Shown: positions 1 through 64,000 of the stretch, piece by piece | Layout: the number at the start of each line of letters is the position of its first letter | Position numbering within the stretch: position 1 is the first letter of the stretch | Source of the DNA: Flavobacteriales bacterium | Lineage (GTDB): Bacteria; Bacteroidota; Bacteroidia; Flavobacteriales_D; Sanyastnellaceae | Direction: 5' to 3' | DNA: 64,000 bases | NCBI GenBank assembly: GCA_002862785.1 | Contig: PKDZ01000005.1 | Coordinates: 37,875 to 101,874, forward strand | Position numbers and translations under genes: made by a program | The notes under the pieces: generated by a model | What the model was told of the DNA's origin: nothing | What the model saw: only the letters and a program-made list of their open reading frames with translations | The model's database searches: none

Positions 1-903
1 TTGACGGAACCCCCTCCCCCAGTTCTGGACCCCGGCCAGCAGCAGCTTTTCGCCATGGATGTCCAACACTCGGTGCTCGTCGAGCAGCAAGTCGAAGCCC
101 ATCTCCTCATGGATGTCCCGGATCCGGGAGCGGACGGCTTCCCGCTCTTCATCCGTCCTGCGCGCGTAATCCGCGTAGTCGTGGTTGCCCAGGATGCTGA
201 ATTTCCCAAAGCGCCCCTCCAACGCCTTAAAACGTCCGACCCAAGGCTCGGCCTCATCGCTGTGGTCATTGACGAGGTCTCCGGTGAAGCAGAGGATGTC
301 GGGATTCAAGGACTGAATCATGTCCAGCCCGGGCTGGACGGCCTCGAACTGGTCCATGAAACTGCCCAAGTGGGCATCGGAGATCTGAACGATGCGCAGA
401 CCGTCGAGTCGATCCGGCAGGCCCGTCATCGGCACCTCATGCCGGCGAATGTGATAGCCGTGGCGTCCGCGGGTCATGCCGTTGGCAAATGCGGCAAACA
501 GCAATCCCGCCGCGGCCTGCCCTGTTACTGTGATGAACGATCGCCGAGGGACATCCGCCCGGTGGTCGGACCCGGTGACAGCCCATTGGCCCCAGTATCG
601 GATGCCCTCCAACATTTCCACGCCACAGAGGAACAGCTTGGGCACCACCAGCGAAATGAGCACGGCATGGGTCAACAAGAGCCAACCGATGCTGAACTCC
701 CGCCAGTGTGGCCATCGAATGAAGTAGACCAACGTCCAGACGTACTGGACGAGGGTGACGATGCGCCACCCCCACCGAATCTGCTCGAAGCGGGCGTTTC
801 CTGCCCACATCCGGTTCACGTTGCGCCAGGCACCCCATTCAATGAGGCTGATGATGCCCAGAAGAATGGCAGAGGTCAGCAGAATCCGGGCAATCGAGGG
901 CAT
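1..903 (-). CDS. Metallophosphoesterase with N-terminal membrane region (C-terminus runs off the left edge)
   Basis: Reverse-strand reading from ATG at 903 gives MPSIARILLTSAILLGIISLIEWGAWRNVNRMW...; distal part reads ...HRVLDIHGEKLLLAGVQNWGRGFRQ, typical of a metallophosphoesterase. The + strand ORF 1..1005 is its antisense. Confidence 0.75.
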   Translation of the reverse strand, partial: MPSIARILLTSAILLGIISLIEWGAWRNVNRMWAGNARFEQIRWGWRIVTLVQYVWTLVYFIRWPHWREFSIGWLLLTHAVLISLVVPKLFLCGVEMLEGIRYWGQWAVTGSDHRADVPRRSFITVTGQAAAGLLFAAFANGMTRGRHGYHIRRHEVPMTGLPDRLDGLRIVQISDAHLGSFMDQFEAVQPGLDMIQSLNPDILCFTGDLVNDHSDEAEPWVGRFKALEGRFGKFSILGNHDYADYARRTDEEREAVRSRIRDIHEEMGFDLLLDEHRVLDIHGEKLLLAGVQNWGRGFRQ

Positions 904-965
904 GGTGCGAAAATAACCACCGAACGCCTCCGCGGTTCCCGATTGGCTCCGGTTAGGAAACGGCC

Positions 966-1697
966 TCAGCGGTGCTCCCGACGCAAGGCCTCGCGTGCCT
1001 CTTGAACGGCGAAGCCTCCCTCATGGAATGTAGAGCCCAATCCAGAGCCAGGATGCAGGTGAAGCCAGTGGGTGACCGCCCCCGAGGCTGCCACCGCATC
1101 GAGGTCGTGCGATGCGAGCACCACGATTGTGCCAGACGTCCGACAGTGGTGGAGCTGGCTCAGGATGTCTTCCTTTCCGACCACATCCAGGAAGGCCGTG
1201 GGTTCGTCGAGCACCATCACCTCCCTGCCTTGCAGGGCGGCCCGGGCCACCATGACCCGCTGGGCCATTCCATCACTTAGATGGTCCAACCTGCGGTCCG
1301 CCCAGACGGCGATTCCAGCCCGTTTCATGCCGTCCTCCACAGAAGATCGGTCGACGGGAAGGCCCGCCGCCCTCAAGGCCAGCTCCATCGTAGCCCGGAC
1401 GGTGATCCCCGCATGGCGAGGCGGTGTCGAGGTCACGAGGGACATCCTCGCCGCCCGGTCTCGCGGTCGCAATTCGGCCACCTGGTCCTCACCGAGCCAC
1501 ACCTCTCCTTGGGCGGGTGGCAACAGGGACATGATGGTCTGGAGCAGGGTGGATTTTCCAGCGCCATTGCGGCCGACCACCACCAGGAAGTCTCCCGGGC
1601 TGAGGGCCGCGTTGATCCGCATGCCCTTGAGGTCGGGCCTGGCCAACTCCAGATGGTGAAGGGTCAACCCCTCCCGGCTGGTCGGTTCCGTCTTCAT
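966..1697 (-). CDS. Iron/siderophore/cobalamin-type ABC transporter ATP-binding protein
   Basis: Walker A GRNGAGKST, Walker B VMVLDEPTAFLD; next to FecCD-type permease and binding protein. Confidence 0.9.
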   Translation of the reverse strand: MKTEPTSREGLTLHHLELARPDLKGMRINAALSPGDFLVVVGRNGAGKSTLLQTIMSLLPPAQGEVWLGEDQVAELRPRDRAARMSLVTSTPPRHAGITVRATMELALRAAGLPVDRSSVEDGMKRAGIAVWADRRLDHLSDGMAQRVMVARAALQGREVMVLDEPTAFLDVVGKEDILSQLHHCRTSGTIVVLASHDLDAVAASGAVTHWLHLHPGSGLGSTFHEGGFAVQEAREALRREHR

Positions 1698-2680
1698 CGG
1701 GCGGTGGATTCAGAGCGGCGCAGCAGAAGCCACAAGACGACGGGAGCCCCCACCATGCTGAGGACGGCATTCAGTGGAATCGCGGTGAACCGGACGGTCC
1801 AATCCGCAAACAGGGCCAGCACCATGCCCATCAGCAGGACCGGGGCAATCAGGGACCCTGCGCCGTGCTGCCGATACAGGATGCGGACGAGATGAGGCGT
1901 GGCCAGCCCGAGAAAGGCCACGGGACCGCACCACGCCGTGACCAAGGCGGCCAGGGCTCCGGTCATGGCGAGGATGCCGTACGTCAGACCGCGCTCATTG
2001 ACCCCCATGGAGCGGGCCGTGAGGGAGCCCAGCATCCACATGTCAAAGTCATGCCGGTGACGGATGGACCACAACGCCGCGATCAGGAGCACGGCGGCGA
2101 GGACCAGAACGCCGGACCAGGACGCATGGCCGAAGGACCCCATTCCCCAGACCACGAAAGCCTGCAGGGCACCCGCCTCGGCGCCCGCCTGAAGGACGGT
2201 CACCAGGGCGCCGGTGAGGTAGCCAATCATCAGGCCGAAGATCAACAAGGCCGAGCGGGAGCGGAACCAGCCGATGACGGCCCCGAGAAGCAGCATCACT
2301 GCCCACGACCCGACCAGCGCGCCGGCCACTGTACCCACGACACCGAGGCCAGCGCCCATCGCCACGCCCCCGAGCGACACGAGGGCCACACCCAAGGTCG
2401 CCCCGGAGGTGACCCCGAGGACGCTGGGCCCGGCGAGGGGATTCTTGAAGTAGGTCTGCATCAGCAAACCGGCCAACGCCAGGGCGCCGCCCGACAGCAC
2501 CGCCATGCACAACCTCGGCAAGCGCAAATCCCAGAGGATGGTGCCAGCCACCCCCTGTCGGTCAAACAAGGCCGTCCATTGCTCGTCCGGAGAGAGACCG
2601 GCCGGACCTGAGAAAAGGCCCACCGCGAACAGCATGGCGCCCAGAACGCCGAGGACTGCGGAGATGGTGCGCTTCCTCAT
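1694..2680 (-). CDS. FecCD-family ABC transporter permease
   Basis: MRKRTISAVLGVLGAMLFAVGLF...; GPSVLGVTSGATLG, LPRLCMAVLSGGALALAGLLMQTYFKNPLAGPSVLG and GLATPHLVR motifs; ATGA overlaps with neighbours. Confidence 0.9.
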   Translation of the reverse strand: MRKRTISAVLGVLGAMLFAVGLFSGPAGLSPDEQWTALFDRQGVAGTILWDLRLPRLCMAVLSGGALALAGLLMQTYFKNPLAGPSVLGVTSGATLGVALVSLGGVAMGAGLGVVGTVAGALVGSWAVMLLLGAVIGWFRSRSALLIFGLMIGYLTGALVTVLQAGAEAGALQAFVVWGMGSFGHASWSGVLVLAAVLLIAALWSIRHRHDFDMWMLGSLTARSMGVNERGLTYGILAMTGALAALVTAWCGPVAFLGLATPHLVRILYRQHGAGSLIAPVLLMGMVLALFADWTVRFTAIPLNAVLSMVGAPVVLWLLLRRSESTAR

Positions 2681-3822
2681 GGTGTCGTGGGCTGGAAGTA
2701 GACGAAATCGCGGCGGCCACTGGACGGATGGAGCAGATGAACCAAATCGGCCAGCATCTCGTGGGGCTCCAGGATTGCCTGACCGAAATAGTCGACTTCG
2801 GCGGTGTTGCAGTGGAACAACACCTGGCCTTCCACATCGAACCAAGGAGCCTCGTTCCTGGCATCCGAAACAGTCCATCCTTCGGGGGCATGGACCACTT
2901 TTCCGAAGGCATCACATTCCGCGGCAAACAAGGCACACTGCTCGGCTTCCACCTCGTAATTCGGCCCCACTCGGTTCAATCCCAGCGCTTCGGCCCGCTT
3001 GGGGTCGAAGGCGTATTCGCCCCCCGCATCGGCAATGAGCCGCGCCACGAGTCCATCCCCCGCCGGCGCGGTCCATTTGCCGCCTTTCGAACTCCCGGTG
3101 AAGACAATGGGCCTCCCCTCCTTCTCCGCCGCGCTCATCGCGGTGGCTCTAGCTTGGAGATAGGCCGACTCCACCCGGTGGAAGACGGCATCCGCCTCTT
3201 TCATGCGGCCCGTCAACCATCCGAAGACCTTGACAAACTCCGCCCTCCCGAGTGGATGGGCCTCTGCGTATTCCGCCATGGCCATCACGGGGATCCCCGT
3301 GCGCTGGGTCAACCCCTTCATCGGGTCTCCGAAGGGATAGGACGTCAAGACATCTGCCCCACTGATGAGCAGCACCTCTTCATCCAGTCCGGCATCCCCG
3401 CCCAGGTCGACCGGATTGGTGCCTGAATCCGCTTCGATCCGGCTCAGGTACCCGCTCGCCACCCAATGGTCCGCGGCCTCGACGGCACGGACAAATGGCA
3501 CGTGCGTCGTGGACCAGGTCGCCAGTTCGAGGTCAGCGGAAACGGGGAGACCGATGCAGTCGGTGCACGGCGCGGGAACCGGGCCCTGCACCCATCGGGT
3601 GGTGTCTCCGTCATGCGCCAGCCACAGGATGGTCCCCTGAGCCTCGAAGCCGAACCCTCTCGCCCACCGGACGGTCGATGAATCCATGGCGGGGTCGAGG
3701 GCGCGTTCTGAAATCGGAGTCGGCTCCTGTTCTGCGGCAGGTTGGCCGCAACCCGACAGTCCTATGGCCATCCCCGCCAGCAGGGCAATCGCGATCGGGA
3801 ACAGAATGCGGGAGGTCCTCAT
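2677..3822 (-). CDS. ABC transporter substrate-binding lipoprotein (FecB/BtuF-like)
   Basis: Lipobox MRTSRILFPIAIALLAGMAIGLSGC; EAHPLGRAEFVKVFG; operon with FecCD/FecE-like genes. Confidence 0.85.
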   Translation of the reverse strand: MRTSRILFPIAIALLAGMAIGLSGCGQPAAEQEPTPISERALDPAMDSSTVRWARGFGFEAQGTILWLAHDGDTTRWVQGPVPAPCTDCIGLPVSADLELATWSTTHVPFVRAVEAADHWVASGYLSRIEADSGTNPVDLGGDAGLDEEVLLISGADVLTSYPFGDPMKGLTQRTGIPVMAMAEYAEAHPLGRAEFVKVFGWLTGRMKEADAVFHRVESAYLQARATAMSAAEKEGRPIVFTGSSKGGKWTAPAGDGLVARLIADAGGEYAFDPKRAEALGLNRVGPNYEVEAEQCALFAAECDAFGKVVHAPEGWTVSDARNEAPWFDVEGQVLFHCNTAEVDYFGQAILEPHEMLADLVHLLHPSSGRRDFVYFQPTTP

Positions 3823-3917
3823 GATGCCAACGCCGGGCGGAGTGAAACCCGGGGCGCCCTTCAAAAGTACACGGGGACGCGAGGCCGTACCTTGGGAACG
3901 ACCCGCAATGACCGGAC

Positions 3918-5564
3918 ATGCCTGTATCTCCTGAAGAAATCGAACTGCAGCGCAGGGTGGACGCAATGAAGCTGAAGCTATCCGAACTCGACCATCGGCT
4001 CCAGCAAGCGCGACAAGGTGGCGGTCCCAAGCGGATGGCCAAAGAGCACGCCAAGGGCAAGCTCACCGCCCAGGAACGGCTCGATTTACTCCTCGACGAA
4101 GGCGCGCCCCGCCTGGAAATTGGAGGGTTGGCTGGCGACGGCATGTACGCTGAGCATGGAGGCTGTCCCGGAGGCGGCTGTGCGCTGGTCATCGGCCATG
4201 TGTCCGGGGTCCGATGCATCGTGATTGCCAACGACGCCACCGTCAAGGCCGGCGCCTGGTTCCCCATCACTGGCAAGAAGCACCTTCGGGCCCAGGAGCT
4301 CGCTTTCGAACTCCACTTGCCCATCCTCTACCTCGTGGACAGCGCAGGGGTCTACCTGCCGATGCAGGATGAAATCTTCCCCGACAAGGAGCATTTCGGC
4401 CGCATCTTCCGGAACAACGCCAAGCTCAGTGCCGCGGGCATTCCCCAGCTCGCCGCCGTCATGGGCAGCTGTGTCGCGGGCGGCGCCTACCTGCCCATCA
4501 TGAGCGACGAGAGCATCATTGTGCGGGGCACGGGAAGCATTTTCCTTGCGGGTCCCTATTTGGTGCGCGCCGCCATTGGAGAGGAGGTTGACGCCGAGAC
4601 CTTGGGCGGAGCCGACATGCACGGCAGCATCTCTGGCGTGGTCGACCATGTCGTCGACAACGACCGTGACGCCATCGCCCTCCTGCGTGAATTGACCGCC
4701 CACAGGGCAGACCGCCCCGTGGTTCGGGCCTACGGCAGGGACACCCCAGAAGCCCCCGAACTCGATGAAGAGCAGCTGCTCGGCGTTCTCCCTGAATCGC
4801 GTCGGGAGCCCTACGACGCCCGCACGCTGTTTCGCGGCCTGCTCGACGGCGGTGAGTTCACGGAATTCAAGAAGGACTTCGGCAAGACCCTCCTCTGTGC
4901 CACGGGCAAAATCGATGGATGGAAGGTCGGCGTGGTCGCCAACCAGCGCATGCTTGTGAAAAGCGCCAAATCCGGCACCCAGTTCGGCGGGGTCATCTAC
5001 TCCGACAGTGCGGACAAAGCCGCCCGGTTCATCATGAACTGCAACCAAAAGGGCTTGCCCCTCGTGTTCCTTCAGGACGTCACCGGCTTCATGGTCGGGT
5101 CCAAGAGCGAGCAGGGCGGCATCATCAAGGACGGAGCGAAGCTGGTCAATGCGATGGCCAATTCCTCCGTCCCGAAGTTCACCGTCGTCGTCGGCAACAG
5201 CTATGGCGCGGGGAATTATGCCCTGTGCGGCAAGGCCTATGACCCCAAGCTCATGGTCGCCTGGCCGACCGCTGAACTCGCCGTGATGGGCGGCGCCCAA
5301 GCTGCTGGGGTGCTGCTCCAGATTGAGGTCGCCCGGCGCAAGAAGGCCGGTGAAGACATTTCTTCCGAACAAGAAGTGGCCTTGCGGGCCGACATTGAGA
5401 AGCGATACGCCGAACAGGTTTCGCCCTACTACGCTGCCGCCCGACTGTGGGTCGACGCCATCATCGATCCCCGTGAGACGCGAACGTGGATTTCAGAAGG
5501 CCTCGCCGCCCTCGACGGGGCACCCGCCGAACCGCCATTCCGTACCGGGGTCATCCAGACCTGA
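3918..5564 (+). CDS. Acyl-CoA carboxylase, carboxyltransferase beta subunit (methylcrotonyl/propionyl-CoA carboxylase type)
   Basis: RLDLLLDEGAPRLEIGGLAGDGMYAEHGGCPGGGCALVIGHVSG; DVTGFMVG; GNSYGAGNYALCGKAYDPKLMVAWPTAELAVMGG. Confidence 0.93.
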   Translation: MPVSPEEIELQRRVDAMKLKLSELDHRLQQARQGGGPKRMAKEHAKGKLTAQERLDLLLDEGAPRLEIGGLAGDGMYAEHGGCPGGGCALVIGHVSGVRCIVIANDATVKAGAWFPITGKKHLRAQELAFELHLPILYLVDSAGVYLPMQDEIFPDKEHFGRIFRNNAKLSAAGIPQLAAVMGSCVAGGAYLPIMSDESIIVRGTGSIFLAGPYLVRAAIGEEVDAETLGGADMHGSISGVVDHVVDNDRDAIALLRELTAHRADRPVVRAYGRDTPEAPELDEEQLLGVLPESRREPYDARTLFRGLLDGGEFTEFKKDFGKTLLCATGKIDGWKVGVVANQRMLVKSAKSGTQFGGVIYSDSADKAARFIMNCNQKGLPLVFLQDVTGFMVGSKSEQGGIIKDGAKLVNAMANSSVPKFTVVVGNSYGAGNYALCGKAYDPKLMVAWPTAELAVMGGAQAAGVLLQIEVARRKKAGEDISSEQEVALRADIEKRYAEQVSPYYAAARLWVDAIIDPRETRTWISEGLAALDGAPAEPPFRTGVIQT

Positions 5565-5567
5565 ACG

Positions 5568-6110
5568 TCAGGCTCGCTCGCGGCCGGCGAGCTCCTTCCA
5601 CATCATGCCGAGCATGGCCACCTCGGCCTCGGCATTGCCCCCTTGACGGGCTTCCGCCCCCTGTTTGAGGATCAACATGGCCTCGAGCAGGTCTCCCTCG
5701 TCCTCCACCCATTCGGGAAGGGCTTCAATGAGGGTCAGGGCCTCGACCATCACGGGCATTCCCATCTCTACGCACCGGGTAGCCAGCATTTTGAGGTGGC
5801 CCTCTCCTGTGCCTCCGCACTCCCAGAGGCAGGCCAGCAGTTCAGGCAGCTGCTCCGCGTTGTCCAAGTCCAGTGCCGCCTCCAACAGCGCCTCGCCCGC
5901 TCCTTCGAGCTTGAGGCTCCGCAGCACGGCGTCCACTTCCCTGCGAACAGCGCCTTCGTCCGTTTCCCGACGCAAGCGAACCAACTCCGCCACGGTGGAC
6001 ACCTCCCCTTCCTGCTTGACCCGCTTGAGGGCGGCGTCTCGCATTTCGGCAACAGGGGAATGCAGTGCGCCATGCAGTTCAACCAAGGCCTTGGACCGCT
6101 CTTTTTCCAT
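5568..6110 (-). CDS. Hypothetical helical (HEAT-like) protein
   Basis: 180-aa charged helical ORF, convergent to the carboxylase gene; promoter-like TACCTTTG 12 nt before ATG. Confidence 0.6.
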   Translation of the reverse strand: MEKERSKALVELHGALHSPVAEMRDAALKRVKQEGEVSTVAELVRLRRETDEGAVRREVDAVLRSLKLEGAGEALLEAALDLDNAEQLPELLACLWECGGTGEGHLKMLATRCVEMGMPVMVEALTLIEALPEWVEDEGDLLEAMLILKQGAEARQGGNAEAEVAMLGMMWKELAGRERA

Positions 6111-6128
6111 GCCGCAAAGGTAGCGGGC

Positions 6129-6791
6129 TCAGCCGCGATGGGCAGACAGGATGGCCTTCAATTCGCCCAGCATCATGGCTGTGGCACCCCAAATGAACGG
6201 CATGTGGGGAAAGGCAAAGCCCGGGGCCTCGATGGTGAAACCCGATGCCCCTCCAACCCGCACCCGTTGAGTGAGTCGGTGCCCCTCGTCCAACAGGTCG
6301 TCGATGCGGAGCCGGTGTACCGCCGCCACCTCCGTGCGGTCGAAATCGAAGACATTCGCCAGCCGCACGGCGGCGACATGGGGCCGGACGATGAACCGGC
6401 TGGGCACTACGTGAACTTCGGTCAAGGCCACCGGTGTCGTGAGCGGCTGCACTTCGATTGACAACCCCAACTCCTCCCTCCACTCGCGCAAGGCGCACTG
6501 GAGCAGGCTCTCACCTTGCTCCAAGGCGCCGCCTGGTAGAGCCATCTGTCCACCGTGGACCCCGCCGCCGGGAGCCCGCTCAATCAAGGCGACACAGCCG
6601 TCCTGTTCGACCCCGATGAGGACGGCCGCCTCTCGAAAATCTTCTCCCGACCGTCCCCTTGCTCGGGCTTCCGCCGCGGACGTCCGCCCATAGGGCATGA
6701 ACGGAACGTGAGCGTCAGCACCTGGCAAAGGGCATCCGGCCCGTTGCCAGGCATCAAGCAGGGAATCAGACTCTGGATGGGGACTGCTCAT
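6129..6791 (-). CDS. NUDIX hydrolase (CoA pyrophosphatase-like)
   Basis: GGQMALPGGALEQGESLLQCALREWREELG Nudix box. Confidence 0.88.
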   Translation of the reverse strand: MSSPHPESDSLLDAWQRAGCPLPGADAHVPFMPYGRTSAAEARARGRSGEDFREAAVLIGVEQDGCVALIERAPGGGVHGGQMALPGGALEQGESLLQCALREWREELGLSIEVQPLTTPVALTEVHVVPSRFIVRPHVAAVRLANVFDFDRTEVAAVHRLRIDDLLDEGHRLTQRVRVGGASGFTIEAPGFAFPHMPFIWGATAMMLGELKAILSAHRG

Positions 6792-6814
6792 GGGGTCACT
6801 AATTTCGCCACGCC

Positions 6815-7501
6815 GTGTTGCAATTGGGCTCAGAATTGTGGTTTCCTCCCCCGGAGCACTTCGGGGAGGACGGATTGGTCGCATTCGGAGGGGATCTCAG
6901 CCCCGCCCGACTTCTGCTGGCCTATGAGCGGGGCATTTTTCCCTGGTCCGCCCCAGAGGACCCCCTGTTGTGGTGGTGTCCCGATCCGCGAGCAGTCATC
7001 AAACCTGAAGAGGTCAAGGTGTCCAAAAGCATGCGCAACGTGCTCAATCAATCCCGGTTCACCGTCACGTTCGATGAAGATTTCCGAGGGGTCATGCAAG
7101 GGTGTGCAAACCGCCCCGAGGAAGGCACCTGGATCACGGAGGATTTCATCGAAGCCTATCTGACACTTCACGAATTGGGATTTGCCCATAGCGTGGAAAC
7201 CTGGGACGGGGAGGGAGAACTGGTCGGCGGACTCTACGGGGTCTCTCTCGGCAGTTGCTTTTTCGGAGAAAGCATGTTTGCCCGTGCCTCCAATGCGAGC
7301 AAAGTCGCGTTCATCACCCTCGCCCGGGAGCTTCAAACATGGGGCTTCGATTGCATCGACTGCCAGATCATGAATCCTCATCTCGAATCCCTCGGGGCCG
7401 ACCACCTTCCCCGAGAGGAATTCCTGACCATGCTGGAGGGCTTCCTGCAAAAGGACACCCGCCGTGGGAGGTGGTCCCGTTCCAACCCTTCGGCAGAATG
7501 A
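6815..7501 (+). CDS. aat: Leucyl/phenylalanyl-tRNA--protein transferase
   Basis: FPPPEHFGEDGLVAFGGDLSPARLLLAYERGIFPW; WCPDPRAVI; GGLYGVSLGSCFFGESMFARASNASKVAF; QIMNPHLESLGA. Confidence 0.95.
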   Translation: MLQLGSELWFPPPEHFGEDGLVAFGGDLSPARLLLAYERGIFPWSAPEDPLLWWCPDPRAVIKPEEVKVSKSMRNVLNQSRFTVTFDEDFRGVMQGCANRPEEGTWITEDFIEAYLTLHELGFAHSVETWDGEGELVGGLYGVSLGSCFFGESMFARASNASKVAFITLARELQTWGFDCIDCQIMNPHLESLGADHLPREEFLTMLEGFLQKDTRRGRWSRSNPSAE

Positions 7502-7968
7502 CAACTCCCATGGCCACTCAAACACGGGTCAGTCGATTGACCATCCGTCTCATCTGGCGGTGGCATCATGCCCTCGGCTGGAAGATTGAAGGCCCTTTTC
7601 CCAATGCCATGGAATCCCGGCTTCTGCTTTTGGGGCCAGGACTGCTTGAAGACAGCATTTGGGCTCGGTTCATCCTGATGCGCATCCGGTTCCTCGGTGT
7701 GTTCTGGCACCCCCAACTGTCCCCTGACGGGCGACATCACATCTTGGCCTGCTCCGATGCGCATCCTCTCCCGGACATTCTCGATTGGGCCGGGCAACAT
7801 GGCGTTCAAATCCAGCTCGTGCAGATCCACCGCCGACACCGCAGGCTGCGCTGCAACACCCCCATCCGGACTGATCGCCACCCCCGCAGGTTGAGAGATT
7901 ATATCGAACGAATCTTCAGCCATGCCGTGCGTGAAGCCAATGTGAACCCACCGTCATCCAGGCGTTGA
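7498..7968 (+). CDS. Degenerate acyltransferase (PlsC-like)-related small protein
   Basis: ATGA overlap with aat; GWKIEGPFPN...SRLLLLGP... resembles Bacteroidota PlsC-like proteins, but the HX4D and PEGTR motifs are not seen. Confidence 0.45.
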   Translation: MTTPMATQTRVSRLTIRLIWRWHHALGWKIEGPFPNAMESRLLLLGPGLLEDSIWARFILMRIRFLGVFWHPQLSPDGRHHILACSDAHPLPDILDWAGQHGVQIQLVQIHRRHRRLRCNTPIRTDRHPRRLRDYIERIFSHAVREANVNPPSSRR

Positions 7969-8080
7969 CAAGTTGTCCATATCTGAGTCCGGAAAAAGTC
8001 GTTGGGCCGTGCCTGTTCTCCTACATTGCAATGATGGCGGACGGACTGCCATTGACCTCACCGAAGCCGATTCACACCCC

Positions 8081-8350
8081 ATGGACAAGCACGACCTTAT
8101 GATTCTGGACATCGTTCAGCAACACAAGCGCGAACAGCAGGAACACATTCGACTCGCCACGCTCGAGCGAAATTTCTGGAAGCGCATTGAAGGTGATGTC
8201 ACATTGAGTGTTGGACAAGCCCGCATCGGGGAGAGAATCACGCGGCTCTATCTGGACGGTCTCATCCAGAACAAGAATGGCTACATGTTGACCAAGAAAG
8301 GTCGTGAAGCCCTGAACATGGAGACGGAGAAACTGGCCAACGTAGCCTAA
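8081..8350 (+). CDS. Hypothetical small helical protein, winged-helix-like
   Basis: MDKHDLMILDIVQQHKREQQEHIRLATLERNFWKRIEGDVTLSVGQARIGERITRLYLDGLIQNKNGYMLTKKGREALN: HTH-like 'RITRLYLDGLI...GYMLTKKGREAL'. Confidence 0.6.
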   Translation: MDKHDLMILDIVQQHKREQQEHIRLATLERNFWKRIEGDVTLSVGQARIGERITRLYLDGLIQNKNGYMLTKKGREALNMETEKLANVA

Positions 8351-8363
8351 CCTCTTCTCTCAA

Positions 8364-8402
8364 CAACGAAAAAGGCCACCCATAAGGTGGCCTTTTTCGT
8401 TG
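8364..8402. terminator. Strong bidirectional intrinsic terminator
   Basis: CAACGAAAAAGGCCACC-cataa-GGTGGCCTTTTTCGTTG: 17-bp perfect stem, 5-nt loop, A/T tracts on both sides, between convergent genes. Confidence 0.93.
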
Positions 8403-8415
8403 AGTACGGCTGAAT

Positions 8416-8562
8416 TCAGTTCTCTTCGAGAATTTCAAGCTTGGGATATTTCTCTCGCCAGAAGTCCAGTTTACTTGGATCCCGCACCGTAATCACGGTT
8501 CGTCCATCGAGCCTCACTTTGATGTTGGGCTGTAGTTCCTTGACTTTTTTCTTTTTCGCCAT
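8416..8562 (-). CDS. Small basic 48-aa protein (MAKKKKVKELQPNIKVRLDGRTVITVRDPSKLDFWREKYPKLEILEEN)
   Basis: Open reading frame ATG to TGA read directly; absent from the supplied track because it is below the length cutoff; ends at a bidirectional terminator. Confidence 0.6.
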   Translation of the reverse strand: MAKKKKVKELQPNIKVRLDGRTVITVRDPSKLDFWREKYPKLEILEEN

Positions 8563-8708
8563 ATCGCTTGCTTCACCTAGACAACAGTCCAGTAATGAAT
8601 TGGTTGCGCAATGAAAGCATTGCGTGCTCGCCGACCAAGGCGAGAGAAATCAATTGTGAAACTTTCAAACCCGGTTGTCCACAGGGTTTCCCGCCAAAAC
8701 CGGGACGT

Positions 8709-10031
8709 TCAGGCCATGTTTGTGCGTCCAGACCGGAATCCGAAGCCGGCGATGTAGGCATAGCACAAGGCGGGAAGGAGCAGCGCCAATCCGAAACCAG
8801 AGGAATCCACCAGAGCGCCGAAAGCTGGTGGAATGACCGCCCCGCCCACAATGGCCGTGCAGAGGATGCCGCTTCCTTGTGGCTTGGCGTCTCCCAACTG
8901 TTCGATACCCAGGGTGAAAATGGTGGGGAACATGATGGAGTTGCAGAGCCCCACCCCGAGGAGAAGCATCAACGCGGTCAAACCGGTCGTGGACGCGCTG
9001 CTGATCACCATGGCCACAGCGAGGGTGGCGAAAATTCCGAGCATGAGGCCGGGCCGGACTTTCTGCATCAGGGCCGCCCCGATGAACCGGCCGACCATGG
9101 CGCCGCCCCAATAAAAGGTCAGCAAGACACCCAGTTTTCCCTTGGGATCCATGTCGGCCACGGACTGGCCCTTGATGGCTGCGGCCAGCCCCGCCATCCG
9201 CTCGAGCAGTGGACTGGACTGCATCAGCTCATGGACGTTGAGGTTGAGGCCGTAATTGACCATGTAACTCCCGAGGGCCACCTCGGCCCCCACATAGACG
9301 AAAATTCCCAGCGCTCCAGCCCGCAAGCGACCATTGGAGAAGACGTCGGCTAGGGAGCGATCAGAATTTCCTTGGTCCTCCAGAATGCGGGGCAAGGCAA
9401 TTCTCCAGATGATGCCGGCGAGAAGCAGGAAGGCCAATGCCAGCAACACAAACGGCACCTGGACCGCACCGGCCTCGGCACTCCGATAGGCCTCCAGAGC
9501 GTCCGGGGCCATTGCGGCCTGTTCTGCCCCACTCTTTACTGAATCCGACAAGAGATAGGTCGCGCTGATGATCGGGGCGATGGTGGTGCCCAAAGAGTTG
9601 AAAGCCTGAGCGAGGTTGAGGCGGCTCGACGCCCCCTCTTCCGGTCCGAGTACGGAGATGTAAGGGTTCGCCGCCACCTGGAGGACCGTGATGCCCGATG
9701 CCACCACGAAGAGGGCGAGAAGGAACAGGGCAAAGACCCGCGTCGACGCAGCCGGATAGAAAATGAGGCAGCCGATGGCCGCCAGCGACAAGCCGATCAG
9801 GATGCCATTCTTGTATCCCAGGCGCTTGATGAGGCGCCCACCTGGAATGGAAATGATGCCGTAGGCGGTGAACCAAGCAAACTGAACCAGACCAGCCTGG
9901 AGGTAGGTCAGTTCGAATACGTCCTTGAGTCGGGGGATCAAGGCGTCCACCAAGACGGTGATGAATCCCCACATGAAAAAGAGGGACGTCACCGTGATGA
10001 ACGCCCCTCGGAATCGTTGTCCGTTGGTCAT
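8709..10031 (-). CDS. Sugar MFS transporter (FucP / glucose-galactose GluP family)
   Basis: RGAFITVTSLFFMWGFITVLVDALIPRLKDVFELTYLQAGLVQFAWFTAYGIISIPGG; LQVAANPYISVLG; LNLAQAFNSLGTTIAP. Confidence 0.92.
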   Translation of the reverse strand: MTNGQRFRGAFITVTSLFFMWGFITVLVDALIPRLKDVFELTYLQAGLVQFAWFTAYGIISIPGGRLIKRLGYKNGILIGLSLAAIGCLIFYPAASTRVFALFLLALFVVASGITVLQVAANPYISVLGPEEGASSRLNLAQAFNSLGTTIAPIISATYLLSDSVKSGAEQAAMAPDALEAYRSAEAGAVQVPFVLLALAFLLLAGIIWRIALPRILEDQGNSDRSLADVFSNGRLRAGALGIFVYVGAEVALGSYMVNYGLNLNVHELMQSSPLLERMAGLAAAIKGQSVADMDPKGKLGVLLTFYWGGAMVGRFIGAALMQKVRPGLMLGIFATLAVAMVISSASTTGLTALMLLLGVGLCNSIMFPTIFTLGIEQLGDAKPQGSGILCTAIVGGAVIPPAFGALVDSSGFGLALLLPALCYAYIAGFGFRSGRTNMA

Positions 10032-10083
10032 GGTGCCCAAAGTACACCGCAGGAGGCGGACATGTCCCCTGCCCCGCGAGCGA

Positions 10084-13000
10084 TTAACGCATCAGTTCGA
10101 ACGTGCCGAGCATCTCCTCGGCGTCCGTCCGGGCCCCTTTCCAATTGAGGCGGTAGTTGTACATGCCCGCAGGCGCGTAGTGGTCTCCCCCGTTCACGTT
10201 GCCAATCCAGACTTCGTCGGGGTCCTCACTGTGGAAAACGAGCTCCCCCCAGCGATTGAAGATGTCCAACTCATACCGCGTCACATCGGAAATGACCACT
10301 TGGAAAGCGTCGTTGATCCCGTCGTTGTTGGGCGTGAAGGCATTGGGAATGTAGATGAGCACCGGGCCCTCCACCAAGGTATAAGCGCTGTCCGTGCAGC
10401 CGATGGCATTGGTCACGGTGAGCTGGGCGTAGTAGTCCCCGAGGCCATCGTATTCATGAATCGGATTGGCCTCCTCGCTGGTGGCCCCGTCGCCAAAGTT
10501 CCAGTCGAAGTCGCAGGTCGGACAGGCCGGCTCCGGCGTCGCGATGAACTCAATGCGCGTATCGCTGAGGTAGCTGGTGTAGAAGTCGCTGTAGACGTAT
10601 TGCACCTCGACATTGACAGTTTCGGTCAGCGTCTCTCCGCAGATGTCGGTCACCTCTACCGGGTAGCTGAAGGAATTGCTCGGGGAGACATATTGGTCCT
10701 CGCCAAAGGCGGGGATGCTCGGCCAGCTGAAGACGAATCCGCCCTCTCCGCCCGTGGCCACTGCACTCAGGGACAAGGACTCGCCCCGACAGATGACGGT
10801 GTCATTCGGGACCGCAAGGGTCATGGGCACATTGGGAATGACCAACGTGGCCGCCGTCTCGTCCTCACCTCCACACCCGTCCTGCACTTCGACGAAGATG
10901 GGCGTGGTCACAAAGCTCTGCACGGTAATCTGGGGATCGAATCCTCCGTAGGGAATGCCGCCCACGGACCACTCGTAGGTGTATTCGCCGGCTCCGGACT
11001 CAATGTCCACTGCGATGACCGTGTTGTCGATGCAGGAGGCATTGATCGTGTCCGGCAGGTCCACCAGGAGCGGCGGGTTGTCGATGACGATCGTGGTGCT
11101 GGCACTGCCGGAGGATTGGCAGTTGTCCGTGACCTCCACGGCGAACGTGGTCGGCAGACCATCCGAGTATTGGAGGGTCGCTGCGTCGCCCACCGGGTTG
11201 AAGTTCTGCGTCCACTCGTAGGTGTAGACCCCACTGCCGCCGTCGATGCCGGGCGACAGGGAGAAGGTCTCTGTACAGGGGCCGATGAGGGTGTCCGGCA
11301 AGGTCACCTCGAGCGGCGGGCTCACGACGATGACCTCCGTGGTGGCAGTCACGAATTGACCACAACCGTCGAACACCTCCAAGGTGATGGACATGTCCTG
11401 ATCCGTGGTCCAGTTGAGCGTCTCGGAGCCTCCAAGGAAGGAGAAGCCCTCCAGCCACCCCCAGTTGTAGAAGGGCTGGCCACCCGACCAATCCGGCGTG
11501 ATGCTGAACGGCACATTGCAGCTCACCTCGTACTCGTCCTCGAGCTCCACGATCAACTCCGGCACGTCGATGCTCACATTGATCATGGACGTTGCCGTCA
11601 GCCCACAGGCGTCCTCGACCGTGACGTGCACCTCGGTGGCGTTGTTCCACGTGCTCACGAAAAGGCTGTTGCCGAATCCAAAAGCCGGCAGGCCATCCTG
11701 GAACTCCCAGGAATACTCATACGGCGGATTGCCTCCATCCCCTTCGGCGAAGACTTCCGCAAATCCATTGCAATCGAGCACGAGGTCACCGCCGAGGATC
11801 TCCACGGTCAGCTCCGGGTACTCCTCGACCACGATGTTGAACAAACCATCATCACTGGGCATGCCGCAAGTGTCACTCACGACCACGATGCACTCGAACG
11901 CACCCGCTGCATCGGGGATGTAGTTGATTTGGTTGGTGTCCAGTCCCGGATTGCAGTCCCAGTCAAAAGTGTAGTTGCCATATCCTCCGCTGACCACCGG
12001 CTCCAGGGTCACGGAGTCTCCAACGCACAATTCGGTATCCCATCCGTCGACCACGAGCGGGTCTGGTTCATCGAGGATGTCAAATTCAAAGTAGCTCGTG
12101 AGGCCTCCCCCATTGCAAGCGGCGAGGTTGAGGATTTCCATGACCACCGTCTCGGTGCCCTCGACAATCCCGTCCTCGAAGGCATCGAGCGGAAACTCCT
12201 GCACGGTCACGAACGGCGGGAAGAAGACGGTGTCCGGCAACTCGGTGAAATCCACCCCGTTGGTGGCCGTGCTGGCCGAGTAATCGATGATGACCATCTC
12301 TTCGATGTCGATGATGGTCTCGATGGGACGCGTGAACGTCAGGACAGCCTCACCGCAATCCTCGAAGATGACCGGATTGTCGGTCACGAGGTCTGCGCCC
12401 ACATTGATGTTGAGGTCGACTTCCACCACGGAGTTGGACTCAAAGGAACCGGATTCCAGCACCACGATGGACTCGAGAGCCGTGTCCGAACCGTCGGCGA
12501 TGGCCAATCGGATATGGTAGGTCTCCCCGCATTCCACCTCGCTCTCGGCCGTAAGCTTGACGGTGTATCCGTTCTGGCAAAGGACCTCATTGGCCGGGTT
12601 GTCGACGTAGTAGGCCGAGTTGGTCACGTTGTTGACCGAGCTGATCGTGATGGCCAACTGCGGGTCGGAGCCTGGTACCTCGGCGAGGTTGATGGCATTG
12701 TCGGCGTAGGGACCGTTGATGCCCGGACCGCTCAGGAAGAAGCCGAAGATGTCGTTGTATTGGCTGTTGATCCACGCCAAGTATTCGTCGGATCCGAAGA
12801 CATAGTTGAATCGAATGGTGTCCCCGGTCGCCACGAAGTCGAACTCGATGGCGCAGACGTCATTGACGCTGTTTACGCTGAAATTCTGCCCGATCAGCGG
12901 CGGCACGCTATTGGCGATGGTCAACAGGTCGGGGTCGCCCGACACCTCCAAGTTGTCGTCGATGAAGTCGTCGACGCACCCATCGTCCACGTTCGCCGGA

Positions 13001-13272
13001 TTGTTGGCGACCTCCGTGCTCAGAATCAGGCCCGCTTCGATGGGGAATTCCGACGGATCAAAACCCGTGATGTGCCCTATTTGGGTGGGGCTGCCCGTGA
13101 AGACAACGTTGGTCGCCTCCACGCCTGTGCCGAGCAGAACATCATTGACGTATTCATCCGGAGTGAGGGTGCTGTTCACCTCCACTTGTGCGGAAGCCAA
13201 AAATCCGACTCCACAGAGCACGGCAACAACGATGGAACGGAAGAAAAGGTCTCGGTTCACGGTCAGGATCAT
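10084..13272 (-). CDS. Secreted choice-of-anchor L / Ig-like repeat / PKD protein with gliding motility-associated (T9SS) C-terminal domain
   Basis: N-terminal choice-of-anchor-L region (GLILSTEV...FNYVFGSDEYLAWINSQYNDIFGFFLSGPGINGPY); PKD FDWNFGDGATSEEANPIHEY; C-term IPNAFTPNNDGINDAFQ...IFNRWGELVF. Confidence 0.93.
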   Translation of the reverse strand: MILTVNRDLFFRSIVVAVLCGVGFLASAQVEVNSTLTPDEYVNDVLLGTGVEATNVVFTGSPTQIGHITGFDPSEFPIEAGLILSTEVANNPANVDDGCVDDFIDDNLEVSGDPDLLTIANSVPPLIGQNFSVNSVNDVCAIEFDFVATGDTIRFNYVFGSDEYLAWINSQYNDIFGFFLSGPGINGPYADNAINLAEVPGSDPQLAITISSVNNVTNSAYYVDNPANEVLCQNGYTVKLTAESEVECGETYHIRLAIADGSDTALESIVVLESGSFESNSVVEVDLNINVGADLVTDNPVIFEDCGEAVLTFTRPIETIIDIEEMVIIDYSASTATNGVDFTELPDTVFFPPFVTVQEFPLDAFEDGIVEGTETVVMEILNLAACNGGGLTSYFEFDILDEPDPLVVDGWDTELCVGDSVTLEPVVSGGYGNYTFDWDCNPGLDTNQINYIPDAAGAFECIVVVSDTCGMPSDDGLFNIVVEEYPELTVEILGGDLVLDCNGFAEVFAEGDGGNPPYEYSWEFQDGLPAFGFGNSLFVSTWNNATEVHVTVEDACGLTATSMINVSIDVPELIVELEDEYEVSCNVPFSITPDWSGGQPFYNWGWLEGFSFLGGSETLNWTTDQDMSITLEVFDGCGQFVTATTEVIVVSPPLEVTLPDTLIGPCTETFSLSPGIDGGSGVYTYEWTQNFNPVGDAATLQYSDGLPTTFAVEVTDNCQSSGSASTTIVIDNPPLLVDLPDTINASCIDNTVIAVDIESGAGEYTYEWSVGGIPYGGFDPQITVQSFVTTPIFVEVQDGCGGEDETAATLVIPNVPMTLAVPNDTVICRGESLSLSAVATGGEGGFVFSWPSIPAFGEDQYVSPSNSFSYPVEVTDICGETLTETVNVEVQYVYSDFYTSYLSDTRIEFIATPEPACPTCDFDWNFGDGATSEEANPIHEYDGLGDYYAQLTVTNAIGCTDSAYTLVEGPVLIYIPNAFTPNNDGINDAFQVVISDVTRYELDIFNRWGELVFHSEDPDEVWIGNVNGGDHYAPAGMYNYRLNWKGARTDAEEMLGTFELMR

Positions 13273-13302
13273 GGTCGGCGCAAATTACCGGAAATAGGAC
13301 GA

Positions 13303-13337
13303 CGAAAAAGGCGAAAGGTTGCGCCCCCTTCGCCTTG
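13303..13337 (-). terminator. Intrinsic terminator for the ECF sigma gene
   Basis: Minus strand AAGGCGAA-gggggcgcaacc-TTTCGCCTTTTTCG hairpin followed by a T-run, just after the stop at 13369. Confidence 0.65.
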
Positions 13338-13368
13338 ATTTCGTGGAAAAAACAGGAAGTGACCTGAA

Positions 13369-13878
13369 TCAGCGGACCTCAAACTCCGCCAATTCCTCTT
13401 TCAACCGCTTCCGTGCGTGAAAGATGCGGCTCTTGACCGTGCCCATTGGAATGTCCAGTTCCTCCGCAATCTCGTCATAGTGGAATCCATCGAGGAACAT
13501 GGTGAACGGCTTCCGGAAGTCGTACTTGAGCCGGTCAATCGCCGTCTGAATGTCATCGATGTTGATCAACGTGGTGACCGAGTCGTGATGATAGTCCTGA
13601 CTTGCATTCAGGAAATACTGATTCTCAGTCTGGTCGACAATGGTGTTCTGGAACCGCTTCTTTTTGTAGTTGTTGATGAAGATGTTCCGCATGATGGTGT
13701 AGAGCCATCCTTTGATGTTCGTTCCCTCCTTGAAATTGTTCTTGTAGCGAAGGGCCTTGACGAACGTCTCCTGCACCAAATCGTTGGCGTCGTCCCGATC
13801 GCGGGTGAAGCCCATGGCGAATCCGGACAGGAAATCCTGATGACTTGTCAGCAGGTTGTTGAATTCAATCGTCGACAT
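13369..13878 (-). CDS. RNA polymerase sigma-70 family factor (ECF type)
   Basis: FAMGFTRDRDDANDLVQETFVKALRYKNNFKEGTNIKGWLYTIMRNIFINNYKK; region 4 FHYDEIAEELDIPMGTVKSRIFHARKRLKEEL. Confidence 0.93.
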   Translation of the reverse strand: MSTIEFNNLLTSHQDFLSGFAMGFTRDRDDANDLVQETFVKALRYKNNFKEGTNIKGWLYTIMRNIFINNYKKKRFQNTIVDQTENQYFLNASQDYHHDSVTTLINIDDIQTAIDRLKYDFRKPFTMFLDGFHYDEIAEELDIPMGTVKSRIFHARKRLKEELAEFEVR

Positions 13879-14002
13879 CTTGTTCAGCGTTGTGGCGCAA
13901 AGATTGAACAAAACTTCGAGCCCACCAAGGGTTTGTTCAACTTTTTCGTGACAACAATGAACAAAATGACGGGTAGGCGCGAAAACACAGGGCTTTGTTC
14001 AG
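13879..14002. promoter_or_regulatory. Cluster of TGAACAAA operator-like sites between merR and ECF sigma genes
   Basis: CTGAACAAG (13879..13887, -), TTGAACAAA (13904..13912, +), TTGAACAAA (13932..13940, -), ATGAACAAA (13957..13965, +), CTGAACAAA (13994..14002, -). Confidence 0.7.
13898..13928 (-). promoter_or_regulatory. Candidate Bacteroidota-type core promoter for the ECF sigma gene
   Basis: Minus strand TTG (13928..13926) - 20 nt - AATCTTTG (13905..13898); one mismatch to TAnnTTTG; about 20 nt upstream of ATG 13878. Confidence 0.5.
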
Positions 14003-14006
14003 CCCT
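13989..14006 (-). terminator. Hairpin downstream of merR, possible terminator
   Basis: AGGGCT-ttgttc-AGCCCT perfect 6-bp inverted repeat; minus strand continues GTGTTTTC. Confidence 0.45.
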
Positions 14007-14026
14007 TTCCGTCATTCGTAAAACAA

Positions 14027-14926
14027 TCAAAGGTTGAGCAATGCCCCCAGGAGGGACTGACCATCGCCGTAACAAGCGATGCGCTCGGAGGGGCTTTCGA
14101 CCCCGTTGAACACCCGGCCCGCATAGTGGAAATGGAGCGCGGTGGTGGAGGATTCCCTGAGGACCCGATTGAAATAGTCCTTCACCCCATTCTCTGCAGG
14201 ATACGTGGTACAGTACGCCACACAGTTGAGGTTGGGGAATTGAGCGTCCAGCTGGGTGAGGTCCTCGAGCGGGACAGATTGTCCAAGGAACAGGCTCTTG
14301 TAACCGGCACTCCGCAGCAGGTAATGCACCATCAGCAAGCTGATGTCGTGAATCTCCCGCTCGGGCAGGAACAAGGCGAACACCGTTCCCGTGTAAGACG
14401 GGTCGACGGAGGGCAATTCATCCACTGCACGGAAAAGCCGCTGGCGAATCAGGTTGCTCACGAAATGCTCGTGTGCCGGGCAAATGGCGTTGGCTAGCCA
14501 CAGCATGCCGATTTGTCCCATGAAAGGAAGGTAGAGGCGCAACAGCAGGTTACTAAACCCGGATTGCTCTTCGAAGGTCTTGGAGACGCTGCGGAACAAC
14601 TGCTCGTCAAAGTTGAGCATGCTGATCTTCAACATACCGAGCCAGTGGTCTTCGCGATCGGAGACGGTCTCCAAGGCCCGGAGTGCCTTTCCCATTTCGC
14701 TCTCGCCCATGGCGGCGATGCGCGAAATCTTGTGGCCGTTCTGGTTGAGCAGGCTGACATTGAGCAACAGCTTCAAATCCTCGCTCGTGTAGTACCGGAT
14801 GTTGGTCGATGTGCGCCTTGGATTCAGCAGGCCATAGCGCTGTTCCCACGCCCGGATGGTGTGGGCTTTGATCCCGGTGAAATGCTCGAGATCCTTGATG
14901 GAAAATTCCTGCACGAGTGCGTTCAC
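14027..14926 (-). CDS. MerR-family regulator with cobalamin-binding domain (CarH/LitR-like)
   Basis: MerR HTH FSIKDLEHFTGIKAHTIRAWEQRYGLLNPRRTSTNIRYYTSEDLKLLLNVSLL; W-LANAICPAH-EH; EIHDIS; GTG start proposed at 14926. Confidence 0.9.
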   Translation of the reverse strand: MNALVQEFSIKDLEHFTGIKAHTIRAWEQRYGLLNPRRTSTNIRYYTSEDLKLLLNVSLLNQNGHKISRIAAMGESEMGKALRALETVSDREDHWLGMLKISMLNFDEQLFRSVSKTFEEQSGFSNLLLRLYLPFMGQIGMLWLANAICPAHEHFVSNLIRQRLFRAVDELPSVDPSYTGTVFALFLPEREIHDISLLMVHYLLRSAGYKSLFLGQSVPLEDLTQLDAQFPNLNCVAYCTTYPAENGVKDYFNRVLRESSTTALHFHYAGRVFNGVESPSERIACYGDGQSLLGALLNL

Positions 14927-15004
14927 ATTCGAATCAACACCCAGTCCTTCCGGATGTTTCCCAAAGATCGCTCCGGACGTAAATTCGGCAGGCCCCCAGA
15001 GCCG

Positions 15005-16150
15005 ATGCCCATGCCCAAAATTCACCTGTTCGACGACAACGCCTGCCGTCGCCTCTACCCTTTTCACCTCGTGGGGGGTGTTGAACGAATCCGGCATGGT
15101 GCCTTCACACAACGCGAGCGGTGGGACCGGGTCGAACAGGAGTTGATGGACCGGGGGGCGACCGGTGAACTGCACGTGAACTCCCGTTGGATTCCGGACG
15201 CGGATACCGCCTCTGACCTGATGTCGGCTGGACCCCATCCAATGGAGCATGAGGGCACTCCATTGACGCTGGGATTCACTCCATCGGGTGAGGGATCCCC
15301 ATCCATTCCAGCACCCCGTGTCCCGAGGATGCTCGACCACGCCAACGACTTGTTCTCGGGCCTGGAGGAACAGATTGACCAGGACCTCAATGAGATGATG
15401 TCGAGCTGGCAGCTGAAGGCCATTCAGGTCGACACGCCAACGCAGGTCTACGGAACAGCGGATCGAGTTCTGGTCGCCGGGAATGCCGTGGTCCGAGCGG
15501 CCACCCTGGACACCTCGGGCGGGGCCATTGTCATCGGCCCCGGTGCAAGAATCGAACCCGGCAGTCACCTTGAAGGGCCGGTCGTCGTCCACGAAGGGGC
15601 CGTGGTCCGAACCGGAGCCCACATCCGGGGGGCCACCATCATCGGCCCGCACTGCAAGGTTGGCGGCGAGATTTCCAACGTGAACTTCCAAGGTTGGGCC
15701 AACAAGGCGCACGGCGGTTTCCTGGGCAACAGCGTTATCGGCCACTGGTGCAACCTCGGGGCCGGAACCATCTCAAGCAATCTCAAAAACACCTACGGCT
15801 CCGTGCGGCAATGGTCTCTTGCCACCGGACGGATGGAAGACTCTGGACTGCAGTTCTGTGGCGTCCTGATGGGGGACCACAGCAAATGCGGCATCGGCAC
15901 CACCCTGAACACGGGCACCATCCTCGGTCCGGCCTGCGTGGTTTTCGATGCGGGCTTTCCCCCGAAACACCTCGCTGCGTTCTCCTGGCATGATGCCCGG
16001 TCCGGGAAGACGGTCCTGCACGACCTCGACCGCATGCTGGCCACGGCCGAAACGGTGATGGCCCGTCGAAACGTGACCCTTTCGGCCGCGTCGCGAGACA
16101 ATCTGTCAGCCCTGTATGACCAAGCCGTGGGTCAGGGGGCCTCAAACTGA
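15005..16150 (+). CDS. Putative sugar nucleotidyltransferase, GlmU-like C-terminal left-handed beta-helix family
   Basis: IHLFDDNACRRLYPFHLVGGVERIRHGAFTQRERW; hexapeptide repeats GATIIGPHCKVGGEISNVNFQGWANKAHGGFLGNSVIGHWCNLGAGTISSNLKNTYG. Confidence 0.85.
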   Translation: MPMPKIHLFDDNACRRLYPFHLVGGVERIRHGAFTQRERWDRVEQELMDRGATGELHVNSRWIPDADTASDLMSAGPHPMEHEGTPLTLGFTPSGEGSPSIPAPRVPRMLDHANDLFSGLEEQIDQDLNEMMSSWQLKAIQVDTPTQVYGTADRVLVAGNAVVRAATLDTSGGAIVIGPGARIEPGSHLEGPVVVHEGAVVRTGAHIRGATIIGPHCKVGGEISNVNFQGWANKAHGGFLGNSVIGHWCNLGAGTISSNLKNTYGSVRQWSLATGRMEDSGLQFCGVLMGDHSKCGIGTTLNTGTILGPACVVFDAGFPPKHLAAFSWHDARSGKTVLHDLDRMLATAETVMARRNVTLSAASRDNLSALYDQAVGQGASN

Positions 16151-16195
16151 CATTGTGTCCCCGCCGACCGTCCTGGAGGCGTTCCGGCCCGATTT

Positions 16196-18661
16196 GTGAC
16201 CTTCACCGACCCGATGCCTGAACAGAATCCCCTGCACCACCTTCTTTCCGATGAGGCCGACGACCAGCTGAGCATTCCCCTGCTGAGTTCGGAGGACGAG
16301 GCCGCGATGGAACGCGAATCCACACCGGAGGACCTGCCCATCTTGCCGCTCCGGAACACGGTTCTGTTTCCGGGCGTGGTCCTCCCCATCAATGTCGGGC
16401 GCGACCAGAGCCTCAAGTTGCTCAAAGAGGCCAACAAGGGAGGACACGACATCGGTGTCATGACCCAACGGGATGGTGAGGTGGAAAATCCAGCCTCCGC
16501 CGACCTCCATGACGTGGGCACCGTGGCCCGCATCGTCAAGATGCTGCGGATGCCGGACGGTTCGAACACGGTCATCATCCAAGGCAAGCGCCGCTGCCGC
16601 ATGGGTGACGTCGTGAGCGAAGAGCCCTACCTGCGGGCCAAAGTCACCCCCTTCCCGGACGCTTCGGAAGATTGGTCGGACACCGAGAAAGAGGCCCTCC
16701 AGCAAAGCCTGCAGGAGATGAGCATGGAGGTGATCCAGCACAGCCCCAACCTTCCGTCGGAGGCGGCCATCGCCATCAAGAACATCGACTCCTTGCGTTT
16801 TCTCGTCCACTTCATCGCCGCCAACATGAACGCGGAGAAGGAGCAGAAACAGGGTCTTCTGGAGGTCGACGGCCTGAAGGAACGGGTCGAAAAGGTGATG
16901 GTGCTCCTCGGCGAGGAACTGCAGGTGCTCGAACTCAAGAACGACATCCAGAGTCGCGTCAAGACCGACATCGAGAAGCAGCAGCGCGAGTTCTTCCTGC
17001 ACCAGCAGATGAAGCAGATCCAAGAGGAGCTCGGGTCCGACCCCCACAAGGAGGACATCGCCGGCAAGAAAGCCCGGGCCGAACTCAAAGATTGGCCCGA
17101 GAAGGTGGCGGAGACCTTTGCCAAGGAAATCGGCAAGCTGGAGCGGATGAACACCCAGAGCGCCGAGTACAGTGTGCAATCCAACTATTTGGATCTCCTG
17201 CTCGACCTGCCTTGGAACATCACCTCGGAAGACAACTTCGACCTCGCCCACGCCCAGGAGATCTTGGATGAGGATCATTATGGGTTGGAGAAGGTCAAGG
17301 AGCGCATCATCGAGCACCTCGCGGTGCTCAAATTGAAGGGCGACATGAAGTCCCCCATCATCTGCCTGTACGGGCCTCCGGGGGTGGGCAAGACGTCACT
17401 CGGCAAGTCCATCGCCAAGGCCTTGGGCCGTGAATACGTTAGGATGTCCCTCGGCGGAATGCGGGATGAAGCCGAAATCCGCGGTCACCGCAAGACTTAC
17501 ATCGGCGCCATGCCCGGTCGGATCATCCAGAACCTGAAGAAATCAGGCGCCTCCAACCCGCTCTTTGTCCTCGACGAAATCGACAAGCTGAGCCGGGACT
17601 TGCATGGCGACCCCTCTTCCGCCATGCTCGAAGTGCTCGATCCGGAGCAGAACAGCGCCTTTTACGACAATTACCTCGAATTGGACTATGACCTCTCCAA
17701 GGTCATGTTCCTCGCCACCTCCAACAGCCTCGCCACCATCCAACCCGCTCTCCGGGACCGCATGGAGATCATCGAGGTCTCCGGCTACACCGTCGAGGAG
17801 AAGGTGCAGATCGCCAAACGTCACCTCATCGGCAAACACGTCGACGAGACCGGCATCACGGCCGTCCAGATCGACATCCCGGATGCCACCCTCGAGAAGA
17901 TTTGCGCGGAGTACACCAACGAAAGTGGCGTCCGCGGGTTGGACAAGCGCATCGCCAAGGTGGTTCGCCATCGGGCCGTGCAGGTTGCCATGGACGTGAA
18001 GCACGAGGTCGCCATCCAACCCGAGGAACTCACCGACATCCTCGGCCCCTCGCACGAGAAGGAGCGCTACGAAGGCAATGATGTGGCCGGGGTGGTCACG
18101 GGCCTCGCCTGGACGCCGGCCGGCGGCGACATCCTGTTCATCGAGACCAGCATCGTCAGGGGAAAAGGCAAACTCACCCTGACGGGCAACCTGGGCGACG
18201 TGATGAAGGAAAGCGCCGTCATCGCCCTGCAATACCTCAAGGCCCACGCGGCGGACCTGGACCTCGACCCAAAGGTGTTTGACACGTACGACGTCCATGT
18301 TCATGTGCCGGCTGGCGCCATCCCGAAGGACGGTCCCTCGGCGGGCATCACCATGCTCACAGCCCTCGCCTCCGTCTTCACGCAGCGAAAGGTGCGGAAG
18401 TTTTTGGCCATGACCGGTGAAATCACCCTTCGCGGTCAGGTCCTGCCGGTCGGCGGCATCAAGGAAAAGCTCTTGGCCGCGCGCCGCGCCGGCATCAAGG
18501 AAATCGTCTTGTGTGAAACCAACCGCAAGCACGTCGAGGACATCCAGGCACGATACCTCAAGGGCCTGCGTTTCCACTACGTGCAGAACATGACCGACGT
18601 GATTGACCGCGCCTTGCTCAAGGAAGTGGTCGACAACCCCCTCAAGGTGACCGCCGAATGA
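16196..18661 (+). CDS. lon: ATP-dependent protease Lon
   Basis: [72 protein letters not shown]; catalytic PKDGPSAG. Confidence 0.97.
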
Positions 18662-19695
18662 GGCGCACAGCAGCCTCCGTCCTTGCGATGCTCCTGATGG
18701 TTCTTTCTGGCGGCCTTCTGGCGCAGGATGGTGCATCGAGACCGGGGTTGCTCGACCTGCCCCTGTCCGCACGACTCGCGGGTTCCGCCGAGAGCATGGG
18801 GGCGCCCCTGACCTCTACACTCGGCGATGTCCTGGGCCAGCCCGCCCTGCTCGATTCGACCCATGCAGGACAGCTCCACCTTGGGTACATGGACTTCTTC
18901 TCAGGCGCCGCGCAGGCGGCGGTGCTGTACGCACGACAACCGGAAAAGCGGAAGTGGGTCTGGCACACCGGATTCCGAAACCTGGGCTTCGGCACCTTCA
19001 CCGGCCGTGATCCGGTCGGGGTCGAAACCGGCAGCTTCACAGCCTCCGATGTCGCGTGGGTCAGTGGCGCCGCCCTGCCCCTCGACACCAACCTGACGCT
19101 CGGCACATCCCTCTGGCTGGGTCAAAGCCTTCTGGCGGACCGCCGGTCCAACTTCGCCCAGGTCGAGGTCGGCCTCACTTATCTCCGCCAAAATCGGCAG
19201 CTGAGGCTTGCCGCCCTGTGGCGTCCATGGGGCGGGATGACCAACGTGGGCGGCTCGGGCTCATCGGACCGCTTTGAAGGTGAACTGAGCGTCTCCCTCG
19301 CCAAGGGATTCGAGAATGCCCCCTTCACCTTGCTGGCCACCTACGATGAGATGCAGTCCTGGGATCTCGCTCCCGAGGGACTGTATGACGACACCATCGA
19401 TCCTTTGACCGGGGACACCATTCCCAACGGAACTTGGGCCTTTGGCGACCGTCTGCTGCGCCATCTGGCCATTGGCACCGAGCTCGATCTGGGCAGCGGA
19501 CTCCGCTTCCGCTTCGGCTATCACCACCGCAGGAGACAGGAATTGCGGCTGGCGGCTGCCCCCGGCACGGCCGGATTCGCATGGGGATTGGATTTCACCG
19601 TCAGAAGGTTCCAACTTGCGGTCGCCAGAAACACGTACCACACTGCCGGTGCGTCAACCCACCTGGCCATCCGGACCCGACTCACAGACCGTTGA
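18658..19695 (+). CDS. porQ: Type IX secretion system protein PorQ
   Basis: LDLPLSARLAGSAESMGAPL...DVLGQPALLDSTHAGQLHLGYMDFFSGA; adjacent to cmk. Confidence 0.82.
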   Translation: MRRTAASVLAMLLMVLSGGLLAQDGASRPGLLDLPLSARLAGSAESMGAPLTSTLGDVLGQPALLDSTHAGQLHLGYMDFFSGAAQAAVLYARQPEKRKWVWHTGFRNLGFGTFTGRDPVGVETGSFTASDVAWVSGAALPLDTNLTLGTSLWLGQSLLADRRSNFAQVEVGLTYLRQNRQLRLAALWRPWGGMTNVGGSGSSDRFEGELSVSLAKGFENAPFTLLATYDEMQSWDLAPEGLYDDTIDPLTGDTIPNGTWAFGDRLLRHLAIGTELDLGSGLRFRFGYHHRRRQELRLAAAPGTAGFAWGLDFTVRRFQLAVARNTYHTAGASTHLAIRTRLTDR

Positions 19696-19699
19696 CCCC

Positions 19700-20392
19700 A
19701 TGACCCGAATCCGCATCGCCATCGACGGACTGAGCGCCTCCGGAAAAAGCACCCTGGCACAGGGGCTCGCCAAGGCGTTGAACTACCTCTACATCGACTC
19801 CGGCGCCATGTATCGTGCCGTGGCGCTGTTCGCCTTGCGGGAGAAGCTGGTCGACCGGGAGGGTCGCCTCGACGAGGCCGGTCTGGTCGCCTCCTTGGAC
19901 CGCGTGTTCCTGACGTTTCGATTCAACCCCGCGAGTGGCCGGGGAGAAATCTGCCTCAATGGACGAAATGTGGAGAAGGAAATCCGGACGCATGAAGTGT
20001 CCCGTTGCGTGAGCCTCATCGCCAAGGTGGGGGCCGTCCGGGACAAATTGGTCAAATCCCAGCAGCAGATGGCCGCGGCCGGCGGGGTCGTCATGGATGG
20101 TCGCGACATCGGAACTGTCGTGTTGCCCGACGCCGAAGTCAAGTTCTTCATGACCGCCAGTGCCGAGGCCCGGGCGGGTCGTCGTTATGCCGAACTGTTG
20201 AGGCGCGGCCGCACGGTTTCGCTCGAGGACGTCCGCGCGAACTTGGCGGAACGGGACCACATCGACAGCACCCGTGAGCAAGGGCCGCTCAAGCAAGCCG
20301 AGGATGCCGTGGTCATCGACAACAGCGACCTGTCCATCGAACAGCAGTTCGAGCACATGATGTCCCTCGTCCAGGAGCGTCTGAATGGGTAA
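19700..20392 (+). CDS. cmk: Cytidylate kinase
   Basis: IAIDGLSASGKSTLAQGLAKALNYLYIDSGAMYRAVA; VVMDGRDIGTVVLPDAEVKFFMTASAEARAGRRY. Confidence 0.96.
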   Translation: MTRIRIAIDGLSASGKSTLAQGLAKALNYLYIDSGAMYRAVALFALREKLVDREGRLDEAGLVASLDRVFLTFRFNPASGRGEICLNGRNVEKEIRTHEVSRCVSLIAKVGAVRDKLVKSQQQMAAAGGVVMDGRDIGTVVLPDAEVKFFMTASAEARAGRRYAELLRRGRTVSLEDVRANLAERDHIDSTREQGPLKQAEDAVVIDNSDLSIEQQFEHMMSLVQERLNG

Positions 20393-23360
20393 GGCCATTC
20401 GCCCCTTGATTCTGTCGCTGATCGGGCTCTGGTTTGCTGGCTGCCTCGCAACCAGCGCACCGCCAACCGCTCTCGAGCCCATCCGCCCGGCCTTCCTCGC
20501 AGGAGACACCGCGTTGGCCCGTGCCCAACTCGATAGCCTGTCGATGGAGGAGCGCATCGCCCAGCTGATGATGGTGCCTCTCTACTCCAAGCCCGGAGAA
20601 CCGGAAAGTGCAGCCTCCGTGGCCACCCTCATCACCGAACTCGGGGTCGGCGGCGTGATCGCGATGCAAGGGAACAAGGCCAACACGGCCCGAAACCTGC
20701 ACCATCTGGACAGCCTGGCCCGACAGAGAAGCGGCGTCGGCCTCCTCACCGCGATGGATGCAGAATGGGGTTCCGGCATGCGGTTGCCCGACGGCATCCG
20801 GTTCCCCAAGGCCATGGCCCTCGGTGCCATTGAAGATGTCGACCTCATCCGCCAAGCTGGCCGGGTGGCGGGATATGAATTGCGGGCGCTCGGTGTGGAC
20901 ATGGACTTCGCCCCGGTGGTGGATGTGAACAGCAATCCGGACAACCCCGTCATCGGCAATCGGTCTTTCGGCTCTGATCCCGATGCGGTGGGCACACGCG
21001 GCTTGGCCTGGGCCGAAGGACTCCGTGCCGCCGGGGTCATGGCGTGCGCCAAGCATTTTCCTGGACACGGCGATGCGGACCTGGATTCCCACTTGGCCCT
21101 GCCCCGCATCCTGTCGGACAGCGCCACGTTGTCTCAAATCGAACTCCCCCCCTTCCGCCATCTCATCCACGGGGGCGTCGAAGGGGTGATGACCGCCCAC
21201 CTCGAGGTCCCGGCCCTCGACAGTGTGACCGGGCTTCCCACCTCGCTGTCCCCTCTCGTCATCGGCAACCTGTTGCTCGATTCCCTCGGATTCGAAGGTC
21301 TCGTGTTCACCGACGCCCTCACCATGGCGGGGGTGGCGGAACCGGTCCCACCGGGCACCCGCGAAATCGAGGCGCTGCGGGCCGGCAATGACATCCTGCT
21401 GTTCCCCTCCTCTCCCGCCTTGGTCGTCGACAGCATCATGGCCGCCCTGTCCTCGGGACGGCTCGACACAGCCCGGGTGGAGGAAGCCTGCCTCAAGGTC
21501 CTGCTCGCCAAGCAGTGGGGCGAGAGTACTGTGCCCCTGCTGGGCCAGCTCCACCTCGCCACCCTGCAGCGCACGCTCCGTGAACACATGTTGACCCGCC
21601 TCGGGCCGGTCCACACCAGTCGATCCGACGCGGATGTCGTGCTCGTGATCGTAGGCAACCGGGGAGAAGCCCTTGAAGACCGGTTGCGGCTGGCTGTGCC
21701 GGACCTGGAGGTCATCCGTCAAGGCAAGGGCGCCCTCACCCCCATCGACGTCGCAGGCCTGGTCCGTCGCGTGGACGGAGCCGACCGCATCCTTCTCGCC
21801 TTCCTCGACGAAAGCAACCGGCCCTCGCGGCGTTTCGGAATTCCCTCGGGCGGGGAATCCTTGGTGAACGGCCTGGCCGGACTCGGTGCGGATCTGGACA
21901 TCGCCCTCTTCACGAGTCCCTATGCCCTCCAGCACCTTCCCGCCGTGGACGGTGCGGGTTGGCTCATCGCGTTCCACGAGGATGACATGACCCAGGAAGC
22001 TGCCGGCGCCGCGTGGTGCCTGGAGGGGGCGGCCCTTGGTCGATTGCCCGTGGATGTGGACTCGTGGACGGCCGGCATGGGCCTCCCGACCCCCGCGCGA
22101 CGCCTTCCCCACGCCTCGGCTTCGGCAGGCTCTAAGATGGGCGAGCGTCTCGACAGCTTGGCCAACGAGGCCATTGGCATGGAGGCCACGCCAGGCCTTC
22201 GGCTTCTCGTGGTTCAAGGAGACTCCATTCGATACGACCGTGCACTCGGCACCCTGGGCGATTCGGCGGCCAGCCCAGTGACCCGGGAGACCCTGTACGA
22301 TCTGGCCTCCATCACAAAGGTGGCCACGTCCACCCTGCTCACCATGATGACCGTGGAGCGCGGGATGCTCGACCTCGACGCTCCGCTGTCCACCCTCCTC
22401 CCCGACCGGGAAGGCATCGTCCTCGACGAGGAATTGGGGCGCCGGACCCTGCGTGATCTCCTCGCCCACCGTTCAGGGATGCCGGCGTGGATCCCGTTCT
22501 ACCTCGACCTCGTCGCCCATGACGATACGACGGCCTCCGCCCTGACCGATACGGTCCAATCCGGCTGGATGGAAGTTCGTCCTGGTCGGTGGATGGACCC
22601 CTCCTGGTGCGACACCATCCACCACCGCATCCGGACCACCACTCCCCGCGAGCCTGGACGATATCGGTACAGCGATCTCGGCTACTACCTGCTCCAGGAA
22701 GTGCTCGAATCCCTCTGGAATGCTCCACTTGACCGGCTGGCCGACAGCCTCATCCACGCTCCGCTCGGATTGCAGCGCATGGGGCACCGACCGCTGGAGT
22801 GGAGTCACCGGGCCGATCTCGCCCCTACCGAACTCGACACCCTTTTCCGCCAAGACTGGATTCGGGGCTCGGTGCACGATCCCGGAGCGGCCATGATGGG
22901 CGGTGTCGCCGGGCATGCTGGTCTGTTCTCGGATGCCCATGACCTCGCGGTCCTCCTCGAGGCGATGCGACGTGGTGGGGAATGGAATGGAGTCCGCCTC
23001 GTCCGTCCTGAAACGGTGCAGGACTTCACTGCGCGGGCTTTTCCCGAGGAGGACAACCGGCGCGCCATCGGCTGGGACAAGCCCGGACTCGAAGAGGACA
23101 GCGGCGCCAGCGGCAACGCCGGAAGCTGGTCGAGCTTCGGACACAGTGGGTTCACCGGTACATTGGCTTGGACCGATCCCGAGGGTGGTTGGACTGCCAT
23201 CTTCCTCAGCAACCGGATTTGTCCAGATGCCGAGAACCGCACCCTGATTGACGAGGACATCCGCACCAAGGCCCTCTGGATCATCGAAGAGGAACTCGGC
23301 CTCCCCCATCGCTTTGACCCTCCTGCACCCGCCGACCCGGGGAGCGTTTCCCCGCGTTAA
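20385..23360 (+). CDS. Fused glycoside hydrolase family 3 (beta-N-acetylhexosaminidase-like) and class C beta-lactamase-like serine hydrolase
   Basis: GH3: AMDAEWGSGMRL, VMACAKHFPGHGDADLDSHLALP, VFTDALTMAGV; beta-lactamase: LYDLASITKVATSTLLTMM, YRYSDLGYYLLQEVLE, GHSGFTGT. Confidence 0.9.
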   Translation: MGKAIRPLILSLIGLWFAGCLATSAPPTALEPIRPAFLAGDTALARAQLDSLSMEERIAQLMMVPLYSKPGEPESAASVATLITELGVGGVIAMQGNKANTARNLHHLDSLARQRSGVGLLTAMDAEWGSGMRLPDGIRFPKAMALGAIEDVDLIRQAGRVAGYELRALGVDMDFAPVVDVNSNPDNPVIGNRSFGSDPDAVGTRGLAWAEGLRAAGVMACAKHFPGHGDADLDSHLALPRILSDSATLSQIELPPFRHLIHGGVEGVMTAHLEVPALDSVTGLPTSLSPLVIGNLLLDSLGFEGLVFTDALTMAGVAEPVPPGTREIEALRAGNDILLFPSSPALVVDSIMAALSSGRLDTARVEEACLKVLLAKQWGESTVPLLGQLHLATLQRTLREHMLTRLGPVHTSRSDADVVLVIVGNRGEALEDRLRLAVPDLEVIRQGKGALTPIDVAGLVRRVDGADRILLAFLDESNRPSRRFGIPSGGESLVNGLAGLGADLDIALFTSPYALQHLPAVDGAGWLIAFHEDDMTQEAAGAAWCLEGAALGRLPVDVDSWTAGMGLPTPARRLPHASASAGSKMGERLDSLANEAIGMEATPGLRLLVVQGDSIRYDRALGTLGDSAASPVTRETLYDLASITKVATSTLLTMMTVERGMLDLDAPLSTLLPDREGIVLDEELGRRTLRDLLAHRSGMPAWIPFYLDLVAHDDTTASALTDTVQSGWMEVRPGRWMDPSWCDTIHHRIRTTTPREPGRYRYSDLGYYLLQEVLESLWNAPLDRLADSLIHAPLGLQRMGHRPLEWSHRADLAPTELDTLFRQDWIRGSVHDPGAAMMGGVAGHAGLFSDAHDLAVLLEAMRRGGEWNGVRLVRPETVQDFTARAFPEEDNRRAIGWDKPGLEEDSGASGNAGSWSSFGHSGFTGTLAWTDPEGGWTAIFLSNRICPDAENRTLIDEDIRTKALWIIEEELGLPHRFDPPAPADPGSVSPR

Positions 23361-23369
23361 CTTCGTCCC

Positions 23370-24503
23370 ATGCGCGTAGGAATGGTGTGTTACCCCACCT
23401 TCGGGGGAAGCGGCGTGGTCGCCACTGAGCTCGGCAAGGCCCTCGCAGCGCAGGGCCACGAGGTGCATTTCATCACCTATGATCAGCCGGTCCGGCTCGG
23501 GAGCTTCCGACCCAATGTCTACTACCACGAGGTTCGCATCTCGAAGTATCCCCTCTTCGACTACCCGCCTTACGAACTCGTGCTCGCCTCCAAGATGGTC
23601 GAGGTGGCCCGCCAGCAGAAGCTCGACCTGCTCCACGTGCACTATGCGATTCCCCACGCATCGAGCGCCTACACGGCCAAGCAGATTTTGAAGGACGGAG
23701 GCATCCACCTGCCGGTCATCACGACCCTGCACGGCACGGACATCACCCTGCTGGGAAAGGACCCCAGCTTCGAGCCGGTCATCAGCTTTGCCATCAACCA
23801 GAGCGACGCGGTGACGGCGGTGAGCTCCAGCCTGCAAAGCGACACTTACAAGCTTTTCGGCATCAACCGCGACATCGAGGTCATCCCGAACTTCATCTGT
23901 CCAAGCCATTTTGCCGACCTCGGCTCGGAGCATGCCCGTTCCGATTTCGCCGCAGAAGGAGAATCCTTGGTCTGTCATGTCTCCAACTTCCGCTCGGTCA
24001 AACGGGTGGAGGATGTCGTCCGGGCCTTCGCTCTGCTCGTGGCGCAACGACCCGCCCGGCTTCTGATGGTGGGCGATGGTCCCGACCGACCGGCCGCCGA
24101 AAGGCTGGCCCGCGAACTCGGCGTCGCAGACCGTGTCACCTTCCTCGGCAAGCTCAAGAATCCCCTCGAGGCCCTCGCCCTCGCCGACCTGTTCCTCCTG
24201 CCTTCCGAGAGCGAGAGCTTCGGTCTGGCTGCCTTGGAAGCCATGGCCTGCGGCGTGCCTGTCGTGGCGACGGAAGCCGGTGGACTCCCCGAGGTAATCC
24301 GACACGGGGTGAGTGGCATGTTGGCCCCGGTTGGAGACGTGGAACGCATGGCGGACCACGCGGCCTTCCTGCTCGCTCCCGAGAACCACGACCAGTTCCG
24401 GAAACAGGCGCTGGAACGGGCCTCCTCCTTCCACATCGACGCCGTCCTGCCCCTCTACCTCACCGCCTACGAGCGAATTCTGACCCCGCACCCCACCACC
24501 TGA
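23370..24503 (+). CDS. bshA: N-acetyl-alpha-D-glucosaminyl L-malate synthase (bacillithiol biosynthesis)
   Basis: MRVGMVCYPTFGGSGVVATELGKALAAQGHEVHFITYDQPVRL; HVHYAIPHASSAYTAKQIL; TLHGTDITLLG. Confidence 0.95.
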   Translation: MRVGMVCYPTFGGSGVVATELGKALAAQGHEVHFITYDQPVRLGSFRPNVYYHEVRISKYPLFDYPPYELVLASKMVEVARQQKLDLLHVHYAIPHASSAYTAKQILKDGGIHLPVITTLHGTDITLLGKDPSFEPVISFAINQSDAVTAVSSSLQSDTYKLFGINRDIEVIPNFICPSHFADLGSEHARSDFAAEGESLVCHVSNFRSVKRVEDVVRAFALLVAQRPARLLMVGDGPDRPAAERLARELGVADRVTFLGKLKNPLEALALADLFLLPSESESFGLAALEAMACGVPVVATEAGGLPEVIRHGVSGMLAPVGDVERMADHAAFLLAPENHDQFRKQALERASSFHIDAVLPLYLTAYERILTPHPTT

Positions 24504-25084
24504 TGGGCACGAACACTCGACGCAAGGACGGCCGCATCGGCGACCGCATCACCTTTGACCACAGCGAGGACGCCTTGCGCGTCGACATCCGCCAACACAT
24601 TCCCGCGGCCCAAATGTCCCTGTTGTCCATTTGGATGGTGGCCTGGTGTGCGCTTGAAGCGGCCGTGGTGTACTTCTGGTCCCAGGACCCCAACGAGGGC
24701 AACGCGTGGCTCGGATACGCCATCTACAGTGCGTTCTGGGGCTTCTTCGCCTTCCGCATCGGCAAGGTCTTGCTGTGGCGGATGCGGGGACACGAGGTGC
24801 TCGTCATCGACCGCAAGGGCTTGAGCATCGCCATGGCCTTCGGAGAGCGGGGGCTTCCGGATTTCTTTGCCCACGGCACCTACTCCCTGCCGAAGAGAGT
24901 CAAGGAGAATCCACAACAGATTTTGCGGACGTTCGAAAACGCGTTCTGGTCGCTGGGCGGAGAGACCCTGCAGTTCTCCAGTGGAAAGCGGACAATGGTG
25001 CTGGGCAAACAACTGAGCGACCGCGACGCGGACACCCTGCTCAAGATGGTGCAATCGGCCATCCGGCGGTTGTCCGTCGATTGA
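24503..25084 (+). CDS. Hypothetical membrane protein
   Basis: Two hydrophobic helices (LSIWMVAWCALEAAVVYFW, AWLGYAIYSAFWGFFAFRIG); translationally coupled to bshA. Confidence 0.7.
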   Translation: MGTNTRRKDGRIGDRITFDHSEDALRVDIRQHIPAAQMSLLSIWMVAWCALEAAVVYFWSQDPNEGNAWLGYAIYSAFWGFFAFRIGKVLLWRMRGHEVLVIDRKGLSIAMAFGERGLPDFFAHGTYSLPKRVKENPQQILRTFENAFWSLGGETLQFSSGKRTMVLGKQLSDRDADTLLKMVQSAIRRLSVD

Positions 25085-25100
25085 CTTCGGCCCCGGAAAT

Positions 25101-25517
25101 TTACCCCTTCAGAGCGCGGATGGCGGCCGCGTATCCCTCCAGTCCCAGACCACAGATGACGCCTTTGCACACAGGGCTCAACAGGCTGGTGTGCCGGAAT
25201 TCCTCTCGGGCGTGGACATTGGTGATGTGGACTTCCATCACGGGTGCAGTGATGGCGGCGACCGCATCCCGCAGGGCCACTGAGGTATGGGTATAGCCCC
25301 CAGCGTTTAAGACGATGCCATCCGAGGCGAAGCCGATGTCGTGCAGGTGGTTGATGAGCTCCCCCTCCACATTGGACTGAAAATGATGCAGCTCCAATTC
25401 CGGGAAGGTGGTGCGAAGGGTCTCGATGTAGGACTCGAAAGACGCGTGCCCATACTTCTCGGGCTCCCGCTGGCCGAGCAGATTCAGATTGGGTCCGTTG
25501 ACGATGTGCAGGGCCAT
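25101..25517 (-). CDS. aroQ: 3-dehydroquinate dehydratase type II
   Basis: IVNGPNLNLLGQREPEKYG; HFQSNVEGELINHLHDIGFASDGIVLNAGGYTHTSVALRDA; EVHITNVHAREEFRHTSLLS. Confidence 0.96.
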   Translation of the reverse strand: MALHIVNGPNLNLLGQREPEKYGHASFESYIETLRTTFPELELHHFQSNVEGELINHLHDIGFASDGIVLNAGGYTHTSVALRDAVAAITAPVMEVHITNVHAREEFRHTSLLSPVCKGVICGLGLEGYAAAIRALKG

Positions 25518-25525
25518 GGTGCGAT

Positions 25526-27754
25526 TCAATCCAGTGCAATTTCGTCGTGGGCGTCGACAAAGAGGATGTTGCCGATGCCGTGGTGGGCTTCGAACAGTTT
25601 CACGCCTTCCCGGCGGATGTCGGCGTCATTGAACCCGATGAAAGTCAGGTCCGCAAACTTGCTGCGCTCGTCGATCAGCGCCTCCTTCTGGTCACCGGGC
25701 ATTTCCTCGACCATCTCGATGTTTTGCTCGCTGACGGGAATCCGGCCGGCCTGAATTTGATCGCGCAGGGCCTGCTCCTTCTTGGTCCGGTCCCCGTCCC
25801 GATAAATGGAGAAGACCTCGATGTGGGACTCTCGCCAATCCGGGTGCCCCTGGAGCACGTAGGCCATGAGGATCATGAGGCTGGCGTTGGCGCTGTCTTC
25901 TGGAGTGATCCAAATGTGGATGGTCCGCTTCTCACCGAACCCCCGGAAGCTGGACCGCAGCAGGCAGAGGTCGAGCTGCGATCCGCGGAGCAGGTCGTAG
26001 TTGGCCACGAGTTCCTTGGCGCTCTTGGGCTGTTCGTCGATGTACTCGAGCAGGATGGCGTTGTTGCCCTGACCACTGATGCCCGGGAGCTGCACGCACT
26101 GGGCGATGGCCGAGGTGTAGGACGGCGACACGATGGTCGACATGCTCACGCGGCTCTTGACCGCCTTGCCAAGGTCGGCAAGCCCCTGTTTGGCCCGGAT
26201 GGAGCTGCGGAACGTGCGGGCGTCCAGACGGCCCTCAATGAGGTGCACATACGTTCCGAACCCCTGTCGATGGGCCAGCCAGCGCACCATGTCAAAGGCG
26301 CCCGGGCGACGGAACGTGTCTTGGCTCACCCCGAGCACCATGGGACGCCAGTCCTTGCGGTCGAGGTCGGCGCGGTCCCGGCGTTGGAGCGTCAGTTGCA
26401 GGTAGCGGCTCAATTGGAACAACATGCCCCGGAACAGCGCGACCATGCCACTGCCACCCCGACGCGAGAGCCCCACATAGATAATGGCCATGATCACGAT
26501 GCTCCCCACCGCGTAGCTGAAGTTCATGAGGAACATCAGGTAGAAGCAGGTGAACGCCCCGATGAGACTGAGGAACCAATGCGACCGGAACGTGGGCCGA
26601 TAGCTCGGACTCGCGGCGAAGTGCTCAAACAGGCTGACCAGACAAATGGCGCCGTAGGTCACCATGAAGAACATCGAGATGATCTCGGCCACGGCATTGA
26701 TGTCCCCGAGGGAGACAAAGACGAAGCCGATGGCGCAGGTCACAATGGAGGCGATGACCGGCTCGTTGTCGGACTTGCGGCCCCGCTTGAGCCGGAGGCC
26801 AATGGCCTTGGGGAAAATGCGGTCGAGCGCCAGTGCCTGCAGGGTGCGCGGCGCAATGATGACACTGCCGAGGGCACTGGAGACAGCCGCGGCGGCGAGG
26901 CCCATCGGGATGAGGGGAGGCCAGATGGCGATCGCCTCCATGTACAGCTCGTCGGAGGCCAACTGCTCGGGGCTGGCGCTGACCCAGAACTTCAGGGCCA
27001 CGAGGATGTACACGACAATGCCGGCCACCGTGGCCCACAAGGTGCCCCGCGGAATGGCGGTCGCCGGGTCTTTCAAATCCCCGCTCAGCCCGAGGCCAGC
27101 CGCAATGCCCGTGAAGGCCGGGAAGATGAAAGTGAAGACCTCGATGAAGGTGTACCGATCGATGACCCTGCCGTCCGCCGTGGTGAAGCTCGCGTCGATG
27201 GTCCTCAGAATGTCCAACTCTGCTTGCGGCTCACCCGTCCCGAAGAAAAAACTGATCAGGGCCAAGACCAACACGGCCACCACGCCATACAGGGCCTTGA
27301 CCCCCACCTGTGCCCCCTTGGTCAGCATCAGCAGGGTCAACAGCGCCATGAAGCCGTAGTTAATCTGCCAAGGCTGCAACGCGATGCCCTGCGTGGCCTC
27401 GAGCCAAGCGGTCAGGCCCCGCGTCGAGACGGTGAAGGCGATGATGTAGAAGGCCACGCTGATGGCCTGGCTGAGGAAAAGTGCGATGCCGATGGCCCCG
27501 CCGATGGACAGGCCAAACGACCGGCTGATCATGTAGTACGCCCCGCCCCCTTCGACCTTTTGATTGGTCGCGATTTCCGCCACAGCGAGGGCGGTCGGGA
27601 TCGTCACGAGGTGACCGAGCAGGATGATGGCCAGCGTGGACAGCAGGCCCACGTGGGCCACTGCAAAACCGAACCGGAGGAACAGGATGGCCCCCAGAAT
27701 GGTCGAAATCGCCGTCATGAAGACGGCAAACGTCCCCAGTCCCTTGTCCTGCAT
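25526..27754 (-). CDS. APC-superfamily transporter, cation-chloride cotransporter (SLC12)-like with cytosolic C-terminal domain
   Basis: Multiple TM; GAYYMISRSFGLSIGGAIGIALF; FTFIFPAFTGIAAGLGLSGDLKDPATAIPRGTLWA; long soluble C-terminus. Confidence 0.88.
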   Translation of the reverse strand: MQDKGLGTFAVFMTAISTILGAILFLRFGFAVAHVGLLSTLAIILLGHLVTIPTALAVAEIATNQKVEGGGAYYMISRSFGLSIGGAIGIALFLSQAISVAFYIIAFTVSTRGLTAWLEATQGIALQPWQINYGFMALLTLLMLTKGAQVGVKALYGVVAVLVLALISFFFGTGEPQAELDILRTIDASFTTADGRVIDRYTFIEVFTFIFPAFTGIAAGLGLSGDLKDPATAIPRGTLWATVAGIVVYILVALKFWVSASPEQLASDELYMEAIAIWPPLIPMGLAAAAVSSALGSVIIAPRTLQALALDRIFPKAIGLRLKRGRKSDNEPVIASIVTCAIGFVFVSLGDINAVAEIISMFFMVTYGAICLVSLFEHFAASPSYRPTFRSHWFLSLIGAFTCFYLMFLMNFSYAVGSIVIMAIIYVGLSRRGGSGMVALFRGMLFQLSRYLQLTLQRRDRADLDRKDWRPMVLGVSQDTFRRPGAFDMVRWLAHRQGFGTYVHLIEGRLDARTFRSSIRAKQGLADLGKAVKSRVSMSTIVSPSYTSAIAQCVQLPGISGQGNNAILLEYIDEQPKSAKELVANYDLLRGSQLDLCLLRSSFRGFGEKRTIHIWITPEDSANASLMILMAYVLQGHPDWRESHIEVFSIYRDGDRTKKEQALRDQIQAGRIPVSEQNIEMVEEMPGDQKEALIDERSKFADLTFIGFNDADIRREGVKLFEAHHGIGNILFVDAHDEIALD

Positions 27755-28022
27755 TCCTCGAATGTAGGCCCTTCCCCCGCTTTGCCGCCGCCCCCCGGGA
27801 ATGCGCTATCGACACGGTTGTCCACGAAGCCCAAGGCAACCTATTCGCTCACTCACAAACCGAGAGCATGCACGAGCCAATCGAATGTCTCAAGCATGCA
27901 ATCAAACTCCATCATTGGGTATGGATTCAGCGATGCGAACCCTATTGAGGAAACTTGACGAAATGCATCAAGCGCCCTTGCACTGGAAATAGCCAAGAAA
28001 AAACTGATTGAATCCGAAGAAA

Positions 28023-30533
28023 TCAGTCGGAGATCTCGAAGGTCTCGAGGATCCAGATGTCCTTGGTGATGGACTGGTTGTTCTTGAAGTAGTAGACGCC
28101 GTGCTTGGCGACGGTCTTGCGGTAGACGTTGACCTCGTTGCCGACACGAACGGTTCGCTCGATAATCAGGGCGTTGCCCTCCTCGTAGCTGCGCTCCTCG
28201 ACCCCCTTCCGGACGCCCTCTTTGGCTTTGACCTCTTTGTAGTCATCGGCTTCGAGGGGCTCTCCGCTGTAGAGCTCATTGACCTTGCGCCGGGCGGTGG
28301 CGGACCGGAGCTGGGCTTCGCCGGCCGCAGCGCGCTTGGCTTGGTCGTCGGTCCTCTGGGTGTCCTTGATTTCAATCCAGTTGTCGATGCGTCGTGCCTC
28401 CTCGCCCTCGCCCACCCGGTCGTGGTTGCGGACCCGGCGCTGAATGTCCTCGTAGTTCATCATCCGGGCATCCACGGAGGCCTGGCGAACGTCGCGGTTG
28501 AAGTCCTCGTAGGCGCGAAGCAGGCGGTCGAGGCTGTCGACGAACGTGTCGTACCGTTTGGTCCGGTCGAGCAGCATTTCCCGGTTGTGCTCGGTCTTGC
28601 GGCCGATGGTGATGAACCGGTCACGCCGGAGGGCATTGGCCCGGGTGACCTGATCGATTTCAATCTCCTGCTGGGCTTCAACGCGAAGCACCAGGTCGGC
28701 CATTCGGTCGTTGCGGACCAAAGCGTCATCGTACTCATCCTCGGCCTGGCGGGCCGTTCGCTCTTGGATGTCCATCCATTGAGAGCCTCGACGGGCATGG
28801 CTGTTGCCGGTCCACAAGGCGTTCTGTTCCTGATTCCGCTCGGCCATGAGTTCGACGGACTGGGCCCTCGCTCGGATTTCCGCGTCCAATGCGTTGCGGT
28901 AGTAGGCTTCTGCGTCGTCTTCGGAAGCACGCTGAAGCGCCAGGATGTAGTTTCTGCTACGGTCCCGGCTCGCCTCCGTGGCGGCCCGGGCCTCATCGCG
29001 TCGGCGGGCACCTTCGGCCTCGGCGGCCTCCCGCTCCTCGGCGAGCATAGCCGCCTGTTCATCTGCCAGAAGGGCCGCCTCTTCTGCGGCCCGTGCGGCA
29101 TCGGCGGCATCGGCTTCGAGCAAGGCGTCCGTGTCCACCTCGAGCTCGCCCTCGATTTCCCCTTCCTCCATGAGGGAGGCGAGACGGCGGAGGCGGTTGC
29201 GAGGGTAGCGCTCGGTGGGCTTCATCTCCTGGGCAGCCTCATAGGCGGCCTTAGCCGTTGTCCAGTCTTCGGCATCAAAGGCAGAATCGCCCTCCCGGAT
29301 CTTGTCCTCGTATGCGCGGTCCAGCTCGGAATCACCCCGGTCTCGATCCCGAGCGCTGTCTTCTTCGTCGGGCTGGGTGAGGTCGACAATGCGGGCGTCG
29401 GCTTCGGCGGCTCGGTCGACAGGGTAATCCTCCTGCGGCATGAGGTTGGCCGCATCGAGGTAGAAGCCCTTGGCCTCGGCGTAGTTCTGCTTGTCGAAAC
29501 TCTTGTCCGCCCGCGTGATGAGCCGGTCGTATTCCTTCTGGCGCGCTTCAGCTTCTCGCTCGGCGGCCAGTTCTGCGGCCCGCGAAGCCCGATCATCGGG
29601 TGCTGACGTCGACTCTTCCTCCTCCTCCTCAACGGCGACGTCTTCCTCGGGCTCGGCCGAGGGGATTTCGGCCAGCAACTCTCGGGGCTCGGACTCGTCC
29701 GGCTTGATCTCAATGGCTCCCTCCAAGGCCGTGCGGGCCGCCTCCCACGACTTGCGCTTCAGCTGAATCTTGCCTTCGCGGAGCAACCGCTCATATTCGG
29801 CATTCGCCGCAGCCGCTTCCTCGGCCTCCGCCTGCATTTCCGAGGCCTCTTCCAACATCGCTTCCGCCCGGGCATCGCCTGGAACCTCTTCCAATGCGCG
29901 CTCGAGCCAATTGACACTCTGCTCGTACCGGCCACGGCCGAATTCGACTTCGGCCTTCCGCATGTGCTCCTCGTAGGCCCGGTTGGTCCCGCCTCCGCCC
30001 GAGTCCGCCGAACCGGCCGAATCTTCGGCATCCTCCAGCTCCGACTCGATGAGGTTCTGCATCCGACGGGTGTAGTTCATGTCCCAGTCCAACTTCTCCT
30101 TGGACTCATTGAAGGCCACTTTGCCGATGGGCTCTTCGAGCAAGGACGCGTCAAAACCGTTTGGCACCTCGAACAGGCTCATGTCCACATTGAGGAAAAA
30201 GGGACGCTCGCGGAAGGCTTCAGGGATGGTGGACGTGTTGACCTCCACATTGCGCACACTCAGGTCCTCGTAGGTGAACACCAGCATATAGTCGGCGCCG
30301 TGGTCGAGGCTGACTGTGTAACGGCCATTGGACAGGGTACGGACCGCATCATACGACTGGCCGTTCTGCAACACGGACACCTCGACACCAGACAACTTCT
30401 GGTTGGAGTCCTTGTCGCGGACAGTGCCGTCCACCTCGATGCTTCCTTGCGAGAAGGCCGTGAGGGCGAAAACGCTGAGGCACAGCGCGCTCAGCATCCT
30501 TCCCATCCGAAGTGTCGGTTTCATCCCGTTCAT
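28023..30533 (-). CDS. Secreted carboxypeptidase-regulatory-like domain protein with TPR-like repeats and an acidic, coiled-coil C-terminal region
   Basis: Signal peptide MGRMLSALCLSVFALTAFSQG; VDGTVRDKDSNQKLSGVEVSVLQNG; repeated Y..L...AD..F....Y..AK..Y..A....P units. The upstream part of ORF 28023..31151 is antisense to the oxidase gene, so a start near 30533 is chosen. Confidence 0.75.
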   Translation of the reverse strand: MNGMKPTLRMGRMLSALCLSVFALTAFSQGSIEVDGTVRDKDSNQKLSGVEVSVLQNGQSYDAVRTLSNGRYTVSLDHGADYMLVFTYEDLSVRNVEVNTSTIPEAFRERPFFLNVDMSLFEVPNGFDASLLEEPIGKVAFNESKEKLDWDMNYTRRMQNLIESELEDAEDSAGSADSGGGGTNRAYEEHMRKAEVEFGRGRYEQSVNWLERALEEVPGDARAEAMLEEASEMQAEAEEAAAANAEYERLLREGKIQLKRKSWEAARTALEGAIEIKPDESEPRELLAEIPSAEPEEDVAVEEEEEESTSAPDDRASRAAELAAEREAEARQKEYDRLITRADKSFDKQNYAEAKGFYLDAANLMPQEDYPVDRAAEADARIVDLTQPDEEDSARDRDRGDSELDRAYEDKIREGDSAFDAEDWTTAKAAYEAAQEMKPTERYPRNRLRRLASLMEEGEIEGELEVDTDALLEADAADAARAAEEAALLADEQAAMLAEEREAAEAEGARRRDEARAATEASRDRSRNYILALQRASEDDAEAYYRNALDAEIRARAQSVELMAERNQEQNALWTGNSHARRGSQWMDIQERTARQAEDEYDDALVRNDRMADLVLRVEAQQEIEIDQVTRANALRRDRFITIGRKTEHNREMLLDRTKRYDTFVDSLDRLLRAYEDFNRDVRQASVDARMMNYEDIQRRVRNHDRVGEGEEARRIDNWIEIKDTQRTDDQAKRAAAGEAQLRSATARRKVNELYSGEPLEADDYKEVKAKEGVRKGVEERSYEEGNALIIERTVRVGNEVNVYRKTVAKHGVYYFKNNQSITKDIWILETFEISD

Positions 30534-30621
30534 CCTTGCTTGTGCCCACATGGCAACATCCTCGAAATAAGGCATTTCCGTCGAACCTTCGACGCGCTTC
30601 ACCTTTACCTTACGCAAAAGT

Positions 30622-31785
30622 ATGCCCACAGGATACTGGGAAACCGAACATTTGCTCCGACCGGCTGACATTACGGTCGTCGGCGCTGGGATCGTGGGCA
30701 TGTCCACCGCGCTGCATGTGAAGCGCGCTCGGCCCGATGACAGGGTCCGCCTGTTGGAGCGCTCTCCGCTCTCCTCCGGTGGCACCACGCGCAATGCAGG
30801 CTTCGCCTGTTTTGGAAGTGCCGGGGAATGGTTGGACGACCTGGACACGGTCGGGCCACATGCCTTGCAAGAATTGATCGGCATGCGGGCGAACGGTCTG
30901 GCCGAACTGATTGGACTGCTCGGCGCCGAGGCACTGGGCCTCCGCTGGACCGGAGGCTGGGAATTGCTGAGCTCGTCCGAAGCAGACACCCGGCTTATGG
31001 ATCGCATCCACGCGGACTGGAAGACCCTCCAAGACCTTGCCGGTGACCCGTTGCACGCCGCATTGGGTGACCTCCACCCTGCTGCCAAGGCCGGACCCGC
31101 ACTGCAGTGGGACCGCGATCGGGCGGAGGCCCTGGGTGCCGCCCATGCCATTCACCTTCCCTGGGAGGGGATGATTCACACAGGGAAGATGGTCGCGGCC
31201 TTCCACCGTGCACTGGATCAAGCGGGCGTCCAGCGGCTGCATGGCGTCGACGTGAAGGGGGTGTCCCCTTCCCCGAATGGGTGGGCGTTGGACACGAATG
31301 TGGGCCGGCTCGACAGCCACCGGATTGGCCTCTGCACCAACGGACTCGCAGCCAAGCTGGTCAGCGGCCTTGAAGTCAGACCGGTACCCAACCGAGTGAT
31401 GGTGCTCCGCGTGGCGCCCGGCACTTTGCCCGAGGGCACCTACCACATTGACCGTGGCTACCTCTACATGCGGACGCTGGACCACCAGCATGTTCTCTTT
31501 GGTGGCGGACGCCATTGGGGGGTCGAACTCCCTCTTCCCCCGGCACGGGATGAAGCCGCTGAGGCGCAATGGGACGACCGATTGCTCGCCGCTTCGGGAC
31601 ACTGGGTGCCATCGGAAGAGGTGACGCATCGATGGACGGGCTGGCTCGGTGTGGGACCGGACCGCCGCCCCCTCATCGGGGAGAGTCAGCCTGGACTGCA
31701 CCATGCCGTGCGCATGGGAGGCATGGGGGTGGCCATCGGCGCCCGTGTCGGCCGCGATCTGGCCTCGACCCTGCTGGAAGCGTAA
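30622..31785 (+). CDS. FAD-dependent oxidoreductase (DAO / glycine oxidase-like)
   Basis: DITVVGAGIVGMSTALHVKRARPDDRVRLLERSPLSSGGTTRNAGFACFG; WTGWLGVGPDRRPLIGE. Confidence 0.88.
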   Translation: MPTGYWETEHLLRPADITVVGAGIVGMSTALHVKRARPDDRVRLLERSPLSSGGTTRNAGFACFGSAGEWLDDLDTVGPHALQELIGMRANGLAELIGLLGAEALGLRWTGGWELLSSSEADTRLMDRIHADWKTLQDLAGDPLHAALGDLHPAAKAGPALQWDRDRAEALGAAHAIHLPWEGMIHTGKMVAAFHRALDQAGVQRLHGVDVKGVSPSPNGWALDTNVGRLDSHRIGLCTNGLAAKLVSGLEVRPVPNRVMVLRVAPGTLPEGTYHIDRGYLYMRTLDHQHVLFGGGRHWGVELPLPPARDEAAEAQWDDRLLAASGHWVPSEEVTHRWTGWLGVGPDRRPLIGESQPGLHHAVRMGGMGVAIGARVGRDLASTLLEA

Positions 31786-31806
31786 CCTGAACCGCCTTCC
31801 CCCCGT

Positions 31807-33798
31807 ATGGAGCGTGAACACCACATCATGTTCTCCATGTTCTCCACCCTCCCCACGGACTGCCAGCGCACCCTGCGTGCCACTCTGGCCTTGCTGCTCG
31901 CCAGCGCCTCTTTCCTCGGCAATCGCGCCTTCGGGCAGGCCGCCACGACCGGACAATCGGCCGCAATTCATGCGGGCTGGCAAGCCGGACCGACGACACT
32001 CCACTCGGAGCGGACCACGGCCTACGGTGCCCATCACCTCGGCAACACCGGCTTCGGACAGGCCGTGACCGTGCAGGCCCGTTGGAATGGACCGTGGGAA
32101 ATTGAATTCCAAGGAGCCCGGAGTCAAATCATCACCGACGACGGCTACATCAACGGACTGCAGACTGAGGTCCAGTCCGCCGCTGTGATGTTCAACTATT
32201 CGCTCGCCGCGAATGAAACCCAGAAGGCCACCACCCGGAACGCGCGCATCACGCGGGGATTCCAGCCCTTCATCGGCTTGGGCATTGCCCATGTGGACCA
32301 CCTCATGAAGCAGGATCTCGAGGACGCCCTCGGCCGCACGTACCACCTGTGGTCCGATGGCACCCTGCGGGACATCGATCAGGCGGGCGACCACGATGGC
32401 AACGCCACCATCCTCCGCCGGGATTACACCTATGAGAGTGACCTCGCCGAGATCGAGGGCACGCAGGGAACGGGACGCAGTCTCGCCATTCCCGCGCAGA
32501 TCGGGGTCCGCATGGACATCAGCCCGCGCGTCCGCATGCGGATGGGCGTGGCCGGATGGCTGGGTCTCTCCGACGCGATTGACCATCAGGAATCCGGACA
32601 GATTCTGTCCGGAGACGCGTTGGCCAGCGGATTCTTCGGGCTGGGCATCCGGTTGGGCAAGCTGGGCAAGAAGGTGGCGCCGCCGCCGGTGGTTCCGGGA
32701 TTGACCTCAGTCGATGCCGCCCTGCTCGCCGAAATGGACACGGACGAAGACGGCGTGGACAACCTGCGGGACCGCTGCCCCGGCAGCCCGGCGGGTGTCG
32801 AGGTCAATGCCGACGGATGCCCTGTCGATTCCGACGGAGACGGCTATGCCGATTACCGCGATGATGAACCCCATTCCCGTCACACCCGGGTCGACGGTCG
32901 CGGTGTGGTGATTGATCCTCTGAAGTCCCTGACGGCCGACTGGGACACCGTTCGCGGTCAAGTGGCTTCCGACCTCACGGATTGGAGCGGCTACACGCTG
33001 CGCGTTCCGAAGCCGGAGGAAGGATGGACCAATGCGGAACAGCAGACCCTGCTCGCCTTCACCCACTTGAAAGAGACGTCTGAGGCCATCGAGGTCCAGG
33101 TCGGAGACGACCCGTCTGAAGTGGACGAAGCCGCCTTGGCGCTCACCGAGCAGGGCTTGGAACCGGAAATCATCGAGCCCGTCGAACCCGTTTTGACGGA
33201 AAATGAAGACGCTGTGGTTGTTGCCGCAGTTGCCGCCAGCACCACCGAGCACTACCGGGTCCAACTCGGCGCGTTCCGGGCTCCGGCCGAAGAAGAACTC
33301 GACATGCTGTTTGCGGGCATCGATGTGGTGCGGTTCCGAGGAGAGGACGGCCTGACCCGTGTGGTCAGCCGGGCCTTCACAAACCGCGCGGAAGCCGACC
33401 AGCACAAGGCCGACATGGAAGCCCGCGGGTTCATCGGAGCTTTCCTGACGACCTATGCCGATGGTGCTCCCTCTCTGCAGAATGCCACGGAAACCAACAA
33501 CGAAGTGGACACCCCGCAGTTCGATGCCGACAAGGTGAACTTCCGCATTCAGCTGGGCGCGTTGAAGGACCAGGTCTCCACCGAAGCCCTCAATGCCTTC
33601 CTCGCCGTGGGTGAGGTCGAGCACCGCGCCGCACCGGGATGGCACCGCTACTTCCAGGGACAGTACGGATCCGTTGAGGAGGCTCGGATCGCCCTGCCGC
33701 AGATGCAGGCCGCCGGATTCCCGGATGCCTTTGTGGTCGGCGAAGTGGCCGGGCGCATCGTGCCGGTGGCCGAGGCCCTGATCCTACTCGAAGACTGA
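31807..33798 (+). CDS. Outer-membrane-type protein with TSP3-like calcium repeat and two SPOR-like domains
   Basis: DTDEDGVDNLRDRCPGSPAGVEVNADGCPVDSDGDGYADYRDDEP; YRVQLGAFRAPAEEELDML... and FRIQLGALKDQVSTEALNAF... Confidence 0.8.
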   Translation: MEREHHIMFSMFSTLPTDCQRTLRATLALLLASASFLGNRAFGQAATTGQSAAIHAGWQAGPTTLHSERTTAYGAHHLGNTGFGQAVTVQARWNGPWEIEFQGARSQIITDDGYINGLQTEVQSAAVMFNYSLAANETQKATTRNARITRGFQPFIGLGIAHVDHLMKQDLEDALGRTYHLWSDGTLRDIDQAGDHDGNATILRRDYTYESDLAEIEGTQGTGRSLAIPAQIGVRMDISPRVRMRMGVAGWLGLSDAIDHQESGQILSGDALASGFFGLGIRLGKLGKKVAPPPVVPGLTSVDAALLAEMDTDEDGVDNLRDRCPGSPAGVEVNADGCPVDSDGDGYADYRDDEPHSRHTRVDGRGVVIDPLKSLTADWDTVRGQVASDLTDWSGYTLRVPKPEEGWTNAEQQTLLAFTHLKETSEAIEVQVGDDPSEVDEAALALTEQGLEPEIIEPVEPVLTENEDAVVVAAVAASTTEHYRVQLGAFRAPAEEELDMLFAGIDVVRFRGEDGLTRVVSRAFTNRAEADQHKADMEARGFIGAFLTTYADGAPSLQNATETNNEVDTPQFDADKVNFRIQLGALKDQVSTEALNAFLAVGEVEHRAAPGWHRYFQGQYGSVEEARIALPQMQAAGFPDAFVVGEVAGRIVPVAEALILLED

Positions 33799-33808
33799 TT
33801 TAAGGCCC

Positions 33809-35419
33809 TCATTCGGCCGCGGCGGCCGCCCCGTCCTCGCCATTCACGGCCTGGGCGAGGGCGGCCGCAACGCGCATGCCGTCCATGGCCGCCGACAGGA
33901 TTCCGCCAGCGTATCCAGCGCCTTCCCCGCAGGGATAGAGTCCGTCTGCGCCTGGCATTGTGCACGCCTTCGGGTCCCGGACCATCCGCACCGGACTCGA
34001 AGTCCGGCTTTCGGGAGCCACGACGACGGCCTCTTCGTGAAGGTATCCTGGCATCTTCCGCTCGAAGTCCAGGATGCCGGCGATGAGCCGGTCCACCACA
34101 AAGCCGGGGAGCACCTTGGTGAGGTCCACTGACTTCAGACCCGCGAGGTAACTGCAATTCGGGAGGTCCTTGGACACCCGGCGCCGGACGAAATCCGTCA
34201 GCCGCTGGGCCGGCGCCACTTGACCGCCTCCCCCCGCCTGGTGGCAGGCCTGTTCAACCGCCCGCTGGAACGCGACGCCCCCGAGAGGGCCGTCATGTCC
34301 CGCGGCATCGAGGTCTTCGGCCTCGATGGTGGTGACGATTCCGCTGTTGGCCCAGGCATTGTTCCGCTTGGAAGGACTCCATCCATTGGTCACGATTTCC
34401 CCGTCCTCTGTCGCACAGGGGGCAATGACACCACCCGGGCACATGCAGAAAGAGAAGACGCCCCCGCCTTCGACCTGGGTCACCAGCGAGTAGGCCGCGG
34501 GCGGCAAATCCCGGGAGGCGGCCGCCTCCTCGCCGGCAAGGCGATACTGCCGTCGGTCCACCCAAGTCTGCGGATGCTCAATGCGGACCCCGAGGGCAAA
34601 TGGCTTCCGCTCGATGGCGAGATCCGCCTCCGCCATCCATTGGAAGACATCCCGCGCTCCATGGCCCGTGGCGAGCACAACGGCTTGTCCGGAAACCTCT
34701 CCGTCCGACGTCCGAACCCCCGTGACCTGGCCCTCCCGGGCGCGCAGGACGCCGTCCACCCGGACCCCGAAACGCACCTCGCCCCCGCAGGACTCGATGC
34801 GGTGCCGCATGGCCTCGATGATGCCAGGAAGCTTGTTGGTTCCGATGTGAGGATGGGTGTCCACGAGGATGTCCGGATCGGCCCCGTGTTCCACAAACCA
34901 GCCGAGTGCCTTGTGCCAATCCCCCCGTTTTTTGGCCCGCGTGTAAAGTTTGCCGTCCGAATAGGTGCCCGCGCCTCCTTCCCCGAAACAGTAGTTGGAT
35001 TCCGGATCCACCCGGCCCTCCCGAATGAGGGCGACCAGATCCCGACGGCGCTCCCGGACGGGCTTGCCCCGTTCGATCACCACGGGCTTCAAGCCAAACT
35101 CAATCAGGCGCAGCGCACAGAACAAGCCGGCCGGACCGGCTCCAACGACGATCACTTCCGGGGCATCCTCCACCGGCCGCCAGGCGCCTCGGACCTTCGG
35201 GACCGTGCTCAGGCCGAGGCCCACTCTGAGCTCCACGGTGGCAGGATGGCGGCGGGCGTCGAGGCTCCGACGCAGGACGACCCACTCCCCCGGATCGTCC
35301 ACTTGCTTCCTAAGGGCCCGCTCGATCGCCTCGCGTTCCCGCGCCTGGCCCGGAGGCAGGCGGAGCACGACCTCTTCGCGAGGGCCGTTCGGCTCATCAG
35401 ATGCGGAACCATTGTTCAT
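33809..35419 (-). CDS. FAD-dependent dehydrogenase (NAD(FAD)-utilizing dehydrogenase family)
   Basis: VIVVGAGPAGLFCALRLIEFGLKPVVIERGKPVRERRRD; NYCFGEGGAGTYSDGKLYTRAKKRG; CPGGVIAP; PCGEGAGYAGGILSAAMDGMRVA. Confidence 0.88.
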   Translation of the reverse strand: MNNGSASDEPNGPREEVVLRLPPGQAREREAIERALRKQVDDPGEWVVLRRSLDARRHPATVELRVGLGLSTVPKVRGAWRPVEDAPEVIVVGAGPAGLFCALRLIEFGLKPVVIERGKPVRERRRDLVALIREGRVDPESNYCFGEGGAGTYSDGKLYTRAKKRGDWHKALGWFVEHGADPDILVDTHPHIGTNKLPGIIEAMRHRIESCGGEVRFGVRVDGVLRAREGQVTGVRTSDGEVSGQAVVLATGHGARDVFQWMAEADLAIERKPFALGVRIEHPQTWVDRRQYRLAGEEAAASRDLPPAAYSLVTQVEGGGVFSFCMCPGGVIAPCATEDGEIVTNGWSPSKRNNAWANSGIVTTIEAEDLDAAGHDGPLGGVAFQRAVEQACHQAGGGGQVAPAQRLTDFVRRRVSKDLPNCSYLAGLKSVDLTKVLPGFVVDRLIAGILDFERKMPGYLHEEAVVVAPESRTSSPVRMVRDPKACTMPGADGLYPCGEGAGYAGGILSAAMDGMRVAAALAQAVNGEDGAAAAAE

Positions 35420-35483
35420 TTCCAACGGCAAATTACGTCTCGGCTCCTGCGGGGGCACCTCGGTGCGGAGGTAGATTTGGACC

Positions 35484-37502
35484 ATGTCGACCCCCGACAT
35501 TCCCACGCTGCAGATTGAAGACCGCGGCCTCGACACTGACCAGATGGTCAGGCTGCTCGACCACCTTTTGCTCCCTCGGCTCATCGAGGAGAAGATGCTC
35601 AGTCTGCTGAGGCAAGGGCGCATCAGCAAATGGTTCAGCGGCATGGGCCAGGAGGCCATCTCCGTGGGGTGCACGGCCGCCCTCGAGGCGGATGAATTCA
35701 TCCTCCCGATGCACCGCAACCTCGGCGTGTTCACCACCCGAGGCATCGAACTCGCCCAGCTGTTCGCTCAATTCCAGGGCAAGGCCTCAGGCTTTACCCA
35801 AGGACACGACCGCAGCTTCCACTTTGGGAGCATGCCGCATCACATTGTCGGCATGATCAGCCATCTCGGGCCACAGCTCGGCATCGCGGATGGCATCGCC
35901 CTCGCCGCCAAGCTCGGCCAGACCGGCAAGGCCACCTTGGTCTTTACCGGAGACGGCGCCACAAGTGAAGGCGATTTCCACGAGGCCCTCAATGTCGCGG
36001 CCGTCTGGGAACTGCCTGTGCTGTTCTGCATCGAAAGCAACCACTGGGGCTTGTCCACCCCCAGCAGCCAGCAGTTCCGCTGTGCCCATTTCACCGACAA
36101 AGCGGCCGGCTATGGCATCCCAGAGGAGGACGCCATCCGCGTCAACGGCAACGACGTACTGGCAGTTTACGAGGCCGTCTCGAAGGCAGCCGCGTCCGTT
36201 CGGGAACGCCCGCGTCCCATCCTGCTGGAGTTCGAGACATTCCGGCGACGGGGTCACGAAGAGGCCAGTGGCACCAAGTATTACCCAGAAGGCCTGATTG
36301 AGGCTTGGGAGCAGAATGATCCCCTTGACCGGTATGTCGATTTTCTGATGGAGCAGGGCCACCTCGACGCCGACCAACTCGAGGCCATGAAGGCCGCCCA
36401 CAAGACGACCATCGCCGAAGCCCTTCGGACAGCTGAGGCTGAGCCTGAGGTTGAGGCCGATCGTGACGCGGAGCTCGAGCGCCTGTTCCGGCAGGAAACG
36501 GTCGTGTTGCGGGCACCGGGAACCGACACCAAGGAAATGCGCTTCATCGACGCCGTGTCTGACGGATTGGGACTCGCCATGGAACGGCACCCCAACCTGG
36601 TCCTCATGGGGCAGGACATCGGTGACTATGGTGGTGTCTTCAAGGTGACCGATGGGTTCGTCGACCGCTTCGGACGCGGACGCGTGCGGAACACTCCGCT
36701 GTGCGAGAGCGCCATCGTCGGCACCGCCCTCGGACTGTCCATTGCCGGGTCCAAGGCCATGGTCGAGATGCAATTCGCCGACTTCGTGACCTGCGGATTC
36801 AACCAGATCGTCAACAATCTGGCCAAGCTCCATTGGCGCTGGGGACAGAACGCGGATGTGGTCGTGCGCATGCCGACTGGAGCGGGGGTCGCAGCCGGTC
36901 CATTCCACAGTCAATCCAACGAGGCGTGGTTCTTCCATGTTCCCGGTCTCATGATCGCTTACCCGGCCTTCCCCGAAGACGCCAAAGGCCTCCTTGCCCG
37001 GGCCATCGACACGCCGAACCCCGTTCTTTTCTTCGAGCACAAAGCCCTGTATCGCAGCCTCACGGCGGATGTCCCCACCAACGATTACAGCCAAGATTTC
37101 GGTCGATGCCGCCTGGTCGGCGAGACTCGCGACGCCGTCATTGTGACCTACGGAATGGGCGTGCATTGGGGCCTCGAGGAAGCCCAACGCCGGCGCGAAG
37201 CCGACGGGACGGAAATCGGAGTGCTCGACCTCAGGACCCTCGCTCCCCTCGACTGGGATGGAGTCTATGCCGCGGCCCGGCAGGCAGGGCGCATCCTTGT
37301 GCTGCACGAAGACAACCTCACTGGAGGCATCGGCGCCGAGCTCACCGCGCGCATTCAGTCGGAATGCTTCGAGCAACTGGACGCCCCGGTCCGACGGGTG
37401 GCCTCAATGGACACGCCCATCCCCTTTGCCCCGACGCTGGAGGCGGCCTATCTGGGAAATGCCGAATTGCAGGAAGCCTTGGACGCCCTGCTCAGTTACT
37501 GA
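35484..37502 (+). CDS. Fused alpha-beta 2-oxoacid (branched-chain) dehydrogenase E1 component
   Basis: TPP motif GDGATSEGDFHEALNVAAVWELPVLFCIESNHW; beta part MGQDIGDYGGVFKVTDGF...ESAIVGTALGLSIAG. Confidence 0.92.
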   Translation: MSTPDIPTLQIEDRGLDTDQMVRLLDHLLLPRLIEEKMLSLLRQGRISKWFSGMGQEAISVGCTAALEADEFILPMHRNLGVFTTRGIELAQLFAQFQGKASGFTQGHDRSFHFGSMPHHIVGMISHLGPQLGIADGIALAAKLGQTGKATLVFTGDGATSEGDFHEALNVAAVWELPVLFCIESNHWGLSTPSSQQFRCAHFTDKAAGYGIPEEDAIRVNGNDVLAVYEAVSKAAASVRERPRPILLEFETFRRRGHEEASGTKYYPEGLIEAWEQNDPLDRYVDFLMEQGHLDADQLEAMKAAHKTTIAEALRTAEAEPEVEADRDAELERLFRQETVVLRAPGTDTKEMRFIDAVSDGLGLAMERHPNLVLMGQDIGDYGGVFKVTDGFVDRFGRGRVRNTPLCESAIVGTALGLSIAGSKAMVEMQFADFVTCGFNQIVNNLAKLHWRWGQNADVVVRMPTGAGVAAGPFHSQSNEAWFFHVPGLMIAYPAFPEDAKGLLARAIDTPNPVLFFEHKALYRSLTADVPTNDYSQDFGRCRLVGETRDAVIVTYGMGVHWGLEEAQRRREADGTEIGVLDLRTLAPLDWDGVYAAARQAGRILVLHEDNLTGGIGAELTARIQSECFEQLDAPVRRVASMDTPIPFAPTLEAAYLGNAELQEALDALLSY

Positions 37503-37566
37503 GTCAATTGTCCACACCTTGCCCACAACCGGCTGGGTCTCAATTCTCTCCGCCTAACTTTACGGC

Positions 37567-37917
37567 GTGCCAGAAGCGAGCGAAATCCAACGGGCGGTCC
37601 GCATCATGTTGATTGATGTCATAGAACAGTGCGCTCGCCATGTTGATTCCTGTCCGCAGGCCCGGCACCGCTTCGAGCGCATCGCCTCGGCGGCCCATGA
37701 CTGCTTGGTGGAGTTCGAATCCATCGCCGCCAAAGCCTCAGAATCAGGACTGACGCAACGCGGCCTCTACACCAAAGCTCAGGACCGGGTTTTGGATTGG
37801 CTGCTCGAACTGCAACACATCCGACTGGATTACCCGCTTGAACGCACCTTGGGTACCGTATCAGATTGGTCCGGGCCCGAATGGGCGAACCGCTTCGGTC
37901 AGACCGACGTCGCCTGA
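37567..37917 (+). CDS. Hypothetical protein
   Basis: 116-aa ORF with GTG start; TAACTTTA box 12 nt upstream. Confidence 0.55.
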   Translation: MPEASEIQRAVRIMLIDVIEQCARHVDSCPQARHRFERIASAAHDCLVEFESIAAKASESGLTQRGLYTKAQDRVLDWLLELQHIRLDYPLERTLGTVSDWSGPEWANRFGQTDVA

Positions 37918-37927
37918 GATCGCTGGA

Positions 37928-38470
37928 TTAGCGGCGGCGCAGCACTTGGTGCGGATTGTTGATGGCGTTCTCGATGGTCTTGATGTCCGCCTTCAGCATG
38001 CCCTTCTTGTCCAAACGTTTGGCTTGCGCGATGAGGGCACGGGCTTCCTTGGTACGTCGCTTGGAGCTCTGGATCGCTGCGAGGTTGAGCATGACCGCCG
38101 CCTTCTCCTCATCCCGCCTCATGCCGATGTCGAGGGCGTGTCTGAAGGCCTTTTCCGCTTCCGACAAGCTAGACTCCAGCAAGAGGTTGCCCTTGAGGAA
38201 CCAGTACTGGCCACGGCTTCCCTTCCAGAGATGCTTCGGATTGATGCCGTCGAGGATGGCGCGGGCCTTGTCCAGCTTTTGCTGCTGGATGCGGAAGGCG
38301 ACCAGGATCATTCGGATGCTGCGGAGGGCGGTGACTCCGATGATCAACCCGAGGAGGGTCATGCCGATTCCGCTCCCGATGTAGCCCGTGGAGTAGAGCT
38401 GCACGGCATAAGCCAAGGCCCCTCCTGCGAGGGCAAACTTCAGAATCCGGGTGTCAAAGGGGATGGTCAT
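37928..38470 (-). CDS. TPR-like membrane protein
   Basis: Two hydrophobic segments, then LDKARAILDGI...YWFLKGNLLLESSLSEAEKAFRHALDIGMRRDEEKAAVMLNLAAI. Confidence 0.7.
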   Translation of the reverse strand: MTIPFDTRILKFALAGGALAYAVQLYSTGYIGSGIGMTLLGLIIGVTALRSIRMILVAFRIQQQKLDKARAILDGINPKHLWKGSRGQYWFLKGNLLLESSLSEAEKAFRHALDIGMRRDEEKAAVMLNLAAIQSSKRRTKEARALIAQAKRLDKKGMLKADIKTIENAINNPHQVLRRR

Positions 38471-38579
38471 GGGCAAAAGGACGGCGTTGGCATTCGTGCG
38501 GGCCGACCGCGCGAAACTAACGAGTCCGAGGGAGAGATGAACTAAATTTGCCTGCAGCCCAGCGCATCCAACGCCCATC

Positions 38580-39158
38580 ATGAACCTCCTTCGCTTCCGC
38601 GTGATCATCGACATCGAAGAGGACGTCTTCCGGGACATCCTCATCGGCCGGACCGCCTCGCTTGAGGACTTCCACCGGGGCATTCTGGCCGCCTTTGATT
38701 TCGGCGAGGGGGAAATGGCCTCGTTCTTCCAGTCGGACGAGCACTGGGGCCGGGGCCGGGAGGTGCCCCTGATGGACATGGGCATGAATGACATGGGCAA
38801 CCCCTACCCCTCCATGCGCACCACCGCCATCGAAGAGATTGCCTCTGCGGCGAACGACCGCATGGTCTACGTCTACGACTTCCTCCGCATGTGGTGCTTC
38901 TACGTCGAGGTGATTGGCGTCGAAGAAGGCGACATTCCAGAATTCCCCTTGCTCGCACAAGAATTCGGCAAGGCCCCGGACCAGTTCAGCAAGGAGGTCG
39001 ACCTGGGCATGGACCTCGACGAACCCGAAGAGGAGGACAAGGGGCCGCTCAAGACGGGGGACCCCGAACTGGATGCCTATCTCGCCGGGGACGAGGACGA
39101 GGAAGATTCCGGACCAAGTTTCACCTCCTTGGACGACCTCGACGACGCCGCCTATTGA
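38580..39158 (+). CDS. Plasmid pRiA4b ORF-3-like family protein
   Basis: LLRFRVIIDIEEDVFRDILIGRTASLEDFHRGILAAFDF; FLRMWCFYVEVIGVEEGD; acidic C-terminus; next to miaA. Confidence 0.8.
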   Translation: MNLLRFRVIIDIEEDVFRDILIGRTASLEDFHRGILAAFDFGEGEMASFFQSDEHWGRGREVPLMDMGMNDMGNPYPSMRTTAIEEIASAANDRMVYVYDFLRMWCFYVEVIGVEEGDIPEFPLLAQEFGKAPDQFSKEVDLGMDLDEPEEEDKGPLKTGDPELDAYLAGDEDEEDSGPSFTSLDDLDDAAY

Positions 39159-39163
39159 GCTGG

Positions 39164-40156
39164 ATGGCCGCCAATCCGAGGAGGGCGGAGGCCCCGTTGC
39201 TCATCACCATAGTGGGCCCCACGGCCATCGGCAAGACGAGCCTCGCCATCCGCATCGCCCAGGAGGTTGGAGCGGAAATCCTGTCCTCGGACAGCCGCCA
39301 GTTCTATCGGGAAATCCCCATCGGTACGGCCCAGCCGACCGCCGCCGAACGCGCCGCCGCCCCCCATCACTTCATTGATTTCCTGTCCGTCACGGACGAC
39401 TACAGCAGTGGCCGCTTCGAATCCGATGCGGTGGCCTGGCTCCACAACCACTTCGAGGCGCGTCGTTCCGCTGGACTGCCCGAGGTGGCCGTCATGGCTG
39501 GAGGCAGTGGACTGTACGTGCAGTCGGTCCATTCGGGTCTGGATGACATTCCCGCCGACCCCTCCATCCGCGCCGACTTGAATGCCCGGCACGAATCAGA
39601 AGGACTGGCTCCCCTTCTGGCCGAGCTCGAGCGCCTCGATCCGGTGCACCATGCCACTGTCGACCGGGCCAATCCTCATCGGGTGATTCGGGCGCTGGAA
39701 GTGTGCCGTTGCACAGGCCGTCCCTACAGCGAGTTGCGGCGCTCTCAAGCAGAACAGAAAACGGTCCATTCAGGTGGCTGGGCCCGACACGATCGGCGTC
39801 CCTGGGACACGCTGACCCTCGGCATCGGCGCCCCACGCCAGATGCTGCACGACCGCATTGACCATCGGACCCACCTCATGATGGACCAGGGTTGGCTCGC
39901 CGAGGCCAAAGCCGTCCTGCCCCACCGCGAATGCAATGCGCTGAAAACCGTGGGGTACCCCCAACTGTTTGATGTGCTCGAAGGCCACATGGACATCGAC
40001 ACTGCCATCCGCAAGATCCAAGAAGCCACGCGCCAATTCGCCCGGCGCCAGCTCACCTGGTTCCACCGCCAGCCCGACGTCCAATGGGTGGATGCCCGCC
40101 GTCCGGACGACGGTGTGGCCCTCGTCCGTCACTTCCTCCGCCATGGCCTCCTCTGA
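39164..40156 (+). CDS. miaA: tRNA dimethylallyltransferase
   Basis: TIVGPTAIGKTSLAIRIAQEVGAEILSSDSRQFYREIPIGTAQPT; PHHFIDFLSVTDDYSSGRFE; AGGSGLYV; FARRQLTWFHRQPDVQW. Confidence 0.96.
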   Translation: MAANPRRAEAPLLITIVGPTAIGKTSLAIRIAQEVGAEILSSDSRQFYREIPIGTAQPTAAERAAAPHHFIDFLSVTDDYSSGRFESDAVAWLHNHFEARRSAGLPEVAVMAGGSGLYVQSVHSGLDDIPADPSIRADLNARHESEGLAPLLAELERLDPVHHATVDRANPHRVIRALEVCRCTGRPYSELRRSQAEQKTVHSGGWARHDRRPWDTLTLGIGAPRQMLHDRIDHRTHLMMDQGWLAEAKAVLPHRECNALKTVGYPQLFDVLEGHMDIDTAIRKIQEATRQFARRQLTWFHRQPDVQWVDARRPDDGVALVRHFLRHGLL

Positions 40157-42293
40157 ATCCCCAGCGGGACTGCCGCCCAAGCCGGCGCGTCAACGCGGCG
40201 TGGCCTTTGATGCCCAGTCTGCGGAAGACCTCGGTTTCGATGAAATCCGGGAGCGTCTGTCCGATCTCTGCAAGACGGAAAGTGCCCAACGTCGGGCCCG
40301 CGACCTGGCGCCGAGCACCCACCGTCCGACCGTGACGGAGGCCCTTGACTCGACCGACGAATTGCGGCGGATCCGGGTTGAAGGACACAGTTTTCCCGCG
40401 TTGGTCTTCGAGGAAATCAAGGGGGAGATCAAGCTCCTCGAGGTCTCCGGCTCGGCCCTCACCGAGTCTGGGTTCATGCGCGTGTTGCAGTGCACCCGGC
40501 TCGTCAACGACATCATCGGCGCGTTGAACGGCCGCGAACGGGCCTTCCCTAGACTGTGCGGCATGCTGGGCACGGTGCAGGAAAACACGGAGATCGTCAA
40601 GGAGATCGAAGCCGTCTTCGACCCGAAAGGTGGCGTGCGCAACAACGCCTCCGCTGAACTTGGGCGCATCCGAATCGACATGCAGACTGCCCGGCGCCAG
40701 GTCAACCGGCTGTTCGACAAAGCCATGCGCAGCTGCGCCAAGCAAGGCTGGCTGGCCGATACGGAAGAGGGCTACCTCAATGGCCGTCGGGTTCTGGCCA
40801 TCGCCAGCACCCACAAGCGCAAGGTCAGGGGCACGGCCCTCGGCACCTCCAAGACCGGGTCGGTGACCTTCATCGAACCCTCTGAATGCCAGCAGGTCAA
40901 TCACGAGCTGGAGATGCTCCGGGACGACGAGCGCAAAGAAATCGTGCGCATCCTGCGGGCCCTGACCCAACGCATCCGGAAGCACACGCCGCTCATCAAG
41001 GCCCAACAGCGGCTGCTGGTCAAGCTCGACTTTCTGCAGGCCAAGGTGAAGCTCGCCCTGGACATGGACGGGGTCCGCCCCCACATTGTCAAGGAGTTGC
41101 GCATTGAACTGCTCAAGGCCCACCACCCCTTGCTCCTGCTGGCCCACCGCAGCAAGGGCCTGCCCACCCAATCGCAGAACCTGACCCTCCATCCGGCTCG
41201 GCGAATGCTCGTCATCAGCGGACCCAATGCCGGGGGAAAATCCATTGCCCTGAAAATGGTGGGCCTCATCCAGGCCATGGTTCAAAGCGGGTTGCTCGTC
41301 CCGGTCCACCCGAACAGCGCCATGGGCCTCTTCAAGCAGATTCTAACCGACATCGGAGACAACCAGAGCATTGAGAATCAGCTGTCCACGTACAGCTATC
41401 GCCTCAAACGGATGAAAGGCTTTCTCGATGGGGCCGGCCGGAATACCCTCCTGCTGCTCGACGAATTCGGCACGGGAAGTGACCCGGAGCTCGGAGGTGC
41501 GCTGGCCGAGGTCTTCTTCGAGGAGCTTTATGCCAAGGGCGTCTACGGGGTCATCACCACCCACTACGCCAACATCAAGACCCGCGCGACCGACATGCCC
41601 GAGGCGGTCAACGGCAGCATGTTGTTCGATGGGGAGACCCTGTCCCCCACCTACCAGCTCGACCTGGGTCAGCCCGGCAGCTCCTTCACCTTCGAAGTCG
41701 CCGAGCTGAATGGGATTGATCCGGGGCTGATCCGGCGGGCCAAGAGCAAGTTGGATCCGCGCAAGGTGAAGCTCGACGGCCTCATCGCCGGGCTGCAAAA
41801 GGAAAAGTCACGCCATGCGCGCATGGTCGACCGTCAGCTGAAAGCCGAACACGATGCAGAGGAAGCCCGGCGGGAATACGAGCGCAAGGCATCCCGGTTG
41901 GACGAACGGCAGGATGCCGTCCAGCAAGTCGGCCAGGAACAGAACGCCGCCCTGTTGCGCGGCCGGAAGTTGCTCCAGTTCATCGATCGCTTCAAGCCGG
42001 GACAAGCCAACAAGGGGCTCCTCGAGGACATCCGAAAATACCTGTCGGTCGAGGCCACGAAGAAGGCTGAAAAAGCGGAGGCCGCGGCGAGGAAGAAAGC
42101 CGCAAAGGACAGCCGCCGCAAGTCAGCGCGGACCAAGCAGAACCTCGACCGCATACGCGTGGGGAGTACGGTTCGCCTCAAGGAGGGCCGCCAGCGAGGT
42201 GAGGTGCTGGAATTGAAGGGAAAGCGGGCCACCGTGGCCTTCGGCGAATTCAGGACCCGGGTGGAATTGGCCGACCTCGTCTGGGTCCGCTGA
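40143..42293 (+). CDS. MutS2-like DNA-binding ATPase lacking a recognisable Smr domain
   Basis: LVISGPNAGGKSIALKMVGLIQAM; LLLDEFGTGSDPELGGALAEVFFEEL; THYANIKTRATD; C-terminus ends with a KOW-like VGSTVRLKEGRQRGEVLELKGKRATVAFGEFRTRVELADLVWV. Confidence 0.9.
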   Translation: MASSESPAGLPPKPARQRGVAFDAQSAEDLGFDEIRERLSDLCKTESAQRRARDLAPSTHRPTVTEALDSTDELRRIRVEGHSFPALVFEEIKGEIKLLEVSGSALTESGFMRVLQCTRLVNDIIGALNGRERAFPRLCGMLGTVQENTEIVKEIEAVFDPKGGVRNNASAELGRIRIDMQTARRQVNRLFDKAMRSCAKQGWLADTEEGYLNGRRVLAIASTHKRKVRGTALGTSKTGSVTFIEPSECQQVNHELEMLRDDERKEIVRILRALTQRIRKHTPLIKAQQRLLVKLDFLQAKVKLALDMDGVRPHIVKELRIELLKAHHPLLLLAHRSKGLPTQSQNLTLHPARRMLVISGPNAGGKSIALKMVGLIQAMVQSGLLVPVHPNSAMGLFKQILTDIGDNQSIENQLSTYSYRLKRMKGFLDGAGRNTLLLLDEFGTGSDPELGGALAEVFFEELYAKGVYGVITTHYANIKTRATDMPEAVNGSMLFDGETLSPTYQLDLGQPGSSFTFEVAELNGIDPGLIRRAKSKLDPRKVKLDGLIAGLQKEKSRHARMVDRQLKAEHDAEEARREYERKASRLDERQDAVQQVGQEQNAALLRGRKLLQFIDRFKPGQANKGLLEDIRKYLSVEATKKAEKAEAAARKKAAKDSRRKSARTKQNLDRIRVGSTVRLKEGRQRGEVLELKGKRATVAFGEFRTRVELADLVWVR

Positions 42294-42296
42294 GCC

Positions 42297-43982
42297 TCAG
42301 TCGAGGAGGACCCGACGCGTCAACTGGGCACCATCGGGAAGGGACACCGTCACTAGCATCCAACCGCGCGGCAAGTTCGACACATCCAAGACAGCAGCCC
42401 CGCCCCACCACGATTCGATGCCAATCACGCGTCCCACCGCATCCCGCAAGGTCACGAGGGCGGCATCGGACCATCCGCCGGCCGCCAACCGGAGATGCAA
42501 CCGGTCGCTCGCGGGGTTGGGCATGAGCCGAAACTCGCGCTCCAATTGCATTTGGGCTACATCGGCAATTTCCTCGCAGGCTTGGTCCGGCCCACAGGGC
42601 ACGGTCGCTTCCAAATCGGGGTAGGCCCCGTGCAGGACGGTCTGTCCCGTGTTTTCCGGATCGAGCCAAAGCTCGAGCTTCTCGTCCGCCGGGTTCGGGT
42701 TGTCGTCCCAATGAAACGACATCTTTCCGTAGTAATCGGGCTGATTCGGGCCCGTGCCCGCTCCTGCACCACCGTTGGTGCAGGCGGACAATCCAGCCGA
42801 CAGGGTGCCGATAGACAACCCCTCCTCGTTGAACAGATGGGAACCGGAAGACCCGCCCTCGGTCACACCGTGTTCGGTGACCGTCTCCACCCAATAGACC
42901 CGCCAATGGGAACCAAAGTCTCCCAAGCTGATGCTGGAGGTGTTCTGCGTGTAGGTGCTGATTTTCTTGACGTCTCCGGAGGGGTGGTGGATGCCGACGC
43001 CCTCACCGGACCCCGAGCCGCTCGCGTCCCACCCGGCGAAATACACTGGCCAACTGGTCGGGATGGCATCCTCCACCTCGACGAGAAGAAAGTCGGAGCC
43101 CTGGAAGTTGCTGCCTTGGATGTCGTCGGAATCCGCGAGCCGGATGACCCCGGTCCGGCGGCGGTTGAGCAGCCCATTGCCTTCGCCACATTCGGGACGC
43201 TCGTAGTTGTAGTAGACCTTGAGCAGGGCGAAATCATCGTCGTCCGCATTGCTCGCGCAGTGCAAGGCCGTGAGCATGTATTGGCGGCAATCCAGGGCCG
43301 TCGTGTTGACCATGGCACCCGAGCACAGATAGGACCCGCCGTTTTCGATGATGGAGAGGCGCACGGTGGCATCGCGCTGGCACTCCCAACCCTGGATTTC
43401 CGGACAAGCCACATCCACCTCGCACGGCTGGCTGCCGCCCCGCGCCCCATCGACATCGCGGAACAGGGCTGCGGCCCCTTCCATGTGCAGGCGCACCGCC
43501 TCAGACAGGCCGGCCGGCACCTGCAGGCGCAGCACGGCCCATTCCCCTGGTACATCGCCGGTCGCCATCCGACCGTGATCGTCGTTGTCGCGGAAGTCAT
43601 AAGGCCCCTCCTGCCACGTGCCATCCTCATCGGTCACCCAGAGCTCCGCTCCAGCCGGCAAATGGAAATCATCAAAGTGCAGCGCCACGCCTTGGGCGTT
43701 GCCCACGTGCACTGCCATGACATGCTCGGTGACCCCTCCCTCAGGAGACAGGTCCACAGCCCCCGTTTGGACAATGCCGTACAGGTGCTTTCCCCCTTCG
43801 GCGGCTTCCTTGTCCGCCCGCAACCAAGCGGCCTCGACATCGAGGGCCGGCAACTCCACCACACTTCCCGTCAAGCCCAACAGCGAGGCGGGACACGGAC
43901 GGAAATCGGTTTGCGCTGCGAGGGACAAAGACGCGAACAGAAAACAGACGGCCGACAGGCCGAAGGGAAGGACGGTTCTCAT
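42297..43982 (-). CDS. Secreted trypsin-like serine endopeptidase (lysyl endopeptidase-like) with T9SS-type C-terminal sorting domain
   Basis: SGAMVNTTALDCRQYMLTALHCASNADDDDFALLKVYYNYERPEC; EGGSSGSHLFNEEG; C-term FRLMPNPASDRLHLRL... Confidence 0.87.
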   Translation of the reverse strand: MRTVLPFGLSAVCFLFASLSLAAQTDFRPCPASLLGLTGSVVELPALDVEAAWLRADKEAAEGGKHLYGIVQTGAVDLSPEGGVTEHVMAVHVGNAQGVALHFDDFHLPAGAELWVTDEDGTWQEGPYDFRDNDDHGRMATGDVPGEWAVLRLQVPAGLSEAVRLHMEGAAALFRDVDGARGGSQPCEVDVACPEIQGWECQRDATVRLSIIENGGSYLCSGAMVNTTALDCRQYMLTALHCASNADDDDFALLKVYYNYERPECGEGNGLLNRRRTGVIRLADSDDIQGSNFQGSDFLLVEVEDAIPTSWPVYFAGWDASGSGSGEGVGIHHPSGDVKKISTYTQNTSSISLGDFGSHWRVYWVETVTEHGVTEGGSSGSHLFNEEGLSIGTLSAGLSACTNGGAGAGTGPNQPDYYGKMSFHWDDNPNPADEKLELWLDPENTGQTVLHGAYPDLEATVPCGPDQACEEIADVAQMQLEREFRLMPNPASDRLHLRLAAGGWSDAALVTLRDAVGRVIGIESWWGGAAVLDVSNLPRGWMLVTVSLPDGAQLTRRVLLD

Positions 43983-44107
43983 GGAAATGCAGGTTTTCCC
44001 GGGAGAGGGAAGGACTGGCAAGTTAAGGTCTGACCTCCTCCCATTTTTTGGGAATTGGAGGGGGGATCCCCGGGCGCGTGGGGGAAGCCTCCCCCTATCT
44101 TTCGGGC

Positions 44108-45724
44108 ATGACCCAGTCCCTTCGACTCTCCCGCATGCTCACCTTTCTGGTTCTTGCCGTCCTGACGGCATGTCCCCTTGTCGGGCAGGCACAGGAGACG
44201 GTTCAAGAGCAAGGCGAGAAGTTCAACACCCTGCTCTACTACATGAACCGCATGTACGTCGACAGCGTGGACTTGGATGGATTGGTGGAAACCGCCATCC
44301 GCGGCATGCTCGAAGAGCTCGACCCGCACTCTGTCTACATCCCCGCCGAAGATCTCCAGCAGGCCGATGAGCCGCTCAACGGAAAGTTCGAAGGCATTGG
44401 TGTGCGCTTCAACATCATGAAGGACACCATCATGGTGGTCTCCACCATCGCAGGTGGCCCCAGCGAGAAGCTGGGCATCATGTCGGGTGACCGCATCGTG
44501 GAGGTGGATGGCGAGACGGTCGCTGGAATTGGCATCCGCAACAAGGGCGTGATGGACCGGCTCAAAGGCCCCAAAGGCACGCATGTCGACGTGGGCGTCC
44601 GCCGCGGGAAGGCCAAGGAGCTCATTCACTTCGACATCGAGCGCGACAAGATTCCGATTTACTCCGTGGACGCCAGCTACATGGTGGACGACCGCATCGG
44701 ATACATCAAGGTCAACCGGTTCTCGAAGGAGACCATGGGGGAATTGCACGATGCCTTGGACCAATTGAAAGGAGACGGCATGAAGGATCTCGTCCTGGAT
44801 CTTCAGGGCAATGGGGGCGGCATGCTCAACACGGCCATCGCCATGGGTGACGAGTTCCTGGCCGATGACCGCCTCATCGTCTACACCGACGGACGTTCAT
44901 TCCCTCGAGAAGACCGCCTCTCCGATACGGAAGGGCGCTTCGAGAAAGGCCGGCTTGTGGTCCTCGTGGACGAATCGAGCGCCAGCGCCAGTGAAATCGT
45001 CAGCGGCGCGGTTCAGGACTGGGACCGTGGACTCATCGTCGGCCGCCGCACCTTCGGCAAGGGACTGGTCCAACGTCCCGTCCGCCTGCCCGATGGCAGC
45101 GCGGTCCGACTGACGGTCCAGCAATACTTCACTCCCTCAGGACGCTGTATCCAAAAGCCCTATGACGAGGGCGTGGACGCCTACCGCAGGGAGAAGTACG
45201 AGCGCTTCGAAAAAGGGGAACTGATGTCCCTCGACAGTTTGGACTTGCCGGACAGCCTGCGGTACGAAACGCTCCAGCTCGGGCGGACTGTCTACGGCGG
45301 TGGCGGCATCCTCCCCGACGTCTTCGTCCCAATCGACACGAGCCTGAACAGCACCTACTTCACGGACCTGCTCCGGAAAGGACTGTTCAACCGGTCCGTC
45401 CTCGAGTATGTGGACGCCAACCGGACCCGCCTTGAACAGCAGTATGCCGACCGAGACGCCTTCGTGTCGGACACGTCTCTGGAGCAGGAGCTTCTCGATG
45501 GGCTCGTGGCCCTCGGTGAATCCGAAGAGGTGGCCTTCGTGGAGGAGGATTGGAATACCAGCCTGCCCGCCATCGAGTTGCGACTGAAGGCCATTCTCGC
45601 CCGGACCCTGTTCGACACGACGGCCTTCTACGAGGTCTTCAACCCCATCAATCCCATCTACAATCGGGGCCTCGAGGTTCTTCGGGACGGGACCTACAAG
45701 GCGAGTGGCGTCACCCACCGGTAA
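44108..45724 (+). CDS. S41-family C-terminal processing peptidase
   Basis: PDZ FEGIGVRFNIMKDTIMVVSTIAGGPSEKLGIMSGDRIVEVDGE; DLQGNGGGMLNTAI; DESSASASEIVSGAVQDWDRGLIVGRRTFGKGLVQ. Confidence 0.94.
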   Translation: MTQSLRLSRMLTFLVLAVLTACPLVGQAQETVQEQGEKFNTLLYYMNRMYVDSVDLDGLVETAIRGMLEELDPHSVYIPAEDLQQADEPLNGKFEGIGVRFNIMKDTIMVVSTIAGGPSEKLGIMSGDRIVEVDGETVAGIGIRNKGVMDRLKGPKGTHVDVGVRRGKAKELIHFDIERDKIPIYSVDASYMVDDRIGYIKVNRFSKETMGELHDALDQLKGDGMKDLVLDLQGNGGGMLNTAIAMGDEFLADDRLIVYTDGRSFPREDRLSDTEGRFEKGRLVVLVDESSASASEIVSGAVQDWDRGLIVGRRTFGKGLVQRPVRLPDGSAVRLTVQQYFTPSGRCIQKPYDEGVDAYRREKYERFEKGELMSLDSLDLPDSLRYETLQLGRTVYGGGGILPDVFVPIDTSLNSTYFTDLLRKGLFNRSVLEYVDANRTRLEQQYADRDAFVSDTSLEQELLDGLVALGESEEVAFVEEDWNTSLPAIELRLKAILARTLFDTTAFYEVFNPINPIYNRGLEVLRDGTYKASGVTHR

Positions 45725-45783
45725 TCCACGCCCTCTTGCGGAACAACCCGGCTCCCGGAGGCCATTCGACCCCACTCCTGAAT

Positions 45784-45791
45784 TAATTTTG
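45784..45791 (+). promoter_or_regulatory. -7 promoter element (TAATTTTG) upstream of the DUF1573 gene
   Basis: Exact TAnnTTTG match 20 nt upstream of ATG 45811; no clear -33 TTG. Confidence 0.5.
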
Positions 45792-45810
45792 CCCCATACG
45801 ACCCAGACCC

Positions 45811-46353
45811 ATGAACATCGCACGTTCCCTTTCCCTGTTTGCCCTTCCCCTCCTGCTCGTCGCCTGCGCTGGCGGTGCTGAAGAAGGAGATTCCGTGGGC
45901 TACACCGAAATGTCCGAGACCGAGGCCGCTGCCCAAAAGGAAGCCGCCGAAGCCGACAAGAAAATGGACCCCGCCCGCGACGCCGCCAAGGCGGAGGCCG
46001 CGGCACCGGCCGGCCCCACCACTTCCATGACCTTCGCTGAGAACAGCTGGGACTTCGGCACCATCGACGAAGGGGATGTCGTGACCCACGTGTTCACGTT
46101 CACCAACACCGGTAGTGAACCCCTCATCCTCGACCGCTGCAAGGGGTCCTGCGGATGCACGGTGCCTCAGTGCCCGAAGGAGCCGATCGCACCGGGTGCC
46201 GAAGGAGAGATTGAAGTCAAATTCAACTCCAAGGGCAAGAAGAACAAGCAGACTAAGACGGTCACCATCAACGCCAACACCGTGCCCGAGCAGACGCGGA
46301 TCACCATTTCCGCCAACGTGACCCCCGCTCCCGCGGACGGCGCTGGAAAGTGA
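45811..46353 (+). CDS. DUF1573-domain lipoprotein
   Basis: Lipobox LLLVACAGG; SWDFGTIDEGDVVTHVFTFTNTGSEPLILDRCKGSCGCTVPQCPKEPIAPG. Confidence 0.92.
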   Translation: MNIARSLSLFALPLLLVACAGGAEEGDSVGYTEMSETEAAAQKEAAEADKKMDPARDAAKAEAAAPAGPTTSMTFAENSWDFGTIDEGDVVTHVFTFTNTGSEPLILDRCKGSCGCTVPQCPKEPIAPGAEGEIEVKFNSKGKKNKQTKTVTINANTVPEQTRITISANVTPAPADGAGK

Positions 46354-46373
46354 GTCCGCTTCGAATTCCATGA

Positions 46374-46401
46374 AAAAAGGCCCTCTTCGGAGGGCCTTTT
46401 T
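46374..46401. terminator. Intrinsic terminator with UUCG tetraloop
   Basis: AAAAAGGCCCTC-ttcg-GAGGGCCTTTTT, 12-bp perfect stem between convergent genes. Confidence 0.95.
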
Positions 46402-46427
46402 CGTTGGGATTCATGGACTTGATGTCC

Positions 46428-46661
46428 TCACTGGAGCAAGCGGTCGATGGCATCCGCCAACTTGCGATCGCGCTCGGTCACGACGTGGCCGGCATCGTGG
46501 GTATTCAGCTCAATGCGGACGTAGCTGTACTCGTTGTGGAAGACTGGGTGATGGCCCTGCTGCTCGGCGAGGAATGCGACCCGCGTCATGAAGGTGAAGG
46601 CCTCTCCGAAATCCTTGAATCGGAACTCCCTGACGAGGCGATTGTCCTTTTCCATCCACAT
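46428..46661 (-). CDS. Pterin-4-alpha-carbinolamine dehydratase
   Basis: LVREFRFKDFGEAFTFMTRVAFLAEQQGHHPVFHNEYSYVRIELNTHDAGHVVTERDRKLADAID. Confidence 0.94.
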   Translation of the reverse strand: MWMEKDNRLVREFRFKDFGEAFTFMTRVAFLAEQQGHHPVFHNEYSYVRIELNTHDAGHVVTERDRKLADAIDRLLQ

Positions 46662-46732
46662 GGCGACGTGCTTTCTGCGGTGAAGGTAGCGCCGGGGGTG
46701 GGAATTCGCCCGGCGGCCCCAACTTCGCGTCC

Positions 46733-48007
46733 ATGGATCCGCGACCGCATTCTCCCCGGCCCATTGCCTTCGCCCCGCCCTTCATCGACGAGGCGGCCAT
46801 CCAAGCCGTGGAACGCGTTCTCCGGTCCGGCTGGATCACCACGGGGCCGGAAACGGCGGCTTTCGAGGAGGAACTGGCGGCATTCTGCGGCGTCCCCAAG
46901 GTCGTCTGCGGTGGCTCTTGGACCGGCCTCGCCGGGGTCATCCTCGACTGGTTCGGTGTGGGACCCGGTGACGAGGTCATCCTCCCGTCCTACACGTATT
47001 GCGCCACGGCCAACGTCGTCCTCCACCGCGGGGCGGAACCCGTCCTCGTCGACCTCCCGGATCCGGAGAACGAGGACGGGTTCAACCTGATCTGGGCCGC
47101 CATCGAGCCGCATCTGACTCCCCGAACCAAGGTGGTGATGCCTGTGGATGTCGGTGGGTGGCCGGTCGCCCTGAACGGATGGAAGGACCGCCTCACGACT
47201 TGGGCGCGGGAGCATGGCTTCGAGGCCAGCCACCCCAACCAGGAACGGCTTGGACGCCCCCTCCTGCTGCTCGACGCTGCCCATTCTCTGGGCGCGACGC
47301 TGGGTGGGCACCCGGTGGCCCCGCAGTCGGACATCGCCATCTACTCCTTTCACGCCGTCAAGAACCTGACCACCGCCGAGGGCGGGGCGGCCGCTTTGGC
47401 CCTTCCACCGTCCTTCGAGGCCGACGAGGTCCATCGGGCCCTACGCACCCTCTGTCTTCACGGCCAGAGCAAGGACGCCGCCGCGAAATTCAATTCCTCC
47501 GGGCGCGCGGCCTGGCGATACGATGTGACCACAGCGGGGTTCAAATGCAACATGACCGACATCCAAGCGGCGCTTGGCCGCTCGGCGCTGGAGCGCTACC
47601 CCTCCGACCTCGAATGGCGCCATGCCCTATGTGACCGATACGATGCGGGATTCACAGGGTGGGAAGCCGCCATCCTGCCGAGGCGAACCGATGCTGGTCG
47701 CCGTGGGGCCGACCACCTGTACCTGTTGCGCCTGCCCTTGTTGGATGAAGCCGGACGGGACGCGCTCATCGATCGGCTCGCCGCTGAGCGGGTGGCGACC
47801 AACGTGCACTTCCAACCACTTCCCCTGCTCACGGTCCATGCTGAACGGGGAGAACGGATCGAAGACCACCCGAATGCCCACAGGGCCTATGCGTGCGAGA
47901 TCAGCCTTCCTGTGCACATGCACTTGACCCTGGACGATGTGGACCGGGTCGTGGCTGCGGTCCGACGGGGACATGACGCCATCCTCAACGACGTTTCGGC
48001 TTCATGA
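46733..48007 (+). CDS. DegT/DnrJ/EryC1/StrS-family sugar aminotransferase
   Basis: ALRSGWITTGPETAAFEEELAAFCG-type motif; VILPSYTYCATANVVLHRGAEPVLVDL; SFHAVKNLTTAEGGAAAL. Confidence 0.92.
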   Translation: MDPRPHSPRPIAFAPPFIDEAAIQAVERVLRSGWITTGPETAAFEEELAAFCGVPKVVCGGSWTGLAGVILDWFGVGPGDEVILPSYTYCATANVVLHRGAEPVLVDLPDPENEDGFNLIWAAIEPHLTPRTKVVMPVDVGGWPVALNGWKDRLTTWAREHGFEASHPNQERLGRPLLLLDAAHSLGATLGGHPVAPQSDIAIYSFHAVKNLTTAEGGAAALALPPSFEADEVHRALRTLCLHGQSKDAAAKFNSSGRAAWRYDVTTAGFKCNMTDIQAALGRSALERYPSDLEWRHALCDRYDAGFTGWEAAILPRRTDAGRRGADHLYLLRLPLLDEAGRDALIDRLAAERVATNVHFQPLPLLTVHAERGERIEDHPNAHRAYACEISLPVHMHLTLDDVDRVVAAVRRGHDAILNDVSAS

Positions 48008-48591
48008 AGCGGGGACTGGACTTCCTGTTGGCCTTGGCTCTGCTCGTCCTTCTGGGGATTCCCCTGCTTGTAGTCGGTGGGATCCTCCTCCTTCTTGACG
48101 GCCGGCCGGTATTGTTCGCCCAAGAACGGATGGGCCGCAACGGACGGAAGTTCCGCATCCTGAAATTCAGAACGATGGCCGTGGCCCAGGCGCCTTCTCC
48201 CGAGATCACCGCCGGGGAAACGGACCAACGGATGACCGCCACCGGCCGATTCCTGCGCCGGAGACGCCTCGACGAATTCCCTCAACTGGTCAACGTGCTC
48301 GTCGGTCACATGAGCCTGGTGGGGCCCCGCCCCGAAGTGCCCCGCTACGTGGACCTGGAAGACCCCCGCTGGACGGTGGTCCTCTCCGTTCGCCCCGGCA
48401 TCACCGGACCGGACTCCCTCGCGTTCCGCAATGAGGGCATCGAACTCGCAGCGGCCGACGACGCTGACCGCCATTACCGAGAGGTGATCCTGCCGGAAAA
48501 ACTGAAGGTTCAGATGCAGTATGCCCAGGAGCGCAGTGTCCTCGGTGATGTGCGTCTCTTATTCCGCACGCTCGGCGTCCTCCGGGGCTGA
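48004..48591 (+). CDS. Phosphoglycosyl transferase (bacterial sugar transferase, PglC/WcaJ-like)
   Basis: RGLDFLLALALLVLLGIPLLVV...GRPVLFAQERMGRNGRKFRILKFRTM; RLDEFPQLVNVLVGHMSLVGPRPEVP. Confidence 0.94.
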   Translation: MKRGLDFLLALALLVLLGIPLLVVGGILLLLDGRPVLFAQERMGRNGRKFRILKFRTMAVAQAPSPEITAGETDQRMTATGRFLRRRRLDEFPQLVNVLVGHMSLVGPRPEVPRYVDLEDPRWTVVLSVRPGITGPDSLAFRNEGIELAAADDADRHYREVILPEKLKVQMQYAQERSVLGDVRLLFRTLGVLRG

Positions 48592-49467
48592 ACAGCCTTC
48601 CACGAAGAACAGCAGTTCCCGCATGCGCTCGGCTTGGCCGAGGTCTTCCTGGCGTTCGTAAGCGTAGGCGAGGTTGCCGATGAGTCGGCGCACCACATCG
48701 ACCGGATGGCAGGGTCCGCAATGGCGTTGATCCACTGGGAGATCGAGATGGCCGAGGAAGACATTGACCTCATCGGGATGGATGACACCGCCCTTGTTGA
48801 AGGGGTTGATGTAAAACAGCACGCTGCCTGGGCTGCCCTCCTCAGTGAATTCGCCGAGATGGCCACCATCACAATAGGCCAAGATGAAATGGTTGGGCAG
48901 GTTGACCCCGTGGATCGGCAGTTCGAGTTCCTGGGCCATGGCCAGATACACGGCGCCGAGCGCGAGGGAGTTCCCCTTCCGCTGGGACACCACCTCGGAC
49001 GGCAGGGCATGGTGGGGACGGGCGGCACCTCCCCGGGTTCCCTCAAAGCCATGGTGTTCGAAGAAAATCCGGTTGATGACGCGCACCTGCTCCAGGGCGG
49101 TCATGTCATCGTTGAGCTCGAGCCAGATGTCCTGACGAATGCGGTGGAGCGTCTCCTTCAGCCCGGCATTGCCGGCGGCCGGGTCGACATACTGGTTGAT
49201 TAGGAGCAGCGCTTCGGCCAATCCGTGATCCGCAGACTCCATCCAATTGGCGAACAGGGAGCGGACCTCCTGTGTGGCCAACTGGTCAAGCAGGGCTTTT
49301 GCCCGCGCAACGAACACCGTGCCGTGCCCCTCCTCTTCCAGCGCCCTCCTCAACGAAGGCACGGCGGCTTCTCCAATCTTCTCCAACTCCTGCTTCACGG
49401 TGGAAAAGATGCCCTCGTCGGGATCCTCCAGCAGGGAAATCAAGGCATGCAATTCGGTGACGCTCAT
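48559..49467 (-). CDS. SirB1/transglutaminase-like family protein with HEAT-like N-terminus
   Basis: LVINRIFFEHHGFEGT-type motif; SQRKGNSLALGAVYLAMAQELELPIHGVNLPNHFILAY. Confidence 0.85.
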   Translation of the reverse strand: MSVTELHALISLLEDPDEGIFSTVKQELEKIGEAAVPSLRRALEEEGHGTVFVARAKALLDQLATQEVRSLFANWMESADHGLAEALLLINQYVDPAAGNAGLKETLHRIRQDIWLELNDDMTALEQVRVINRIFFEHHGFEGTRGGAARPHHALPSEVVSQRKGNSLALGAVYLAMAQELELPIHGVNLPNHFILAYCDGGHLGEFTEEGSPGSVLFYINPFNKGGVIHPDEVNVFLGHLDLPVDQRHCGPCHPVDVVRRLIGNLAYAYERQEDLGQAERMRELLFFVEGCSAPEDAERAE

Positions 49468-49525
49468 AGCCGATCCAGGTTGTGGGCTCAAAGTACTTCC
49501 GAGCTTTGCGGGCTATTTTGGGGAA

Positions 49526-50614
49526 ATGGGTTCTTATCCGAACGACCGTGTGAATTCAACGCCTGCCCAGGAGTACGGAGGGACTTCGGCCTCTTCAGGC
49601 CCGGCCTCCCCGCCCCGCGGCGAGGGGGGACCGGACTCGGTGCGGATTGCGCGCGGCGCGCGGCCCTGGCGGGGAGCACGGAGACCGCCGGCGCCGACGG
49701 GCGGATTTCCCGATGCCGCCAGCCTTGCGGCCGACCGAGCCCTGATCCGCCTGGTGCTGACGGTCACCTTGGGGATTCTGATGGTCATCTGGGGGGTCTT
49801 CCTCATCGATGAGCAATTCGGGCTCGAACTCCGGCGCTTTGGCAACCGCCCACTGAAGGCGAATGGCCTTGCCGGCATCTTGGCCATGCCTCTGTTGCAC
49901 GGCGACTTTCAACACCTGTGGGGAAACACCGTGTCCTTCTTCTCACTCAATGCCCTGCTCCTCTATTTCTACCGCAACCTCGGATTCAAGGTGCTGGGTT
50001 GGTCCTGGCTGGCCACAGGGTGCCTCCTTTGGCTGAGCGGCGCGGACGGCAACCACATTGGATTGAGTGGAGTCATCTATTCCCTTTCCGCTTTCCTCTT
50101 CTTCAGTGGACTGATCCGTCAAGCCCCACGCCTCATCCGCGTCTCGATGGTGGTGGCCTTTCTCTACGGAAGCATCGTCTGGGGCGTTTTCCCCATTGAG
50201 GTTGGCGTCAGTTGGCAAGGCCACCTCTCCGGTGCCGTCGTGGGCAGCTTCCTGGCGATTGCCTGGAGGAAACAGGGGCCCCAGAAGCCCCCACCTCCCA
50301 CCGAGGAGGAAGAAGAAGACGGTCCCGCTCCCCCCGTGGCGGACAGGCCTGCCGTGCAGGAGGACCTCGTGCGGAGCGGCCGGCGGGCCATCCTGGAGTC
50401 GCCGACAGACGGCATCCTCGGCGAGGCCGCCGTGGAAGACACTTGGCTGACCTCCGAAGCCCCTTCTCCGGAGGAGGAATGGCGGGAATCGAGCCGCGTT
50501 CAACGCCTATGGAAAGGCCCTCGGCCGACCTCCTCTGAACACGCGAAATCCCGCCGAGGCGGGATTCGCAAGCCGCGCCAAGGCGGCCACATCAAGTCGA
50601 AGACCCGACGCTGA
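49526..50614 (+). CDS. Rhomboid-family intramembrane serine protease with disordered N- and C-terminal extensions
   Basis: LLHGDFQHLWGNTVSFFSLNALLLYFYRNLG; GLSG catalytic Ser motif (NHIGLSGVIYSLSAFLFF); WQGHLSGAVVG catalytic His. Confidence 0.9.
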   Translation: MGSYPNDRVNSTPAQEYGGTSASSGPASPPRGEGGPDSVRIARGARPWRGARRPPAPTGGFPDAASLAADRALIRLVLTVTLGILMVIWGVFLIDEQFGLELRRFGNRPLKANGLAGILAMPLLHGDFQHLWGNTVSFFSLNALLLYFYRNLGFKVLGWSWLATGCLLWLSGADGNHIGLSGVIYSLSAFLFFSGLIRQAPRLIRVSMVVAFLYGSIVWGVFPIEVGVSWQGHLSGAVVGSFLAIAWRKQGPQKPPPPTEEEEEDGPAPPVADRPAVQEDLVRSGRRAILESPTDGILGEAAVEDTWLTSEAPSPEEEWRESSRVQRLWKGPRPTSSEHAKSRRGGIRKPRQGGHIKSKTRR

Positions 50615-51736
50615 TCAGGCGTTGAGCATGACGGGCATGACCAGCATGAGGATGTCCTCTCCGGTGGCCTCGCCGTCGTGCAGGGGGCGGATGATGCCCG
50701 CCCGATTCGGGGCGCTGAGCTCGAGGGTGATCTGCTGGGCGTCGAGGTTGTTCAGCATGTCCAACAGGAAACGGCTGTTGAAACCAATTTCCATGTCGTC
50801 GCCGGTGTAGCTGCAGGCCAAGGACTCGCGGGCCTCGTTGGCGAAGTCCACGTCCTCGGCACTGATGGTCAGGCTGCTGCCCGCGAGGGAAAGACGAACC
50901 TGGTGCGTCGTCTTGTTGGCAAAGATGGACACACGCCGGATGCTCCGCTGGAAGTCCTTCCGGTCAATGGTCATGCAGTTCGGGTTGTCCTTCGGAATGA
51001 CCGCCTCATAGTTGGGGTACTTGCCCTCAATCAGTCGGCAGACCACGTCCATCTCGCCATACTTGAAGTGGGCGTTGGCCTCGTTGAAGCTCACCACCAC
51101 CTCGTCGGTCATGGGCAGGGTGCCCTTGAGCAGGTTGAGCGGCTTCTTCGGCACGATCATCTCGGCGTTCTCCGGAGCCGTGGCATCCTTCCGAGCGTAG
51201 CGGACCAAGCGGTGGGCGTCGGTCGCCACGAAACTGAGGTGGTCGCTGCGCAGCTCGAAAAAGATGCCGCTCATGACCGGACGGAGGTCGTCACTTCCCG
51301 CGGCGAACAGCGTCCGGCTGATGGCCTCGGCAAGCGTGTCCGAATTCAGCGTCACGGAGGCCGCTCCTTCGAGTTCCGGGGTGCGCGGGAATTCATCGGC
51401 ATGCGCTCCGGCCAGCTTGTACTTGCCCGCCTCGCTGGTCATCTCGACTCCGCAGGTCTTCGGGTCCACCTTGAACGTCAAGGGAAGGTCTTCGAAGGTC
51501 TTGAGGATGTCGAGCAACATCTTGGCCGGGATGGCGATGGCCCCTTCCTCCTCGGCGGTGACCTCCACCGTGGTGGTCATGGTCGTCTCGAGGTCACTGG
51601 CACTGATGGACGCTTTTCCAGGGGCAATCTCGAAGAGGAAATTGTCTAGGATGGGCAGGGTATTGCTGCTGTTGAGCACGCCACTGATGGCCTGAAGTTG
51701 GCGGAGCAGGGCGGTACTGGAAACGATGAACTGCAT
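50615..51736 (-). CDS. dnaN: DNA polymerase III subunit beta (sliding clamp)
   Basis: MQFIVSSTALLRQLQAISGVLNSSNTLPILDNFLFEI; GIFFELRSDHLSFVATDAHRLVRY; LIEGKYPNYEAVIP; C-term DILMLVMPVMLN. Confidence 0.97.
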   Translation of the reverse strand: MQFIVSSTALLRQLQAISGVLNSSNTLPILDNFLFEIAPGKASISASDLETTMTTTVEVTAEEEGAIAIPAKMLLDILKTFEDLPLTFKVDPKTCGVEMTSEAGKYKLAGAHADEFPRTPELEGAASVTLNSDTLAEAISRTLFAAGSDDLRPVMSGIFFELRSDHLSFVATDAHRLVRYARKDATAPENAEMIVPKKPLNLLKGTLPMTDEVVVSFNEANAHFKYGEMDVVCRLIEGKYPNYEAVIPKDNPNCMTIDRKDFQRSIRRVSIFANKTTHQVRLSLAGSSLTISAEDVDFANEARESLACSYTGDDMEIGFNSRFLLDMLNNLDAQQITLELSAPNRAGIIRPLHDGEATGEDILMLVMPVMLNA

Positions 51737-51880
51737 TCGGATGAAATGGGGTATCGAAAGTACCCCGGGTGCGCCTCCGGAATCGGTCTCGGAGAGCGTC
51801 ACTTTTTCACAACGGATGCACCGGACCGTGGAGGACCGCGCACCTTGTCCCGATGCCGGCTTGCGGCGTACTTTTCCGTC

Positions 51881-52231
51881 ATGAAGATGTCCTTGTCCAG
51901 TTTCGCGGCCATTCTGGCCCTCGCCACCCTCTGGTCCTCTCCTTCGGTCGTGTCCGCCCAGACCGACGGGGAACAGCCGGACGTCGTGCTCGCCTCCATC
52001 GAGGCTCCGCTCTCCCGGGAAGCGCTCAACGCGGCTCGCCTCACCCTCGAACAGTCCGGACATTCCTTCCGCTACGGCAGCTTCCAGTTTCGTCCGGACG
52101 GCGCGCTCGTCGGTGTCGAAATCGTCATGAAGGTGGAAGGACAGGAGTTCCATGAATACGTGGAGTTCGTTTCCGAATCCTGCATCCTCCAGCTCAAAAA
52201 GACGGAAGGCCCCGTCATGGAAGGCTGCTGA
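51881..52231 (+). CDS. Hypothetical secreted protein
   Basis: Signal peptide MKMSLSSFAAILALATLWSSPSVVSAQ; TACTTTTC box 12 nt before ATG. Confidence 0.65.
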   Translation: MKMSLSSFAAILALATLWSSPSVVSAQTDGEQPDVVLASIEAPLSREALNAARLTLEQSGHSFRYGSFQFRPDGALVGVEIVMKVEGQEFHEYVEFVSESCILQLKKTEGPVMEGC

Positions 52232-53285
52232 CGCGGCCAATGGCGTCCAGCACCTGTTTGACGGACAGGTCCACCCCACACCGGAAGTGCGCTTCCGGAC
52301 ATCGGCGATGTCCATGGAGGCCGCAAGGCTTGCACGCCAGTGCCTCCGTCGACACCTCCACATCCACCCCCCGGCCGGATTCCCGGTCTCCCGGGAGGAC
52401 GCCAAAGCCAAAGGACGGCGTCGTGCTGCAGAAGACCCCGACGACCGGACACCCCACTGCCCCAGCCATGTGCAAGGGGGCGCTGTCGTTGCTGACCACG
52501 GCGTTGGATCGGGCCATCAGGGCGGCGGAGCCGAGCAGATTCAGGTCGCCGGCACAGACCTGCGGTGCGGCCTGACGACAGCCTGCGCGCACGGACTCCA
52601 GCAGCGCAGCATCCGACGGTCCACCGAGCAGGACAAGGGGACACTGAGGCCAACGCTCGGAGAGCGCATCGGCCAACCGGGACCATTGCTCAGCAGGCCA
52701 CCGTTTGGTCGCCCACACACTGGCCGGTGCCAGAATGACCCCTGCTTCCGGCCAGGCCTTCGCCGCGGATTCATGGCGGCGTCCGGGCCTCAGTTGAGGA
52801 CGGGTGGTCGGGTCGAATGGCCCCGCGATGTCTGCAATGAGGGCATGGTTCCGTTCGGTTTCATGCCGACCGTCCCCAATCGCGTGGGGCCAAGCAGTCA
52901 CCCCACTCCTTCCTTCGAGCGGCGTGCCCTCAAACACGGAAGTGTGGGCAGAACCGACCCGACCCGCGAGCCAGGCCATGCTGCCGAACCGATGCAGGTT
53001 GACCACCCGGTCGGGTTCCTGCTTGCGACAGGCGCTGGACAAGGTCAGCAACCGAGGGTATTTGGCCCACCCAGTCCGGTCCCATATGTGAACCTGCCTC
53101 ACGAAGGGATGGTCCTCAAAGAGACCGGCGGCTTCCTTCCGCACGAGCACCGAAATGGGGTCGTCGGGCCGCGCCGCGTGCCAGGACTCCAATGCAGCCG
53201 TTGACAGGACCACATCCCCAAGGAAGGCCGGTTGCAACAGCAACAGCCCTCCTTTTCCGGGTGGGGTGGTCCGGGAGGTGCTCAT
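52215..53285 (-). CDS. Glycosyltransferase family 9 (heptosyltransferase-like)
   Basis: LLLLQPAFLGDVVLSTAALESWHAARPDDPISVLVR; ILAPASVWATKRWPAEQWSRLADAL; VVSNDSAPLHMAGAVGCPVVGVF. Confidence 0.92.
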   Translation of the reverse strand: MSTSRTTPPGKGGLLLLQPAFLGDVVLSTAALESWHAARPDDPISVLVRKEAAGLFEDHPFVRQVHIWDRTGWAKYPRLLTLSSACRKQEPDRVVNLHRFGSMAWLAGRVGSAHTSVFEGTPLEGRSGVTAWPHAIGDGRHETERNHALIADIAGPFDPTTRPQLRPGRRHESAAKAWPEAGVILAPASVWATKRWPAEQWSRLADALSERWPQCPLVLLGGPSDAALLESVRAGCRQAAPQVCAGDLNLLGSAALMARSNAVVSNDSAPLHMAGAVGCPVVGVFCSTTPSFGFGVLPGDRESGRGVDVEVSTEALACKPCGLHGHRRCPEAHFRCGVDLSVKQVLDAIGRVSSLP

Positions 53286-54139
53286 ACGGCGACGGCGTGG
53301 GTGCGCAAGGCGTCGTTGAGTGAGGTTTTGCGGTCGGTGCTTTCCTTCCTGTGGCCCACGATCAGGGCGCAGGGGACTCCGAACTCGCCGGCCGGAAAGG
53401 ACTTGGGGCGGGTTCCCGGGATGACCACCGAACGGGGCGGTACAATGCCCCGGAGCTCAACGGGCTCCGCACCCGTCACATCGATGATGCGCGTGCTGGC
53501 CGTCAAGACGACCCCGGCGCCCAGAACGGCTTCCCGACCAATCCGCACGCCTTCCACGACGATTGCCCTCGATCCGATGAAGGCGCCATCCTCCACGATG
53601 ACCGGCGCCGCCTGGAGCGGCTCGAGGACGCCGCCAATGCCCACACCCCCACTGAGGTGTACGTCTGCCCCGATCTGAGCGCAGGACCCAACGGTGGCCC
53701 AGGTGTCCACCATGGTGCCCGGTCCAACCCAGGCGCCAATGTTGACATAGCTGGGCATCATCACGACCCCTTTTCCGAGGAAGGCCCCGTAGCGGGCAAT
53801 GGCATGGGGCACGACCCGGACACCGGCTTCGGCGTGGTTTTTCTTCAGGGCCATTTTGTCGTGGAACTGGAATGGCCCCACTTCCTCCACCTTCATCTCC
53901 CGCATCGGGAAATAGAGGACCACGGCCTTTTTGACCCATTCGTTCACGACCCAGTCGCCTTCGCCCGGCTCAGCGCACCGCAGAACGCCGCGGTCAAGTG
54001 CCTCCAGAACGGCCTCCACCGCCTCTTGGGTGGCGGCCTCTCCCCTCAATTCAGGCTGGTCCCAGGCAGACTCGATGATCGACCGGGCCGAGTTCCATTC
54101 CGCCGCGGCGGCGATGGGCGTTTGCAGTGAATCTTGCAT
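53282..54139 (-). CDS. dapD: 2,3,4,5-tetrahydropyridine-2,6-dicarboxylate N-succinyltransferase
   Basis: VVPHAIARYGAFLGKGVVMMPSYVNIGAWVGPGTMVDTWATVGSCAQIGADVHLSGGVGIGGVLEPLQAAPVIVEDGAFIGSR. Confidence 0.96.
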   Translation of the reverse strand: MQDSLQTPIAAAAEWNSARSIIESAWDQPELRGEAATQEAVEAVLEALDRGVLRCAEPGEGDWVVNEWVKKAVVLYFPMREMKVEEVGPFQFHDKMALKKNHAEAGVRVVPHAIARYGAFLGKGVVMMPSYVNIGAWVGPGTMVDTWATVGSCAQIGADVHLSGGVGIGGVLEPLQAAPVIVEDGAFIGSRAIVVEGVRIGREAVLGAGVVLTASTRIIDVTGAEPVELRGIVPPRSVVIPGTRPKSFPAGEFGVPCALIVGHRKESTDRKTSLNDALRTHAVAV

Positions 54140-54190
54140 GAGGCGAAGATACCCGCCGCCCGCGGCACGTGCTTCCGGTAAATTCGTACC

Positions 54191-54601
54191 ATGGCCCGCT
54201 ACATCGCCTTTGACTATGGCACCCGACGAATCGGCATCGCCGTGACCGATTCCGGCGCCATCGTGGCCGCCCCAGAATGCACCTGCAGTCCAGAAGAACT
54301 TCCGACCGTCCTGAGTCGTCTGCTTGAGGCGGAACCCTGCGCGGGCTTCGTGGTGGGGATGCCCGGTCTCATCCTTGGGACCACAACGGACAGCACCGCA
54401 CCGATTCGGGCCTTCGTGGATCAGCTCCGCAAGGCCCACCCGGGTTTACCCGTCGAACTCGTCGATGAAGACGACACGAGCCGGGAGGCCTCCCTCGCCA
54501 TGGTGCAATCCGGAATGCGCAAGTCCAAACGACGTAAAAAGGGCCAGCTGGACCAGATTGCCGCCACCCTCATTCTGCAGCGGTTCCTTGACCGCCGCTG
54601 A
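54191..54601 (+). CDS. ruvX: Putative Holliday junction resolvase RuvX/YqgF
   Basis: RYIAFDYGTRRIGIAVTDSGAIVA; VVGMPGLILGTTTDSTAPIRAFVDQL; LVDEDDTSREA. Confidence 0.92.
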   Translation: MARYIAFDYGTRRIGIAVTDSGAIVAAPECTCSPEELPTVLSRLLEAEPCAGFVVGMPGLILGTTTDSTAPIRAFVDQLRKAHPGLPVELVDEDDTSREASLAMVQSGMRKSKRRKKGQLDQIAATLILQRFLDRR

Positions 54602-54604
54602 GGG

Positions 54605-55060
54605 TCAATCCTCGACGTCCTCGTTGCCGCGGAACACTTCAATTTCCTTGGTCGTCTTGACCAGATCGGTGAAGCGGTCCACATAGCGCGTCGCCCGCAC
54701 GACGTGGTTGTCGATCCAATGGTAGTTGCCTCCGCGGGGCTTGCCCATCAGCAGGCCGTGGTACTTGAATCCGTGCTTGTCGAACCACGCCTCGGTCACC
54801 TCGCGGTGGGCTTCGGTACGACTCGTAAAGAAGGTGATGATGTGCCCCTCGTCATACCACCGGTTCAGTGTCTCGAGGGCGTCCGGGAAGGGCTCGCAGG
54901 TGGCCATCCGCTCGGGCTGTTCGTTGGGCACATCCTCGGTGATGGTCCCGTCGATGTCAATGAGGAAATTCTTGATCTCCTCAGGCAATTGGGGCGATGC
55001 CGCGCGGCCTTCGGCATCCGTGGCCGCCTTCAAATGGGCGTTTTTGTCTTGGGAAGTCAT
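54605..55060 (-). CDS. HAD-like phosphatase domain protein
   Basis: NFLIDIDGTITEDVPNE; IITFFTSRTEAHREVTEAWFDKHGFKYHGLLMGKPRGGNYHWIDNH. Confidence 0.85.
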   Translation of the reverse strand: MTSQDKNAHLKAATDAEGRAASPQLPEEIKNFLIDIDGTITEDVPNEQPERMATCEPFPDALETLNRWYDEGHIITFFTSRTEAHREVTEAWFDKHGFKYHGLLMGKPRGGNYHWIDNHVVRATRYVDRFTDLVKTTKEIEVFRGNEDVED

Positions 55061-55108
55061 GGGCAATGGGAGCGTTCCTGGAAAGGATCATTGCCTTCCG
55101 GGACAAAA

Positions 55109-56716
55109 TTAAGAGGCTCCCCCGAGCAATTCGTGCAGGACAGGCCTCCAATCTTCCCCACGATGCCCCTCGAGAAATGAACGATTCAATGCATCCTCGA
55201 GGGGTTCCGCCTCCTTCCAGGCGTCCGCCAACACATGCACACTGGCCACCCTCTCCTGCGCATGTCCATCCGGGTGGAGCCATTCATGAAGGCGGGTGAG
55301 TTGGGCCAACTCCTCTGCATGTTGACGGCGCAAGGCTCGTCTGCCTTGCCCTTCGAGCTTGTCCAGTAGCTTGTGCACCTTGGCCCGGGCCGCCTCGACG
55401 CTGCCCTCAAGGGAAGCATCCAACGCGGTGAATTGTGTCCTCGCGGCATCCGCTTCCCGATCCAGTGCCGTGCGCCACGAATCAGTGAAGGGCCCTCCCA
55501 ATGCAGCCAACCAACGGGCCTCCCACGAAGGCAGGTCTCCGCCGAATTCGCTTCTGGTCACGCCGAGGCGAGCCGCCAATGCGGTCCACAATCCAGGAAC
55601 GACCCGCGCCCCATCCCGGGGAACCAACACGGGCCGGAACAGACCGAACGCCGCATAGGCCGTGGTGAGCTGAAGCCAATACGCCACCTCGGCCAATCCT
55701 CCGACGACGGCTACATCGGGAAGCAGGTAGGCCTGGTACAATGGACGAAACAGAGCGTTGGGCGAAAAGGCGGCGGGGTCGGCCTTCACCTCCTCGATCA
55801 ACGCCGAGGAATCGGGCCAGGCGCAGGCGCCCGCGGTCCAGCCGTCGCCGTTGGACACCAGTCGGTGGCGACCACCGGCGGTCAGGTGGAAGAGGTTGGT
55901 TTCCCGCACATGGACTTGGGGGCCGTGTCCATTCTGGTCCAGCACGGCGTTGACTCGGCTGACTTCTCGGAAGAGCACACCCTCCTGAATCTCGCGAACC
56001 ATCCGCTCGGCAAAGGCGCCCTTGAGCCGGGAATCGTCCCCATCAAGAACGAGGAGGCGGTCGGCCCCCACCAGGTGGTGGATCCAACGGCGCATCGCAT
56101 CGGACAGACTGCCTGAGGCGCCCCCGATGATGCGGTCCTTCCGCTCCGCCGCAAGACCGGCTGCATCCGCCCAACGGCCCAACAGGTCTTGTGCGCCGTC
56201 CGCCTCCATGCGCCCGACGGCCCCCGTTGACGATTCCCCCTCTCCTTCCCACCGGTGCCACTCCGCACCGTCCCACAGGGCCTGGATCTCTTCGAAATCG
56301 TGGTCCTCCGAAGCCAGCCAAAACACGGGAACCACGGGCGTCCCCCACCGGTCTTCCAGCCACTTGGCCATGTGAACGGCCGTCAAGGCCTTGTGCAGGG
56401 TGAAGGCCGGACCTCCGGCCAGGCAAAGTTGATGGCCTGTGGTCACCGTTCTCGCATCATCCGTCGCCAACCGCCCCAGTGCATCGGGGACGGCCATCGA
56501 AGCGCCGACATACTGTTCGCGCACGACGTCCACCAGAAGGTTCCGGTCCACCCGGTCCACGCCGGCCGGCTCCCTGACGGCATCCAATGCCGCACGGTCG
56601 GGTCTGGAAGGCCATCCCCCGAGGATGTCACCCCCACCAAGGCGTCCTTCCCACCACTGTCGGACGAGATGCGCCTCGGACAGGCCGTCAATCAGGGGAT
56701 TCTGGTGAAGCTCCAT
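55109..56716 (-). CDS. bshC: Bacillithiol biosynthesis cysteine-adding enzyme
   Basis: TVTTGHQLCLAGGPAFTLHKALTAVHMAKWLEDRWGTPVVPVFWLASEDHDFEEI; overall BshC organisation. Confidence 0.94.
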   Translation of the reverse strand: MELHQNPLIDGLSEAHLVRQWWEGRLGGGDILGGWPSRPDRAALDAVREPAGVDRVDRNLLVDVVREQYVGASMAVPDALGRLATDDARTVTTGHQLCLAGGPAFTLHKALTAVHMAKWLEDRWGTPVVPVFWLASEDHDFEEIQALWDGAEWHRWEGEGESSTGAVGRMEADGAQDLLGRWADAAGLAAERKDRIIGGASGSLSDAMRRWIHHLVGADRLLVLDGDDSRLKGAFAERMVREIQEGVLFREVSRVNAVLDQNGHGPQVHVRETNLFHLTAGGRHRLVSNGDGWTAGACAWPDSSALIEEVKADPAAFSPNALFRPLYQAYLLPDVAVVGGLAEVAYWLQLTTAYAAFGLFRPVLVPRDGARVVPGLWTALAARLGVTRSEFGGDLPSWEARWLAALGGPFTDSWRTALDREADAARTQFTALDASLEGSVEAARAKVHKLLDKLEGQGRRALRRQHAEELAQLTRLHEWLHPDGHAQERVASVHVLADAWKEAEPLEDALNRSFLEGHRGEDWRPVLHELLGGAS

Positions 56717-56748
56717 GGCGAAATCGGAGACAGGAGGCGGAGACGTCC

Positions 56749-57822
56749 TCAACGGAGGATGGTCACGGCGCCCTGCTCAGAACGTGCGGCCTTCCCGGCA
56801 ATCTGGGGCCACTCCATCCGCCAGACGTAGATGCCCGGGGCCAGCGGGCGGCCTTCCATGTCGCGGCCATCCCATTCGGGATTGCCCGGCTCCAGGTGGG
56901 CCAAACGCTCACCCCAGCGGGAATAGATTTCGAACACCGCGGGCCTGGCGCCCTCCACTTCCGGGCGGAAGGTGTCGTTGAGCCCGTCTCCGTTGGGAGA
57001 GAAGGCATTCGGCACGTAGACCGGAGACTCCTCCTCGAGTTCCGGTTTGACCTCCGGGCCCTTGTCGACCAGCTCGGCCGGCGCCAAACCCTCTTCAGGG
57101 CTCAACTCCTGAAGTTGGAAATCATCGAAGAAGTAATAGGCCATCTGCGGACTGTCGCCCATCACCACTTCCGCTTCGAGATCCTCATCCGGATCGAAAA
57201 CCCCGATGGTCAAATAGCGGGAAGGTCCCGCCACATCGAAATTGAATGAGATGCGCTCCCAGTCCGCGTCATAGCGTGCGTAAGGGAACTGGAATGTCGC
57301 CGGGAACGGCAGAGCGCCGTTGCCCATCTGAACGGGCTCCTCAATGGAGAAGGCCACCCCCAGACCGTTGACGGCGAGGCCGGCGGAGGACGTGGGGAGC
57401 CATTGGCCGTTGGTCACTTTGAATGACAAGGAATACTCCTGTCCGACGGTCAGCGGCTCGGCGAGTTCCATCACCAGGTACTCCCGGTCCAACGGCTGGT
57501 TGGGGCCGGTCCGCTTGATGGCCGCGATGCCGGCAATGCCCCTTCCTTCCGCAGGCTCAACCATGGCAATCGGGGTCTCGGGCAAATCCCCGCCGAGGGC
57601 ACCGTCGAGGTGGAAGAAATCCGGGGTGGCCGATCCGCTGCCGGCATTGGTCCATCCGGGGAGCAGGTGCCACATGCCGGGAGCGACCGGCATGGCGGTG
57701 GCGTCCTCGAACCCGGGATTCAACAGCTGTGCGCTGACTTGTGTGGGCACAACGACCAAGCCAATCCCCCAGAGGATGACTCCCATACTCCACGACAGAG
57801 CGTTCAGGTCGTTTCCACGCAT
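56749..57822 (-). CDS. Secreted protein with gliding motility-associated (T9SS) C-terminal domain
   Basis: N-term VSAQLLNPGFEDATAMPVAPGMWHLLPGWTNAGSGSATPDFFH; C-term VYVPNAFSPNGDGLNDTFRPEVEG...FEIYSRWGERLAHLEPGNPEWDGRDMEGRPLAPGIYVWRMEW. Confidence 0.92.
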   Translation of the reverse strand: MRGNDLNALSWSMGVILWGIGLVVVPTQVSAQLLNPGFEDATAMPVAPGMWHLLPGWTNAGSGSATPDFFHLDGALGGDLPETPIAMVEPAEGRGIAGIAAIKRTGPNQPLDREYLVMELAEPLTVGQEYSLSFKVTNGQWLPTSSAGLAVNGLGVAFSIEEPVQMGNGALPFPATFQFPYARYDADWERISFNFDVAGPSRYLTIGVFDPDEDLEAEVVMGDSPQMAYYFFDDFQLQELSPEEGLAPAELVDKGPEVKPELEEESPVYVPNAFSPNGDGLNDTFRPEVEGARPAVFEIYSRWGERLAHLEPGNPEWDGRDMEGRPLAPGIYVWRMEWPQIAGKAARSEQGAVTILR

Positions 57823-57858
57823 CACCGCAATTTAATGCATTCAGGTTGGGCCAAAAGA

Positions 57859-57886
57859 GAAGGAGCCCCGCGTTCGGAGCTCCTTC
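57859..57886 (-). terminator. Hairpin downstream of the ECF-linked outer membrane protein gene
   Basis: GAAGGAGC-cccgcgttcgga-GCTCCTTC; minus strand continues TCTTTTGG. Confidence 0.5.
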
Positions 57887-58034
57887 ACCTTAACCAAAAC
57901 AACTTGAACCAAATCTTCGCTGTGCTTGCAGGCAGTTGTGACCTGCATTCAATAGACGCTTCACAGACCGGGAATGTTGTTTTCGGGGTTCCCAACAGGT
58001 GCTAATGCATGAAGGCAATCCGGCACCCACCCAC

Positions 58035-58910
58035 TCAACGGCCCAAGCGCCGGCCGATGCGAACCGACCCCCACAGTCCGGAGCGGAGTCCGGCCGTCCA
58101 CCCCCCGCGCCAACCGCAGGTCCATCCCGAACCCAGCGTGGTGGACATGCCAAGATGCACCCCCACCCCAAGCGTCACGGCGTCGATCCAGTCCGGGCGA
58201 TCCTCTCCGGCTACGGAAGCCGGCTCAGGGCTGCCATTCAGGGGCAGCCTTTCCACTTCGGTGTCTGCCCGATCGAGCATGGCGATGCCCATGTGGACAC
58301 CCGCCCACCACATGCCGGACTTGGTCCGATTTCCGAGTCGCCCCCCACGGTCCAGATTCAGTTGGATTTCTCGCGCCCGGTTCCGGGATACGGGCAGGGC
58401 GATGGTGTCGAGTTCGATGCCCAATTCATAGGTCCACTGGATCCACTGTTCCAGTCCGGCCTCTCCGTTTCCGGCGATCGCATAGAGGCTGTCGTCTAGG
58501 TCCTGGACATCGTAGGTCCATACTTCCCGAACTCCACCGCGCAAGCCAAGCCGGAGGCTGCGATTGTCCTGCCTCCAAATCCAGGCTGCCTCGACCGCCA
58601 CCGCGGGCCGGACGGAACGGCCCGCCATGGCCTCTACAGCCACTCCCTCGACAGATTCAGAAGAGCGGAAACCCCCGGTCCACAGCGAAAGCTCCACATC
58701 GGGTCGGGCCCAGGGGGACACCCCGCGCCTTCGACCCGTGGACCGGCCGGCCTCCTGCACGTCCAGGTCCAGCCTCAACGCGACGCCGTCCACCGTGATG
58801 GTGTCCCGGGTCGTCGCCAGCGATGAATTCGGACTTCCACCAAGCAACAGAAGAATCAGGCCGACATGCCGGCCCAACAAAGCAATCAGCCGGTGGTCTT
58901 CAGAGACCAC
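58035..58910 (-). CDS. Putative outer membrane beta-barrel protein linked to ECF sigma operon
   Basis: Alternating amphipathic strands, glycine-rich; overlaps upstream gene; no family identified. Confidence 0.55.
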   Translation of the reverse strand: MVSEDHRLIALLGRHVGLILLLLGGSPNSSLATTRDTITVDGVALRLDLDVQEAGRSTGRRRGVSPWARPDVELSLWTGGFRSSESVEGVAVEAMAGRSVRPAVAVEAAWIWRQDNRSLRLGLRGGVREVWTYDVQDLDDSLYAIAGNGEAGLEQWIQWTYELGIELDTIALPVSRNRAREIQLNLDRGGRLGNRTKSGMWWAGVHMGIAMLDRADTEVERLPLNGSPEPASVAGEDRPDWIDAVTLGVGVHLGMSTTLGSGWTCGWRGGWTAGLRSGLWGSVRIGRRLGR

Positions 58911-59571
58911 CTCCGGCGGGCAGGGTGATGGGCAGAGTCAGCACTGGGGCCTCTTCGGCGTCGGGCTGTTGCGCGTTCTCTTCGGTCGGTTCGGTTCTCT
59001 CCTCCACCGGGGTCTCGTGATTGGGCTCGGTCCCAACCTCATCGGACGCTTCTGCCTCCATGACTTCCGGGGTCACTTCCGGCGTTTCAGATTCGTTGAC
59101 GTCCACAGCCGCTGCCGGTTGAGGCTCCACCACGACCGGAGTCGATTCAATAGGCTCAGCAGATTCCGTCATGGGCTTCGTGGCGTCCGCCACAGGCTCG
59201 GTGTTGGTCCCGGCCTCCTCGAGGGTCACCTCTTCCACATCCCTTTCCTGAGCGGCGGGTGTCACGACGTCGAGCGGAGCCACTTCAGTGGGGACCTCAA
59301 TGGTTGTCTCGACCGGGGCCGAATTCATTGGGGCCTCGGTGGAAACGGGAGCAGACACCGGAGCGGCTTCATCCGCGGTCCACAGGAAGCTAACTGTGGC
59401 CAGCAGGGCCATGGCTCCTGCGGCGAGGATGGCCTTCTTGCCCGTGCTCATGGCCGGGGCGGATGGCGGAGTGTACGGCGGGGCCGGAACGGAACGTTGA
59501 GACAACACGTCACGACAACGCGCGTCGAAGGCGTTATCAAACGATTGCGGGTCCTGAGGAGTGTCCTTCAT
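58900..59571 (-). CDS. Single-TM protein with acidic Pro/Thr/Glu-rich tail, candidate anti-sigma factor
   Basis: Short N-terminal domain, TM KKAILAAGAMALLATVSFLW, long low-complexity tail; ATGA overlap with ECF gene. Confidence 0.6.
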   Translation of the reverse strand: MKDTPQDPQSFDNAFDARCRDVLSQRSVPAPPYTPPSAPAMSTGKKAILAAGAMALLATVSFLWTADEAAPVSAPVSTEAPMNSAPVETTIEVPTEVAPLDVVTPAAQERDVEEVTLEEAGTNTEPVADATKPMTESAEPIESTPVVVEPQPAAAVDVNESETPEVTPEVMEAEASDEVGTEPNHETPVEERTEPTEENAQQPDAEEAPVLTLPITLPAGGGL

Positions 59572-60164
59572 GGTCGATGGGCCCCTTCATCCTGGGGCTC
59601 GCTTGGGTTAGACTGTGCTCGGGCGGAAAGGGTTGCAAGGACGCGCTGCAAATATTTTCGGGCCCGGCTCAACTGGCTTTTCGAGGTGTTCACATCGACC
59701 CCGAGCTTGTCCGCAATCTCTTGGTGCTTGAAGCCTTCGATGACATACATGCAGAAGACCGTGCGGTACCCGAGTGGGAGCTGGGCGATGGCGTGTTCGA
59801 GCTCATCCGCCGTGAATTCAAGGTCGGGATGGCTTTCCAGATCGCGGGGTGTGGAATGCACCTCGTCGATGTCGTGGTGGTGGCGGTGCTTGAGGTTGCG
59901 TCGGTAGTGGGTGATGGCCGTGTTGACCACGATGCGCCGCATCCACCCTTCGAAGGAGAAATCCTGCCGGTAGCTCTTGATGTGCTTGAAAATCTTGACA
60001 AAGCTGTCCTGCAGGACGTCCTCGGCATCCTCGCGCGCATTGGTGTGGCGAATGGCGGTGGCGAAGAGCTGCCCGCTGAATCGGGCATACAGCTCGCGTT
60101 GGGCGGAAGGCCGCTGGGCCTTGCATCCCTCGATCAACTGTTTGACGTCCTCACTCGATGCCAT
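59568..60164 (-). CDS. RNA polymerase ECF sigma factor
   Basis: AQRELYARFSGQLFATAIRHTNAREDAEDVLQDSFVKIFKHIKSYRQDFSFEGWMRRIVVNTAITHYRR; FKHQEIADKLGVDVNTSKSQLSRARKYLQRVL. Confidence 0.94.
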   Translation of the reverse strand: MASSEDVKQLIEGCKAQRPSAQRELYARFSGQLFATAIRHTNAREDAEDVLQDSFVKIFKHIKSYRQDFSFEGWMRRIVVNTAITHYRRNLKHRHHHDIDEVHSTPRDLESHPDLEFTADELEHAIAQLPLGYRTVFCMYVIEGFKHQEIADKLGVDVNTSKSQLSRARKYLQRVLATLSARAQSNPSEPQDEGAHRP

Positions 60165-60210
60165 CGCGCTCTCAAAGAACGTGAAGGGATGCGCATTCGT
60201 TGCCTTGGGT

Positions 60211-61221
60211 TCAGTCGAATCGGCTCCGGTCAATTCCAAGCCACTCGAGGGCGGCACCATGAAACATCAGGGCCCGATCCTCCTTGGACAGCTCCATGTC
60301 GGTTTCGAGGTAGCGACCGAATTCGAGGTCGCCCAAGGGGAAGGGGTAATCCGAGCCCATCACAATGCGTCCGGCGCCCTGCAATTCCAGCGCGTACTGG
60401 GTCATGCGGGCATCATGGGTGATGCTGTCCACCCAGAAGCGGCCCACATAATCCCGGGGATTGTTCGGGTTGTCGACTGCCACGAGGTCGGGTCGACACC
60501 GCCACCCATGTTCAATCCGGCCGAGCGTCGCGAGGAAGGCCCCAGAAGCATGGCTGAACATGACCCGGAGGTTTGGGTACCGATCGAAGACACCGGAGAA
60601 GACCATCGAGCAGGCCGCCCGTGATGTCTCGGCCGGCATGCCGACCAGCCAGGGCAGCCAGTATTTGGTCATCATCTCCTTGCCCATCATGTCCCATGGG
60701 TGGATCATGATGCACATCCCCAGCCGCTCGCAGGCCTCCCAAATCGGGTTGAAACGGGGCTCGGAGAGGTTGTATCCGTTGATGTTGGATCCAATATGGA
60801 TGCCATGAAGACCGATTTCCTTGCACCGCTCCAGCTCCTGGAGGCTCAGCTCGGTGTCCTGCATCGGCAAGGTTCCGAGCCCGACGTAGTGGCGGGGATG
60901 GTCCTCGACCGTGCGGGCGACATCATCGTTGAGGAACCGGGCGATGTCATGGGTGTCCTCTGGCTTGGCCCAATAGGCGAACAGGACGGGGATCGTGCAC
61001 ACCACCTGAACCTGAACCCCGAAGCGGGCATATTCCTCAATGCGAATCTCGGCGTCCCAGCAATTGGCCTGCACTTCCCGGAAAAAGCGATCGCCCTGCA
61101 TCATCCGAGCCGCGCCCTCCTTGTGATGCTCGAGGTGGATGAAGGCCCCGTAGCCCAGCTTCCGGCTCCAATCCGGGAGCGATTTGGGCATGATGTGGGT
61201 GTGGGTGTCAATCTTCAGCAT
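60211..61221 (-). CDS. Amidohydrolase, 2-amino-3-carboxymuconate-6-semialdehyde decarboxylase (ACMSD)-like
   Basis: KIDTHTHIMPKSLPDW; MIHPWDMMG; MFSHASGAFLATLGRIEHGW; IVMGSDYPFPLGD. Confidence 0.88.
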   Translation of the reverse strand: MLKIDTHTHIMPKSLPDWSRKLGYGAFIHLEHHKEGAARMMQGDRFFREVQANCWDAEIRIEEYARFGVQVQVVCTIPVLFAYWAKPEDTHDIARFLNDDVARTVEDHPRHYVGLGTLPMQDTELSLQELERCKEIGLHGIHIGSNINGYNLSEPRFNPIWEACERLGMCIMIHPWDMMGKEMMTKYWLPWLVGMPAETSRAACSMVFSGVFDRYPNLRVMFSHASGAFLATLGRIEHGWRCRPDLVAVDNPNNPRDYVGRFWVDSITHDARMTQYALELQGAGRIVMGSDYPFPLGDLEFGRYLETDMELSKEDRALMFHGAALEWLGIDRSRFD

Positions 61222-61232
61222 CCGGCCGGAAG

Positions 61233-62879
61233 TTAAGGTCGGGCCTCTGCGCGGCGTTCGACGCGCCGCAAATCCAGTCGGTTGTTCGGGGTCACCCTCC
61301 ACCCCGACCAATCGGTCGAGACCAGGTGCACAACGTCGTCGTGCCACAACGGAATGACGGGCATGGCGTCCAGGACGAGGCGCTCAGCTTCGCTCATCAG
61401 GGCGAGGCGCTTCTCTCCTGTTGGGAGCAGGCTGGCCGCATGAAGCAGGCTGTCGACCCGCTGGTCCGCATATCGGGTGTAATTCGGACCGCCCGGCGTC
61501 CAACGATCGCTGTCGAAGAGGCCCAGGAAGTTCTCGGCATCCGGGTAGTCCGCCAGCCATGACTTGCGAAAGAGGGGCACCTCGCTCCTCGCCACCCGCT
61601 CCGCATCGATTCCACTGGGGGCCACGTCGATGTCGATGTCGAGGCCAAATTCGGACCACGCGTGTTGCAAGGCGGCGGCGAGCTCAGCCGTAGCTGGCTT
61701 GGTGCCCAACGTGCCCAATGACCGGCGAACCAAGGGCGGCTCGGTTCCGATGCCCACCTCGGTGAGGAGCGCCCTCGCCGCCTCTGGATCGTGAAGCAGA
61801 TGGGGATGGAGTGGGCGTTCGTTCTCGGTGAACCCGGGCATACCGTGGGGCACAAATCCCCGGGCCACCGAGGCCCCGCCAGCCCGGAGCTCCTGGACGA
61901 GCAACCGACGGTCAATGGCCAGGCTCATGGCCCTCCGCACCCGGGCCTCGATCGGGACGACTCCGAGGCTGGCGTAAGACGCCGAATCCATGAGCAGACC
62001 GATGTAGTCCGTCTTGAGGAAGGGAACCGAATGGCGCTCGAACCGTCCTTCCCACTCCTCCTTCCATTGTCCATTCTCCTCGAAGAAGACCTCCATCCAC
62101 TCGGGCTTCGGGGCCGACACGAAGTCATACCGTCCCTGCCGGAATCCCAGCATCTCGGCTCCCTCCTCCCGGTTGAACTCGATGCGGACGCCTTCGAGCC
62201 GGGGCAATCGGCGACCCTGATTGTCCCGCATCCAGTACTGCGGGTGGCGGTGCAGGACCATGGCCGTCTCCGCCAGCCACCCCTTGAGCAGGAAAGGCCC
62301 AGTGCCGAGGTCATCGAGGTTGGGATCCCCGTCGAGTCCGCCACCCTTCAGGATGCTGGCCTGGGGTGTGGCGAGCAGGCTGGGAAAGACGGGGTTGGGG
62401 GCCTCGAGCCGGAGGACAAGGCTGTCCTCCCCGATGGCTTCGATTCCGCTTTCCTTCCGGAGCCCGTCGAGGACCCATCGGCCCGGCAGCGCCTCGTCCG
62501 GGTCGAGCATGCGCGCAAAACTCCGGACCACATCCTCCGCATGCAGCGAAGAGCCGTCGTGGAACACCGCGTCTGTCCGCAGCCGGAACCGCAGGGTGAG
62601 TCCATCCTCCGAGATGGACCAGGATTCCGCGAGAGCCGGCACCACATGGAGCGCATCATCAAATTCGAGCAGTCCCTCATAGAGCTGATCGACGATCCAC
62701 AGGGTCTCGAGATCAGTGGCCCGGGCCGGATCCAGGGAGCGGATGCCATCGGCCGCGTTGTAGACGAAGAGGTCCAAGCCATCGCCTCGTCCTTCCTCGG
62801 AACAGCCGGCGAAGACCACCACCCCCAACAGGATGGACCACGCCCATCCCCTGCTTTGACAGACCGTCTGAGGGAACAT
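61233..62879 (-). CDS. Peptide/solute ABC transporter substrate-binding lipoprotein (family 5, OppA/DppA-like)
   Basis: Lipobox LLGVVVFAGC; NAADGIRSLDPARATDLETLWIVDQLYEGLLEFD; LAESWSISEDGLTLRFRLRTDAVFHDGSSLHAEDVVRSFARMLD. Confidence 0.92.
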   Translation of the reverse strand: MFPQTVCQSRGWAWSILLGVVVFAGCSEEGRGDGLDLFVYNAADGIRSLDPARATDLETLWIVDQLYEGLLEFDDALHVVPALAESWSISEDGLTLRFRLRTDAVFHDGSSLHAEDVVRSFARMLDPDEALPGRWVLDGLRKESGIEAIGEDSLVLRLEAPNPVFPSLLATPQASILKGGGLDGDPNLDDLGTGPFLLKGWLAETAMVLHRHPQYWMRDNQGRRLPRLEGVRIEFNREEGAEMLGFRQGRYDFVSAPKPEWMEVFFEENGQWKEEWEGRFERHSVPFLKTDYIGLLMDSASYASLGVVPIEARVRRAMSLAIDRRLLVQELRAGGASVARGFVPHGMPGFTENERPLHPHLLHDPEAARALLTEVGIGTEPPLVRRSLGTLGTKPATAELAAALQHAWSEFGLDIDIDVAPSGIDAERVARSEVPLFRKSWLADYPDAENFLGLFDSDRWTPGGPNYTRYADQRVDSLLHAASLLPTGEKRLALMSEAERLVLDAMPVIPLWHDDVVHLVSTDWSGWRVTPNNRLDLRRVERRAEARP

Positions 62880-62930
62880 GCGGAAAAGTTAAACCTCAGG
62901 GGACGTGCGCGGTTCTACATTCGCTGCCCG

Positions 62931-64000
62931 ATGCCCACCGCGATGTCCACCACGCGCCTCCTACTGCTTCTTCTCGTCGCCCTGCCTGGGCTCCTCCGCG
63001 CCCAGGAGGCAACCCTCAGCGGCCGCGTCATCGACTCCGAGACCGGCGAATACATCCTCGGGGCGACCGTCATCGTGGAGGGGGAACCCATTGGGACGTC
63101 CACCAACACCTACGGTTTCTACAGCCTGACCCTGCCAGCCGGAGAACGCCGGCTCAATTGGTCGTTCATCGGGTACGTCACCGAGACCCGGACGCTGTCC
63201 CTCGACCAGAACCAAACCCTCGACATCGAACTGCGGCCCAACGTCATCGCGGTGGCCGCCGCGGAGGTCGAGGCCGAGCGCTCCGCCCACACGGAAAGCA
63301 CGGACATGGGCAAGGTCAATGTCGGCGTGGAGACCATCAAGTCCCTCCCCGCCCTCCTCGGCGAGGTGGACGTGCTCAAGGTGATTCAGTTCCTCCCGGG
63401 CATTCAGAGCGCGGGAGAGGGCAATTCAGGATTCTACGTCCGGGGGGGCGGCCCCGACCAGAACCTGGTGTTGGTCGATGACGCCGTCGTCTACAACGCT
63501 TCTCACCTGTTCGGTTTCTTCAGCGTGTTCAACGCCGATGCCGTCAAGGACATTGAGATCACCAAAGGCACCATGCCGGCCCGCTTCGGGGGCCGGGTTT
63601 CCTCGGTCTTGGACATCGGACTGAAGGAGGGAAATGCCCGCCGGACGGCCGTCAGTGGCGGCCTGGGACTGATCAGCTCCCGCCTGACCGTGGAGGCCCC
63701 GCTGGTGGAGGACACGGCCAGCTTCATCATCAGCGGACGGAGGACCTACATCGACGTGCTCGCCAAGCCCTTCGTGAATCCCGAGAGCGCTTTCTCCGGG
63801 TCGGGCTACTATTTCTATGACCTGAACGCCAAGGTCAACTGGAGGGCTTCGGCCAAGAACCAATTCTACTTGAGCGGATACTTCGGACGGGACGTGTTCG
63901 ACTTCCGGTCCAGCGCGAGCAACTTCGGCAGCCGGATTCCATGGGGCAACGCCACCGTCACCGCGCGTTGGAACCACGTCATCAACGACAAGGCCTTCCT
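62931..64000 (+). CDS. TonB-dependent receptor with carboxypeptidase-regulatory-like N-terminal domain (truncated by window end)
   Basis: ATLSGRVIDSETGEYILGATVIVEGEPIGTSTNTYGFYSLTLPAGERRLNWSFIGY; plug LPALLGEVDVLKVIQFLPGIQSAGEGNSGFYVRGGGPDQNLVLVDDAVVYNASHLFGFFSVFNADAVKDIEITKGTMPARFGGRVSSVLDI. Confidence 0.95.
   Translation, partial: MPTAMSTTRLLLLLLVALPGLLRAQEATLSGRVIDSETGEYILGATVIVEGEPIGTSTNTYGFYSLTLPAGERRLNWSFIGYVTETRTLSLDQNQTLDIELRPNVIAVAAAEVEAERSAHTESTDMGKVNVGVETIKSLPALLGEVDVLKVIQFLPGIQSAGEGNSGFYVRGGGPDQNLVLVDDAVVYNASHLFGFFSVFNADAVKDIEITKGTMPARFGGRVSSVLDIGLKEGNARRTAVSGGLGLISSRLTVEAPLVEDTASFIISGRRTYIDVLAKPFVNPESAFSGSGYYFYDLNAKVNWRASAKNQFYLSGYFGRDVFDFRSSASNFGSRIPWGNATVTARWNHVINDKAF

Follow-up and report, generated by a model that had tools for sequence, protein, structure and literature searches.

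A CarH/LitR-like regulator paired with an ECF sigma gene and a conserved inverted-dyad operator: a candidate light switch in Bacteroidota

In a Flavobacteriales bacterium, the gene of a MerR-type regulator (14027..14926, minus strand) is followed by that of an ECF sigma factor (13369..13878, minus strand), which raises the question of what signal this regulator reads and which genes it switches. Coordinates refer to the window, the whole stretch of 64,000 nucleotides of DNA that was analysed. A sequence-only reading had placed both genes at these positions and on this strand, as confirmed here, and had proposed a B12-dependent, possibly light-responsive switch comparable to LitR and LitS of Streptomyces. 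We consider it probable, at about two chances in three, that the regulator is a dark repressor of the CarH/LitR type, working with AdoCbl, and that the ECF gene is its main direct target.

The regulator (299 aa, GTG start) was characterised through its sequence, Pfam and PDB matches, an AlphaFold model and a fold search. It is composed of an N-terminal MerR winged-helix DNA-binding domain (aa 8-73, 14708..14905, minus strand; MerR_1, PF13411, 7.9e-14), followed by a four-helix-bundle region resembling B12-binding_2 (aa 99-164, 14435..14632, minus strand), the helices of which are present in the model and which scores 22.4 bits against PF02607, below the cut-off of 23. The B12 Rossmann half is diverged and has no Pfam match to PF02310. 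Chains of Thermus thermophilus CarH/LitR (TtCarH) are the top matches in PDB (phmmer, 2e-18), and the best NCBIfam match is the CarH equivalog NF052513, with 79.7 bits against a cut-off of 400. The AlphaFold model, built from 55 homologues (mean pLDDT 91.7, pTM 0.82), has full-length TtCarH (5c8e, 5c8d and 5c8f) as its top Foldseek matches (E 7e-14), with a TM of only about 0.55 because the domain orientation differs; shorter TtCarH stretches reach target-normalised TM values of 0.75-0.80, and CtMerR of Chloracidobacterium thermophilum (8jbt) also matches (E = 4e-7). Pfam, PDB and the model thus agree on a MerR DNA-binding domain and a cobalamin-binding domain fold, and by sequence the protein can be assigned to the CarH/LitR superfamily, with a LitS-like ECF partner. 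A genome search identified it as the single CarH-like protein of this genome.

The ECF protein (169 aa) comprises sigma regions 2 and 4 only (Sigma70_r2, PF04542; Sigma70_r4_2, PF08281). Whether the pair is kept in related genomes had been raised by the sequence-only reading; in most loci of the window's group, the ECF gene comes next after the regulator, mostly at a distance of 100-300 bp. The regulator is matched at E ≤ 1e-3 in 89 of the 101 genomes of the bacterium's family, a minority of these matches being short MerR proteins only, while close full-length homologues predominate, and the pair is conserved throughout the family. Three main layouts were distinguished among the named genomes and loci with better coverage: regulator and crt genes without ECF (23), regulator and ECF (18), and regulator, ECF and crt genes (10). 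The first is a regulator-crtI-crtB arrangement, found mostly in Flavobacteriaceae, in which the regulator heads the cluster; the second is that of the window's group; in the third, found in Cytophagales and relatives, the pair is located inside the carotenoid cluster. Immediately 3' of the ECF gene, the window encodes a large, secreted-looking protein (10084-13272, minus strand) with, as judged by eye, a C-terminal end of the gliding-motility type.

The 148-bp gap between regulator and ECF gene contains two 32-bp dyads of the form TTGTTYA-N18-TRAACAA, whose starts are separated by 53 bp, and a third, degenerate one, in line with the operator cluster that had been read there earlier. Dyad A (13880-13911, PWM score 26.0) ends one base before the ECF ATG, dyad B (13933-13964, TTGTTCA-N18-TGAACAA) scores 32.5, and the third (13995-14026) has one mismatch and scores 12.3. 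Together with the adjacency of the two genes, the dyads before the ECF gene support the proposed LitR-LitS-like pairing. Dyads with at most one mismatch occur three times in the 2.4-Mb genome, all at this locus. Across the named loci they number 95 in 45.5 kb beside regulator or ECF genes versus 16 in 1282 kb elsewhere, an enrichment of about 167-fold, and exact dyads occur 68 times at a spacing of 18 and at most 3 times at any other spacing. Two genomes of the same genus lack a perfect dyad and carry imperfect ones at their locus, which counts against the dark-repressor reading.

The element TAnnTTTG is the -7 promoter element of Bacteroidota. Within dyad A, AATCTTTG (13898..13905, minus strand) matches it at 7 of 8 positions and is, by its conservation in relatives, a probable -7 element; the identical octamer is present in 38 of 58 loci of the window's group, with close variants in most others. 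CCTTGG (13925..13930, minus strand) is a probable -33 element, as suggested by its position and its conservation in relatives. In 18 of the 23 crt-linked loci without ECF, an exact TAnnTTTG is fused to the left half-site. The dyad is phylum-wide across Bacteroidota, with a fixed 18-bp spacing and overlapping a TAnnTTTG promoter, and at the level of sequence the operator overlaps candidate primary-sigma promoters of light-protection genes.

In relatives, the dyad also stands before other genes. It is found in perfect form before crtI (L093), 15 bp before a rhodopsin-blh pair (genome G034, L205), in the intergenic region between a photolyase and a fasciclin gene (G012 and G034) and before a fasciclin gene (G008). 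The perfect dyads associated with photolyase and fasciclin genes (L207 3561, L208 3474, L206 2927) occupy corresponding places in two genomes. On two Lutibacter contigs (L085 20399, L103 19022), a perfect or one-mismatch dyad is located at the start of a TetR-type gene, which in L085 is assigned to TetR_C_23 (Pfam). The identity of the carotenoid, rhodopsin-blh and photolyase genes that bear the dyad argues for light as the signal.

The genome of the window has one rhodopsin gene, and a two-mismatch dyad (G000:C37:20256-20287; locus L204, 6257) lies upstream of it, with 91 bp between the dyad start and the gene start. This site ranks fourth by PWM among the genome sequence scored, after the three at the regulator-ECF locus. 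Two-mismatch dyads are otherwise at background level, with eight in the genome outside the regulator-ECF locus; by simple proportion, one of them would lie in the 150 bp upstream of a single rhodopsin gene with a probability below 1e-3. A further PWM match (L211:5438, about G000:C5:67437) was discarded, being located inside a coding gene. Because that match scored, the random-sequence null for the PWM is too kind, and the main support for the rhodopsin site therefore comes from the mismatch scan and the perfect dyad of G034. The rhodopsin gene may be a further direct target of the regulator. No relatives of this rhodopsin were found on viral contigs. Two photolyase/cryptochrome-type FAD-binding genes lie within 6 kb of each other (G000:C5:65578-71516, L211), with no convincing dyad nearby.

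The cobalamin pocket was set against that of TtCarH. In TtCarH, His177 of the ExHxxG motif is the lower cobalt ligand in the dark and His132, beside the Trp, the upper ligand after light, whereas Trp131 stacks on the adenosyl group and Glu141 hydrogen-bonds to it (PMC10442372). The regulator carries both motifs that had been read from its sequence, W-x9-EH (LWLANAICPAHEHFV) and EREIHDIS. The first (W143-x9-E153-H154, 14465..14500, minus strand) corresponds to the adenosyl-contact motif when aligned to 3whp and 5c8d, and the second (E191-x-H193-x-x-S196, 14339..14356, minus strand) to the B12 lower-ligand motif, with G replaced by S. In the phmmer alignment, W143, E153, H154 and H193 align with W131, E141, H142 and H177 of TtCarH, and Leu144 takes the position of His132. 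Since the TtCarH ligands are assigned to His177 and His132, the histidine of W-x9-EH is no ligand. The sequence-only reading took it for one, an assignment that finds no support, and at the position of the light-state ligand of TtCarH the regulator has a leucine.

The pocket was compared across 109 Bacteroidota homologues, counts that are partly non-independent because some organisms entered by two routes. GxxW, the glutamate of EH and both E and H of the lower motif do not vary (109/109 for W, E and the lower-ligand H), the histidine of EH is kept in 106 and GxxxP in nearly all. ExHxx[G] ends with S in 72 sequences, with G in 31 and with A in 6; the change from Gly to Ser, formerly singled out as potentially altering cofactor handling, is widespread. 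Directly after the Trp, these homologues have L, Q, T or I, never His. Of the published AdoCbl light signature, GxxW, EH, GxxH and GxxxP (PMC11796333), the regulator has GxxW, EH and GxxxP; GxxH is absent (REIH), its histidine being invariant.

The diverged Rossmann half, the absent GxxH, the low NF052513 score and the missing His132 count against an AdoCbl-type dark repressor, as does the precedent of Myxococcus xanthus CarA, a CarH paralogue able to repress without B12. The regulator could accordingly have lost B12 photochemistry, responding in a CarA-like, B12-independent manner to another cue, such as a partner protein or oxidative stress, with repression of the ECF gene via the dyads retained. 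The absence of His132 weighs in this direction, and the H132A variant of TtCarH stays mostly tetrameric in light (PMC10442372). However, CtMerR has Arg at this position and still binds AdoCbl, undergoes photolysis and passes from tetramer to monomer in light, and SasPcob has Gln there (PMC11796333). As CtMerR remains photoresponsive, a missing His132 need not abolish light sensing. The (near-)invariance of W, E, H and the lower-ligand His would moreover be hard to explain without cobalamin, and the dyad targets in relatives are light genes, so that we regard a loss of photochemistry as rather unlikely.

A supply of AdoCbl in the cell is plausible: the adenosyltransferase gene, the product of which makes AdoCbl, is present in the window's genome and in 92 of the 101 genomes searched, and the window's genome encodes two further B12-binding proteins with scores over the cut-off. 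That the regulator itself binds AdoCbl is what we infer from its fold and motifs. An AdoCbl-dependent repressor reads cofactor supply by design, and ECF expression might thus be set by AdoCbl abundance instead of light, the more so as no cobalamin riboswitch was detected in the genome that encodes the adenosyltransferase. The operator, however, stands before carotenoid, rhodopsin-blh and photolyase genes and beside no B12 genes in the sequences examined, which makes a B12-level sensor improbable.

For the favoured dark repressor, the following course can be proposed. Without light, the two inverted dyads before the ECF gene would be occupied by the regulator, most likely an oligomer loaded with AdoCbl, which would cover the -7 element of a Bacteroidota promoter of the ordinary TAnnTTTG type and block ECF transcription. 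Light would break the Co-C bond, upon which the oligomer would leave the DNA and the ECF factor would be made. That the regulator activates the ECF promoter, as classical MerR proteins can and as the wording of PMC12705666 has it for litS, the transcription of which is promoted by activated LitR, is the least probable alternative, since dyad A covers both the -7 element and the probable start site and the Flavobacteriaceae dyad is fused to TAnnTTTG, which is a repressor geometry.

The ECF factor would in turn drive a light-protection programme, for which carotenoid genes, located elsewhere in the genome, are the likeliest target. The sequence-only reading had seen no carotenoid genes; this holds for the window, as the locus is split, but another contig of the genome carries crt genes and a phytoene synthase gene. 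The crt operon is preceded, in the family's other genera, by an ECF-like element, GAACTTTT-N13-GTATAAGG. Perfect copies occur only there, in 3 of 9 genomes searched, with a fourth genome having a one-mismatch copy at the same place; as two-mismatch matches are at control level, the element is a lead only. In L132-L145 it is located upstream of a LysM-crtI operon and precedes a TAnnTTTG-like box. The window's genome (G000) lacks it, and a search before crtI in the genus to which the window belongs returned no ECF-type promoter like that of the other genera, a further point against the dark-repressor reading with its ECF target. The step from ECF to crt is suggested by gene order and by the analogy with LitR-LitS. 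Upstream of crtI (L126, about 5800-6130), a non-coding block shared by five genomes of the same genus contains AGGTTTCA and a GC-rich hairpin resembling a terminator; an Rfam search of this conserved block returned tRNAs only.

Compared with known systems, the regulator shares the MerR domain, helix bundle and Rossmann fold of TtCarH at about 19-25% identity in structural matches. The TtCarH operator consists of tandem 11-bp direct repeats, in contrast to the inverted dyads with 18-bp spacers found here; one of the six half-sites (B2) fully fits the TtCarH site nAnnTnnACAn and four more lack only the A at position 2. CtMerR likewise combines a MerR and a cobalamin domain without His132, with 15% identity in the aligned fold and Arg instead of Leu at that position. 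Streptomyces offers an established cascade from LitR over LitS to crtE, in which a CarH-type regulator controls an ECF-type sigma gene and LitS drives carotenoid transcription (PMC12705666); here the crt cluster lies on a separate contig, the ECF-crt link is putative, and phylum and promoter type differ. A merR(-rpoE) arrangement beside crt genes is already found in published Bacteroidetes annotations: carotenoid clusters with the same gene arrangement list merR and rpoE in Echinicola marina and merR alone in Nonlabens spongiae, the passages concerned naming these regulators with no mechanism, operator or B12 link (PMC8683446, PMC11855829). No study of a Bacteroidota CarH-ECF pair was found in the open-access literature searched.

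Judged by sequence, the system differs from known CarH/LitR proteins in its ligand residues and operator architecture, and the surprise lies in a phylum-wide operator that also stands before rhodopsin and photolyase genes. We consider the odds evenly balanced that this reflects a phylum-wide Bacteroidota light regulon, in which a CarH-like photoreceptor lacking His132 directly controls carotenoid or ECF, proteorhodopsin-blh and photolyase genes through inverted-dyad operators, and which would include a candidate regulator of light-dependent proteorhodopsin expression in marine flavobacteria. If so, the system would bear on how B12 photoreceptors signal where the His132 ligand switch of TtCarH is absent, it would offer a candidate, open to testing, for how proteorhodopsin transcription is controlled, and scanning for one operator sequence would predict the light-switched genes of a very widespread phylum.
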